A stretch of DNA of 40,163 nt, taken from positions 1 through 40,163 of the IMG/VR virus record IMGVR_UViG_3300008108_000374, one strand, 5' to 3'. The stretch is from a virus. Numbering within the stretch: position 1 is the first letter of the stretch; the number at the start of each line of letters is the position of its first letter. Of this stretch, positions 1-40,163 are shown piece after piece. The notes beneath the pieces are model-generated. The model did not search any database and was not told the origin of the DNA. It worked only from the letters and a program-made list of their open reading frames with translations. The position numbers and the translations under genes are program-made.

Positions 1-408
1 AGAAGCCTTGGCAACAAGTGCGGCAGTATTGTTGTAATCAAGTACAAGCTGTCCAGTCATCGTGCCGCCAGCCTTCGGTAAGTACGTGGCTACTACATCA
101 GCGTCGTTAGCTATCTCGTTGAACAATGCAGCCGTTGGACGTAGCTCGAACCTATCGTTGGTTGCGTAAGCACGAGCGGTTGTACTATCTTGCGCACGTA
201 CGACTGTCAGTGTGTCAGTGCTACGAGCCGTACACTTCACGATCTCCAGATTATTCGATGTGTCGATCAAGGTGGCGTAGAAATAGTCACCCGCGCTAAG
301 CGTAGGAAAGCGTGCGCCCTGTCCTGCTACAAGAACAATCGTAGTTGCACTGCTGTTGATACTAGCGTTCAGTACGCCAAAGGCGTTGTTGGTGACTTTT
401 AATCCCAT
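1..408 (-). CDS. Tail-fibre-like protein, N-terminal part (3' end beyond window)
   Basis: The ATG at 408 opens a frame of 136 codons that runs off the left edge without a stop, so only the N-terminus is visible. Residues 1 to about 100 match the N-terminus of the protein at 792-2087 closely (shared blocks GQGARFP, DYFYATLIDTSNNLEIVKC and STTARAY), so the two are paralogues. After this shared module comes AGGTMTGQLVL, a motif of the GGTMTG type often found in phage tail fibres and tail-associated proteins. The likely role is a tail fibre or tail appendage subunit whose conserved N-terminus docks to the virion and whose missing C-terminus binds receptor; that role is inferred. The start lies two bases after the stop of the upstream gene at 411-773, so the two are probably co-translated. 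No catalytic motif is visible. Certain as a gene, moderate as a fibre. Confidence 0.8.
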   Translation of the reverse strand, partial: MGLKVTNNAFGVLNASINSSATTIVLVAGQGARFPTLSAGDYFYATLIDTSNNLEIVKCTARSTDTLTVVRAQDSTTARAYATNDRFELRPTAALFNEIANDADVVATYLPKAGGTMTGQLVLDYNNTAALVAKAS

Positions 409-410
409 GA

Positions 411-773
411 TTACTGTCCTTCAGTCTCAGGAACTACAACCCAGTTACCTGCGTCGTCATCCCATTTGTATTGTTGGTTATCGCTAGGCATCTGTACTGG
501 TGCTTCCCACAAACATGTTTGCTCATTAAGTACCCACTTGCTGTATGGTTTGGGTGGGATAAACGCATCTTTTGTACGGTCGTAAGTAAATCCAATACCC
601 GCATAGTTCTTACGCAGAGGCGTACCACCATTAGCATGAACACCCCCACGGGTGTTGTAACTTGTCTGAATCCACTCGCCGGGAGATGAGTCTACAAATG
701 TTGCAAAAAACTCAGGCTCGGCAACGATTACTTGCGTTACCAAACCATCTACTACTTTTGCAAAATGTGACAT
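411..773 (-). CDS. Conserved phage structural-region protein (MSHFAKV family)
   Basis: This 120-residue protein starts MSHFAKVVDGLVTQVIVAE and contains WIQTSYNTRGGVH, LRKNYAGIGFTYD and DAFIPPKPY. I recognise this family from many aquatic phages and environmental phage contigs, where it sits among tail or fibre genes and has no established function. It is rich in Trp and aromatic residues (WVLNEQTCLWEAP, YKWDDDAGNWVV), which fits a small virion or fibre-associated protein. There is no signal peptide or membrane segment. The start has an AAGGAA-type ribosome site a few bases upstream. It lies between two fibre genes that share an N-terminal module, so a role as fibre accessory or chaperone is possible, but that is inference. 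Confidence 0.85.
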   Translation of the reverse strand: MSHFAKVVDGLVTQVIVAEPEFFATFVDSSPGEWIQTSYNTRGGVHANGGTPLRKNYAGIGFTYDRTKDAFIPPKPYSKWVLNEQTCLWEAPVQMPSDNQQYKWDDDAGNWVVVPETEGQ

Positions 774-791
774 ATGTTTTTCCTTTTATAG

Positions 792-2087
792 TTAGAAGGT
801 GATGGTTCCAGAACCAGTGAAGATGAAAACGTAGTTTCCACTAGTATTTGTTTGGGTATAAGTACCTGTGGCTGTAGCAAGTTTGAAATTATTTGGGTAA
901 GAAATAATTACAACACCAGAACCGCCAGTACCGGGAGTTCCTCTTGCACCGCCACCGCCACCACCAGTGTTCACAGTTCCGGATGTACCATTATTAGAAC
1001 TAATACCACCTGCACCGCCACCGCCTGCGCCGCCTGCGCCGCCTGTAGTACCACTGCCACCGCCACCGCCACCGCCACCAGCATAAGTTACTGATGAACC
1101 AGAAAGTGCGGATGCTGTACCAGCACCGCCAGCACCGCCAGTAGTTTGAGCAGAGCCTACACTTCCACCTACCGCACTAGCACCGCCACCGCCAGCCCCC
1201 AAAAATGGGGAATCAGGAGCGCCTGTGCCGCCAGCAAAACCTTGTCCTGCTGTACCTGCACCGCCCGATACGCCGTTAGAGCCGCCGCCGCCAGAGCCAC
1301 CAGCATTACCCACTATGTTTGCAGATGGGCTATGACCGCCACCGCCACCGCCACCCGTAGAAGTTATAGAACTAAATACAGAATTTCCGCCATTTGTACC
1401 AACTACGTTTCCGGTATTCCCCGGTGCTCCTCCAGCGCCAACAGTTACTGTAAGTGAATTTCCCGGAGCTACAGCAAAACTAGAAGCTGCTCTATAACCG
1501 CCGCCACCGCCGCCACCGCCGCCTCGCCCTGAGCCATAGTAGTCCAAGCCACCGCCACCGCCGCCAGCAACAACAAGATAATCTACAGTAGCCGTTGACT
1601 GAGTAGCAAAAGCAACCCATGCACCGCCTTGATAAATTTCTGCTTGTGCAATTGTAGAGTTAAACCGCATCATGCCAGCAACTGGACTTCCCGGTCTTTG
1701 TGCAGTTGTACCAGTGGGTAAATCAAAGTACCCAGTGGCGGTATTGTCTTGGTCACTTACTTTATGTGGCTCTAATGATGTAATTGTGGTTGCATCAATG
1801 AAAGTTTGCGCAGTCAAGCGAATCTCGATGCGGTCACCCGTGCTATACGCACGAGCAGTTGTAGACTCTTGACCACGAACAACAGTCAACACATCTGTTG
1901 AGCGCGCCGTACACTTGACAATTTCCAAGTTATTGGATGTGTCAATCAGTGTGGCGTAGAAGTAATCGCTCGCAGTTAAACTTGGGAATCGAGCACCCTG
2001 CCCTGATGTCACCGTAATGCTAGTTACAGACGAGTTGATACCCGCTGCCAACGTAGCAAAGGCGTTATTTGAGAGTTTAATGCCCAT
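792..2087 (-). CDS. Tail-fibre-like protein with glycine-rich domain
   Basis: 431 residues. Residues 1 to about 105 are the docking-like module shared with the gene at 1-408. A middle stretch (TGYFDLPTGTTAQRP...GMMRFNSTIAQAEIYQGGAWVAFA) is a short unit widespread in phage tail proteins. From about residue 165 a long Gly-rich domain begins with DYLVVAGGGGGG, has many runs of 4 to 9 glycines, and closes with GSGVVIISYPNNF. A short C-terminal beta-rich tail ends GSGTITF. Gly-rich domains of this layout occur in adhesin tips of phage fibres and can form polyglycine-II-like bundles, so receptor binding is the likely role (inference). AAGGAG lies 8 bases before the ATG. The coding DNA is a low-complexity array of GCC/ACC triplets on the plus strand, so length variation by slippage is plausible. 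Confidence 0.85.
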   Translation of the reverse strand: MGIKLSNNAFATLAAGINSSVTSITVTSGQGARFPSLTASDYFYATLIDTSNNLEIVKCTARSTDVLTVVRGQESTTARAYSTGDRIEIRLTAQTFIDATTITSLEPHKVSDQDNTATGYFDLPTGTTAQRPGSPVAGMMRFNSTIAQAEIYQGGAWVAFATQSTATVDYLVVAGGGGGGLDYYGSGRGGGGGGGGGYRAASSFAVAPGNSLTVTVGAGGAPGNTGNVVGTNGGNSVFSSITSTGGGGGGGHSPSANIVGNAGGSGGGGSNGVSGGAGTAGQGFAGGTGAPDSPFLGAGGGGASAVGGSVGSAQTTGGAGGAGTASALSGSSVTYAGGGGGGGGSGTTGGAGGAGGGGAGGISSNNGTSGTVNTGGGGGGARGTPGTGGSGVVIISYPNNFKLATATGTYTQTNTSGNYVFIFTGSGTITF

Positions 2088-2098
2088 TCCCGAACTCC

Positions 2099-2545
2099 TT
2101 AGTTAACAGTCACAGTCCAAGTGATGCCAAGCGTATCGGCTGCGCCCTTGTTGATAACTGAGAACACTGTACGGCACAACAAAGTACCAGAAGACGAAGC
2201 GTTAAAAATACCTGCTTCTGTCAATGCGCCAGTTCCCGTACCCGCTGGGAACGAAGCAACATACGCAACAGAGTTGGTAGTCACAGTAGTCGAAGTCAAC
2301 GTAACACGTGAACTAGCAACAGCAGCAACTAGAGCCGTATCACCGACGGCAGCAGCAGTAGAGCTTGTGCCGACTTCCATATGGGTCATAGCGGTTGCAG
2401 TCGCATCCTTCATACGGGAAGCGATGTAGTTTTTGCCTACTGTTACCACTAGGTTTTTTACTTCTTCTTCCTGTTTGATGTTACCGTTTTCATCGGTAAG
2501 AACGAGCTTTAAATTGCCCGTCATCTTAATTGCGTCGTTGAACAT
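2099..2545 (-). CDS. Putative tail/virion structural protein
   Basis: 148 residues, start MFNDAIKMTGNLKLVLTDE. The pattern KNLVVTVGKNYIASRM followed by HMEVGTSSTAAAVGDTAL is common to small beta-rich phage structural proteins encoded next to tail fibres. The C-terminus has an ALTEAGIFNA segment and a final ITWTVTVN strand. The protein is rich in Thr, Val, Ala and Ser with no membrane segment, which fits a beta-sandwich virion component. The start has AAGGAG seven bases upstream. It lies 11 bases after the repeat protein at 2556-4049 and 11 bases before the fibre gene, so it belongs to the tail operon. Exact function is unknown; I would expect it in virions. Confidence 0.75.
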   Translation of the reverse strand: MFNDAIKMTGNLKLVLTDENGNIKQEEEVKNLVVTVGKNYIASRMKDATATAMTHMEVGTSSTAAAVGDTALVAAVASSRVTLTSTTVTTNSVAYVASFPAGTGTGALTEAGIFNASSSGTLLCRTVFSVINKGAADTLGITWTVTVN

Positions 2546-2555
2546 AATTCACTCC

Positions 2556-4049
2556 TTAGTTGAGTTGGTTTTCGTTGAGTCCGTAACCGTTGTAGGTGTA
2601 CTCAACCGACTCCGTGCGGATCGTATATACGATACCAGCATTGGGGTCAATTGTCAGCACAAATTCACCGTTTACAAGGGGTTCGTGGATCAGATGACTG
2701 TTAATTGTACCCAGCACTGGGTAGTACGTAAACTTCTCATCTGATGCAAAAGCAAAATCATAGAACGGCGTTGTTATACCGAGCAGCAGATCAAAAGTTA
2801 CAGCATCTGCCATCGTAGCGGTGTCTGATAGGGCTGCCGCAATGTTGAACACAGGTGCAGCGTCAGAGGCTGTTGCTGTATCAGAGTAAGCTGGGCTTAT
2901 TAAGAACACAGGGGCATCGTCAGAAGCTGTAAAGTCATCTGCGGTTGTCTTGTTTTGAGCAAATACGGGGGCAGCGTCAGAAGCTGTAGCCGTGTCAGTC
3001 TGAACATCCGCAAAATCAAAAACTGCCGTATCAGAGGCTGTAACCGTGTCAGTCTGGACAGACTGTGGATTCAATGCTACTGAGTCTGCTGATGTAGCGG
3101 TATCCGTAAGAACCTTTACAACGTCTGTAGCAGTTGTATCTGCAACAGTCACTGGGTCTGGGTCTACGTCAGCGTCATTGCGGTCATAGTCCACCATCTC
3201 CGTGAAGTCTTTGTAGACTACATCGGTCATAGTGACGGTATCAGCAAGCACTTGTGCGATGTTAAACACAGGTGCAGCATCAGATGCTGTTGCAGAATCA
3301 GTAAGGGTTTTCCCTATATCTAGGGTATTCACTGAGTCTGAAGCAGTAACCGAGTCAATCTTGACAAGATCAGGCTGTAGAGATGGAGAGTCTGAAGCCG
3401 TAACAGTATCGGCAATACCGTCCTTATCTACATTGAGCGCTGCTGCATCGGTAGCCGACGCACTATCAACAACAACTTTGGCTGTGTCAAACACTGGTGA
3501 CGTATCTGTAATCGTCGATGTGTCCGACAGGCTTTTGCCAACAGCTAGGGTGTTAACTGCGTCATCAACAGTAGCTGAATCTGTGAGTACTTTACCGGGC
3601 GACAGCACACTATCATCTGTCGTAGTCGCGGTATCTGCAAGAACCTTATCCACCTGCCGAGTAGCAACATCGGCCATCGTAACTGGGTCTGGGTCTACGT
3701 CTGCATCGTTGCGGTCAAAGTCAACTGCCTCAGTGAAATTCTTGAACACTGAGTCCGCGACAGTAACTGAGTCTGCAAAGGCCAATTCAGGAGCAAACGC
3801 CACGGTATCGTCAATTAAAACTTCGTCAGCTTTTACAACCTCAACTGTGATCTGGCGGAAGTCAGACACACTGACTGTCTGCTCCTCCAAATATTCCATT
3901 GGCACGACAAATGCCGATAGCCGTATGATGTTCTCAGGCTGTGCGGAAACAGCATAGGTATTGGGGCTGACTGATACAGCAATAGCCCCTGCCACCGCAA
4001 CTGCGGTAACAAGCGCTGTAACAGCAGCAGATACCTTGATGTTGGACAT
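2556..4049 (-). CDS. Repeat-rich Asp/Thr/Ala/Ser structural protein
   Basis: 497 residues. A hydrophobic N-terminal stretch (about residues 8-26, AAVTALVTAVAVAGAIAV) is followed by an acidic, Thr/Ser/Ala-rich body made of about 19-residue units of the form DTATASDAAPVFNI. A larger block is duplicated: DRNDADVDPDPVT occurs twice, with about 177 residues between the copies. The C-terminal 70 or so residues (from about TTPFYDFAFASDEKF) are not repetitive and contain aromatic strands, suggesting a folded tip. Similar degenerate DSVTVSDS-type repeats occur in virion proteins of aquatic phages, so an elongated fibre or decoration role is likely. The hydrophobic N-terminus is unusual for a virion protein and could be an anchor or assembly segment. 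The gene overlaps the next upstream gene by one base (TAATG). Confidence 0.75.
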   Translation of the reverse strand: MSNIKVSAAVTALVTAVAVAGAIAVSVSPNTYAVSAQPENIIRLSAFVVPMEYLEEQTVSVSDFRQITVEVVKADEVLIDDTVAFAPELAFADSVTVADSVFKNFTEAVDFDRNDADVDPDPVTMADVATRQVDKVLADTATTTDDSVLSPGKVLTDSATVDDAVNTLAVGKSLSDTSTITDTSPVFDTAKVVVDSASATDAAALNVDKDGIADTVTASDSPSLQPDLVKIDSVTASDSVNTLDIGKTLTDSATASDAAPVFNIAQVLADTVTMTDVVYKDFTEMVDYDRNDADVDPDPVTVADTTATDVVKVLTDTATSADSVALNPQSVQTDTVTASDTAVFDFADVQTDTATASDAAPVFAQNKTTADDFTASDDAPVFLISPAYSDTATASDAAPVFNIAAALSDTATMADAVTFDLLLGITTPFYDFAFASDEKFTYYPVLGTINSHLIHEPLVNGEFVLTIDPNAGIVYTIRTESVEYTYNGYGLNENQLN

Positions 4050-4384
4050 TAGAAGTTTGCTCTCACCGTAAACCGCAATGTTTCATAGACTGTCTGAACA
4101 GCGCCGTTGTAATCTACAACAACCTCGCCCTCGTATGCACCAGCGTCGACGTCGAGCACACCGCCAGAGAAACCGAACTGTACCTGCCCAGTAGTGCCGC
4201 CACTCAACTTTGTACAAGAAATTGTAGAAAGCAGAGTTGTAGTAGCAGCCTTACGGAATTTCACACTAACAGTTGTTGACGCAGAGGATAGGTCTATGGG
4301 CGTGCCTGTAATGTCGTCCGTCAAGGTGAGGACGATAAGCGGCTTCTCGTCGCCTTCTACTAATCGGATGACATCTGTTGCCAT
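4049..4384 (-). CDS. Ig-like/BppU-N-like baseplate or virion protein
   Basis: I place the start at the ATG at 4384 (MATDVIRLVEGDEKP, 111 residues) because GAGG lies six bases before it; the frame is open further upstream only from a TTG. The order of strands (PLIVLTLTDDITGTPIDLSSAS, TVSVKFRK, GAYEGEVVVDYNGAVQTVYETLRFTV) matches the N-terminal beta-sandwich domain of phage baseplate upper proteins (BppU_N type): a polarisable domain, a conserved G.Y.G/AE...Y.dG pattern, and a final F.V strand. It is a single domain with no receptor-binding C-terminus. In this context it probably joins or decorates tail fibres. It ends in a TAATG overlap with the repeat protein, so the two are translationally coupled. 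Confidence 0.75.
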   Translation of the reverse strand: MATDVIRLVEGDEKPLIVLTLTDDITGTPIDLSSASTTVSVKFRKAATTTLLSTISCTKLSGGTTGQVQFGFSGGVLDVDAGAYEGEVVVDYNGAVQTVYETLRFTVRANF

Positions 4385-4391
4385 AATTACC

Positions 4392-5045
4392 TCATGCAAA
4401 TGGACGCATTTGAACCGTCATCGACGCACGAGCAGCACCAAGATTGGCCCTAGCCCGTCGCTCAGACGTTTTAAATGAGTATTGTTTGGCGTGGTATGAG
4501 GCTAACTCACGATCAGTCCACGTTCTATTGGGCAGCACCAACAGATGCTGTAAGGCTCCGTGCATGACAACATTCTCAATATCATCCAGTACAGACTTTG
4601 ACATTGCTGATGAAGTACGCAAAGGTTTAAGGGCTACGATCATCTTCAGATCGTAAACAACTGTGGCATCTGGTACGGGTGCAAGTACAAAATTGTCAGA
4701 GTCTAGCTGGCAGACATTCTGCGGGGTAGACAACTGTTCAGGAGTCAGATCAGGCCATGCTGGGTACTTGCGAGTCAACTGCTCAAGGGTCGCTGGCTCT
4801 ATGTTTGAGCCGTTTAGCGAGACTGATAGGAACGCATGAACCTCTGCCCCTGTAGGATTCTCGTAGGGGTACTCATAGACTCCCGGCGTAAGTCTGATCT
4901 TAGGCTGCTCATAGCGCCATGACAGGGTTCTTTCGCACACCTCAATAGCGGCATCACGAACATATTGTTCGACGATTGGCTGTGGGCATCCCGGCACGCT
5001 AGGTGCAAGACGAGTAACCAGTGAAAGGAATGTGCGGTCAGACAT
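4392..5045 (-). CDS. Putative head-tail connector / tail protein
   Basis: 217 residues. No motif I can name with certainty, but the pattern (FLSLVTRLAPSVPGCPQPIVEQ, then helix AAIEVCERTLSWRYE, then strand TPGVYEYPYE) matches a family often encoded just after the adaptor gene in podovirus-like environmental phages. The C-terminus is helical and basic (SFKTSERRARANLGAARAS), suggesting a ring-forming or DNA-proximal part. The position in the late operon and the TAATG overlap with the adaptor-like gene at 5045-5689 support a connector or tail-tube role. It contains two Cys near the N-terminus (positions 19 and 37) with no clear metal site. Function is inferred from neighbours. Confidence 0.7.
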   Translation of the reverse strand: MSDRTFLSLVTRLAPSVPGCPQPIVEQYVRDAAIEVCERTLSWRYEQPKIRLTPGVYEYPYENPTGAEVHAFLSVSLNGSNIEPATLEQLTRKYPAWPDLTPEQLSTPQNVCQLDSDNFVLAPVPDATVVYDLKMIVALKPLRTSSAMSKSVLDDIENVVMHGALQHLLVLPNRTWTDRELASYHAKQYSFKTSERRARANLGAARASMTVQMRPFA

Positions 5046-5689
5046 TAGACAACCTCAGTCGATTTGAGGCCAGCTTGTTCGGTATCAGTAATAACCCTAC
5101 CCTGTGCGCTAACGCCCAAGGCTTGAGTAAATGACTGCTGGAACAAGGCAGCACGTTGTGAGTTTACGTGTTCGTTATCAACTGACTCAGCCAAGAACAC
5201 TGTCGCGTCAACAACGACTGGGAAATAGCCATCTGACAACAACGTCACAGTTGTTGTGCCGTCATAGTCTGGAGGAGTCTGCGAATACTCCCCGATTAAA
5301 ATTTGACCTGCTGGCGCTTTGGGGTAGATGAAGAACTTGTTGGCATTGCGCACGTGGCGCATCCAGTTCACACATGGCCCAGCGGTATCGTTCATCCATG
5401 TTGGGTACGTCTGGTCAAGCGCCTCACGGTTTACCTCGGTAACACCGTTGCCACCTTGCACAGAGAATATCTCCATGACTCGGAGTGAATCAGACGGCAT
5501 AGATTGAATGACAGACCCAGCAGTGGTAGGGATCGCCCCAATGTAAGCAAAGAGGTCTGGGCGAAGCACAGCAATGCGCTTTAACGCCTGATTCGCAAAG
5601 CCCAACAACACCACATCGCTATAGCGCTGCGGTGAGTTGATGTCTTGCAGTAATCTGCGAACCTCAGTGATTACAGTGTTAAGTATCAT
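5045..5689 (-). CDS. Phage adaptor-like protein (DUF6682-like)
   Basis: 214 residues beginning MILNTVITEVRRLLQDINSPQRYSDVVLLGFANQALKRI. An N-terminal helical pair, then a beta region (FFIYPKAPAGQILIGEYSQTP) and a C-terminal helix pair (VVVDATVFLAESVDNEHVNSQRAALFQQSF), is the architecture of the DUF6682 phage adaptor family, which resembles the T7 gp11-type ring that joins portal to tail. The ATG overlaps the upstream gene stop (ATGA), and the stop overlaps the start of the next gene (TAATG), so three genes are translated as a coupled set. I am fairly confident of a head-tail adaptor role; the family name is from memory and would need an HMM search. Confidence 0.75.
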   Translation of the reverse strand: MILNTVITEVRRLLQDINSPQRYSDVVLLGFANQALKRIAVLRPDLFAYIGAIPTTAGSVIQSMPSDSLRVMEIFSVQGGNGVTEVNREALDQTYPTWMNDTAGPCVNWMRHVRNANKFFIYPKAPAGQILIGEYSQTPPDYDGTTTVTLLSDGYFPVVVDATVFLAESVDNEHVNSQRAALFQQSFTQALGVSAQGRVITDTEQAGLKSTEVV

Positions 5690-5931
5690 TCAGGTAGACC
5701 TCGAGATGCTTCAGCATTGACTTCCTCATTGGTCACAGGAGGAGCCTCAGGGATTGCTTCTTCGGGGGTAGTAAGGTCAAGATCAGACTTGCGCCCTTTT
5801 TGTTTCTTCGGAATGAACTTCTCGGGGAAAGCTTCTTCCTCAGTCACTTCCTCACACATAGAGTTCTCTGCAAGGATGGGATTCCAGTCGTAAATGAAAC
5901 CGTCTTTCTTGTTTCTTAGGAAACGTGCCAT
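5686..5931 (-). CDS. Small conserved phage protein, unknown function
   Basis: 81 residues, start MARFLRNKKDGFIYDWNPILAEN. The N-terminal half (RFLRNKKDGFIYDWNPILA and EEVTEEEAFPEKF) resembles short proteins common in structural regions of aquatic phages. The C-terminal half is acidic, Pro/Glu-rich and probably disordered. AGGAG lies ahead of the ATG. The gene overlaps the adaptor-like gene by four bases (ATGA). There is no membrane segment or catalytic motif. A virion assembly or scaffolding accessory role would fit its place, but I cannot assign a function. Confidence 0.75.
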   Translation of the reverse strand: MARFLRNKKDGFIYDWNPILAENSMCEEVTEEEAFPEKFIPKKQKGRKSDLDLTTPEEAIPEAPPVTNEEVNAEASRGLPE

Positions 5932-5940
5932 TTAAAACTC

Positions 5941-6174
5941 CTATCGGTATTTAGATGTCTTACTCGCTATTTTAGCGGGTTGTTTTACAAACTGCTGACC
6001 TTTTTCTTTGCCATCGCGTTTTGCTTTGGTGGTTGCCGCATACTCTGCGGGGGTCAACGCTTTTATTGCAGCCTCAGGTAAGTACCGTTCTCCGGTCTTA
6101 CTTGAAGGTTTGCCACTTTTGGTGCGCCATTTCTGGTCACCCCAATCTTTAAGAGACTTTTGCGGGGCTTTCAT
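5941..6174 (-). CDS. Small basic phage protein, unknown function
   Basis: 77 residues, strongly basic: KSLKDWGDQKWRTKSGKPSSKTGERYLPEAAIKAL then LTPAEYAATTKAKRDGKEKGQQFVKQP. Proteins of this kind are frequent in environmental phage contigs next to a second small basic protein (see 6443-6631 and 6625-6906). High Lys content suggests nucleic acid contact, for example a DNA-condensing minor head component, but this is inference. The ATG overlaps the stop of the upstream gene (ATGA). The next gene starts ten bases downstream of its stop. Confidence 0.75.
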   Translation of the reverse strand: MKAPQKSLKDWGDQKWRTKSGKPSSKTGERYLPEAAIKALTPAEYAATTKAKRDGKEKGQQFVKQPAKIASKTSKYR

Positions 6175-6443
6175 TTTTTGCCCAGTTTCTCACGTTCTTC
6201 CAACAGCCTGACCTTGACCTGCAACTCATTGATGTGAGTCATCAGCGCCTCTTTTTGCATTGCTCGCTTTTCGGCAGAGATTGGGCTATCCGTTGGGACA
6301 CCCTCTTTAGTGATTAGCGCGGGCATAGCGCCCTCAACTCTAGTCAACCGGGTGGAGAAATCATTGACCTGACCCAAAAGCCAAGCGAGCGCCGCCACTA
6401 CGACGGGGATAACTGCCTTGAGAACGTCAGACCATGCCATCAT
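6171..6443 (-). CDS. Single-TM coiled-coil protein, possible holin or spanin-like
   Basis: 90 residues from the ATG at 6443 (a second ATG at 6440 has better spacing from AAGGA; the frame is also open from a TTG at 6446). One hydrophobic segment near the N-terminus (about residues 8-24, LKAVIPVVVAALAWLLG) is followed by a soluble charged helix with coiled-coil character (THINELQVKVRLLEEREKL). This N-in/C-out or type II layout is seen in some small phage holins and inner-membrane spanins, and this is the only late-region membrane protein of that type in the window. No endolysin is recognisable nearby, so a lysis role is only a suggestion. Confidence 0.7.
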   Translation of the reverse strand: MMAWSDVLKAVIPVVVAALAWLLGQVNDFSTRLTRVEGAMPALITKEGVPTDSPISAEKRAMQKEALMTHINELQVKVRLLEEREKLGKK

Positions 6444-6631
6444 CAATCCTTATATCCGCCACCGGCGGCTTTATATTTCTTGGCAACAAGTTGTGCTTTA
6501 CGTGCTGACCACTGGCCTGCACCTGTACCCTGTACTGCTGCCGCCTTTACCTGAGACACGATCCGTTTACGCAACTCAGGCTTCGTGTAGTTACCTGCGG
6601 CGTTTACAGTAGATTTTGGTTTAGCTACCAT
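6443..6631 (-). CDS. Small basic protein, DUF5872-like
   Basis: 62 residues: YTKPELRKRIVSQVKAA, then GAGQWSARKAQLVAKKY and a C-terminal GGGYKD. The GQWSARKAQL..K.Y pattern recalls the DUF5872 group of small proteins found in phages and bacteria; the name is from memory. The protein is basic and probably helical. Its start overlaps the end of the upstream gene by seven bases and its TGA overlaps the ATG of the membrane protein, so it is tightly coupled in the operon. Function unknown; nucleic-acid binding is plausible from charge alone. Confidence 0.75.
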   Translation of the reverse strand: MVAKPKSTVNAAGNYTKPELRKRIVSQVKAAAVQGTGAGQWSARKAQLVAKKYKAAGGGYKD

Positions 6632-6906
6632 TTAACTTTATCCGCCCAGTAAGCCGCAGACATTTTGCCTTTGGCGATGTTCTTTGCATGACGAGCTTCA
6701 AAACTTTTCTTACGGGCTTTTTCGCTGTCAGTTGTAGGATTCGCTCCTGCACCTTTTACGCCTTGCTGCCCAAACCGAATTGTCTTGACCTCAGTACCAG
6801 ACTTTGCCACAACTACATGACTTTTGGTAGGGTGATTCGGAGTTTTCTTGGGTTGGTTAAAACCCGATACTCCAGCACGCTCTAGTCTTGAGTCTTTGGT
6901 AGCCAT
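6625..6906 (-). CDS. Conserved small phage protein (PNHPTKSHVVVAK family)
   Basis: 93 residues containing TPNHPTKSHVVVAKSG, TIRFGQQGVKGAG and the C-terminal block KKSFEARHAKNIAKGKMSAA. I recognise the combination as a family that recurs across many aquatic podovirus-like and myovirus phages, usually annotated hypothetical. It is very basic in the C-terminal half, with a final AYWADKVKW. The ATG overlaps the preceding gene stop (TAATG). A small head or ejected DNA-associated protein would be a reasonable guess, but no function is established to my knowledge. Confidence 0.8.
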   Translation of the reverse strand: MATKDSRLERAGVSGFNQPKKTPNHPTKSHVVVAKSGTEVKTIRFGQQGVKGAGANPTTDSEKARKKSFEARHAKNIAKGKMSAAYWADKVKW

Positions 6907-7184
6907 TACACAGCCTCAATGAACACCGTAGTTTTTGCTGATGTAGGAAGTGTCACGTGAATATCGGTGGTGAATAAGATGCCGTCGTCAGGAATTGACA
7001 TCACAATAGGCTGCGTACCAGTGCCGATATTGAACTGCAATCTTACAGTGCCAGAAGAACCACCATCACGAAAAATAACATCACCAGCAGTACCACCACT
7101 TATTGTGTGATACCCACGTAGTTGACGCCGCCCAGTAGCCACAGTGCCTGTAGCTTCTACATGTACAGCCGTTACATTTGACAT
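6906..7184 (-). CDS. Small beta-rich virion protein
   Basis: 92 residues, beginning MSNVTAVHVEATGTVATGRRQLRGYHT. Predicted beta-strands alternate with turns (RLQFNIGTGTQPIVMSIPDDG, FTTDIHVTLP, KTTVFIEAV), consistent with a small jelly-roll or head-fibre/decoration protein. AGGAG sits seven bases before the ATG. A TTCG hairpin lies just upstream, between this gene and the larger structural gene at 7232-7705. No signal peptide or membrane segment. The assignment as virion protein rests on fold guess and position. Confidence 0.7.
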   Translation of the reverse strand: MSNVTAVHVEATGTVATGRRQLRGYHTISGGTAGDVIFRDGGSSGTVRLQFNIGTGTQPIVMSIPDDGILFTTDIHVTLPTSAKTTVFIEAV

Positions 7185-7195
7185 ATTGTTCTCCT

Positions 7196-7218
7196 AAAAG
7201 GAAGGGGCCGAAGCCCCT
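7196..7218 (-). terminator. TTCG-loop hairpin, terminator-like
   Basis: On the minus strand AGGGGC-TTCG-GCCCCT forms a six-base-pair stem with a stable UUCG tetraloop, followed by TCCTTTT. It lies between two structural genes. The short interrupted T tail makes it a partial terminator or an RNA stabiliser rather than a full stop. A near-copy lies after the capsid gene (7717-7748). Confidence 0.55.
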
Positions 7219-7231
7219 ATCCTAATGCCGT

Positions 7232-7705
7232 TTAGTTGATGTCTGTAAACATTGCGAAGACACGCACAACAGCAGCGGCTGGTACAGCAGTACCAAGCGT
7301 GATGTCGATAGTATCAGCAGCAGCGTAAACCTTGCCACCACTCAAGGTAGGAGCAAACGCACCAGACGACAACACAGGAACACCGCCAGAAGTACCGGTA
7401 GCGTTTGCTGAGGTTGCAGCCAAATAACCAGCAGCGGCAGAACCGTCACCGATAGAGATGGTGCTAGTCACGCCAGCCGCAGTGGTAACCACCATACCCA
7501 CGTTAGACACAATAGTGCCAGCGGGGATAGGGATAATTTCCATTACGTCAGAAGCAGCCAGTGCAGTTGCACCAGCAGCAGTACGTGCTGCAATGATTGC
7601 AGGAAAGTCAAGAGTCATCTCCACCAGATGCACTTTGTTAAGAGCATTTGCGGGAAGGGCGGCTGAGCCTCTATTAAAGCCCAAGGTGTCGGTATATGTA
7701 GCCAT
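7232..7705 (-). CDS. Putative capsid decoration / minor head protein
   Basis: 157 residues, Ala/Thr/Gly/Val-rich, start MATYTDTLGFNRGSAALPANALNKVHLVEMTLDFPAI. A beta-rich core (MEIIPIPAGTIVSNVGMVVTT, STISIGDGSAAAGYLAA) and C-terminal strands (DTIDITLGTAVPAAAVVRVFAMF) suggest a compact beta-barrel. It directly follows the major capsid gene and is bounded on both sides by TTCG hairpins, which would give it its own expression level, as for abundant head decoration proteins. I do not recognise a named family. Likely a virion protein; decoration role is inferred. Confidence 0.75.
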   Translation of the reverse strand: MATYTDTLGFNRGSAALPANALNKVHLVEMTLDFPAIIAARTAAGATALAASDVMEIIPIPAGTIVSNVGMVVTTAAGVTSTISIGDGSAAAGYLAATSANATGTSGGVPVLSSGAFAPTLSGGKVYAAADTIDITLGTAVPAAAVVRVFAMFTDIN

Positions 7706-7716
7706 TTTAAATCTCC

Positions 7717-7748
7717 AAAAAAGTTAAACGAGGGGGCCGAAGCCCCCT
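7717..7748 (-). terminator. Intrinsic terminator after major capsid gene
   Basis: On the minus strand a seven-base-pair stem AGGGGGC / GCCCCCT closes a TTCG tetraloop; after ten bases a run of six T follows. It lies just after the capsid stop codon and before the next structural gene, so partial termination could step expression down after the capsid gene. Confidence 0.6.
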
Positions 7749-7754
7749 AATTGA

Positions 7755-8663
7755 TTAGGCCAGAGTCACAATGCCGTGAGTCAAAGCTTCAGGCTTGACA
7801 ACTTTGTAGCCATACACTTGCAAGCCACGGACGATATTACCGAAGGTGGACTCAGAGCGGATGGTTTCCATGTTGGTCATTTGTGAGGCAAAGGTGAAGC
7901 CCATTCTGTGACCAGAGATCAAGCTGAACTTGCCGCTAGACACGCTCAGGTTGTGGCTCATGTAAATGGTGAAGCGGTCGATCATGCCGAGGCGACCGTT
8001 ACGGATGACGGACTGTGCGTCACCAGTAATAGAAGCATCTTTCAGATCGGACTTCTTGATAAAGCCAGCCATCTTAGCAGGGATAACCAAGAATCGGTCG
8101 CTCTCAGGAGCGTTAGCTTCGTCCAACACAGTGCCCATGTCAATGATGTACTCCAAGACGTTGGTCTTAGTAATCGCAACAGGAGAACCGGTCGTGCCCA
8201 AGTTGATGTTGCCAGTAATACGACCGGCAGATGCACCTTTATTCAAAGCAGAAATGTCAGGCAGCATGTCGGTCAACACACGTTGGTCAATCTTGATCTT
8301 CATCTTTTCAGATGCGTCCTTAGTCCAAGTGTCCATCAAGTTGATGTCCGATTGAACTTTGTCCACGTCGTCTTCGATGCAGGAGAAGTACTCGCCTTTG
8401 TCGATCAACAACTGCAACTTAGCTTTGTCTGGATTCTCAACTTGGAGAGTCTGACCTTTTACATAAGTGCGGATGGTGACTTCAGGAGAAGTGCGGATAT
8501 TGACGGTATCGCCATATGCGCGGATTTCGCCTTCATAGTCAGTGTTAGAGATTGCTGCGAGCACGGTGGCGTCGTAGAAATTCTCAATGAGTTTGCCAGA
8601 CCAGATTTCTGGAATGAAGTTGCCCGAGTACTGTGGGCGGCCAGCGGCGTTAGGATATGCCAT
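7755..8663 (-). CDS. Major capsid protein
   Basis: 302 residues. The N-terminus has FIPEIWSGKLIENFYDATVLAAISNTDYEGEI, then GDTVNIRTSPEVTIRTY and LLIDKGEYFSCIEDDVDKVQSDINL, a pattern typical of the HK97-fold coat proteins found in podovirus-like phages after a scaffold gene. A middle LVIPAKMAGFIKKSDL and a C-terminal IRGLQVYGYKVVKPEAL match the A-domain and C-terminal strand of that fold. Gene order portal, scaffold, capsid is classical. A strong AAGGAG precedes the ATG, as expected for the most abundant virion protein. I see no Ig-like insertion. Function is assembly of the icosahedral head. Confidence 0.9.
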   Translation of the reverse strand: MAYPNAAGRPQYSGNFIPEIWSGKLIENFYDATVLAAISNTDYEGEIRAYGDTVNIRTSPEVTIRTYVKGQTLQVENPDKAKLQLLIDKGEYFSCIEDDVDKVQSDINLMDTWTKDASEKMKIKIDQRVLTDMLPDISALNKGASAGRITGNINLGTTGSPVAITKTNVLEYIIDMGTVLDEANAPESDRFLVIPAKMAGFIKKSDLKDASITGDAQSVIRNGRLGMIDRFTIYMSHNLSVSSGKFSLISGHRMGFTFASQMTNMETIRSESTFGNIVRGLQVYGYKVVKPEALTHGIVTLA

Positions 8664-8682
8664 GATGAAACTCCTTGTCTAA

Positions 8683-9711
8683 TTAAGCAACAATACGACC
8701 TTCTCGCTGTGCAGCGAAAATGTCGCGTTCGATTCGATCACGCTCAGCTTCACGCCCTTTGTACTTCTGCGAACGGACATCGTTGAAAAAGGTTTTGATG
8801 TCATCAGCAGAGTATGTCTTGGCGCTGGAATTGTTTGACGGGTTCGAGCCGCGTGAGCGACCCGGTGCAACCTGTTTTTCCAATTCCGAACCTTGCGTAT
8901 TTCGGTTAGAGCGAGCACCAGTAGGCTGTCCATTGATCTCACCCCATGCTTGGAAGAAACTAATAACACGACGAGTATCAAGATTACGCTGTGCGTCTTC
9001 AAGATACGTCTGCCGAGTAATCCCAGTAAGCGGATCAACCTCCAACAACCAAGACTGAAAAGCTTGAGTGTCGTTGACTGCACGCCAATTAGGGACATTA
9101 TCAGTTATATCTGCCCAGAATTTCTGCTCTGCGGTAACAGCTTGTCGGTGCGCCACTGCTTGTACCTGAGGTACAACGCTGGTGTGCATTTGACGAAGCA
9201 TACCTTCCAACTGTGCAATCTTCTGCGCCACGGGCATTAACTCCTCGCGGCTTACTTTTCTCATAACATCCAGTGACTCACCATACTCCTGCACATCTTG
9301 GTCGGTGACCAAGGGGTCGTGCTGGACTTGGCGTGCTTGGGGTTGCTGTTGTGAGGAAAGCGAAGAAAGTAGTTGTTCAAGCTGCTGAACGCGCCCTTGC
9401 ATTTCACGGTTATGTGCGTGCAAACGTGGGACTTCTGCGTTGTACATACCTTGAAGGGTTCTGTACTTCTGGACAACATCTTCTGAACTTTGGGTTCCTG
9501 CTGACGGTTGCTCTGTGTTTTCAGCAGGGTGAGCAGCATCGTTTACGCCAGAATTCTCGTCGGCAGAAGGGTCATTGTCATAAGTGGACTCGTTGGACGG
9601 AGTGTTTCCATTGGCGTCATTTTGTGAGCCTTGGTTTTCCTCGTCGTTAAGTTGCTTATACAACTCCTGTACAGCCTCGGTCTGTTTGCGAATTTGCTCT
9701 GGAAGTGCCAT
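8683..9711 (-). CDS. Scaffolding protein
   Basis: 342 residues lying directly upstream of the capsid gene. The N-terminus is a short helix (MALPEQIRKQTEAVQELYKQLND) followed by a highly acidic, Asn/Ser-rich disordered stretch (about residues 25-75). A coiled-coil segment (YRTLQGMYNAEVPRLHAHNREMQGRVQQLEQLL) follows, and the C-terminus is basic and helical (FNDVRSQKYKGREAERDRIERDIFAA), as in the coat-binding helix-turn-helix of P22-type scaffolds. This layout is the usual one for internal scaffolds of podoviruses, which direct procapsid assembly and leave before packaging. AGGAG precedes the ATG. The call rests on composition and position. Confidence 0.85.
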   Translation of the reverse strand: MALPEQIRKQTEAVQELYKQLNDEENQGSQNDANGNTPSNESTYDNDPSADENSGVNDAAHPAENTEQPSAGTQSSEDVVQKYRTLQGMYNAEVPRLHAHNREMQGRVQQLEQLLSSLSSQQQPQARQVQHDPLVTDQDVQEYGESLDVMRKVSREELMPVAQKIAQLEGMLRQMHTSVVPQVQAVAHRQAVTAEQKFWADITDNVPNWRAVNDTQAFQSWLLEVDPLTGITRQTYLEDAQRNLDTRRVISFFQAWGEINGQPTGARSNRNTQGSELEKQVAPGRSRGSNPSNNSSAKTYSADDIKTFFNDVRSQKYKGREAERDRIERDIFAAQREGRIVA

Positions 9712-9750
9712 TTTTACGCTCCTATTGGTATGCGTTAACTAGACGGCGAG

Positions 9751-9972
9751 TCATTTTGACTTTGCCGCTACAAAATCAGGGGCATCTTTGACGAGGTTGT
9801 ATACCTCGCCCAATACCTGACAGCGCCCCTGTGGGACTGCCGGGTTGTTTACTGCGAGTGGCAACTTGGATAGCTCGTGCTCATACCACATCTTAAGCCA
9901 GTCCCGAACTTCGGGGTACTGGCGCGAGACGTTCGCAAGCGCTTGCATGGCCTTGTCGTCAGGACGGATCAT
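9751..9972 (-). CDS. Small head-region protein, unknown function
   Basis: 73 residues between portal and scaffold: MIRPDDKAMQALANVSRQYPEVRDWLKMWYEHELSKLPLA, then VPQGRCQVLGEVYNLVKDAPDF. Mostly helical. Proteins of this length with a LGEVYNLVKDAP-like ending are common in this slot in environmental phages, but I know no function. Its ATG overlaps the portal stop (ATGA), so it is made together with portal. An accessory of head assembly or portal nucleation is possible. Confidence 0.75.
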   Translation of the reverse strand: MIRPDDKAMQALANVSRQYPEVRDWLKMWYEHELSKLPLAVNNPAVPQGRCQVLGEVYNLVKDAPDFVAAKSK

Positions 9973-12023
9973 GCCGCCCTCCCACTTACACGGTTACTGA
10001 CTGTGTTTCCATCCATACCACCTTTGGGAGAACCGTCCGGTTGAGTAGGTGTAGGCTCTTGTTGCGATTGCTGTGCAGCAATCTGAGCCTGCGCCCTACC
10101 AAGGAACGCAGTTTTCTCCCGAGATGGAACGATGTCATCCACAGGCATTTGTAGACCTTTTGCGATCTCACGAAGAATCGCTGCTCTACCATCCTTACCG
10201 ACAATCTCCATGTCGATCTGATTGGCAGTTGCATTAAGGAATTCGATACGGCGCACGTTAACGGTCTCTTTGACCGCCAAGTTAACTGCGCCTCTAGCCA
10301 TGACTTGTGCGTCGCCCTTGATGGACTCGTCCTCGTCGTAGCGCATGTTGTACACAAACTGGCGTTGCACGATGGGCTTAATCACATCGCTGTCAATGTG
10401 CATCACGACTTGGCGAATACCCTTACCGGATGCGCCCATCAGCATAGACAAGCCAGAAGAAGTACGGCCAGCGCCTTGTACATTCAAGTCACCATACATG
10501 TACGCTGGAATACCGGAGTGCTCATCAGCCAACTTGCTGAATCTCTCGTACACAGCCATGAGTGTGTTTGCATTGTCTTCAGGTTGCGTAAACCGTACGG
10601 CAGGGGCACTTGAACCAATAGGATCGTTGAGCGTCTGCCAGATTTTCCAAGGGTGAATCTGTGTGATGTCCTCGTTGGGCGGCAACCGTTCAAGGTTAAC
10701 TTCGACCTGTGGGCCAGAAGCAATACCCATGTTGTTGACCAAGGCCCGTGCTGAAGCATTACAGACGTTCTGCACGTCCTCAATGACTTCGGGAATAGCC
10801 TTACCCCAGAATGAGCCGGGGCACTTGATAAACGAGGTTTTAGCGTATGGCTTCTCACCAAGGGGGTCGTAATTCAATACAGCCTTGATGGTGTAGTTGC
10901 CTACTTGCCAGATGTTGGTGTCATACTCACGAGCAGAATCAGGAACATCCTCCTCAGTAAGCCCCCACTCGATCAACATCTTTCCAGATACTTTGCCCCA
11001 GAACTCCAAGGCATCGAACATCTCAGTTGGGCGCATGTGCGAATAGAACTTACGCTCTTGCTCCTGCTTGAGAAGCTCCACATCCATGTTGATCCAAGAC
11101 TGACCATTGCCAATATCAAGGACTTTGCGAATAGCATCATCGTCGTAGCCGGGGACACCTACCAAGTCGGCAAGTTCCATTCGGCTCAAGCGGTGATGCT
11201 CAAACAGGTAGCCATCTTTAATGTTGGTAATGCCCGGCTCAGGATAGATACGGAACGGATCAACTCGTTCATGTTCTGGCGCAATTCGCTCAATAGGTTT
11301 GGCGATAGTCTTGCCTGTAACAGGATCAGCTTCCCATCCGAGCGCACGTTGCCTACGGACAACCGGCCCTTTGATAAATGCTGAAGGGTATGTCACCAAG
11401 TCGGTAACAAAATCATTGAAGGCCTCAGCCCAGCCGCCTTGAGCAAACTGGTCGCTGATCTTGATCTTCATCTTGTCGGCACGGTTCTGTGCTTCTTGCA
11501 AAATATTAAAGCGATAGTCTTGTGCGACCATCTCTTTGATCTCGCTCATTGCAGCAGGGTTAGGCGCTTGCCCAGTTTCCTCGACAAGTTTTAAAACCTT
11601 GTACGCAAAAATTTCTTGGATAGCCTTCGACTGCTGCGGAGACATATCAGGGATTGGAGTCGCCTGAATATCCCAAGGAGGTGTACCGCTATCAAGCAAA
11701 ATGTCTCGCAGCCAAGACTCGGCTGCACGGCACTTCACTTCAGTAATCATCATGTATATGTCAGAGCCGCCCTGTGCTTTGATGTCACGAGCTTTATCGT
11801 CTTCGTACTCACCATTGCGCTGGCGTAGCGCCTTAAGCATCTTCTGCTCAATGGGTTTCTTCGCTTGTTGTGCAGCGTCCCAGCACTCACGCAGATAAGC
11901 CGTAAGCCCAAGGATCAACGGCTGACTCTGGCGTTCCGCCAAAGCTTTATCCGACGCCTCTTTGTCCTGTTGACGAGAGAGATCAGAGTTACTTACAACG
12001 CGAAGAAATGACAGACCCGCCAT
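9969..12023 (-). CDS. Portal protein
   Basis: 684 residues, the size range of P22-type portals. The N-terminal region (AYLRECWDAAQQAKKPIEQKMLKALRQRNGEYE) and SDIYMMITEVKCRAAESWLRDILLD are typical of the wing and clip region. Further blocks follow: PSAFIKGPVVRRQRALGWE, ERVDPFRIYPEPG, YLFEHHRLSRMELADL. The C-terminal part has the long stem helix region (RFSKLADEHSGIPAYMYGDLNVQ and GRTSSGLSMLMGASGKGIRQV), a hallmark of this portal group. The C-terminus is Gln/Pro-rich. It forms the dodecameric ring at the head vertex through which TerL drives DNA. The start is supported by GAGG upstream. Four-base overlap with the next gene. Confidence 0.92.
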   Translation of the reverse strand: MAGLSFLRVVSNSDLSRQQDKEASDKALAERQSQPLILGLTAYLRECWDAAQQAKKPIEQKMLKALRQRNGEYEDDKARDIKAQGGSDIYMMITEVKCRAAESWLRDILLDSGTPPWDIQATPIPDMSPQQSKAIQEIFAYKVLKLVEETGQAPNPAAMSEIKEMVAQDYRFNILQEAQNRADKMKIKISDQFAQGGWAEAFNDFVTDLVTYPSAFIKGPVVRRQRALGWEADPVTGKTIAKPIERIAPEHERVDPFRIYPEPGITNIKDGYLFEHHRLSRMELADLVGVPGYDDDAIRKVLDIGNGQSWINMDVELLKQEQERKFYSHMRPTEMFDALEFWGKVSGKMLIEWGLTEEDVPDSAREYDTNIWQVGNYTIKAVLNYDPLGEKPYAKTSFIKCPGSFWGKAIPEVIEDVQNVCNASARALVNNMGIASGPQVEVNLERLPPNEDITQIHPWKIWQTLNDPIGSSAPAVRFTQPEDNANTLMAVYERFSKLADEHSGIPAYMYGDLNVQGAGRTSSGLSMLMGASGKGIRQVVMHIDSDVIKPIVQRQFVYNMRYDEDESIKGDAQVMARGAVNLAVKETVNVRRIEFLNATANQIDMEIVGKDGRAAILREIAKGLQMPVDDIVPSREKTAFLGRAQAQIAAQQSQQEPTPTQPDGSPKGGMDGNTVSNRVSGRAA

Positions 12024-12027
12024 TCTG

Positions 12028-12846
12028 TTACCTCTTATCTTTCTGCTGTTTCTTCAAGTATTCATCCATTGTTTGCTGGATAATTACTTTGCCTTGCGTA
12101 AGCTTTTGCGCAAGTTTGTTCCGCATTTCTTCTGCTCCATATACACTCTTAGAGTCTTTGATGGCCGCGACAGCATTTGCTTGTTGGGACGGAGCAGCAG
12201 CGCGTCGGCCCTGTTCAGTCTTCAGTTGTTGCAGCCCCTCTGTTTCACGTGAAACAGTTTGGACAGGTGCAGCACCAGCGGTTACTTTGCCGCCTTCACC
12301 AATCGTTGGTATAGCGTTACCACTGCGGATCGCAGCGTTTGATAGGCGGCGTTCATACGCAGCTTGGCGTTCATTAGCAAGTTTTTGAGCATCACTTTTG
12401 TACTCCTCACCATAAAATTTAACATCCGCAGGTTTTGCAATGTCAGGCATTGCTTCCATCTTCGGGGCTTGCCCACGAAACACAGTAGGCGCTTTTGCAG
12501 CTTCTTCCAGTGTAGTGTCGTAGGGATCGTACTCGAGACCAGTTTTAGGTTTTGGTGCTGGTGCAGGTGCAGGTGCAGCAGGCGTAGGTATATTAGGTGA
12601 TGGCTGTGTAGCCGTTGGGTTCGGTGCTGGCGCTGTTTCCCTCATTGGCTGGTTAACTACTGGGCCAGCATATCCAATTGGGGGCATACCGTTCACTGCA
12701 ACATTCCAAGGGGCAGAACCCGGCGTGGGCATTATCACCACGTGTTTAGAGATGGTGGGCGAATATCTTTGCGATGTCATCCCCGTCGAAGCCATTTTGG
12801 GATTCGTCGAGATGATCGTGAAACTTTTACCAACTTGTTTAGCCAA
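12028..12846 (-). CDS. Pro/Ala-rich late protein, TTG start, contains parS
   Basis: 272 residues, not recognised. I take the TTG at 12846 as start because AGGAGG lies five bases before it; the first internal ATG is at residue 18 and lacks such a site. The N-terminal 60 residues may fold (FTIISTNPKMASTGMTSQRYSP). Residues about 70-105 are Pro/Ala-rich and disordered (PAAPAPAPAPKPK). The C-terminal half is helical and charged (DAQKLANERQAAYERRLSNAA and QKLTQGKVIIQQTMDEYLKKQQ). It is the first gene after a strong promoter and just precedes portal, so it may be an internal head or packaging accessory. Codons for TVSRETE contain a perfect parS palindrome (12241-12256). Confidence 0.75.
   Translation of the reverse strand: MAKQVGKSFTIISTNPKMASTGMTSQRYSPTISKHVVIMPTPGSAPWNVAVNGMPPIGYAGPVVNQPMRETAPAPNPTATQPSPNIPTPAAPAPAPAPKPKTGLEYDPYDTTLEEAAKAPTVFRGQAPKMEAMPDIAKPADVKFYGEEYKSDAQKLANERQAAYERRLSNAAIRSGNAIPTIGEGGKVTAGAAPVQTVSRETEGLQQLKTEQGRRAAAPSQQANAVAAIKDSKSVYGAEEMRNKLAQKLTQGKVIIQQTMDEYLKKQQKDKR
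12241..12256. promoter_or_regulatory. Perfect bacterial parS (ParB-binding) site
   Basis: TGTTTCACGTGAAACA is a perfect 16-base palindrome and identical to the canonical chromosomal parS recognised by the HTH domain of bacterial ParB. It extends to 18 bases with flanking C and G. It lies inside the Pro/Ala-rich late gene. I found no second full copy in the window, and no ParB or ParA homologue among the translated genes, so any binding would be by host ParB. Identity to parS is seen; function is inferred. Confidence 0.8.
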
Positions 12847-12876
12847 GGCCGCCTCCTAAGTTGCTCTTATCGCTAG

Positions 12877-12905
12877 TGTATACCAATACACAAATCTGTT
12901 GTCAA
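12877..12905 (-). promoter_or_regulatory. Sigma70-type promoter for the portal/capsid operon
   Basis: On the minus strand TTGACA (12905-12900), a 17-base spacer and TATACA (12882-12877) form a good sigma70 promoter. It starts immediately after the terminator at 12907-12939 and points to the TTG-started gene and portal. The -35 is perfect; the -10 matches TATAAT at four of six positions. Confidence 0.65.
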
Positions 12906-12906
12906 C

Positions 12907-12939
12907 AAAAAAATCCCCCGGAACTTTCGCCCACGGGGG
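12907..12939 (-). terminator. Intrinsic terminator after TerL
   Basis: On the minus strand CCCCCG (12939-12934) pairs with CGGGGG (12920-12915) around a 13-base loop, followed by A and seven T. It lies about 50 bases past the terL stop codon and directly before the promoter at 12905, separating packaging from head transcription. Confidence 0.75.
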
Positions 12940-12991
12940 TAACTCCAACTGAACGGAGGGTGACAACTGCGGGAGCAGTGAAGAAATCATA

Positions 12992-14380
12992 TCATGTCCA
13001 TCCGGCTGAAGCAACTTGTTTGACTTCTCTACGTCTAGGTAAAGATGTACCTTCTCCAACACTGGTGATATGCAGCATCAGATACTGTAGCGCTTCAGCT
13101 ACGTGCGAATGTTTGTTCTTGTCAATATCGCCGTCGCCCTTGGGCTTGTAGCGATACCCACCCATCATGGCGGCTTTAAGCTGTGTGCACCCCGGGTCTA
13201 CGAGAAACGCTGGGTCGCCGTCCACCTGACGCATAAGGAAGTCATCGACCGCATTGATCCGTGCTGAGATGTTGTTGGTCTTAGCAGGGATAACCCTTAG
13301 TCCTTCTGCTTTGATGATGTCCACCGCCGAGCGTTCATCGGTTTGCGCCCGTTGTATGCCCGCTGGGTCGGTAACGACCATAATGGGCGCACCACCGAAC
13401 CGTTCGTAGATCAGTGGTTTGAGCATGGTACGCACGAAACGCTGGATGCCCATGTCAAACGATACACACTCAGCAAGTATCAGGGCACGACCCCGAGGGT
13501 CTTGCTGCCCTAGGATGGCTGCTGGGGTAAGCCCTAAGTCCATGCCTACAACAATGGGGCGAACTCCATTACTGATGGGGCGGAGCTTTTGCTTAGCCAT
13601 GTGGTAGTCCGGCCTGAAGTATTTGTACACCGGCATACCCGCCGATGACAGCCCATACTCCCCGTCGATGTATACACGGATGTATTCTTCGCTGCGGCCC
13701 TGAGTATCGTAGTAGCCTTCCGGCAAGTTCTCGATATTCTCCGCATACACGCTACGTCCAGAGGGCTGTTTAAAAACATCCCACCCGTTGTTGTTAGGAG
13801 ATACGCCGTCCTTAACGTCCAGCCCCTCCATCTGGTAGTACCACCACGTATCCATAGTCGGTGGGTTGGTGTCACCCCACATCCCATGCCACGTCGGGCC
13901 TCCGTCTTTGGCCGAGGGAAATCGTCCGATACGTTTGGACATCGCGTCCATGATGTCGGGGTGAATGTCTCGGCACTCATTGAACCAAGCGAAGGACAAC
14001 TCCAACGAGTTCAAGTTGGCAACGTCGTCTGCATCGTCCAGTGCTCGGAACATAATCTCGCACTCGATGTCGCCCACTTTGAAGAAGTAAGTCTTGGTGG
14101 TGCGCATGTAGTCACCACACACTCCCGGTGGAAACCAATCGAGGAACGTCTTGATCGTCGTGTCCTGCAACTGGCGTGCAGTCTCACGCACAATCGCCGC
14201 CCGTGTTTTGCGTATGCCTTGGGCGTTGGGTTCTTGCATCGACGCTCGCCGCACAATCTCAAACGAACAAGTTACGGACTTGCCGGAGCCGACCGGCCCC
14301 ATCAACACCCGCATCTTGCGGTCTGACTCCATGAACTTCTCGCCGGTTGGCGGCGGTGTGTAGTCAATATCAAGTGCCAT
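12992..14380 (-). CDS. terL: Terminase large subunit (TerL)
   Basis: 462 residues. The N-terminal ATPase has Walker A GPVGSGKS (28-35) and a Walker B-like strand LELSFAWFNE with catalytic Glu135. The C-terminal RNase H-like nuclease has acidic residues in GMDLGLTPA (Asp281), VVTDPAG (Asp338) and the terminal DKNKHSHVAEALQY block (Asp420, Glu429). It is the packaging motor that cuts and threads DNA through the portal. Length is normal for podovirus-like TerL. The start overlaps the stop of the collar gene (TAATG). An intrinsic terminator follows about 50 bases after the stop codon. The call is secure from motifs. Confidence 0.95.
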   Translation of the reverse strand: MALDIDYTPPPTGEKFMESDRKMRVLMGPVGSGKSVTCSFEIVRRASMQEPNAQGIRKTRAAIVRETARQLQDTTIKTFLDWFPPGVCGDYMRTTKTYFFKVGDIECEIMFRALDDADDVANLNSLELSFAWFNECRDIHPDIMDAMSKRIGRFPSAKDGGPTWHGMWGDTNPPTMDTWWYYQMEGLDVKDGVSPNNNGWDVFKQPSGRSVYAENIENLPEGYYDTQGRSEEYIRVYIDGEYGLSSAGMPVYKYFRPDYHMAKQKLRPISNGVRPIVVGMDLGLTPAAILGQQDPRGRALILAECVSFDMGIQRFVRTMLKPLIYERFGGAPIMVVTDPAGIQRAQTDERSAVDIIKAEGLRVIPAKTNNISARINAVDDFLMRQVDGDPAFLVDPGCTQLKAAMMGGYRYKPKGDGDIDKNKHSHVAEALQYLMLHITSVGEGTSLPRRREVKQVASAGWT

Positions 14381-14649
14381 TACGGACGATCTGGGAAAAT
14401 GCCTTCAACGCAAATGATCTTGCTGGGCTGCCCAATTTCCCAGCCGTGCACTTTCGTGCCATGCTCGTTCGTCGGACGCCAATCAGGTAGTTTGAAATTG
14501 TTGACACCATCGCCGCCGTAAGTCGTGCCAATGATGGCGAACAACGGGGTGAAGTCTCGGATGTTTATAGTCTGTCCGTCACACGACGCCCAATGTCTTG
14601 GTGCAAACTGTCCCGCGAACTCGCGTACTTCTCCGATGTAACCTTCCAT
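14380..14649 (-). CDS. Phage tail-collar-domain protein (Mdp-like, short)
   Basis: I place the start at the ATG at 14649 (MEGYIGEVREFAGQFAPRHW), with AAGGAG seven bases upstream; the frame is open further upstream to 14679. The 89 residues contain one collar domain: GEVREFAGQFAPRHWASCDGQ, then FTPLFAIIGTTYGGDGVNNFKLPDWR. This motif set is typical of phage tail collar and microcystin-dependent proteins, but those usually have about 170 residues and a second part, so this copy is minimal. It sits between TerS and TerL rather than with the tail genes, and is coupled to terL by TAATG. It may still enter the virion as a tail-tip piece. Confidence 0.85.
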   Translation of the reverse strand: MEGYIGEVREFAGQFAPRHWASCDGQTINIRDFTPLFAIIGTTYGGDGVNNFKLPDWRPTNEHGTKVHGWEIGQPSKIICVEGIFPDRP

Positions 14650-14650
14650 A

Positions 14651-14860
14651 TCAAACTCCTTGGTTAAGTGGTTGAACAATCATAACGATGAACTCACGCC
14701 CATGTTTCTTACTGCGGCTGATCTTGGTCTGGAACGAAACGCTGGCGCGACCAAGTGCGTTCTCAAGCATGATGGCTTCGGAGGCGCTTCGTAGTTTCAC
14801 GGCTTTAAAGCCGTCATAGGTTTGGGTGAATAGGTCTTCAATGTTCGATGGGAGTTGCAT
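14651..14860 (-). CDS. Small protein in packaging operon, unknown function
   Basis: 69 residues: MQLPSNIEDLFTQTYDGFKAVKLRSASEAIMLENALGR, then ASVSFQTKISRSKKHGREFIVMIVQPLN. It looks like a compact alpha/beta domain with a final beta-hairpin of hydrophobic residues (EFIVMIVQPL). It overlaps the TerS-like gene by 23 bases in another frame, a long overlap that is unusual here; both frames are open and both have sensible starts, so I accept both. No family recognised. The ATG lies in the last codons of the TerS-like gene, implying translational coupling. Confidence 0.6.
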   Translation of the reverse strand: MQLPSNIEDLFTQTYDGFKAVKLRSASEAIMLENALGRASVSFQTKISRSKKHGREFIVMIVQPLNQGV

Positions 14861-15314
14861 CCATTACCTCAGATTGATCGTCAATAATTTGTACCGCGTG
14901 CTGTTGGCCGCCCAAGTTTATATTGATGCGAACCCCGCCGCCATTGCCTTCGTTGGTAACTTCACCCTTTGGCTCCAAGCCTGCCCACTTAACCGTGGAC
15001 TTAATCAGGTCGGCCTTGACTGCGGGTGAAACTGCTGAGTCGTGGATCAACATCCAAGATGTGGTGAGGAGTTCTTCAGCTTGCGCACGCGCCTTGAGCT
15101 TGAACGTCATCCCTTTACTGCGGATTTCCTCACGGTAGGCATCCACCTTCTTGAGGAAGATGGGATCAGCATTGAACGACAGAACATCGGTAGACGAAAT
15201 CTGATGCCGCCCTATAACTTCTTGCAGCGTCTCTCCGCTACCTTCCAAAGTTAGAGCAATATCGAACGCCAGCCTGTCTGACCATTTGGTGTGGTGAAGT
15301 GGTAGGTTGTCCAT
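14838..15314 (-). CDS. terS: Putative terminase small subunit (TerS)
   Basis: 158 residues, first gene of the left operon and two small genes ahead of TerL. It has a helical DNA-recognition-like N-terminus (DRLAFDIALTLEGSGETLQEVIGRHQIS) with a GETLQEVIGRHQIS helix-turn-helix pattern. A central helix YREEIRSKGMTFKLKARAQAEELL follows, and then SPAVKADLIKSTVKWAGLEPK, a block typical of phage small terminase-like proteins. TerS recognises the packaging site and loads TerL. The ATG has no clear ribosome site but is only eight bases past a -10 box (15323-15328), so the mRNA may be nearly leaderless. Confidence moderate to good. Confidence 0.75.
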   Translation of the reverse strand: MDNLPLHHTKWSDRLAFDIALTLEGSGETLQEVIGRHQISSTDVLSFNADPIFLKKVDAYREEIRSKGMTFKLKARAQAEELLTTSWMLIHDSAVSPAVKADLIKSTVKWAGLEPKGEVTNEGNGGGVRININLGGQQHAVQIIDDQSEVMDATPIEH

Positions 15315-15322
15315 GAGCGCAG

Positions 15323-15349
15323 ATTATGGCAGATAGACGGATGTGTCAA
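15323..15349 (-). promoter_or_regulatory. Leftward promoter of the TerS/TerL operon
   Basis: On the minus strand a perfect TTGACA (15349-15344) is followed after 15 bases by CATAAT (15328-15323), five of six to consensus. The spacer is two bases shorter than ideal. The expected start point falls at or just before the ATG of the TerS-like gene, which has no ribosome site. Confidence 0.55.
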
Positions 15350-15578
15350 GGGGTAGCCGAAAAAATTAGCTAACTTTACACGATCCTTTTTTTGGGTCTT
15401 GCTTTATGAGGTTTACTACAACTGGGGCGGGGCGTCCGCTCGCGTGTCCATGTGCCCCCCTCCCGCTTTGACAAGCGCCGAGCCAAACAAATAACCCTTT
15501 GAACATTGTGGTCATTATTCCCTAGTGAAAACGGCATACTTGACGTTTTTGTCTAGTTGTGAGAGTCTGAATTTGTCG

Positions 15579-15620
15579 GCGGTGATCGCACCGCTGATAG
15601 GGTAGGCGAATTGACCTACC
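15579..15620 (+). ncRNA. Structured leader with two hairpins
   Basis: Two perfect six-base-pair hairpins are visible: GCGGTG-ATCG-CACCGC (15579-15594) and GGTAGG-CGAATTGA-CCTACC (15601-15620). They lie just upstream of boxA, in the order hairpin then boxA seen in rrn antitermination leaders. A related but shorter leader stands before the paralogous gene at 17081. I treat it as part of the 5' untranslated RNA, not an independent gene. Confidence 0.5.
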
Positions 15621-15623
15621 GCC

Positions 15624-15637
15624 TGCTCTTTAACAAT
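15624..15637 (+). promoter_or_regulatory. boxA antitermination element
   Basis: TGCTCTTTAACAAT matches the rrn boxA (TGCTCTTTAACA) perfectly. In bacteria this RNA element binds NusB/S10 and makes RNA polymerase resistant to termination. Here it lies 20 bases before the first rightward gene, and terminators or terminator-like hairpins follow at 15968, 16223 and 16362, so antitermination would have a purpose. Confidence 0.65.
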
Positions 15638-15657
15638 AGGTCACACTGGAGGATTCT

Positions 15658-15957
15658 ATGTCAAATAGAACTTTTGAAGGGAAGGTTTCCGTTGTTCTTA
15701 ACTCTAAGGGTGAGATCGCTCTCAAGCGTGACCCCGAAGGCGCATGGGACAGCACTCAGGCAACGGCTCTGCATCAAAAGATGTTGGAGTTGGGCAAAAA
15801 GAACAAAGCAAGTATTAACAAGTACTCGCTGTTCTTAACTGAAGGCGGAACGGAAGCGGTCTTGTTGGCAAATCGTTACGGCAACCCGTACATCGCGGTG
15901 TTACCAAAGCGAGACGGCAACCAGCCCAACCGTCCTAAAGTGACCAAGTTGGCTTAA
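15658..15957 (+). CDS. First early gene, paralogue of 17081-17365
   Basis: 99 residues, unknown function. It matches the protein at 17081-17365 across its length: an N-terminal F.GKVSV...SKGEIALK, a helical middle (ALHQKMLELGKKNKASINKY), and a C-terminus RYGNPYIAVLPKRDGNQ ending VTKLA. A small alpha/beta fold seems likely. GGAGG precedes the ATG. It is the first gene of the rightward operon behind a boxA leader and is followed by a strong terminator, so it should be made early and abundantly. Those traits fit a host-takeover or DNA-binding regulator, but that is inference. The duplicated gene also carries a related leader, which hints at autoregulation. Confidence 0.8.
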   Translation: MSNRTFEGKVSVVLNSKGEIALKRDPEGAWDSTQATALHQKMLELGKKNKASINKYSLFLTEGGTEAVLLANRYGNPYIAVLPKRDGNQPNRPKVTKLA

Positions 15958-15967
15958 GAGCCTTTAC

Positions 15968-15999
15968 CCCGGGCAGTGACAGTGCCCGGGTTCTTTTTT
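15968..15999 (+). terminator. Strong intrinsic terminator
   Basis: CCCGGGCA (15968-15975) pairs perfectly with TGCCCGGG (15983-15990) around a seven-base loop, followed by TTCTTTTTT. It lies eleven bases after the stop codon of the first early gene. Confidence 0.88.
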
Positions 16000-16020
16000 A
16001 ACCATACTGGAGTGAAAACT

Positions 16021-16218
16021 ATGAAGGTAACCATCCTGCCCTACAAAGGCACACGCAAAACCCGCAAACAAGAACCTAATCGGTTTCAAGTTCGCTGGCA
16101 AGCTGGAGACAGTATCTTTTTTCAATGCTTCAAGCGAGACGCCGCCGCTGTAAGGTTCCAACAAGAACTGATCGACGATGGCATACCGCCTGAGATGGTG
16201 AAGTTGAAGATGATCTAA
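16021..16218 (+). CDS. Small early basic protein
   Basis: I place the start at ATG 16021 (MKVTILPYKGTRKTRKQEP, 65 residues), with GGAG ahead of it. The frame is open upstream to a GTG inside the terminator, which is not a credible start. The protein is basic at the N-terminus, then beta-strand-like RFQVRWQAGDSIFFQCF, and a helix DAAAVRFQQELIDDGIPPEMVKLKMI. No family recognised. It is flanked by terminators on both sides, so it needs read-through or its own promoter for expression. Confidence 0.7.
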   Translation: MKVTILPYKGTRKTRKQEPNRFQVRWQAGDSIFFQCFKRDAAAVRFQQELIDDGIPPEMVKLKMI

Positions 16219-16222
16219 CCCC

Positions 16223-16248
16223 GAGAGCCACGAAAGTGGCTCTCTTTC
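16223..16248 (+). terminator. GAAA-loop hairpin, terminator-like
   Basis: A nine-base-pair perfect stem GAGAGCCAC / GTGGCTCTC with a GAAA tetraloop is followed by only TTTCT. A stable RNA hairpin for certain, a moderate terminator at best. It lies just after the stop of the 65-residue gene. Confidence 0.65.
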
Positions 16249-16259
16249 TGGAGAAAATG

Positions 16260-16355
16260 ATGGAAAAATTCTGTGAGAAGCACCCAATACTGGCCGCCGC
16301 ACTGATCGCACCAATACTTTACGTGTTGTTATGGCTTGCAATGGCACTGTTCTAA
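16260..16355 (+). CDS. Tiny single-TM early peptide (31 aa)
   Basis: From ATG 16260 the frame gives 31 residues: MEKFCEKHPILAAALIAPI, then a hydrophobic run to LLWLAMALF. GGAG lies seven bases before this ATG (a second ATG sits one codon earlier). One membrane segment covers most of the peptide. It is tightly bounded by hairpins on both sides, and the codons fill the whole gap, which favours a real gene. Phages encode many such peptides for membrane or superinfection effects, but no function can be assigned. Confidence 0.6.
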   Translation: MEKFCEKHPILAAALIAPILYVLLWLAMALF

Positions 16356-16361
16356 CCACTG

Positions 16362-16385
16362 GCCCGCGAAAGCGGGTCTTTTTTT
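16362..16385 (+). terminator. Intrinsic terminator
   Basis: CCCGC-GAAA-GCGGG (16363-16376) with a flanking G-U pair is followed by TC and seven T. A short but well-formed terminator seven bases after the stop codon of the 31-residue gene. It closes the first early transcription unit. Confidence 0.8.
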
Positions 16386-16556
16386 GTCTTAAAAAACCTT
16401 ACACACACCACACAGCACGACCAAGGGGGATCATTCCTCTTATATAGCTTATATAAACCATACGTCGGGGGGTCGCGGCTCGCTTTAAAGCCTGATTTAC
16501 ACGCAATGTGAACACTTTCCCTGTAATTTCGTGGCTATAACCTGTTGAAACTTTAC

Positions 16557-16934
16557 AATAATCTGTGAATTTCCAACAATCTGTAAATAACTTGACGCAA
16601 TTTACCCCTTTTTAGATGGTATAACATTACACTTTACAATTAAAAAAGCCAATGGAATCAACCACTTACAAATAATATCCATAGAGAGACAATCTATATA
16701 ATCTGTATAATCTACACTTTTTATATACCCTTTCCTCAGCAAGATGCTCTCTACAAATTTTTATTTTTGCGGTGTGCAACTTCATTTCTAAAACCACAGA
16801 TTATTTAGATTGTTTAACTTGACACACCCCACAACACCAGTATTCATGCGGGTTTCAACCCTTTTCAAACAATCTGTAACACCCTAACTTGACACAGATT
16901 GTTCACCTGTGTTAGCAACATCTTTTAGATTGTT
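16557..16934. repeat. Array of about ten AACAATCTGT-type motifs
   Basis: Copies in direct orientation: 16557-16566, 16575-16584, 16688-16697 (variant), 16697-16706, 16706-16715 (variant), 16868-16877. Copies in inverse orientation: 16796-16805, 16806-16814, 16894-16903, 16926-16934. The consensus is AA(C/T)AATCTGT, often followed by A or G then A. Exact AACAATCTGT occurs at 16575, 16868 and, inverted, 16894. The pairs at 16796/16806 and 16868/16894 are close. This is iteron-like or operator-like DNA. Confidence 0.7.
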
Positions 16935-16986
16935 TACAGCCTTAAACAATACTTTACACACCTATTCTCTTGGAGAACGAGGCCGC

Positions 16987-17080
16987 ACTTGACGTTTTTT
17001 CGGGTCGGCGGTAGTCTGCCCTCAGCGGTCGGCGTTTTGCTTACCGCACTTTCAGTAACCTACTTTACAAGGAGCCAATC
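16987..17080 (+). promoter_or_regulatory. Second early leader, related to the one at 15538
   Basis: ACTTGACGTTTTT (16987) and GTCGGCGGT (17004-17012) are shared with the leader before 15658. A third shared block of the form GGT.GGCG..TTG.(C).TACCGC is at 17027-17047, where GCGGT can pair with ACCGC. AAGGAG precedes the ATG. The boxA seen in the first leader is not present here. TTGACG has no clear -10 partner, so the promoter itself is uncertain. Confidence 0.5.
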
Positions 17081-17365
17081 ATGGCAATGATTTTTAAGGG
17101 TAATGTTTCCATCTTCTCCAACACCAAAGGTGAAGTCGTTGTAAAACCTGATGCAGAGGGTCGCTTCAATGCTGACAATGCACAAGAACTTTACACAACT
17201 ATCTTGGAAGTTGCGAAGAAGAACAAGTTGACACCTAGGGTTTTCAAGCCTGAGGTAACTGGTGATACACCGATACTTATGTGTGATCGTTTTGGTAAGC
17301 CTTACGTTGCTCTGTTACCTGAGCGTAAAGCACCTAGCAAGGTGACTATTACTAAGTTGGCTTAA
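17081..17365 (+). CDS. Early protein, paralogue of 15658-15957
   Basis: 94 residues: MAMIFKGNVSIFSNTKGEVVVKPDAEG, a helical middle (AQELYTTILEVAKKNKL), and DRFGKPYVALLPERKAP ending in ITKLA. It aligns end to end with the protein at 15658-15957 (shared F.G.VS, K.GE, KKNK, R.G.PY.A.LP.R and KLA) and is clearly a duplicate that has diverged to below about half identity by eye. Function unknown. Conservation of the RxGxPYxAxLP block marks it as the core of the fold. It starts the main early transcription unit after the repeat region. AAGGAG precedes the ATG. Confidence 0.8.
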   Translation: MAMIFKGNVSIFSNTKGEVVVKPDAEGRFNADNAQELYTTILEVAKKNKLTPRVFKPEVTGDTPILMCDRFGKPYVALLPERKAPSKVTITKLA

Positions 17366-17376
17366 GAGGAGTACGT

Positions 17377-17601
17377 ATGAAACATCTTCATGTAACTCCT
17401 GCTTATGGTCGTGACTACAAGAACAAGGCTGAAGCAGTAGATGCTTGGCGTAGTGGCAAAGACTTTGTAGTACAGGGATTGTCAGGTTATGCTGGCAGTT
17501 ATGTTGGCAAGGGGGAGTCATCAACGCTGAAGCAAGACGGCTACAGCGGAGTGATGATTCGGTTCGGTGACATGCGTAAACTCGTCATTGTCAACTTATG
17601 A
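17377..17601 (+). CDS. Small early protein, unknown function
   Basis: 74 residues: HLHVTPAYGRDYKNKAEAVDAWRSGKDFVVQGL, then GYAGSYVGKGESSTLKQDGYSGVMIRFGDMRKLVIVNL. The NKAEAVDAWRSGKDF helix and a final beta-strand RKLVIVNL recur in small phage proteins, but I know no function. A good GAGGAG lies five bases before the ATG. It starts eleven bases after the paralogue gene and is followed by a strong hairpin at 17608. Confidence 0.75.
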   Translation: MKHLHVTPAYGRDYKNKAEAVDAWRSGKDFVVQGLSGYAGSYVGKGESSTLKQDGYSGVMIRFGDMRKLVIVNL

Positions 17602-17607
17602 AACAAG

Positions 17608-17630
17608 GGGTGTGAGTCCAACTCACACCC
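17608..17630 (+). terminator. Ten-base-pair RNA hairpin, terminator-like
   Basis: GGGTGTGAGT and ACTCACACCC form a perfect stem with a three-base CCA loop, right after the stop codon at 17601. The downstream bases TATTCTTG are not a good T run, so this may be an RNA-stability or processing element rather than a true terminator. Confidence 0.55.
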
Positions 17631-17651
17631 TATTCTTGTGGAGGTATCTTT

Positions 17652-17804
17652 ATGATTGTTAGAGTAGATTCATGGCTTCATCGCCTTATCTTTCGTTTAC
17701 CTGTGTTCCTTCCTCACTCTGTAGAGTATTGCAGGGTAGGGGATGACTACATAAGTTACCGCCGCATCAACTGGCGTAAACCTCGGGGGATACAGTATGA
17801 GTGA
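17652..17804 (+). CDS. Small basic/aromatic early protein (50 aa)
   Basis: 50 residues: MIVRVDSWLHRLIFRLPVFLPH, then YCRVGDDYISYRRINWRKPRGIQYE. GGAGG precedes the ATG, and the stop overlaps the start of the next gene by eight bases, the same coupling seen across this operon. Rich in Arg and aromatic residues; one weakly hydrophobic amphipathic stretch near the N-terminus. No family recognised. Confidence 0.65.
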   Translation: MIVRVDSWLHRLIFRLPVFLPHSVEYCRVGDDYISYRRINWRKPRGIQYE

Positions 17805-18018
17805 GGACTATCACTTACCTATCTGTGTCTCCTGCTATGCCGTAAGGGTAGAGCCTCAACGGAGGGCTATGGCAAGACCCACTTGCATGGCTTGTGGGGA
17901 GAAGATTGCCAAGCAACGTAAGTTTACAGTAGCACCTATGCACAAGTCCAACTACATGTTGCTGACTGACATGGATGATCTCAAGGGTATTAACAACAAA
18001 GGGGGGTCACACCGATGA
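17797..18018 (+). CDS. Zinc-ribbon protein
   Basis: 73 residues with two CxxC knuckles: ICVSC at about residues 9-13 and PTCMAC at 28-33, spaced as a four-Cys zinc ribbon. The C-terminus (KFTVAPMHKSNYMLLTDMDDLKGIN) resembles the tail of small phage zinc-ribbon proteins where PM.KS.Y..(I/L)T is frequent. Zinc ribbons of this size act as adaptors to RNA polymerase, nucleases or DNA. No partner can be named. Overlaps the previous gene by eight bases and the next by four. Confidence 0.75.
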   Translation: MSEDYHLPICVSCYAVRVEPQRRAMARPTCMACGEKIAKQRKFTVAPMHKSNYMLLTDMDDLKGINNKGGSHR

Positions 18019-18269
18019 GCCTAGCACAAGGGCATATTGCCAACTTCAAGACGCTGAGTAAAGCGTTCGATAACGATGACGTTGCACTCATGGAGTGTAC
18101 CGATGTCAATACAGGAGAAGCCGTTGCAGTCATCTGCATGGTCAATCGTGTGGAGGGGGACATTGCCTTTGTTCCCATTGCTCGTATGTTCAACGGCAAT
18201 CCATACGAAGAACTTGTCCCACCAACTGATGAGGTAGATAGTAATGTTCAGAAACAAACTCAAGTTTAA
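18015..18269 (+). CDS. DUF6117-like small protein
   Basis: 84 residues: MSLAQGHIANFKTLSKAFDNDDVALMECTDVNTGEAVAVICMVN, then DIAFVPIARMFNGNPYEELVPP. The blocks HIANF.TL..A, ALMECTD..TGE..AVIC and NPY match the DUF6117 family found on plasmids and phages of proteobacteria; the name is from memory. The fold is probably a small alpha/beta domain. No established biochemical role. The ATG overlaps the upstream stop (ATGA). The last 26 bases overlap the start of the next gene. Confidence 0.7.
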   Translation: MSLAQGHIANFKTLSKAFDNDDVALMECTDVNTGEAVAVICMVNRVEGDIAFVPIARMFNGNPYEELVPPTDEVDSNVQKQTQV

Positions 18270-18480
18270 GCCACTCAAGCCAATGGGTGTGTCCATCAAT
18301 GATTCGTTATTCAAACGAGTCTTACGTGGGATAGGTGCAGTCCTACTCATGTTCCTGTTCTCAGCGTTCACAACGCTACTCGTAGTTGAGTGGCTTGTTG
18401 GATGCGGTGAAACGTATGTTGACGCTAAAGGGGTACGTCATCCATACGAGTGTTTGTTTATCCCTCTCAATCGTAACTAA
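18244..18480 (+). CDS. Single-TM protein, unknown function
   Basis: 78 residues with one strong membrane segment (about 27-52, GIGAVLLMFLFSAFTTLLVVEWLVG) after a basic N-terminus, so N-in topology is likely. The short outer tail contains two Cys (GCGET and YECLF) that could pair in the periplasm. The start overlaps the previous gene by 26 bases; GAGG sits ten bases before it, and an in-frame ATG occurs at 18283. A membrane-acting early phage protein; no family recognised. Confidence 0.7.
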   Translation: MFRNKLKFKPLKPMGVSINDSLFKRVLRGIGAVLLMFLFSAFTTLLVVEWLVGCGETYVDAKGVRHPYECLFIPLNRN

Positions 18481-18489
18481 GGAGTTGCT

Positions 18490-18657
18490 ATGAAACGTCT
18501 ATTTGTGCTGAAACACAGAAAGAGCGGAGCCATTGTCAAGGATGACAACGGTAATCCAATGTACTTTGCATCAAAGCCTGATGCCAAGAAAACCCGAACC
18601 GAGGGACAACAAGTCTCCTACGGCCCTGACCATAGACTTTACAGAGGAGTCCACTAA
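18490..18657 (+). CDS. Small basic protein (55 aa) ahead of AAA+ gene
   Basis: 55 residues: MKRLFVLKHRKSGAIVKDDNGNPMYFASKPDAKKTRTE, then QQVSYGPDHRLYRGVH. The pattern LKHRKSGAIV.DD.G.P.YF..K..AK is a plausible small beta domain seen in phage proteins. AAGGAG precedes the ATG, and its TAA overlaps the ATG of the AAA+ gene (TAATG). It is therefore coupled to the MoxR-like ATPase. Function unknown. Confidence 0.75.
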   Translation: MKRLFVLKHRKSGAIVKDDNGNPMYFASKPDAKKTRTEGQQVSYGPDHRLYRGVH

Positions 18658-19643
18658 TGCGAGCCACCCTACTTAAGGAGACAATCAAGTCTCTATTCCC
18701 CATCCAACGCACTATCTGTATCGAGGGTAGTCCCGGCGGTGGTAAGACAACCATCGTGCAACAAGTTGCTGAGGAACTCGGTGTTCCTTGCATCGAACGT
18801 CACATGCCAACCATGCTTGTGGAGGACTTCGGTATCCTGTTCCCCAACGGAGAGGACAAGCTGAACTACAAGTTGCCTGACTGGTTTCCTGTCAAGGGCA
18901 AAGCACCTGAGCGTGGCATCCTGTTGTTCGATGATCGCAACCAAGCAAGCAGTGATCTACAGAAAGTCTTAGCCAACATCTGTCAAGCACGTACTCTCCA
19001 CGGCACACCGATGCCTGATGGATGGCAGGTAATCTCCACTGGTAACCGCCAGTCTGACAGGGCAGGTGCTAACCGAGTGCTTGGTCACTTGCGTAATCGT
19101 GAGACAGTCTACGATCTCGATACACACCTTGATGACTGGACTGCATGGGCACTACAGAACAACGTCAAGCCTGAGTTGATTTCGTTCATTCGCTTTCGTC
19201 CCAACTTGTTGCATGACTATGACCCACAGCGTGACCAGAACGCTACACCTCGCTCTTGGGTAGAGGGTGTATCTGATGTGCTTGGTACTGTGCCTGCTGA
19301 AGCAGAGTACGAGTCGTTCAAAGGTGCAGTCGGTGAGGGTTGTGCCGCTGAGTTCGTAGGCTTTATCAAAATCTTCCGTAAGCTACCGAACCCTGACAAC
19401 ATTCTTCTCAACCCAACAACTGCGGCAGTACCAACTGACCCTGCTACGTTGTATGCACTCAGCGGTGCTATTGCTGAACGTGCTACTGAGAACAACTTTG
19501 AACGTGTTTGTACCTATGCCGAACGTATGCCACCTGAGTTCAGTGTGCTAACGATCAGCTATGCGGCACGTAAGAAGCCTGAGTTAGCCAACACTCAAGC
19601 GTTTACCAAGTGGTCGATACAACACCAAGAAGTATTGTTCTGA
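18657..19643 (+). CDS. MoxR-type AAA+ ATPase
   Basis: 328 residues. Walker A is GSPGGGKT (24-31), Walker B is GILLFDD (87-93, then RNQAS where MoxR proteins have EINRA), and sensor 1 is STGN (127-130). The PDWFP region after the Walker A and the QKVLANICQARTLHG helix match MoxR/RavA-like AAA+ ATPases. These work with VWA-domain partners as chaperones that remodel or activate metal-containing complexes. Two genes downstream is a metallopeptidase-like/VWA protein, the expected partner, with a protein of the DUF3150 type between. The substitution of DD/RNQ for DE/INR keeps an acid for hydrolysis. Role in the phage life cycle unknown. Confidence 0.88.
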   Translation: MRATLLKETIKSLFPIQRTICIEGSPGGGKTTIVQQVAEELGVPCIERHMPTMLVEDFGILFPNGEDKLNYKLPDWFPVKGKAPERGILLFDDRNQASSDLQKVLANICQARTLHGTPMPDGWQVISTGNRQSDRAGANRVLGHLRNRETVYDLDTHLDDWTAWALQNNVKPELISFIRFRPNLLHDYDPQRDQNATPRSWVEGVSDVLGTVPAEAEYESFKGAVGEGCAAEFVGFIKIFRKLPNPDNILLNPTTAAVPTDPATLYALSGAIAERATENNFERVCTYAERMPPEFSVLTISYAARKKPELANTQAFTKWSIQHQEVLF

Positions 19644-19782
19644 TGTTTGGGATGCAGACTACTCCCTTCGTAACACTACCGCTCAGGCATCCCATCAAAA
19701 TGCAGATGGCTTTGTCTTGCAACCTGTGTTACTCGGATGGTTTGCATCCCTCCCTTTTTACCAACCAACTAGGAGTGACAGT

Positions 19783-20631
19783 ATGAATCTAAATGATAGA
19801 GCGTTGCTAGTGCAACTATCCATATCACAGTGGACTGCTCGTAAGTTCGACAAGCGGGTAACACGTGACGTAGCCTCATCTCATGGGACAACCATAGATG
19901 TGGGTCGGTACAACAAGGTCTTGCTTCCAATGAACGATCTACTTGATCGTGTACACAAGAAGTCAACACACATCCGTACCAAGTTCTATGACAACACGTT
20001 GCCGTGGGGTTTAGATGGCACGATGATGCTACCCACATCCAACTACCTCAACTTTATGACTGAGTTCCGCAAGGAAAAGAACGAGTGGTATAGCCTTGTG
20101 TCTGACTTCCGTAATGAGTATCCCCAACTGGTACTAGATGCCAAGCGTTTACTTATCGGTCTGTACGATGCCAATGACTACCCAAGTCCTGATGACATAG
20201 GCAACAAGTTCAATCTTGACGTAGCGATATTCCCTGTACCAAGCAGTGACTTCCGTGTGTCGATAGCTTCAGAGGAACTGTCCCGCATCCAACAAGACGT
20301 TGAGCGTAGAGTTGCTGATGCACAGAGCAAGGCAATGATCGAGGTGTGGCAACGCATCTACGATAAGGTCAAGCACATGGCTGAGAAACTAGCTGACCCC
20401 AAGTCTATCTTCCGAGATAGCATGGTTGAGAACATCCGTGAACAGTGTGACTTACTGTCTCGCTTGAACTTCATGGATGACCCCAACCTAGAAACACTTC
20501 GACAAGAAGTTGAAACCACGTTGCTCAAGCATCCTGATGCTCTACGTAACGACCCCGATCTTCGCCGTGATACAGCGGCAGAAGCCAAAGCAATCATGGA
20601 CAAGATGTCCGTTTTCATGGGAGGTAAATGA
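19783..20631 (+). CDS. DUF3150-like partner of the AAA+/VWA cassette
   Basis: I place the start at ATG 19783 (MNLNDRALLVQLSISQWTAR, 282 residues), with AGGAG upstream; the frame is open further upstream, but without a ribosome site. The N-terminal pattern LSISQWTARKFDKRVTRDVA, followed by GRYNKVLLPMNDLLDRVHKK and NTLPWGLDG, resembles DUF3150 proteins, which commonly sit between a MoxR ATPase and a CobT/VWA protein. The rest is long and helical with coiled-coil character (RIQQDVERRVADAQSKAMIEVWQRI). It is probably an adaptor or substrate of the ATPase. The 139 bases before it hold no gene, only a weak long-loop hairpin (GGGATGC 19649, GCATCCC 19687). Family name from memory. Confidence 0.75.
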   Translation: MNLNDRALLVQLSISQWTARKFDKRVTRDVASSHGTTIDVGRYNKVLLPMNDLLDRVHKKSTHIRTKFYDNTLPWGLDGTMMLPTSNYLNFMTEFRKEKNEWYSLVSDFRNEYPQLVLDAKRLLIGLYDANDYPSPDDIGNKFNLDVAIFPVPSSDFRVSIASEELSRIQQDVERRVADAQSKAMIEVWQRIYDKVKHMAEKLADPKSIFRDSMVENIREQCDLLSRLNFMDDPNLETLRQEVETTLLKHPDALRNDPDLRRDTAAEAKAIMDKMSVFMGGK

Positions 20632-21797
20632 TGACTAGCGTAATGCCTAAAGAGGAGGTGAAACCAATCACCCCACAAGAAGAAGCCAAGATGAGGATAC
20701 GTCTTGCGAAAGCAAAGACTGCACTCATACTTGAGCATCCGTTCATTGGTACTGTGGCACTCAACATGCCGTTCGTATTGAGCCGTGACATACCGACTGC
20801 CTCAACGAATGGCAAGCGTGTGCAGTTTAACCCTGACTTCTGTAGCGAGTTGACAGATGAGGAGTTGAAGTTCCTTGTAGCACATGAGTGTTTACATCCG
20901 ATGCTTGAGCACAACTACCGCAGACAAGAGAGACAACACCGCCGTTGGAACAAAGCGGCTGACTACGTAATCAACAAGTTGCTAGTCGATGACAACATTG
21001 GCAAGATGCCTGAGCGTGGCTTACTCAGCGATGCTATCTACCAAGCAGGCAACGGAACATCCGATGGTATCTACAACATCCTTGAAGATGATGAGGGTGG
21101 TGGAGGTGGTGGGTACGGCGGAGATGGCGACCCTCTCGACAACTGTGAAGATGCTGAGGGTTCACAAGCCGAGCAAGCACAAGAGCAAGCCGAGTGGAAA
21201 GTCAAGGTAGCACAAGCGGCACAAGCCGCAAAGATGATGGGCAAGTTGAGTGCAGGCATGGAACGACTGGTTGACGAGGTACTCAGACCTAAGGTTGACT
21301 GGCGTGATGTGATGCAACGCTTCCTTGTCAAGTGTAAGAACGATAACCGCTCATGGGCTAGACCTAACCGCCGCTTTATAGCGCAGGGTATGTACCTACC
21401 AAGCACCAGTGGTGAGGTGATGGGTGAGGTGTTGTTTGCAGTGGACTGCTCAGGTTCAATCACTCAAGACATTATCAATCAGTTCTCTGCTGAGATTCGT
21501 ACAGTCAAGGAGGACATGTTCCCAACACGTATCCATGTGGTGTACTTTGATAGCGAGGTGAGCCACTACGAATCGTATGGTGTAGATGATGAGTTAGACA
21601 TCAAGCCACACGGCGGTGGAGGTACTGCGTTTAGCCCTGTGTTTGAGTACATCGAGGAACACGGCATCGAACCTATCGCAGTAGTGTTCCTGACTGACCT
21701 GTGTTGTGATGACTTCGGCAACGAACCCAACTGCCCTGTACTGTGGGTATCTACCGATGAGGGCACTGCACCTTTCGGAGAAGTGGTGCTGATGTGA
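20628..21797 (+). CDS. Metallopeptidase-like + VWA protein (DUF2201-like)
   Basis: 389 residues (ATG 20628; the ATG at 20631 has better spacing to GGAGG). The N-terminal domain has VAHECLH (85-90), an HExxH zinc motif, followed by WNKAADYVIN whose Asp is the likely third ligand; this is the DUF2201 N-terminal putative metallopeptidase. A Gly/Asp/Gln-rich linker spans about 153-190. The C-terminal VWA domain has the MIDAS motif DCSGS (273-277) in EVLFAVDCSGSIT, with a later GGGGTAF and VFLTDL. It is the classical partner of MoxR ATPases; together they probably form a phage chaperone-like complex acting on a protein target. It overlaps the upstream gene by four bases and the next by four. Confidence 0.88.
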   Translation: MMTSVMPKEEVKPITPQEEAKMRIRLAKAKTALILEHPFIGTVALNMPFVLSRDIPTASTNGKRVQFNPDFCSELTDEELKFLVAHECLHPMLEHNYRRQERQHRRWNKAADYVINKLLVDDNIGKMPERGLLSDAIYQAGNGTSDGIYNILEDDEGGGGGGYGGDGDPLDNCEDAEGSQAEQAQEQAEWKVKVAQAAQAAKMMGKLSAGMERLVDEVLRPKVDWRDVMQRFLVKCKNDNRSWARPNRRFIAQGMYLPSTSGEVMGEVLFAVDCSGSITQDIINQFSAEIRTVKEDMFPTRIHVVYFDSEVSHYESYGVDDELDIKPHGGGGTAFSPVFEYIEEHGIEPIAVVFLTDLCCDDFGNEPNCPVLWVSTDEGTAPFGEVVLM

Positions 21798-22651
21798 TTA
21801 CATACGGCGAGTTGTTTGCCGTGTGTTTGTTCGTAGGTATGGGTGTTTACATCTCGTACCTACGCTCTGAGATACGGAGTCATATTCGTGCAGGGGTTTT
21901 ACTCTCTGCTTTGGTACATGATGTTGCCGATGGCAACGTAGAAATAGAAAGGCATGAAGATGGTATTAGAGTCCGAGTTAAAAATGAGAATCGTTCGGAG
22001 TCTGCAAACCTTAGCAGACACTATCAGGGAACTGCTACAGTCAGATTTAGTAAAGACTTACAAGATGCAATCGTAAAGAACGCAGAGAATATGTTTAACA
22101 AGCAGATAAATGCGACAAGGGACAACATCAACACAACGTGGGGTGATCGTATCTACGAAATCATCCATCGTAAATACATCCCTGCTATGAACGCACTACC
22201 AGTGTGCTTCTTCACCGAAACTTCTAGCATGAAGGTAGCACGAATCAATGGTACAGATGTTGGTGGGTTGGAGTGCAAGATGACTAACTCACGCCCTGTA
22301 CCCCACACCCTACCCAAAGATGTACCTGCTAAAAACAAGGACTACTACGGCTACGAGTTAGTTGGTAACGAGTGGGAGGAGATAGCCCAAGAGATTGAGG
22401 ACTACCGCAACGATATCAAAGCAATAGCGCAGAAGAAAACAGACTTTGTTAGCGCCGTCAAGGAAGTTATCAAGGCACATGCAACGCTATCTCCTGCGTT
22501 GAAGATGTGGCCTCCACTGTGGGACTTGATACCTGAGGACTACAAGGATAGACACCGCCAAGTAGTAGAGCGTGAGAAGAAAGAGGTCGTAGTCAATGTT
22601 GACCTTGGTACTCTGACTGCTACTGTAGTAGCCCACAAACTCACACGCTGA
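21794..22651 (+). CDS. TM-anchored Nmad5-like protein
   Basis: 285 residues from a GTG that overlaps the upstream stop (GTGA). An N-terminal membrane segment (about 3-23, YGELFAVCLFVGMGVYISYL) is followed by a short spacer. From about residue 83 (VRFSKDLQDAIVKNAENMFNKQI) comes a domain that resembles Nmad5, a family linked to phage nucleotide modification loci, including IHRKYIPAMNALPVCFF and LSPALKMWPPLWDLIP. Nmad5 proteins normally start at the RFSKDL block, so the membrane part looks fused. No partner base-modification enzymes are visible in the window, so modification of DNA is uncertain. The family call is from memory of the pattern. Confidence 0.65.
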   Translation: MITYGELFAVCLFVGMGVYISYLRSEIRSHIRAGVLLSALVHDVADGNVEIERHEDGIRVRVKNENRSESANLSRHYQGTATVRFSKDLQDAIVKNAENMFNKQINATRDNINTTWGDRIYEIIHRKYIPAMNALPVCFFTETSSMKVARINGTDVGGLECKMTNSRPVPHTLPKDVPAKNKDYYGYELVGNEWEEIAQEIEDYRNDIKAIAQKKTDFVSAVKEVIKAHATLSPALKMWPPLWDLIPEDYKDRHRQVVEREKKEVVVNVDLGTLTATVVAHKLTR

Positions 22652-22695
22652 TATGCAGTCACGTATATCCATACCATGAGTATCAAGTAAAGCGT

Positions 22696-22776
22696 ATGAA
22701 GAAAATCATACGCCAATCAATTCGAGAAGCCCTCGAAGAAGCCCTTAAACATCACAACGTGGAGGTAATCCGATGA
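22696..22776 (+). CDS. Possible 26-aa peptide
   Basis: ATG 22696 opens MKKIIRQSIREALEEALKHH and ends with TGA overlapping the next ATG (ATGA), the same junction used throughout the operon. It is a short amphipathic helix with no clear ribosome site (only weak purines upstream). It could be real, or simply a leader that couples translation to the next gene. Confidence 0.4.
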   Translation: MKKIIRQSIREALEEALKHHNVEVIR

Positions 22777-23666
22777 CCTACTATCATCAAGCCGCAATAC
22801 AAACATACGATCAGGCTAAGCGCCTGTATGGTACATGCCGTTTCCCTGACAAGGGTAAGCCAGTCAAAGGATGGTGTCGCCTACATAAAGTAGACGAGAA
22901 CTTTGAACTGCGCATGGACAACAAGACTATCTGTGTCTTTGCACCTGACAACACGTTGACGTTTACCATGACGAGTGCTCAAGCAAAGAACTATTCCATC
23001 ACACTAAGCCAAGCACTAGCCCGAGCGATACCTATCGGGTGGGAGAGGGTAGCTACTGGTCGCCATCGTGTGATACACACTAAGAGAATAAGCTTTTATG
23101 GTGGTTCTCACCGATGGGAACAATGGCGAGAGGCTATGAAAGCTGAAGGTATCGAAGTATTCAACGGCATCAAATTCAATCTTGATACTGGTGAGTGCAT
23201 GAACGCCAAGCCAACTACTGAAGTACAAGTTGTTCCTGCTAAACGTACCGAATGGTTACGAGCATTGCGTGTGTTCAAGCGGGGACTGAAGTTACGTGCC
23301 AAGCTAGGTGTACTCGATACCATCTGCCAAGATGTTATAGCAGAACGCACACTTAGTAAGACTAGATACGACTGGGTTCAACCCGACTGGTCTAACGAAA
23401 AATGGATTGACTTGTTGTTCGATTCAATTAAAAATAATCAACACCCAACAGAGTTGTTACATGGTTTCGCTCAGAGCGTACAAGGCAGAGCGTACTACCA
23501 CATCACTATCAGTAAAGAGACAACGCTACAAGCGGCTGATAACGTGTGTGCTGAACTAAGCGTACAACTACGCCGTAAATTCGGTGTGTTCGGTGATGAC
23601 GAAGATGAGTATGGTGCGATATACAAATCCATAGAACAAGAGAAAGCAAAAAGTGAAGTGTCCTGA
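22773..23666 (+). CDS. Unknown early/middle protein
   Basis: 297 residues, not recognised. The N-terminal part looks beta-rich with three Cys (GTCRFPDKGKPVKGWCRLHK, ...KTICVF). The middle has RHRVIHTKRISFYGGSHRWEQWR, and the rest is helical and charged (RALRVFKRGLKLRAKLG). No catalytic motif stands out. GGAGG precedes the ATG. It is coupled by ATGA to the small frame before it and overlaps the zinc-ribbon gene that follows by 14 bases. Position just before replication genes suggests DNA metabolism, but this is weak inference. Confidence 0.75.
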   Translation: MTYYHQAAIQTYDQAKRLYGTCRFPDKGKPVKGWCRLHKVDENFELRMDNKTICVFAPDNTLTFTMTSAQAKNYSITLSQALARAIPIGWERVATGRHRVIHTKRISFYGGSHRWEQWREAMKAEGIEVFNGIKFNLDTGECMNAKPTTEVQVVPAKRTEWLRALRVFKRGLKLRAKLGVLDTICQDVIAERTLSKTRYDWVQPDWSNEKWIDLLFDSIKNNQHPTELLHGFAQSVQGRAYYHITISKETTLQAADNVCAELSVQLRRKFGVFGDDEDEYGAIYKSIEQEKAKSEVS

Positions 23667-23820
23667 GTGCAACACATGGGTGTTTGTTAAAGAAACCCGA
23701 TCTCGCCCTGCTAATACGGTGTATCGTAGGTATGAGTGCGCCAACGAGCATCGCTTTACCACATTAGAAACAGTAACACGTGTCATTAAACCCAAGGAGA
23801 AAGAAGATGAAGAAAACTAA
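23653..23820 (+). CDS. NrdR/Ogr-like zinc ribbon (GTG start)
   Basis: The GTG at 23653 starts a 55-residue protein: MKCPECNTWVFVKETRSRP, then VYRRYECANEHRFTTLETV. CPEC plus C..EHRFTT.E is the zinc-ribbon pattern of the NrdR N-terminus and of small Ogr/Delta-type regulators (Cys3, Cys6, Cys29, His33). The C-terminus is a charged Lys/Glu tail. It overlaps the gene before it by 14 bases, and its end overlaps the start of the DUF3310 gene at 23807. A GTG start and weak ribosome site suggest low expression. It could regulate transcription or nucleotide metabolism genes. Confidence 0.7.
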   Translation: MKCPECNTWVFVKETRSRPANTVYRRYECANEHRFTTLETVTRVIKPKEKEDEEN

Positions 23821-24214
23821 ATCAGCAAAAGTATCAGAGTATTTTTTGAAGCATCCCAATGCAGTACCGAAAGATGTTGGTGCTAAGTTTGGTATGCACA
23901 TGCCGCAGGTGTACGGCATACGTAAGCGTGTGCTCAGTGGTTCTATGCTAGGTGAGGTAGTCAATCCACAGATCACCGACGCGGTAACGCAGACTGCCGA
24001 CCTACAACAAGTTGGTGGTTCTCATTACAAAGACATGGCCGTGCAACCTTGGGTAGCAATGGAGTCATGGATGACACCCGAACAATTCGCAGGATTCTTG
24101 CGGGGTAACGCTATCAAATATCTTGCACGATGCGATGTCAAGGGTGGGCTGGACGACATTAAGAAAGCAGAGCACTACATCCACAAACTAATTGAGGTAA
24201 GTAAGGATGTGTAG
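23807..24214 (+). CDS. DUF3310 protein with N-terminal HTH-like part
   Basis: ATG 23807 with AAGGAG before it gives 135 residues; the frame is open upstream to a GTG at 23780 but that lacks a site. The C-terminal 70 residues (QVGGSHYKDMAVQPWVAMES, FLRGNAIKYLARCDVKGGLDDIKKAEHYIHKLIE) match DUF3310, the domain also found in the T7 gp1.7 nucleotide kinase. The N-terminal half (VSEYFLKHPNAVPKDVGAKFGMHMPQVYGIRKRVL) resembles a helix-turn-helix. A link to nucleotide metabolism for replication is likely. It overlaps the preceding zinc-ribbon gene by 14 bases. Confidence 0.85.
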   Translation: MKKTKSAKVSEYFLKHPNAVPKDVGAKFGMHMPQVYGIRKRVLSGSMLGEVVNPQITDAVTQTADLQQVGGSHYKDMAVQPWVAMESWMTPEQFAGFLRGNAIKYLARCDVKGGLDDIKKAEHYIHKLIEVSKDV

Positions 24215-24308
24215 CCTATCGTTCTATGGGGGCATACTTGTGGGCATAGGACTTCTACTAGCCCTAGCACTAATCGCATTTATGTTTGTGTTTATAAAAA
24301 ATAATTGA
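24207..24308 (+). CDS. 33-aa single-TM peptide
   Basis: ATG 24207 encodes MCSLSFYGGILVGIGLLLAL followed by ALIAFMFVFIKNN. It is almost wholly one membrane helix. GAGG lies nine bases before the ATG and the frame overlaps the end of the DUF3310 gene by eight bases, then ends just before the polymerase start. That fit in the operon supports a real gene. Role unknown. Confidence 0.6.
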   Translation: MCSLSFYGGILVGIGLLLALALIAFMFVFIKNN

Positions 24309-24315
24309 GGGTGAC

Positions 24316-26193
24316 ATGGACATAGTAACCATTGACTTTGAAACTTACTACGACAAGGAGTATTCCCTGTCTAAGATGACCACGGAGGCGTACGTACGTG
24401 ACCCTCGCTTTGAGGTCATCGGTGTAGGCGTGAAGGTAAACGACTACCCCACAGACTGGTATAGCGGAGACAACGTGGGGAAATTCCTCAACAGTCTTGA
24501 CTACCGCAACAAGGCAATCCTCTGTCACCATACTGCGTTCGATGGGGCAATCCTATCGTGGCACTTTGGCATCAAGCCTAAGTTGTGGCTTGACACGCTG
24601 AGCATGGCAAGACCCCTGCACAATCTCACAGTAGGGGGAAGCCTTGCCGCACTCACTACCTACTATGGGCTAGGTAAGAAAGGTGATGAGGTTGTCCAAG
24701 CACTGGGCAAACGCAAGGCAGACTTCACACCCGAAGAACTTGCACGATACGGAGAGTACTGCAAGAACGATGTGGAGTTGACCTACGCTTTGTTCAACAA
24801 GATGAAGAAAGGTTTCCCTGTCAGCGAGTTGCTGGTCATCGACCAAACGCTACGCATGTACACCGAGCCGACCATCGAGTTGGATGTGCTTCTCTTGCGT
24901 GAACATCTTGAGGAAGTAATTGCCCGAAAGGATGGACTGATCGCAGACATGGGGCTGACTGGTGTCACCAAGGAAGTGTTGACCAAGACGCTAATGAGTA
25001 ACGAGATATTCTCTAAGTATCTTATTAACCTTGGTGTCGAACCCCCGAGTAAGGTCAGCGCACGTACAGGCAAACAGGCGTGGGCATTTAGTAAGACGGA
25101 CAAAGCGTTTACCGACTTACTGGAACATCCTGATGAGCGTGTGCAGAACGCAGTCGCCGCTCGCTTAGGTGTCAAATCAACCATCGAAGAAACCCGAACC
25201 GAAGCCCTACTGGGTGTCGCTCAGCGGGGATGCTTGCCCATCATGCTCAACTATTATGGTGCGCACACAGGGCGATTCAGTGGTGGCGATAAGCTGAACT
25301 TGCAGAACCTACCTGCACGTGGGAACAACAAGATCAGGCGGGCACTACGAGCACCCAAGGGACAAGTTCTTGTGGCTTGTGATTCATCACAGATTGAGGC
25401 CCGAATGGTTGCGTGGATTGCAGGGCAAGAGGAGTTAGTCCAAGCGTTTGCCGAAGGGCGGGATGTATATAGTGAGTTCGCATCCGATGTGTATGGGCGC
25501 AAGATTTCCAAGGGGGACAAGATAGAACGATTCGTAGGTAAGACCTGTATCCTTGGTCTTGGCTATGGCATGGGCGCAGAGAAGTTCAGACGCACCCTTG
25601 AGATCGGGCAAGGTGGTGTGAACGTAGTCATCGACCTTAACGAAGCTGATCGTATTGTGCGACTCTACCGACAGAAGAACCACAAGATTGTGGCACTATG
25701 GCAGAGGTGCGGACACGCACTGACTGGCATGACCCAAGGTGGTAGCGGCAACATACATCCTCTGGTTAGTTACGACAACACAGGCATCACACTCCCCAAC
25801 AAGTTGCAGATTAAATACCCTGCACTACGGCAGACCAACAGCGGGTTTGAATACATCGCTGATGCACGTACCTACCGCAAGGCAGTCAAAGATCGTGTCA
25901 TTACTGGGGCAACGGATGATATAAGTTGGACTCGCATCTATGGTGGCAAGGTCACAGAGAATTTGATTCAAGCACTCGCTCGTATTGTTGTGTCCGAACA
26001 GATGACTGCCATTGGTCAACACTACCATGTGGCTTTCCAAGTCCACGATGAGATCATCATCACTGCCCCTGAAGAACAGGCGCAACACGCAGAGAAACTT
26101 ATTGTCGAGATCATGTCTACCCCTCCAAGCTGGGCAAGCACGTTGCCAGTTGCATGTGAAGCGGGTACTGCAAACAATTACGGAGAAACCTAA
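24316..26193 (+). CDS. polA: Family A DNA polymerase
   Basis: 625 residues. An N-terminal 3'-5' exonuclease has ExoI DFET (7-10), ExoII around HHTAFDGAIL (Asp76) and ExoIII YCKNDVELTY (Tyr148, Asp152). The polymerase domain has TGRFSGGDKLNLQNLP, motif A ACDSSQIEAR (Asp356), motif B RFVGKTCILGLGYGMG (Arg405, Lys409, Tyr417) and motif C VHDE (576-579). The position equivalent to E. coli Phe762 is Leu413. There is no 5'-nuclease domain, normal for phage T7-like polymerases. It would be the replicative polymerase, working with the primase-helicase at 30855. The stop overlaps the next start (TAATG). Confidence 0.95.
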   Translation: MDIVTIDFETYYDKEYSLSKMTTEAYVRDPRFEVIGVGVKVNDYPTDWYSGDNVGKFLNSLDYRNKAILCHHTAFDGAILSWHFGIKPKLWLDTLSMARPLHNLTVGGSLAALTTYYGLGKKGDEVVQALGKRKADFTPEELARYGEYCKNDVELTYALFNKMKKGFPVSELLVIDQTLRMYTEPTIELDVLLLREHLEEVIARKDGLIADMGLTGVTKEVLTKTLMSNEIFSKYLINLGVEPPSKVSARTGKQAWAFSKTDKAFTDLLEHPDERVQNAVAARLGVKSTIEETRTEALLGVAQRGCLPIMLNYYGAHTGRFSGGDKLNLQNLPARGNNKIRRALRAPKGQVLVACDSSQIEARMVAWIAGQEELVQAFAEGRDVYSEFASDVYGRKISKGDKIERFVGKTCILGLGYGMGAEKFRRTLEIGQGGVNVVIDLNEADRIVRLYRQKNHKIVALWQRCGHALTGMTQGGSGNIHPLVSYDNTGITLPNKLQIKYPALRQTNSGFEYIADARTYRKAVKDRVITGATDDISWTRIYGGKVTENLIQALARIVVSEQMTAIGQHYHVAFQVHDEIIITAPEEQAQHAEKLIVEIMSTPPSWASTLPVACEAGTANNYGET

Positions 26194-26420
26194 TGACTAT
26201 CGCTGAAATCAAACGTGCACCACGTAACGCTGAAGCCCTCTCACTGCTTGAGGCAATCATCAACAAAGTGCAGGAGAACGAGGACGCATCCAATCTCATG
26301 GTGCTTGTGAAGATTGGTGACAACTACCATCGCTACTCTACAAATCTGATTGACACCATGTCGCTAGTTGCCGCCCTAGAACTGGCAAAGTTCGATGTGT
26401 TGCAACGGATGTCAGAGTAG
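26193..26420 (+). CDS. Small protein after polymerase, unknown function
   Basis: 75 residues: MTIAEIKRAPRNAEALSLLEAIINKVQ, then NLMVLVKIGDNYHRYSTNLIDTMSLVAALELAKFDVLQR. An N-terminal helix, a beta-hairpin and a C-terminal helix give a small alpha/beta fold. It is coupled to the polymerase by a TAATG overlap and may be an accessory, but no family is recognised. A promoter sits across its 3' end (26400-26428). Confidence 0.7.
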   Translation: MTIAEIKRAPRNAEALSLLEAIINKVQENEDASNLMVLVKIGDNYHRYSTNLIDTMSLVAALELAKFDVLQRMSE

Positions 26421-26428
26421 GCTATACT
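26400..26428 (+). promoter_or_regulatory. Internal sigma70-like promoter
   Basis: TTGCAA (26400-26405), a 17-base spacer and TATACT (26423-26428) match consensus at four and five of six positions. It would drive the nuclease and helicase genes from 26482 on. It overlaps the end of the preceding gene, and the 61-base gap before 26482 gives it a short leader. Confidence 0.5.
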
Positions 26429-26481
26429 AAAACTTCCAATCAAACAGAGAACCCTGAGGACACCCCTCGGGGCTATGACCT

Positions 26482-27141
26482 ATGCGCCTTAGCCACTCTT
26501 ACTCGTCCATCAAACTGTACGAGAACTGCCCATTGCGTTACTTCCGACAACGTATTGTTAAGGATGTGATAGACGAAGGGGGTGAAGCCAGTAAGTATGG
26601 CGAACGAGTTCATGCTTTCCTTGAGACACGACTCAAAGAGAACACCCTCTTACCGCAAGAGGTAGCCCATTACGAATCCCTATGTTCCTCAGTCGAACGC
26701 ATCGCCCAAGGTGGTGAACTGTGCATAGAGAAAGAGCTAGTCCTAACCGACAACCTTACACCAACAACTTGGTGGGAGCCTGACGCTTGGCTACGATCTA
26801 AACTTGACATCCTTGTAATCACTGGCGAGATTGCCGTAGTGATGGACTGGAAAACAGGCAAGAGAAACGCCGACCAATTCCAAATGCAACTGTTCGCCGC
26901 CCAAGTATTCAAGCACTATCCTGAGGTGACAAGGGTCAAGACTTCCCTAGTGTGGCTGAAGGATATGGCTATGGATACCGAGGTGTACTACCGCAGTGGT
27001 GTCAACACGATATGGGCTGAGGTTATGAAGCGTATCCAACGCATCAACGACTCACTGGAACACGACAACTGGCCTGCCAAACCAAGTGGCTTGTGCCGCT
27101 ATTGCCCTGCCCGACATAATTGTGACTATGCTAGGGTTTAA
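26482..27141 (+). CDS. PD-(D/E)XK nuclease with Fe-S Cys set (RecB/Cas4-like)
   Basis: 219 residues. The nuclease core shows GERVHAFLE (His44), KLDI (Asp109), VVMDWKTGK (Asp122, Lys124) and the Gln-containing helix QFQMQLFAAQ. Four Cys, one at the N-terminus (Cys16 in ENCPLRYF) and three at the C-terminus (Cys205, 208, 214 in GLCRYCPARHNC), match the Fe-S cluster set of Cas4/AddB-type nucleases. Such proteins process DNA ends in phage recombination and replication. I see no Cas1 or CRISPR array nearby, so it is not a CRISPR gene here. The ribosome site is weak. It is first behind the promoter at 26400. Confidence 0.88.
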   Translation: MRLSHSYSSIKLYENCPLRYFRQRIVKDVIDEGGEASKYGERVHAFLETRLKENTLLPQEVAHYESLCSSVERIAQGGELCIEKELVLTDNLTPTTWWEPDAWLRSKLDILVITGEIAVVMDWKTGKRNADQFQMQLFAAQVFKHYPEVTRVKTSLVWLKDMAMDTEVYYRSGVNTIWAEVMKRIQRINDSLEHDNWPAKPSGLCRYCPARHNCDYARV

Positions 27142-27175
27142 CCCTACTTGACATTCATGTAAAGAGGAGTAATAT

Positions 27176-27484
27176 ATGAGTTCACTGACCCCCGAAGGCA
27201 AGATAAAGCGTAAGGTTGTTGAGTTACTTAAGAAGCACGATGTGTGGTACTTCTTCCCCGCCAGTAATGGCTTTGGTAAGGCAGGTATCCCCGACATCAT
27301 TGCGATTGCGAAGGGCAAGTTCATTGGCATTGAGGTCAAGGCTGACAAGACCAAGAAGCCAACGGTATTGCAGGTCAAGTGTGGTGAAGAAATACAACGA
27401 GCAGGTGGATGGTGGTTCTTAGTGTATGACGCTGACTCCCTCCACTCACTTGAGCAAGCATTAGAAGAAAAACTTTACAGGTGA
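27176..27484 (+). CDS. VRR-NUC nuclease
   Basis: 102 residues. The core is GFGKAGIPDIIAIAKGKFIGIEVKAD with Asp40, Glu53 and Lys55 as the PD-(D/E)XK set, then LQVKCGEEIQRAGGWWFLV with the Gln and GG pattern of VRR-NUC. This family acts on structured DNA and often serves phages as a Holliday-junction-type endonuclease, the job of T7 gp3. It lies immediately before the helicase gene. GAGGAG precedes the ATG; an inverted repeat TAGGGTT-T-AACCCTA sits over the stop of the previous gene (27132-27146). Confidence 0.9.
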   Translation: MSSLTPEGKIKRKVVELLKKHDVWYFFPASNGFGKAGIPDIIAIAKGKFIGIEVKADKTKKPTVLQVKCGEEIQRAGGWWFLVYDADSLHSLEQALEEKLYR

Positions 27485-27488
27485 TGAC

Positions 27489-28916
27489 ATGGTAGTGGTG
27501 GAACAGGCAAGGACACTTGCTATGAAATTAAACAATCCGAACAGGGTTCTCGACAGTATTCCTACTGCCAAGCCCTACACGGTACGTGGTGTGCCACTTG
27601 TGGTAGCACCGCATAGACTGGATGAGGTCAGGGTTCTGCGTAACCTTGGCATCAAAGCACCATCGCCCATACTGCACTACTACAACTGGTGTGGTCAGTA
27701 CAAACCCTATGAGCACCAACGGCAGACGGCGGCGTTCCTTACGCTTAACCACTGTGGGTTGGTACTCAACGAGATCGGTGGGTTTGTGCACCGTAAATTT
27801 GTTGTGCTTCATGGAACATCTGAGAAGCGCCGCAAGCTACTGAACACTGAGGCTGACTTCTACATCATTAACCACGATGGATTCCCTATCATCTGTGAAG
27901 AAGCACATGGTAAGTTTGACTTGGTGATCGTTGACGAGGCGGCAGTGCTACGCAACCCATCAACACAACGCTTCAAGATATTCCGCAAATGGATGGCGAA
28001 CAATCTGCCAACACGTTTGTGGCTGATGACTGGCACACCGACACCCAATGACCCGACAGACGCATGGGCACTTGCCAAGTTGGTTGGGTCACCGTTCTGC
28101 ACCAAGACGTATACGGCGTTCAGAGAACAGGTGATGATGAAGATTGGTCAGTGGAAATTTGTGCCAAGACCTGAGAGCGTAGAGATTGTGAAGCACATCC
28201 TACAACCTGCGGTCAGGTACACACGTGATGAATGTTTTGAGTTGCCCGACACAATCATTCAGACTCGTCAAGTAGAACTCACTGCGGAACAGAAGAAGCA
28301 TTACTCACAGATGCTTAAACATTTTGTGACGGAGATGAGCGCAGAGGGAACGATCACTGCGGTCAATGAGGCAGTCAAGATTCAGAAGTTAGTTCAGATC
28401 GCTTGCGGCGTAGCCTATGGTGATGATGGACAGAACATTGGTATTGATTGCAGTCCACGTATTAACTTAGTAAAGGAGGTGATAGAAGAAGCAGGAGAAA
28501 AAGTAATTTTATTTGTACCACTCACTGGCACATTGCACATGCTTGAGAAAGAACTCAGCAAGCACTGGTCGGTTGCAGTTGTGAACGGCGAGGTATCCTC
28601 AAGTAAGCGTAACCAAATCTTTCACGACTTCCAACATGCCAAGACACCGCATGTATTGATTGCTCATCCCGCAACAATGGCGCATGGACTTACTCTAACG
28701 AGTGCGTCAACGATCATATGGTATGGCCCGATCAATAGCAACGAGCAATATGTTCAAGCGAATGGGCGCATTGAGCGCATAGGTAAGAGGCAAATATCCA
28801 ATGTCGTACACATAGAGGCAACAGACCTTGAACACAAAATGTACGAACGCTTGAAGAATAAACAAAAGCTTCAAGGATTGCTTCTTGATTTAATCCAACA
28901 ACAGACAAGAAGGTGA
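27489..28916 (+). CDS. SNF2-like DEAD helicase lacking motif I
   Basis: 475 residues. Helicase motif Q/entry YEHQRQTAAFLTL (about 74-86), motif II IVDEAAVLRN, motif III LMTGTPTPN, motif V/VI region (IIWYGPINSNEQYVQANGRIERIGKR) are present. At residues 94-101 the sequence reads NEIGGFVHRKF where family members have NE.G.GKT, motif Ia and about 45-55 residues in total before HRKFVVLHG. Thus Walker A is missing by an apparent in-frame deletion, and ATP binding should be lost. The start could be ATG 27489 or ATG 27522. It lies in the recombination/replication cluster. Intact homologues are SNF2-family phage helicases; this copy may be defective or an assembly error. Confidence 0.85.
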   Translation: MVVVEQARTLAMKLNNPNRVLDSIPTAKPYTVRGVPLVVAPHRLDEVRVLRNLGIKAPSPILHYYNWCGQYKPYEHQRQTAAFLTLNHCGLVLNEIGGFVHRKFVVLHGTSEKRRKLLNTEADFYIINHDGFPIICEEAHGKFDLVIVDEAAVLRNPSTQRFKIFRKWMANNLPTRLWLMTGTPTPNDPTDAWALAKLVGSPFCTKTYTAFREQVMMKIGQWKFVPRPESVEIVKHILQPAVRYTRDECFELPDTIIQTRQVELTAEQKKHYSQMLKHFVTEMSAEGTITAVNEAVKIQKLVQIACGVAYGDDGQNIGIDCSPRINLVKEVIEEAGEKVILFVPLTGTLHMLEKELSKHWSVAVVNGEVSSSKRNQIFHDFQHAKTPHVLIAHPATMAHGLTLTSASTIIWYGPINSNEQYVQANGRIERIGKRQISNVVHIEATDLEHKMYERLKNKQKLQGLLLDLIQQQTRR

Positions 28917-28919
28917 CAC

Positions 28920-29324
28920 ATGACTGTCAGAGTAGACGACGTAATTGCTACGTACATGAAACTACGTAACGAGAAGGACGCCATCGAAGCCGAGATAAAG
29001 AGCCGAGTATCAGACCTCAAAGCGAAGATGGAGAAGATAGAAGCGTGGCTTAAAGAGCAAGCAGATGCACAGGGCGTTACCTCATTCAAAGGTAAACATG
29101 GCACTGCGTTCTTAACCACTACAGACTACGCCAACGTAGCCGACTGGGATGCCGTACTGGAATTTGTTAAGACAAATGAAGCGTTCGACATGCTGGAGAA
29201 ACGTGTAAGCAAGATTGCAGTACGTGGGTACATTGAACGTAACAAGGCAGTACCCGCAGGTGTGACCTATGGAACAAAGATAGACGTCACTGTTCGTAAA
29301 CCAACAATGAAAGTTGAGGACTGA
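28920..29324 (+). CDS. Gp157/Gam-like coiled-coil protein
   Basis: 134 residues. The N-terminal half is a coiled coil (LRNEKDAIEAEIKSRVSDLKAKMEKIEAWLK). The C-terminal half has GVTSFKGKHGTAFLTTTDYANVADWDAVLEFV, then EKRVSKIAVRGYIER and KIDVTVRKPT. The combination recalls Gp157-like and Gam-like phage proteins that sit in DNA recombination operons; Gam proteins shield DNA ends from host RecBCD. I cannot show which, and the resemblance is by layout and the FKG.HG..F pattern. It lies three bases after the helicase gene. Confidence 0.7.
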   Translation: MTVRVDDVIATYMKLRNEKDAIEAEIKSRVSDLKAKMEKIEAWLKEQADAQGVTSFKGKHGTAFLTTTDYANVADWDAVLEFVKTNEAFDMLEKRVSKIAVRGYIERNKAVPAGVTYGTKIDVTVRKPTMKVED

Positions 29325-29327
29325 ACC

Positions 29328-29555
29328 ATGAAATTTATTAGAGAGTGGATTAAGCAAGCCGCATATGAAGGTACGCACCTAGCATTAACAGAACACGCTA
29401 CTGCTACCAAAGTAAAACGCAAGCTAAACATTGAACCCCTCGGCAACGCCATTGACAACGAGTATGTAGAAGAACACCTTGCCGCTGAGAAAGCACGTGC
29501 AGTGGCAATGCAAGGCGGTTTCGCCAAATCCAAACGTGCGACCAATCGCATTTAA
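29328..29555 (+). CDS. Small basic protein, unknown function
   Basis: 75 residues: MKFIREWIKQAAYEGTHLALTEHATATKVKRKLNIE, then DNEYVEEHLAAEKARAVAMQGGFAKSKRATN. Mostly helical with alternating charged residues and a basic C-terminus. It lies between the Gp157/Gam-like gene and the possible ssDNA-binding protein, with good operon spacing. No family recognised; a DNA-binding accessory is a guess. Confidence 0.7.
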   Translation: MKFIREWIKQAAYEGTHLALTEHATATKVKRKLNIEPLGNAIDNEYVEEHLAAEKARAVAMQGGFAKSKRATNRI

Positions 29556-29579
29556 CCCGCTCACTTAAGGAGAATATCT

Positions 29580-30539
29580 ATGAGCAACATCATCCCCGCA
29601 AACATCCAAGTCCCCGCCCACCTCGCTGGTCGTATCGGTGTGCCATCCGTATTGGCACAATCCCTTATGGGCGGTATCAGTAGTGGTGAATCATTCCCAC
29701 GTATCAGCATCAAGGGTAGCCGTTTCCGTATTGTCGAAGGCGGCAACGAGACTGTATTGGATAGCACCGCACTAGAAGTAGTGATCGTTGGTGCAAACCC
29801 TCGCCTGTCAAAGACTTGGTACGCCAAGGCATGGACAAAAGATTCTGAGCCAGTTGCACCTGACTGCTTCTCGCTTGATGGCATTGGCCCTGACCAGTCA
29901 TCGACAGACCCACAGAATGATCTTTGTGCTTCTTGCCCACAGAACGCATGGGGTTCTAAGATTGCTGAGAACGGACAACAAATCAAGGCTTGCTCCGATC
30001 AGAAACGTCTTGCTGTAGTGTCGGCTGATGACCCTGCTGGCCCTGTGTATCTCCTGCAAGTTACACCTGCCGCACTCAAGGGCTTCAATGCCTACGTCAA
30101 AGAACTCTCTATGCGTGGTATCCCACCTGAGATTGTCAAGACCAAGATCACATTTGATACGGACGCATCCTTCCCTAAATTAAAGTTTGGGTTGGCTGGA
30201 TTCCTTGACGATGAGTCGCAAGACGCAGTTGACAAGTTGTTCGGGTCTGCCGAAATCCGTGAGATTACTGGTGAGAATCCAAGGCAAGCAGTTGAAGTGC
30301 CAAAGATTGCCACCAAACCAGTTGCCCCGAAACCCGCTCCTAAGGTTGCTGAACCAGTAGAACCTGCACCTGCCCCTGCACCTACACAAGCGGCTACCCC
30401 AAAGCGTGGTTTCGGTGCATCTAAACCTGCGGCGAAAGCTACCCCTGCTGCTGCGGCCCCTGCGAACACACAAGCAGCAACATCTTTGGCTGACGAGATC
30501 GCTGCCCTTGTAGGTGAGGTGAACGCAGATGACGCCTAA
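29580..30539 (+). CDS. Possible ssDNA-binding protein
   Basis: 319 residues. The N-terminal 220 residues look like a beta-rich domain: RISIKGSRFRIVEGGN, EVVIVGANPRLSKTWYAK, then DLCASCPQNAWGSK with a CxxC and a later Cys (KACSDQKRLAVV), possible metal ligands. A long Pro/Ala/Lys-rich linker (about 240-300) leads to an acidic tail ending NADDA. A beta domain plus flexible linker and acidic tail is how bacterial SSB and T7 gp2.5 are built, and the gene sits beside the polymerase, nucleases and primase-helicase. No SSB family can be named. AAGGAG precedes the ATG. It overlaps the HTH gene by eleven bases. Confidence 0.6.
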   Translation: MSNIIPANIQVPAHLAGRIGVPSVLAQSLMGGISSGESFPRISIKGSRFRIVEGGNETVLDSTALEVVIVGANPRLSKTWYAKAWTKDSEPVAPDCFSLDGIGPDQSSTDPQNDLCASCPQNAWGSKIAENGQQIKACSDQKRLAVVSADDPAGPVYLLQVTPAALKGFNAYVKELSMRGIPPEIVKTKITFDTDASFPKLKFGLAGFLDDESQDAVDKLFGSAEIREITGENPRQAVEVPKIATKPVAPKPAPKVAEPVEPAPAPAPTQAATPKRGFGASKPAAKATPAAAAPANTQAATSLADEIAALVGEVNADDA

Positions 30540-30816
30540 ACCGCCTCTCGACTTTACAAAGGTCGAGTCGCTTCGCAGGCATATGCTCCTGACAACTACG
30601 GATTTATCCCAGTTGCTAGGAGTGTCCCGCATGACTTATTATGGATGGGTGAGAGGCAAGAAAATCCGCCAGTCCAACGATCAGTCAGTAAGGGCAATGC
30701 TACGCAAACTGCTTGCAGTAATGTCCGAACACCAGTGGCCTATGCCTGAGGTGATTGCGATGGAACAGAAGCAGAGGAAAGAGCGTCTCGTTGAGATATT
30801 GGGTAACTATAACTGA
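30529..30816 (+). CDS. HTH DNA-binding protein
   Basis: 95 residues. Residues 22-50 (TTTDLSQLLGVSRMTYYGWVRGKKIR) form a XRE/Cro-type helix-turn-helix, with LSQLLGVSRMTYYGW as the recognition pair. The C-terminal helices (RAMLRKLLAVMSEHQWP, VIAMEQKQRKERLVEIL) may dimerise. It could bind one of the phage control regions, such as the AACAATCTGT array, and so act as repressor or activator. It overlaps the previous gene by eleven bases and is followed by a strong RNA hairpin. Confidence 0.8.
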   Translation: MTPKPPLDFTKVESLRRHMLLTTTDLSQLLGVSRMTYYGWVRGKKIRQSNDQSVRAMLRKLLAVMSEHQWPMPEVIAMEQKQRKERLVEILGNYN

Positions 30817-30820
30817 GGGG

Positions 30821-30842
30821 GTGAGGGGAGAAATCCCCTCAC
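30821..30842 (+). promoter_or_regulatory. GAAA-loop hairpin before the primase-helicase gene
   Basis: GTGAGGGGA-GAAA-TCCCCTCAC is a perfect nine-base-pair stem with a GNRA tetraloop. No T run follows; instead CAGGGGC and the ATG at 30855 come next. It could stabilise the mRNA or tune translation or processing at this junction. Confidence 0.5.
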
Positions 30843-30854
30843 TGACAGGGGCAC

Positions 30855-33695
30855 ATGAACACGTTGGAACATCTCCAGCGGGTTCTACCGTCGGAAGGTT
30901 TTTATGTCACGACAGTCATCAATCCTGATGGCAATAGGCAAGGATTCTTTTCTACAGTAGACGAACTCGCAAAGGCAGTAGCTGGCCTTGACCAAACAGG
31001 CAACAACACGTACTTCGCCATCTCCGCATTTAAGGAGAAGGGAAGCCGCAAACAAGATAATGTCCGAGCGATTAAGGTTGTCGCCTTGGACGTTGACTGT
31101 GGGAACAACAAGCCGTATCCATCGTGGAAGGAAGGACTTGTTGCGCTAGGTACATTCATTCAAACAATGAACTTGCCTAAGCCCATGATCGTATTCTCAG
31201 GCAACGGACTACATGTCTATTGGTGTCTGACGGAAGAACTCGAACCAGCTAGATGGAAACCAATCGCTGAAGCAATGAAGTCAGCGGCGATTGCGAATGA
31301 GTTTCATATTGACGCAGGGCTAACTGCCAATAGTGCATTGGTGTTACGCCCCATTGGGACACACAATCCTAAGAATGGTAACGAGGTTAAGTTACTGGTA
31401 GACGCTGAGCCAGTGAGCCATGAGTTGCTGAAGTCTTGCCTTGTTTCCCACCTAGCTCACGAGGTGAGCCTGCCACGTAATACAACTGGCAGTAAGTTGC
31501 TACAAGACATGGCAGTCAAGACTGAGTTCCCACCTACCATTGGTGCGGTTGTCGTTAAGAAATGCCAACAGGTCAAGTGGGCAGTAGAGAACCAAGGTGA
31601 GGTCAAAGAACCCCAGTGGTATAGCCTACTGGGAATAGCCGCATTTTGTGTTGAGCCTGAGGCTACGGCTATTGAGTGGAGTCAGAACCACCCAAAGTTT
31701 GATGCACAACGAACATTGCAAAAGCTGATCCAGTGGAAAGACAACACAGATGGGCCAACACGTTGTGATACGTGGGACATCAACCGTCCCGGGGGATGTA
31801 AGGGATGCAAATTTAAGGACAAGATAAAGAGTCCTGCCGCTCTTGGGTTGCAGTACCAACAGATTGCACCACCACAAGATGCGTTGGACAAGGCGGCGTT
31901 TGATGTACCCATGCCACGTGGGTTTAAGCGCACCGCTGATGGCATCAAGATGACCATTGACGAGACAGATATTGACGTATGTTCGTTCGACATCTACCCC
32001 GTGGGCTATGGTCGTGATGAAGGTCTTGGTTACGAGACTGTGCGCTACCACTGGAATCGTCAGCATAAAGGTTGGCAAGAACTTGCTCTAAGACAAGCGC
32101 ATCTCACAGACGGACATAGAGAGTTCGCTTCCACCATTGCCGATCAAGGCATTGTCCTCAACAACAAAAGACAGACGGAGTACTTCCAACTTATGCTACG
32201 TTCATACATGGATGAATTGCGGCAGAAACGTGCGATGACCAATCTGTACGCCACAATGGGATGGAAAGAAAACTTCTCCCAGTTTGTGATTGGTGACACG
32301 CTTCTGCGCCGAGAGCCTGACGGTTCAGTCAGTGAAGAAAACATCAGCCTGTCCGCTGGCACTCAAAGACTTGGCAACGAGTTGTATGGTGTATCGGGGG
32401 ACGCTCAACAGTGGGCAGACTTCACCAGTGTGCTTGAGAAAACAGGATTGCACTGGCACATGTTTGCACTTGGTGTCGGACTATCTGCCCCCCTGTATGC
32501 GTTCACTGGCCTTAAGGGTTTGACTGTCTCATTGTTTGGCCCATCAGGTGGAGGCAAATCATTGATACAGATGTGGGTGCAATCAATTTATGGTGACCCT
32601 GACAAACTACACTTTGCCGCCAAGTTCACACAGAACACTTTGTTTGGACGTATGGGTATCTATGCCCACATGCCGATGACCATTGACGAAGTTACCTTGA
32701 TGGTAGACAAAGAGGTTGGTGACTTTGCATACTGGGTGTCCCAAGGTAGAGACAAGGCACGACTGAACCGCAACGCCGAAGAACGTGACGCAAAGACATG
32801 GGCAATGCCTGTGCTTGTATCCACCAACAAGTCTCTGCAATCTAAGCTGGTTGCATCTGGGCTTGAGACTGACGCACAAATGGCACGGCTTCTTGAGATT
32901 GATATACCACTGCACGAACTATTTACAAGAGACAGTACAGGCGGTCGCAAGATTCACCAGTTTATCCACACCAACTACGGACACGCAGGACGCTTATTCG
33001 TAAAGAAGTTGTTGGAACTTGGAGCCGATGGGGTACGCGCCGCGATTGACCATGCCACGGCTGACTTCCACAAGAAGTACAAAGCCAACTTTGTAGGACA
33101 GGAACGCTATTGGGAACAAGCCATCATCCTTTCAGACTTAGCCTCACGCTTATGTGTTGAATGGGGAATCATCAAGTACGACTACACCCTTGGTACTGAG
33201 TGGGTCTTGAAACAACTGGGTGCAATCAGACGTAGTGTGGTCGAGAACAAGATGGATGCGTTCGATCTATTCTCCAACTATCTAAACGACAGTGCTGGAG
33301 CCGCTGTTACTGTGATGCACACAGGCACAGACAAAGGTATTGTGGATTACTCAAGGATGCCACGTGCTGACATCCGTGTTCGGTTCGACACATATAGACG
33401 TACTGCGGCAGACAAGTTTGATAAAGGTGTTGTGCTTGTTGACCGCACCCACTTCCGCAGATGGTTGGCACAGAACGGCGGCGACTACAAATCGTTCATG
33501 CAACAAATGCAGTTTGAGAACGTGGTTGCTACACCCAAATCAGAGAAAGCGTTTCTTGGTAAGGACACCCCCATCAAACTGGGTCAGGCATATGTCCTTG
33601 GCCTCAATCTGAATCACCCCAAACTTGTAGGAATCTTGAGTGATGCAGACGAGATTGCCGCTGATCTAACTTTCGGTCAAATGAGAGCAGTCTGA
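30855..33695 (+). CDS. AEP primase-helicase (DUF927-like helicase)
   Basis: 946 residues. The N-terminal primase has LDVDCG (79-81 Asp-Val-Asp), SGNGLHVYW (115-123), HIDAG and RPIGTHNPK, the motif order of archaeo-eukaryotic (PrimPol-type) primases. A middle Cys cluster (Cys304, 315, 318) lies in RCDTWDINRPGGCKGCKF. The helicase part has Walker A GPSGGGKS (562-569) and Walker B TIDEV (609-613), in a DUF927-like context (SLFGPSGGGKSL...VQSIYGDP). It would prime and unwind for the family A polymerase. It is the last gene of the rightward operon and its TGA abuts the stop of the giant gene with no spacer. Confidence 0.92.
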   Translation: MNTLEHLQRVLPSEGFYVTTVINPDGNRQGFFSTVDELAKAVAGLDQTGNNTYFAISAFKEKGSRKQDNVRAIKVVALDVDCGNNKPYPSWKEGLVALGTFIQTMNLPKPMIVFSGNGLHVYWCLTEELEPARWKPIAEAMKSAAIANEFHIDAGLTANSALVLRPIGTHNPKNGNEVKLLVDAEPVSHELLKSCLVSHLAHEVSLPRNTTGSKLLQDMAVKTEFPPTIGAVVVKKCQQVKWAVENQGEVKEPQWYSLLGIAAFCVEPEATAIEWSQNHPKFDAQRTLQKLIQWKDNTDGPTRCDTWDINRPGGCKGCKFKDKIKSPAALGLQYQQIAPPQDALDKAAFDVPMPRGFKRTADGIKMTIDETDIDVCSFDIYPVGYGRDEGLGYETVRYHWNRQHKGWQELALRQAHLTDGHREFASTIADQGIVLNNKRQTEYFQLMLRSYMDELRQKRAMTNLYATMGWKENFSQFVIGDTLLRREPDGSVSEENISLSAGTQRLGNELYGVSGDAQQWADFTSVLEKTGLHWHMFALGVGLSAPLYAFTGLKGLTVSLFGPSGGGKSLIQMWVQSIYGDPDKLHFAAKFTQNTLFGRMGIYAHMPMTIDEVTLMVDKEVGDFAYWVSQGRDKARLNRNAEERDAKTWAMPVLVSTNKSLQSKLVASGLETDAQMARLLEIDIPLHELFTRDSTGGRKIHQFIHTNYGHAGRLFVKKLLELGADGVRAAIDHATADFHKKYKANFVGQERYWEQAIILSDLASRLCVEWGIIKYDYTLGTEWVLKQLGAIRRSVVENKMDAFDLFSNYLNDSAGAAVTVMHTGTDKGIVDYSRMPRADIRVRFDTYRRTAADKFDKGVVLVDRTHFRRWLAQNGGDYKSFMQQMQFENVVATPKSEKAFLGKDTPIKLGQAYVLGLNLNHPKLVGILSDADEIAADLTFGQMRAV

Positions 33696-36600
33696 TTACA
33701 TGATCTCATCGTCTAGTCCGTAGAGTCTCAACAACTCTATGGTCTCAGGACGCATAGCCCTTGGCGCTGACTTCATGTAGCGCAACGCAGTTGGACGCTG
33801 AGCCTCACGATATGCACGATTGGCAGACTGCAAGAACTTAGTCACTTCCAAACCTGTACCCTTGGAATCCTCATTCCACTGGCTTACTGCGGATGCAATA
33901 TTATCTGCTGCCTCTTGGTCACCGGCAGCCCGAGCCTTCACATACGCAGCAACATATTCTGCTTTGACCGCCTTGCCGTATTCATTGACTTGCTTGGACA
34001 TACGAACAATATCGTTCTGCTGAGTGGCTATCGCTGGGTAGAAGCCGAGTAGTCGAGCAAGAATTACGTGCGCTTGTGCATCCTTGGCAACCATCTGACC
34101 ACGTACGTTCGTGATGTCACCACTTGACAGGTACGCAAAACTGTCTCCGACAGACCGCAGCGCAGCTATTGGGGACTCTCGCATCAATGTGTTGAGGGAT
34201 GTAGTGTCATCACGCAGGCCCGTTACCTCAGCACCATACTTAGCCAAACCACCTGCCATTGATACCAGCCCACTGATACCGCTGAACACTGGGCCAGCAA
34301 AGTCACCGATCTCACGTGCAGGGTCTGCGCCAGCTTTAAGAGCACCAGTCAACGGAACTAGATCGCCCATACCCAAGCGGGTAGATACAGTCGCACCGAC
34401 TGCACGGTCAATCAAACCACGCATGACATACGGCGACATTCCCGGGGCCACACTATCAACCCATTCAGCAGTAGCTTTCTCGATGCTTGCCACTTTGAGG
34501 CCGAGCATCTGCGCGATTGTGTCAACAATGTCAGCGAGGTCGTCAGCAAATGGTATGCCCTTCAGACCACTCATCATCAACAGTAAGCCAAGCATCAACA
34601 ACTGCCCACGAACTGGCATGTTACGCAGCAGTTGGACGGTGATGATTACGAACTGCTTGTACATGAATATGTATTGAGCTACGTTGCCACGTGCCATCTC
34701 TGGTCGGTTGAACATGGCGTACTCACCTTGCGATGTGTTGACCGCAATCCGTGCTGCCTCAGTAGCCTCAGCGATTGCTTGTTCTTCGCTCAACCCTTGT
34801 GACAGTGCACGTTCTTTCTCAAGGCGGTACGCTGCCAGTGCAGTGATTCGGCGGTTGGCCTGCTCTGTATAGGAGAACATAGCCATCCATGCCTTAATAC
34901 CTGCTTGTGCTTTATTGTTAAACACCTTGCCACGTGCTGTACCCACCAGTGCGTTGAACTGAGCCGCCTGCAATGTGCCCTGCTCAGTGGCATCAAACAA
35001 GAACTTAGTCTCATCCTCTGTCAGTCCATACTTGTCGTACCCACCATTGACCAGCAAGTCATTCAAGAACCCAGCGTCCTCCAGCTTGTAACTGCCTGCA
35101 TCAAGGGCCGCACGGTAGAGGGAGGTCACGGCTTTGGCCTCACCGTAACCGCCGCCATAACCACGCTTGGCGTTGTAGTAGGACAGGTATGGTGTACTGT
35201 GGGTAAGCAGAGATACAAAGTTCACGGCTGCGGATGCAACTGAACCACCCAACTGCATCAACACTGTGATTAGTTTTAGGAACGAGCCAGCTTCCCCCGA
35301 CAACATATCTTCGGTGCTGTCGTTAATATTGGATGAGTCGTTGTACCAGCGAATAAGTTTCTTGGCTTCTTCACGATAGCGCTCACCTTGTCCCAGTGTA
35401 GGTTCACCATTGACCGTAACGCCAGCAGCTTTAGGAGCCATGTACTTGTACATGAACGCATACTCATCGTACGCACGTTGCGCTCTAACACGCTGCCCGT
35501 CAGTAGTTGCTGTATCAATCGCAGCCTGCAAATCCTTGAGCTTCTGTGGGTCACCAAGCCATGACGAATTGTTGAGCATGATGTCATCAAGACGGTGGCG
35601 GTAGATTTTCTTGGCGGCAACGTGAGCCACCATCTCTAGATGCTCAGACACAGAACGCACGATGTCGCTGTCCCATCCGGGATTACCACTACGTTGTAAG
35701 TTCTTACGAGCACGGTCGTTTTGATTCGTCAGTGTCTTGACAATACGTTCACGTGCGGTTGGTGTGATGTTTACGTTCAAGCGGTTCAGCACATAGATGA
35801 ACTCATTGAAGTTCACGGCTTCAGTTAAAGATGGGCTGACTGCGGCTTCTGAAGATTCTGCACGCAGAGTTACTTTGATCCCTGCGCCGTACTCATCTTT
35901 AAGAATCCACTCTTGCCCATTGCCGAACTCATTCTCCAATGCCTCGCGTGCAGCGGTTGCTTCACTCTCAGTCTCAAACTGGAAGTAGGGCATGGCGTCA
36001 CGGATGTTCTCATCCAAACGCACTGGGTTACCTTGAGCATCGAACGCTGCCACCCTAGCTTGGTACTCACCACGGCGGCTGAACGGAACGTATGAGCCAA
36101 GGATGGTGCGCTTTGCGTAGAATTCCGCGTTGCGTGTCTGCAAATCAAACAAGAAGATGTCTTGCACAGCCTTCTGAATTGCAAAGGCTTGCTCTTTGTT
36201 ACGAATCTTGTCACGAATTGCGGGGATAGCGGCGCGAATATCGTCGTACTCAGCCTTCTGAAACTCTTCAAAATCTTTGAGCATCTCACCAGAGATACGT
36301 GGGTTCTTCATCCATGCGTCAAACACATCGTCATTGAATAGCGCACGACCAAAGTTGTAGATGAATTTCTCAGAGCGCTGGTCTGCACCCTTTTGTACTT
36401 CGACGGAAGCGTTTGCAATGCGGCTACCACCATAGCGGATGTTCTGATACATCTCAATTACTTTGCGGATAGCAGCAAGGTCTTGTGCAGAGAACTCAGC
36501 CTTGAGTCCTTTCATACCAGCGAGTTCATTGAACACCCGTTGCTGTTCTGCTTGAGATGCTTCATAGTTTGATAGCAGCAAATCTACTGCTGCGTCGTTT

Positions 36601-39600
36601 ACTGTCTCACGCATCTCAGTGTAGACACGCCACACTGGGCTGTTCTCATCAACATTGAACTGGTACTTGATTCTTTCACCAGTGCCGAGTTCTACATCAA
36701 AGCCCTTGCGGAATTCTTCCGCAGTCACAGTGCCTGCCTTCTCTAACAACTGGCGCACACGTGGGTCAACAGTGACATTACCCATTGCGTCTTTAGTAAT
36801 CATGGAGCCGTATGACTCCATCAACTCATCAGTCAACTGGCGTGACTTGAACAGCGCAGCGTATGCAGCAAGTTCCCCAGCTTGTTGTTTCTCCTCCTCA
36901 GACACGCCGCCACCGAATCCAAACACACGTGGTGTGTGGGTGAACGCCATGTAGCGTGAGTACTTGGAGAGTAAGGCGCGAGCCTTCTGACTTCGTTGTT
37001 CAAAGATACGGAATATCTGATTGAGGCCATAGCTCTTGCGAGCCATGTTGTCGAGGGTCTGTACCTTCTCAAGTATCTTGCCTACGTTTACACCAACATC
37101 TCCTGTCTTGCCGAACAGCCCTTTCTGGAAGGCGTCCATCGACCCAAACATACCAGCACCGGGGCCGTGCCTACGATTCAAGGCGTTCATTGCCATGCCT
37201 CGTGAGCCGATGTTGCCAGCAAAATTACGTGCGTATTTACCGTCTGCTACTGTTTGTTCCATCCACAACCTTGCGATGATTGATACATCTAGGTCAGCAG
37301 CGTTGTCAGCCAGATATTCCTCTATGGCTTCCAGCCTATCCATTCCTTGGGTCTCGACCATTGCGTCAACTGCGGCCTGCACATCAGGGTCAGTTTGATA
37401 TATACGATTCAGTACCTTGTTCAACTCAGACTGACCCATCACACCTTTGAAACCAAAGTGACCAATGGTTTCGTGAGCCAGTACAAATTTCAACTGTTGT
37501 TCAGTACGAACAAAGTCGGAGAAGATGATGACTTCAGGGCCGAAGGAGTAACCCACGGCATTGGTTGTGTCGAAGTCACCTTGCTTACGAGCAGCAGCGG
37601 CACGCTGATACAACTCAGGATTGCGAGCCTGCAAGTCAGCAACATTGGCGTACACATGGACAGTAGGTTTGACCTTGAGCTTTGCCAAGAAACCTTTGAC
37701 CAACAACTTCACACGACCAAGTGGGATAGCAGAACCCATTGGCGTGCCATCATCACGGTAGAAGTTACCTTCGGGTTTATCCCAATCCTGCACAGTTTCG
37801 CTACCACGTGCACCACGCTTACGGGCGTTGATAATATCTTGCTCTGCCTTTGACTCTGCTGCGGCTGCTTCACCTAATGCACGCAACTCAGCACGGCGTT
37901 CTTCTTCACGGGCACGTTGCTGTTCTTCAGTAAGTTCAACTTGGCTTAGGATGTAGCGACCATCAGACTTGATGAGCTTTGCCTCACCCTTGTCGTTGAA
38001 GTAGTCTTTGACTTTGCTTCCATCAGGCAGCATGTAGTTGCGGCCAGCTTCATCGAGTTCACTGTACAACTGCTTGGTCAGTGCTTTGATGTTGGCAAAA
38101 CGCTCAGAACCAAACACCACTTCCTTGGTCAGCGTAGGGATTTCCCTAACGCGGGTTACTAAATCGCGGATGAAGTTTGCCAGTTTTGCACCAGACTGGT
38201 CAACAATGCGGTTGAGTGAGGTGACCTTCTTGGTATTGACAACTGACTCACCAGCAGGCAGCGAGGTCTTGTACTTCTTGTAAACAGATACAGGTACGTT
38301 TTGCTCACTGATCTGGCGAGCTTGCAACAACTCAGCCACTTGCGTGTCGGACAACCCAATGAGCTTTGATCCAATGCTTGGGAGCAAGTTGCGCATCTGC
38401 GCATAGGTAAACCAAGGCTTTAGTGTGCCCTTTAGATTACCACGGGTGTAAGCAGCCCCGACTTCCAGTCGGTCATTGACGACATCCAGCAATGCGGTGT
38501 CCATGATGCCACGCTGATCTTCGGTAAAGCCAGTCTCAAGCAAGAACATCTGCGCCTTATCAATGACACCAGCTTTCTCATTGTTGGAGTCAGTATCAAA
38601 GTAGGCATGGAACATGATGTTCTCAATCGCATCACGGAACGCACTTGCATCTGTGGTGGACTCAGCCGTAGCAATATCCTCATCCAACAATTCCATGTAA
38701 GACAAGTCTGCCAGTTCTTCTTCAGCAGGTAGCGGTATAGCCTGAGCATTAATCTCATCAGCCAACGACATGGTGGCACGGTCGTAGTAATTCTCAGTTG
38801 CCCAGCGTCTCTTCTGCGCATCTGAAAGCGTGCTGTACGCTACGCCGCCCTCTGGTTTCCTGTCCTCCCATGCCTCGGCAGGACTCAGCTTCTCAACCTT
38901 TGGTTTGGCGGCGGGTTTTGCCGCCTCGACTTTTTTTGGTTCAGACCCTTTCTTAAGGGCTGTTGTTGCGGGTGTTACTTTTTGGGTTTGCTGCGACCCG
39001 CGCTGGAGAGACTTGCCGCCACCGCCTGCTTGAGTGCCGCCGCCTTGGACTTGGGTCGTGGGCTGGTTCCCAGCTTGCCCCCCGCCTTGTACTCCCGCAT
39101 TATCTTGCTTACGTTGGCTGACACTACCTTGTTGCTGCTTCCCTTTTTGAGTGGCATCGGGTGCTCCCTTTTTCAGATTGGACGCGGCCTTTGCCACGGT
39201 GACGGCAGTTACGGGTTTACCCGTAGGTTTTGCCTGAGTAACGCCTTTTGCCACCGTTGGCTTGGGCAGTGGTTGTTTCTTGCCTGCACTCTTAAGTGCC
39301 TGCATAGATGGCTGACCCTGTTGATTAAACAGGATGCCTTGTCCAGCACGCTGGAATTCACCAGCGGTGGGAGGGATAGTCAACGCCTGTGCCGCAGGTG
39401 TCTGCGTACCTACGCCACGACGCAATCCCTCAGCCCGTGAAGGACGGGGTAACTCACCACGTTTGAACAGTGGGAGTTGTTGTGGTTGAGAAACAGGGAT
39501 CGGACGCATCGGCATTGACTGCGGAGCAGGCTGCTGAGATTGCGTCATCAAATCCAGTTGTTGTTGGATTCGAGCCTCGTTCTGTAATCTATCAAGTTGT

Positions 39601-40163
39601 TGCTGTTTGATTGCCTCCTCTTGGGCGGCCCGCTGTGCTTGCGCAGCTTGGAATTCTTGTGCACGTTGTTGTGACGCAAGAGCCGCCTGCATCCGCTGCG
39701 CCAAGATTGGGTTAGCAGGAGCTTGAGGGGCTGGGCCACTGAACTGCAATGCACCCTGACGAGGATCAACCACGGGGGCAGCAGACGGCGCAGGCAGGCC
39801 GGGGAGTGGTTGCTGTGGCTGCATACGTGCAGCCAACTCCTGAGCAGGAATAGTTCCACCGAAAATATCCAGCACGCCTTGTGAGCCGGGTGTTGCACCG
39901 GGCGGGACGTTACCCTGCTGACGCAACAGAACATCTTGCCGCGTGACATCCGCAGCGTTTGGCCCCATGCCAGCCATAATGACTGGCCCACCCATTGGGG
40001 ATACAGGAGGAGTAGGGCCGGGAAGTTGTGGCGTAGTTGGGCTTGGGCCACCAAGTGCAGGAGGTTCAGGAGGAATAGCCCCCATGAACTGCACATCAGT
40101 GAACGGACGACCGGGGGGTGCAGGAGGTGGGTTGTATGGAACAATACCGCCACCTGTTTCTTT
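33696..40163 (-). CDS. Giant polyvalent virion protein (N-terminus beyond window)
   Basis: The frame is open to the right edge, so at least 2155 residues are encoded and the true start lies outside; the GTG at 40094 is not a convincing start. The first 430 or so residues are Pro/Gln/Gly/Ala-rich and disordered. A domain around 37,458-37,475 has AHETIGHFGFKG, an HExxGH zinc motif as in M49-type peptidases, with EAIEEYLADNA downstream as a possible third ligand. A long helical region follows. The C-terminal 350 residues contain membrane-like segments (QFVIITVQLLRNM, QLLMLGLLLMMSGL) and IPFADDL, resembling LPD38-type polyvalent-protein domains. Such giants are packaged in phage heads and injected. 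No lysozyme motif was seen. Confidence 0.85.
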   Translation of the reverse strand, partial: KETGGGIVPYNPPPAPPGRPFTDVQFMGAIPPEPPALGGPSPTTPQLPGPTPPVSPMGGPVIMAGMGPNAADVTRQDVLLRQQGNVPPGATPGSQGVLDIFGGTIPAQELAARMQPQQPLPGLPAPSAAPVVDPRQGALQFSGPAPQAPANPILAQRMQAALASQQRAQEFQAAQAQRAAQEEAIKQQQLDRLQNEARIQQQLDLMTQSQQPAPQSMPMRPIPVSQPQQLPLFKRGELPRPSRAEGLRRGVGTQTPAAQALTIPPTAGEFQRAGQGILFNQQGQPSMQALKSAGKKQPLPKPTVAKGVTQAKPTGKPVTAVTVAKAASNLKKGAPDATQKGKQQQGSVSQRKQDNAGVQGGGQAGNQPTTQVQGGGTQAGGGGKSLQRGSQQTQKVTPATTALKKGSEPKKVEAAKPAAKPKVEKLSPAEAWEDRKPEGGVAYSTLSDAQKRRWATENYYDRATMSLADEINAQAIPLPAEEELADLSYMELLDEDIATAESTTDASAFRDAIENIMFHAYFDTDSNNEKAGVIDKAQMFLLETGFTEDQRGIMDTALLDVVNDRLEVGAAYTRGNLKGTLKPWFTYAQMRNLLPSIGSKLIGLSDTQVAELLQARQISEQNVPVSVYKKYKTSLPAGESVVNTKKVTSLNRIVDQSGAKLANFIRDLVTRVREIPTLTKEVVFGSERFANIKALTKQLYSELDEAGRNYMLPDGSKVKDYFNDKGEAKLIKSDGRYILSQVELTEEQQRAREEERRAELRALGEAAAAESKAEQDIINARKRGARGSETVQDWDKPEGNFYRDDGTPMGSAIPLGRVKLLVKGFLAKLKVKPTVHVYANVADLQARNPELYQRAAAARKQGDFDTTNAVGYSFGPEVIIFSDFVRTEQQLKFVLAHETIGHFGFKGVMGQSELNKVLNRIYQTDPDVQAAVDAMVETQGMDRLEAIEEYLADNAADLDVSIIARLWMEQTVADGKYARNFAGNIGSRGMAMNALNRRHGPGAGMFGSMDAFQKGLFGKTGDVGVNVGKILEKVQTLDNMARKSYGLNQIFRIFEQRSQKARALLSKYSRYMAFTHTPRVFGFGGGVSEEEKQQAGELAAYAALFKSRQLTDELMESYGSMITKDAMGNVTVDPRVRQLLEKAGTVTAEEFRKGFDVELGTGERIKYQFNVDENSPVWRVYTEMRETVNDAAVDLLLSNYEASQAEQQRVFNELAGMKGLKAEFSAQDLAAIRKVIEMYQNIRYGGSRIANASVEVQKGADQRSEKFIYNFGRALFNDDVFDAWMKNPRISGEMLKDFEEFQKAEYDDIRAAIPAIRDKIRNKEQAFAIQKAVQDIFLFDLQTRNAEFYAKRTILGSYVPFSRRGEYQARVAAFDAQGNPVRLDENIRDAMPYFQFETESEATAAREALENEFGNGQEWILKDEYGAGIKVTLRAESSEAAVSPSLTEAVNFNEFIYVLNRLNVNITPTARERIVKTLTNQNDRARKNLQRSGNPGWDSDIVRSVSEHLEMVAHVAAKKIYRHRLDDIMLNNSSWLGDPQKLKDLQAAIDTATTDGQRVRAQRAYDEYAFMYKYMAPKAAGVTVNGEPTLGQGERYREEAKKLIRWYNDSSNINDSTEDMLSGEAGSFLKLITVLMQLGGSVASAAVNFVSLLTHSTPYLSYYNAKRGYGGGYGEAKAVTSLYRAALDAGSYKLEDAGFLNDLLVNGGYDKYGLTEDETKFLFDATEQGTLQAAQFNALVGTARGKVFNNKAQAGIKAWMAMFSYTEQANRRITALAAYRLEKERALSQGLSEEQAIAEATEAARIAVNTSQGEYAMFNRPEMARGNVAQYIFMYKQFVIITVQLLRNMPVRGQLLMLGLLLMMSGLKGIPFADDLADIVDTIAQMLGLKVASIEKATAEWVDSVAPGMSPYVMRGLIDRAVGATVSTRLGMGDLVPLTGALKAGADPAREIGDFAGPVFSGISGLVSMAGGLAKYGAEVTGLRDDTTSLNTLMRESPIAALRSVGDSFAYLSSGDITNVRGQMVAKDAQAHVILARLLGFYPAIATQQNDIVRMSKQVNEYGKAVKAEYVAAYVKARAAGDQEAADNIASAVSQWNEDSKGTGLEVTKFLQSANRAYREAQRPTALRYMKSAPRAMRPETIELLRLYGLDDEIM

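Follow-up and report, generated by a model that had tools for sequence, protein, structure and literature searches.

A chromosomal-type parS site in the late operon of a podovirus family without detectable partition genes, a candidate loading site for host ParB

The late operon and its genes

The window, by which we mean the whole 40,163-nt stretch analysed here, is a 40-kb fragment from a podovirus family with genomes of about 54 kb. At least 599 stretches encode a large terminase subunit (TerL) 88-100% identical to that of the window, and the longest of these records are 47-56 kb. The closest isolate by TerL is Pseudomonas phage Rollin, at 43% identity. The replication and structural genes are ordinary: a PolA-type polymerase, a helicase, a DUF927 primase/helicase and a T7-like portal. 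MAG bins were considered as a source for the host and set aside. Near-identical TerL occurs only in two bins, labelled actinobacterium and Paraglaciecola, and these could be binning errors.

The late operon is read from the minus strand (Table 1). Its opening gene is a probable TerS, which has a weak match to PHROG 36773 (unknown function) and lies about 700-1000 bp before TerL in relatives. Just 6 nt separate the -10 box of the promoter from the TerS ATG, in the window (15314-15349, minus strand) as in all relatives, so the late transcript looks leaderless. Further down is a 272-aa gene that has no PHROG match and no Pfam match above the cut-off. It carries the parS site that is our subject. 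The preliminary description placed this gene first in a portal/capsid operon. That is not correct, because TerS and TerL precede it behind a promoter at 15349-15321, and the site lies about 3.1 kb downstream of that promoter.

Table 1. Features of the late operon, in window coordinates
Feature	Position	Strand	Basis
Portal / head-tail connector protein, next downstream of the 272-aa gene	9969..12023	-	PHROG 332, E 9e-54
272-aa gene P0001, function not assigned, TerL-portal interval	12028..12846	-	TTG start with AGGAGG; Ala/Pro-rich middle
Exact 16-bp chromosomal-type parS TGTTTCACGTGAAACA	12241..12256	.	Motif scan; identical in 11/11 gene-bearing contigs
Terminase large subunit (TerL), upstream in the same operon	12992..14380	-	PHROG 2, E 1e-27
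TerS (probable), opens the late operon	14838..15314	-	Position and conservation
Late-operon promoter TTGACA-N17-TAATCT, sigma70-type	15321..15349	-	6 nt before TerS ATG

Two other regions of the window should be mentioned. Positions 16550-17000 are AT-rich and non-coding, and they separate the divergent early and late blocks. They hold the repeated motifs AACAATCTGTAA, TAACTTGACACA and TTTAGATTGTTTA together with 18-nt inverted repeats, which makes this stretch a candidate replication origin or regulatory region. The gene at 21794-22651 (plus strand) matches Nmad5, a domain associated with nucleotide modification, but weakly (E 2e-5, short of the Pfam cut-off); its product is possibly a DNA modification enzyme.

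Partition genes were not detected. Those proteins of the window that were compared with Pfam include no ParA or ParB, in agreement with the preliminary description. A 53.6-kb relative (G001) that has the same 272-aa gene at 100% identity lacks hits to ParB_N (PF02195), AAA_31 (PF13614) and integrase (PF00589). No ParB_N, AAA_31/ParA or integrase was found in the other long family records (47-56 kb) either, with the caveat that these records may be incomplete and that PF02195 could miss a very divergent ParB. Judged from its gene content, in records that may be incomplete, the window phage looks lytic.

The site

A scan of the window matches TGTTTCACGTGAAACA with 0 mismatches, and the symmetric core is an 18-bp palindrome, CTGTTTCACGTGAAACAG, at 12240-12257. 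The palindrome is spelled by the codons (AC)T GTT TCA CGT GAA ACA, or T-V-S-R-E-T, in the minus-strand ORF at 12028-12846. These are residues 197-202 of the 272-aa gene, in a clade-specific linker. The exact 16-mer is expected about 1e-5 times per 40 kb. Even if the peptide TVSRET is taken as given, the palindrome would arise about once in 1,100 under the codon use of the phage itself. The preliminary description had called this a perfect parS and thought chance improbable. Both statements hold, and the collection-wide controls described below agree.

There is one parS per genome in the window phage, and it lies in a late phage operon and not near an oriC or a parAB operon. The sole further match in the window at up to 3 mismatches is at 16811-16826. 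It has 3, and shuffled sequences average 0.35 such matches, so a second parS at 16811 is ruled out as chance level. Half-parS heptamers are not enriched in the window either, with counts of 7 and 2 where about 5 would be expected.

Conservation and sister clades

The 272-aa gene is found in 11 contigs including the window. Its nucleotide sequences, 7 of them distinct, are 82-100% identical. The identical 16-mer occupies the same codons in all 11. A check for synonymous loss of the palindrome in close relatives, which had been proposed beforehand, found no synonymous change in the six codons. All six are invariant in the 7 distinct sequences and have variable codons on either side, with a naive p of 0.01-0.02 calculated from the remainder of the gene. 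This value is only suggestive, given how shallow the gene clade is.

Four relatives with TerL 99-100% identical (L002-L005) have a 129-aa gene in place of the 272-aa gene, and no parS in the sequence covered. Since they lost the site along with the gene, parS must be dispensable and not essential. The 129-aa gene looks unrelated, but its first 25 or so codons are similar to those of the 272-aa gene. These four relatives suggest that the TerL-portal interval is a hotspot for gene swaps.

Most family members have no parS-type site at up to 2 mismatches. Two sister clades do have one, in both cases placed directly ahead of the late promoter's -35 box and stopping 2 nt short of TTGACA. Clade A (L247, L248, L035, L239, L270, L275 and L279) has TGTTTCACGTGAAACC and TGTTCCACGTGAAACC. 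Clade B (L037, L038, L040, L246 and L282) has TGTTTCACATGAAACA. The window, unlike these clades, has no parS-like site directly upstream of its -35 box. A TerL tree puts the gene-located group and each of the two promoter-located ones in a well-supported clade of its own, among lineages with no site (L028 was scored 'none', though its upstream sequence ends before the promoter). All three clades have their sites in the opening 3.5 kb of one and the same late operon. This distribution implies that parS-type sites were probably gained independently and repeatedly in one operon of the family.

The variants can be compared with known parS variation. The only departures of clade A from the canonical site are T5C and A16C. 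In the chromosome-1 parS of Burkholderia, change is tolerated at pairs 5-12 and 1-16, and T5C is tolerated best (PMC5450999). The clade B change, G9A, falls outside the positions tolerated in Burkholderia. The clade B variant is also the second site of an Enterococcus phage that carries an exact parS. Across IMG/VR, 50 stretches have a parS-like site no more than 7 nt upstream of TTGACA, where we estimate that less than 1 would be expected.

Recurrence across phage collections

The exact 16-mer occurs in at least 120 IMG/VR stretches, against 5 and 11 for two control palindromes with the same composition and the same CACGTG centre. The carriers among the 120 matches listed form 94 clusters without shared DNA. 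Of the 50,697 INPHARED records, 286 contain the 16-mer, against 0 and 0 for the control palindromes searched with 30-nt queries. Because many of the isolate records nearly duplicate one another, the independent count is nearer to the roughly two dozen organism names seen than to 286. Even that is well above the expectation of about 0.5. The recurrence is not random.

The carriers range from 27 to 72% GC, and both the phages and their hosts are unrelated. They include the lytic Listeria phages A511 and P100, phi29-like Bacillus and Enterococcus phages, Lactobacillus Harbinvirus, Roseobacter phage DSS3P8 (146 kb), the T5-like Vibrio phi 3 and many Arthrobacter, Microbacterium and Gordonia phages. 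Among the phi29-like phages B103, Goe1, BSP11 and Chedec 11 have an exact parS, which in B103 is within a structural gene. There are also ssDNA phages of 4-6 kb, namely gokushoviruses and one inovirus. Several phages have 2-6 sites. The positions vary too: the pre-early region of a T5-like phage, the interval between DNA polymerase and purA, structural genes, and the genomes of ssDNA phages. Near matches in isolates often fit known parS variation, for example TGTTCCACGTGAAACA.

Some individual carriers are worth describing. Bajarodino virus 6 (L289, PQ006149.1), recorded as an inovirus, has six exact parS on a circular genome of 5.9 kb. Spiroplasma phage 4 (L290) and other gokushoviruses carry exact parS on ssDNA microvirus genomes of 4-6 kb. 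In Vibrio phage phi 3 (L293) each terminal repeat has one exact parS and one parS with a single mismatch, next to the A1/A2 genes. If the analogy with T5 holds, these genes are the first into the cell. Four virus contigs (L097, L124, L133 and L143) have 3-5 exact parS within about 0.6-0.9 kb, like a chromosomal or plasmid centromere.

Partition genes are rare among the carriers tested. ParB_N was found in 4/36 IMG/VR parS contigs and in 1/15 of the isolate phages tested. AAA_31 was found in 0/50 and integrase in 3/50 of the records tested, a set that includes fragments and some family members without the exact site. TerL was found in about half of the tested records with one PHROG model.

We also considered an intergenic preference. 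Among the IMG/VR matches listed, 47/146 sites are in ORFs of at least 200 aa against 97 expected. The controls are equally biased (2/16 against 9.5 expected), so this was dropped as evidence.

No enterobacterial names are among the carrier names seen, which cover all but at most a few names of no more than 6 records each. Escherichia and Salmonella phages are plentiful in the collection (223 and 95 of 1,339 matches in one search). Enterobacteriaceae are among the few bacteria without chromosomal ParABS (PMC7022226), and their absence fits host ParB as the binder. It is not a formal test, since Mycobacterium and Pseudomonas, which are ParABS hosts, are absent from the carrier names seen as well.

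What may bind the site, and why

We argue that, on balance, the window site is probably an orphan parS, at which host ParB would load onto a phage without partition genes, most likely so as to attach phage DNA to the host segregation machinery. The parts of this argument are not equally strong. We are fairly confident that host ParB binds the site in vivo. Host ParB was already the candidate binder in the preliminary description, and the exact site, its conservation, the sister-clade sites, the enrichment across phages and the lack of a phage ParA or ParB all support it. That the site is maintained by selection is more likely than not. We assign the benefit to segregation or tethering of phage DNA tentatively, at rather less than even confidence.

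The proposed route is as follows. During infection ParB-CTP dimers of the host would recognise the palindrome and close as clamps. The clamps would slide across the neighbouring kilobases, which are the head of the TerS-TerL-portal-capsid operon. ParB1 of V. cholerae spreads over 16 kb (PMC7022226). The host would then treat the coated stretch as a centromere, with ParA binding over the nucleoid and SMC recruitment. The phage genome could thus be held on the nucleoid and co-segregated with it during delayed lysis, as with phi29 and Spo0J in sporulating cells. The same complex may also damp late transcription. A lone parS is a weak centromere. We favour a benefit at the level of DNA over control of a single gene because the positions of parS are so varied among phages.

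One can also suppose that host ParB binds but that selection favours control of the late operon and not DNA segregation. In the sister clades the complex would nucleate at the late promoter, in the window 3 kb into the operon, and it would repress or time late transcription in step with the host cell cycle. Late-gene regulation stays a serious rival in this family since its sites lie at the late promoter or within 3.5 kb of it. Three clades use the same part of one operon, the sites of clades A and B stop 2 nt short of TTGACA, and the 50 IMG/VR stretches also have parS-like sites no more than 7 nt upstream of it. ParB of P. aeruginosa represses genes adjoining intergenic parS (PMC7022226), and the host regulators CtrA and Spo0A serve phages for lytic deferment (PMC9437464). 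Against this, the window site is far from its promoter, and the diverse positions across phages point to a DNA-level role. Such regulation is not automatic either, because in B. subtilis without Spo0J the expression of parS-adjacent genes is unchanged (PMC7022226). We consider late-gene regulation unlikely to be the benefit, though not by so much that it can be passed over.

The site could instead be an accident in the window clade, an intragenic palindrome that persists only by recent common descent, irrespective of any function of parS in other phages. The close relatives diverge by no more than 18%, and the alignment of the 272-aa gene has other invariant runs of 7-8 codons. Some exact matches must be chance since the controls occur 5-11 times in IMG/VR. 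However, that makes at most about 5-11 of the 120 or more exact IMG/VR sites accidental. The low odds given the peptide, the invariant codons between variable ones and the related sites in the same operon of two sister clades also speak against chance, and we judge it quite improbable.

An operator for a phage-encoded protein, or for another host DNA-binding protein with the same palindrome preference, is very unlikely. Perfect palindromes beside -35 boxes do resemble operators, and the window has a gene for a small HTH protein (30529-30816). But the same 16-mer is in unrelated phages and hosts across the whole GC range, the ssDNA carriers are too small for a shared regulator, and near matches such as the one given above often follow known parS variation. 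Least credible of all is that the site disturbs host segregation during takeover, either as a decoy drawing ParB off the chromosome or by recruiting SMC: replicated genomes would multiply parS copies and other phages carry several sites, but a single site per genome titrates weakly early in infection.

Comparison with known systems

An orphan parS for host ParB has precedents. Phage phi29 is virulent, can suspend its lytic cycle, and its entrapment in spores is helped by host Spo0J/ParB, according to the account of Meijer 2005 in PMC9437464. Like phi29, the window phage looks virulent and has a parS in its genome, and no ParA/ParB or integrase of its own was found. It differs in that its family is unrelated and shows no spore link; dependence on ParB is known for phi29 from that same account, whereas for the window family the argument comes from sequence. 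The island SGI1 exploits the ParAB of IncC plasmids via its own parS (PMC10954446). It too is a mobile element without partition genes, and its parS copies sit upstream of promoters. Unlike the window phage it is an island, and it relies on a plasmid system whose parS is a different one, of 22 bp. The preliminary description knew of no such arrangement in a phage lacking ParABS. This did not stand, given the use of Spo0J by phi29 as recounted in PMC9437464 and the exact parS of B103 and Goe1. With phi29, as that account has it, and SGI1, the principle is already known.

Other comparisons are less close. The 16 bp of the window are identical to bacterial chromosomal parS, and clade A varies at the known tolerant positions 5 and 16, but this is a single phage site away from oriC and the parAB operon. 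Phage-plasmids (P1, N15 and mycobacterial extrachromosomal prophages) also have a partition site on a phage genome. However, they are temperate and have their own ParA/ParB, and none was found in the window or the family records. Alphaproteobacterial phages of several lineages defer lysis through host CtrA sites (PMC9437464). They have likewise converged on a DNA-binding protein of the host cell cycle, which they use via its site, although CtrA is a transcription factor and ParB is a segregation clamp.

A search of the open literature for parS in lytic phages found no survey. What appears to be new is the presence of the site in the window family, its repeated gains in one operon, and a broad, control-tested excess in phages without ParB.

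Implications

A wider reading of these data is that the orphan parS is a general, convergent element of largely lytic phages that loads ParB-CTP clamps, and that ParB is widely exploited beyond sporulating Bacillus. This reading spans dsDNA podo-, sipho- and myoviruses and apparently ssDNA micro- and inoviruses. We regard it as evenly balanced. If host ParB is such a common platform, phages that lack partition genes could be kept on the nucleoid or shared out with it. They could delay lysis, or time their late genes by the host cell cycle. ParB would then be a host factor of many phages, including the much-used Listeria phages A511 and P100. It would also bear on the apparent lack of sites in phages of the Enterobacteriaceae, which do without ParABS, and it would suggest a reason for the persistence of some 'lytic' phages as carried DNA.

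Follow-up and report, generated by a model that had tools for sequence, protein, structure and literature searches.

The window, the whole 40,163-base IMG/VR virus record analysed here, contains a gene for a SNF2-type phage DNA helicase that lacks motif I, and the question raised by this locus is whether the phage truly carries such a helicase or whether the gap belongs to the record alone. The absence of motif I through a clean in-frame deletion, which was pointed out in the initial annotation, was confirmed, and the range in which it had been placed (27765-27800) contains the junction. The ORF and the junction are as follows.

27489..28916, + strand: SNF2-type phage DNA helicase ORF, 475 aa as written, without 42 residues of motifs I and Ia
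27779..27780, + strand: helicase junction, 126 bp of all relatives missing, 0 bp microhomology, in frame

The ORF matches PHROG 62 (DNA helicase; E 1.8e-83) and contains the Pfam domains SNF2-rel_dom (residues 108-287, E 2.8e-14) and Helicase_C (residues 326-432, E 2.5e-15). The later helicase motifs are present, as had been claimed: motif II of the SNF2-family (SF2) helicases was found as DEAA at residues 149-152 together with the SNF2-related domain, and the C-terminal Helicase_C domain includes motifs V and VI, with QANGRIERIG conserved. The Walker A sequence (motif I, GxGKT) is absent from the ORF, which runs from ...LTLNHCGLVLNEIG directly into GFVHRKFVVLHGT... at the junction (NEIG followed by GFVHRKF in the translation). 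Judging from its sequence, the 475-aa ORF without motif I would not be expected to have DNA-dependent ATPase activity. In the window, the gene belongs to a replication/recombination cluster that also encodes DNA polymerase A and two nucleases, one of the PD-(D/E)XK type and one Hjc-like.

In comparison with the nearest records, the missing segment consists of 126 bp (42 codons), and both of its ends lie at codon boundaries. The gap had been estimated from homologues at about 150 bp or 50 aa including motif Ia; the inclusion of motif Ia held, whereas the size proved to be smaller. The lost 42 residues, which comprise motif I (GTGKT), motif Ia and the surrounding helices and strand, are nearly invariant among relatives. 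The full segment, with GTGKT or GTGKS, is present in all 80 related loci retrieved from IMG/VR, so that the homologues sharing the same gap for which the initial annotation had allowed were not found among these relatives, and the intact motif I sequence was detected in 10 contigs of the viral collection. The remainder of the helicase gene is 99.93% identical to that of IMGVR_UViG_3300008113_000219 (G002) and 99.7% identical to that of IMGVR_UViG_3300032093_000184 (G001), two uncultivated phage contigs that share the gene order of the window and that both carry the 126-bp segment. Intact copies of the segment thus exist in near-identical records. The intact and the shortened protein were both modelled with AlphaFold, at low confidence (mean pLDDT 53 and 51, respectively), and the models were used only for the order of secondary structures; in the intact model, the lost part corresponds to a helix (100-113), a strand (120-124) and a second helix (126-138). 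Because the P-loop, helix 1, strand 2 and helix 2 would all be lost, the folding of the first RecA domain appears doubtful from these models.

Phage SNF2-family DNA helicases of PHROG 62, such as those of Pseudomonas phage Rollin and Rhizobium phage RHph_TM3_14A, are 35-39% identical in protein sequence across 91-94% of the query, and the window record differs from them in lacking the 42 residues of motifs I and Ia. The closest solved structure is PDB 1z63, the Sulfolobus SNF2/Rad54 helicase, which represents the SNF2 two-domain core. An intact relative aligns with this structure over residues 61-502 (E 1.2e-22), whereas the alignment of the window protein starts at residue 101, after the junction (E 3e-17), because motif I is gone. 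Similarly, the SNF2 domain match is stronger in the intact relative than in the window ORF (E 2.5e-21 versus 2.8e-14). The intact gene is an ordinary phage SNF2 helicase and belongs to an already known family of such helicases.

The whole window was compared with the near-identical G001 and G002. Three additional deletions were identified.

22033..22034, + strand: second junction, 98 bp missing, 1 bp microhomology
22669..22670, + strand: third junction, 104 bp missing, 0 bp microhomology, frameshift
37261..37262, - strand: fourth junction, 150 bp missing, 1 bp microhomology, in frame

The records used as references for these deletions are 99.2-99.97% identical to the window. G001 carries all of the 98-, 104-, 126- and 150-bp segments, and G002 carries the first three and ends before the 150-bp site; all four segments are also present in a third record (G003) that is ~94% identical overall. 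Two of the three companion deletions, those of 98 and 104 bp, wreck genes. With the 98-bp segment, a 57-aa ORF loses its end and the gene that follows (206 aa, Nmad5-like by a weak match) loses both its Shine-Dalgarno sequence and its ATG, and the two ORFs happen to join in frame, resulting in an artificial fused ORF of 285 aa. The 104-bp loss shifts the frame of a 75-aa ORF and leaves an 8-codon stub (MQSRISIP-stop). At the 150-bp site, a very large protein encoded on the minus strand is shortened by 50 residues without a change of frame. The window ORF at 33696-40094 (-) is 2132 aa long, has no match in Pfam and contains HETIGH, a metallopeptidase-like motif; in G001, it spans ~2,660 codons from stop to stop.

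Apart from the four deletions, the window is almost collinear with G001 and G002; the only other differences are a pair of single-base indels close to position 100 and a small number of clustered substitutions, and no mismatches are located near the helicase junction. At 5297-5354, ten substitutions fall within 58 bp of an otherwise 99.9% identical stretch; G001 and G002 have the same bases there, and the window differs from both. This could be a small recombination patch, as judged from the pattern of substitutions. Prompted by a cluster of base differences, a search for reverse transcriptase motifs yielded only a chance FADDL match inside the large protein. A further cluster of differences from both records lies near the left end (112-187), and another (373-720) distinguishes the window from G001 and is shared with G002. 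Positions 1-97 of the window do not align with either record. A putative phage metallopeptidase and VWA-like protein (DUF2201 pair) is encoded at 20628-21797 (+).

No motif common to the four junctions was recognized by eye, on which ground site-specific excision was rejected, and the leading 20-mers of the lost pieces were not found elsewhere in the window on either strand, which speaks against their having moved within the record. None of the four junction sequences was detected in any other IMG/VR viral contig searched; since the window record itself and its closest neighbours may be absent from this search, it tests independent records only. A lineage sharing the deletion was rejected on this basis. 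Two marks of an artefact were observed: the junctions are missing from independent near-identical assemblies, and several similar but unrelated lesions (four blunt deletions of 98-150 bp) are found in a single record. In high-identity pairs drawn from the 80 loci, deletions of 30-400 bp apart from those of the window were located at two independent sites, which show 5-7 bp of microhomology and one of which is common to two records, and no blunt deletions were detected in other records at these loci. On the sequences compared, blunt, unshared and multiple deletions are peculiar to the window record. A search of the literature returned nothing specific.

From these findings, we conclude that the helicase gap represents a technical loss specific to this record rather than a regulatory helicase, with a probability of roughly 85%. 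During contig assembly, scaffolding or processing, four stretches of approximately short-read length (98-150 bp) would have been dropped and their flanks abutted without Ns, either by the joining of contig ends minus the gap or by a similar fault in the making of the record. One of the dropped stretches happened to be 126 bp long, which would have left the helicase in frame. This interpretation is favoured because four read-length losses that are blunt, private and partly gene-destroying occur in a record that otherwise hardly differs from others in which the segments are intact. The deletions themselves, blunt and private to the record with intact near-identical copies elsewhere, can be read from the alignments, and their technical origin is what we infer from them. 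Against it, two of the four deletions preserve the frame within one gene, and the ORFs at 22033/22034 are also joined in frame; two in-frame deletions of four are, however, as chance allows, and the preserved helicase frame is therefore no evidence of selection. Since none of the 88 loci checked contains an N run and no other record in the set has blunt deletions, removal of Ns across the collection is not demonstrated, and gap loss as a collection-wide process is likewise unsupported, with no second record carrying a blunt deletion among the 80 loci.

Alternatively, the record may represent a real deletion variant or defective genome, in which the segment with helicase motif I and the three others are gone from a lineage or minority population that is maintained by complementation or is dying. 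The helicase junction is indeed clean and free of nearby mismatches, and the rest of the record is a normal phage genome. Nevertheless, such a variant would need to have acquired four separate deletions of ~100-150 bp, all of them blunt, since its split from 99.9%-identical records, and to have left none of the four junctions in any other contig searched, whereas the other deletions in the family show microhomology. We consider this variant unlikely. It is quite improbable that a packaged genome truly contains the motif-I-less helicase and the three short deletions, be it a defective genome rescued by co-infection or one encoding an ATPase-dead regulatory helicase. That the shortened protein itself is functional, being retained as a DNA-binding or regulatory protein, is very unlikely. 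In its favour, the reading frame is uninterrupted and neither motif II nor the C-terminal RecA-like domain is damaged; however, several elements of the first RecA fold are lost according to the low-confidence model, no such form exists among the 80 relatives, and the companion deletions are destructive. The regulatory or dominant form proposed in the initial annotation thus gained no support, the junction being found in no independent record and the deleted part being highly conserved. Nor does the argument hold that a clean, in-frame gap must have been kept: of the four blunt deletions of 98-150 bp in this record, two break genes. Assembly collapse over a direct repeat would produce a clean deletion, but this reading, along with slippage, is ruled out to near certainty by the relatives' sequence, in which the missing segment is not bordered by direct repeats and no microhomology exists at the helicase junction; of the assembly collapse suggested earlier, an assembly fault therefore remains favoured and its repeat-mediated form does not.

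The original observation was right and well placed, but the feature most likely does not exist in the phage behind this contig, whose genome would most likely code for an ordinary, complete SNF2 helicase. A clean in-frame loss of a domain in a metagenomic virus contig can mimic biology. In the present case, comparison of the whole record with near-identical contigs exposed sister lesions, in only some of which the frame was kept. These results call for practical caution in the calling of catalytically dead variants from single contigs.
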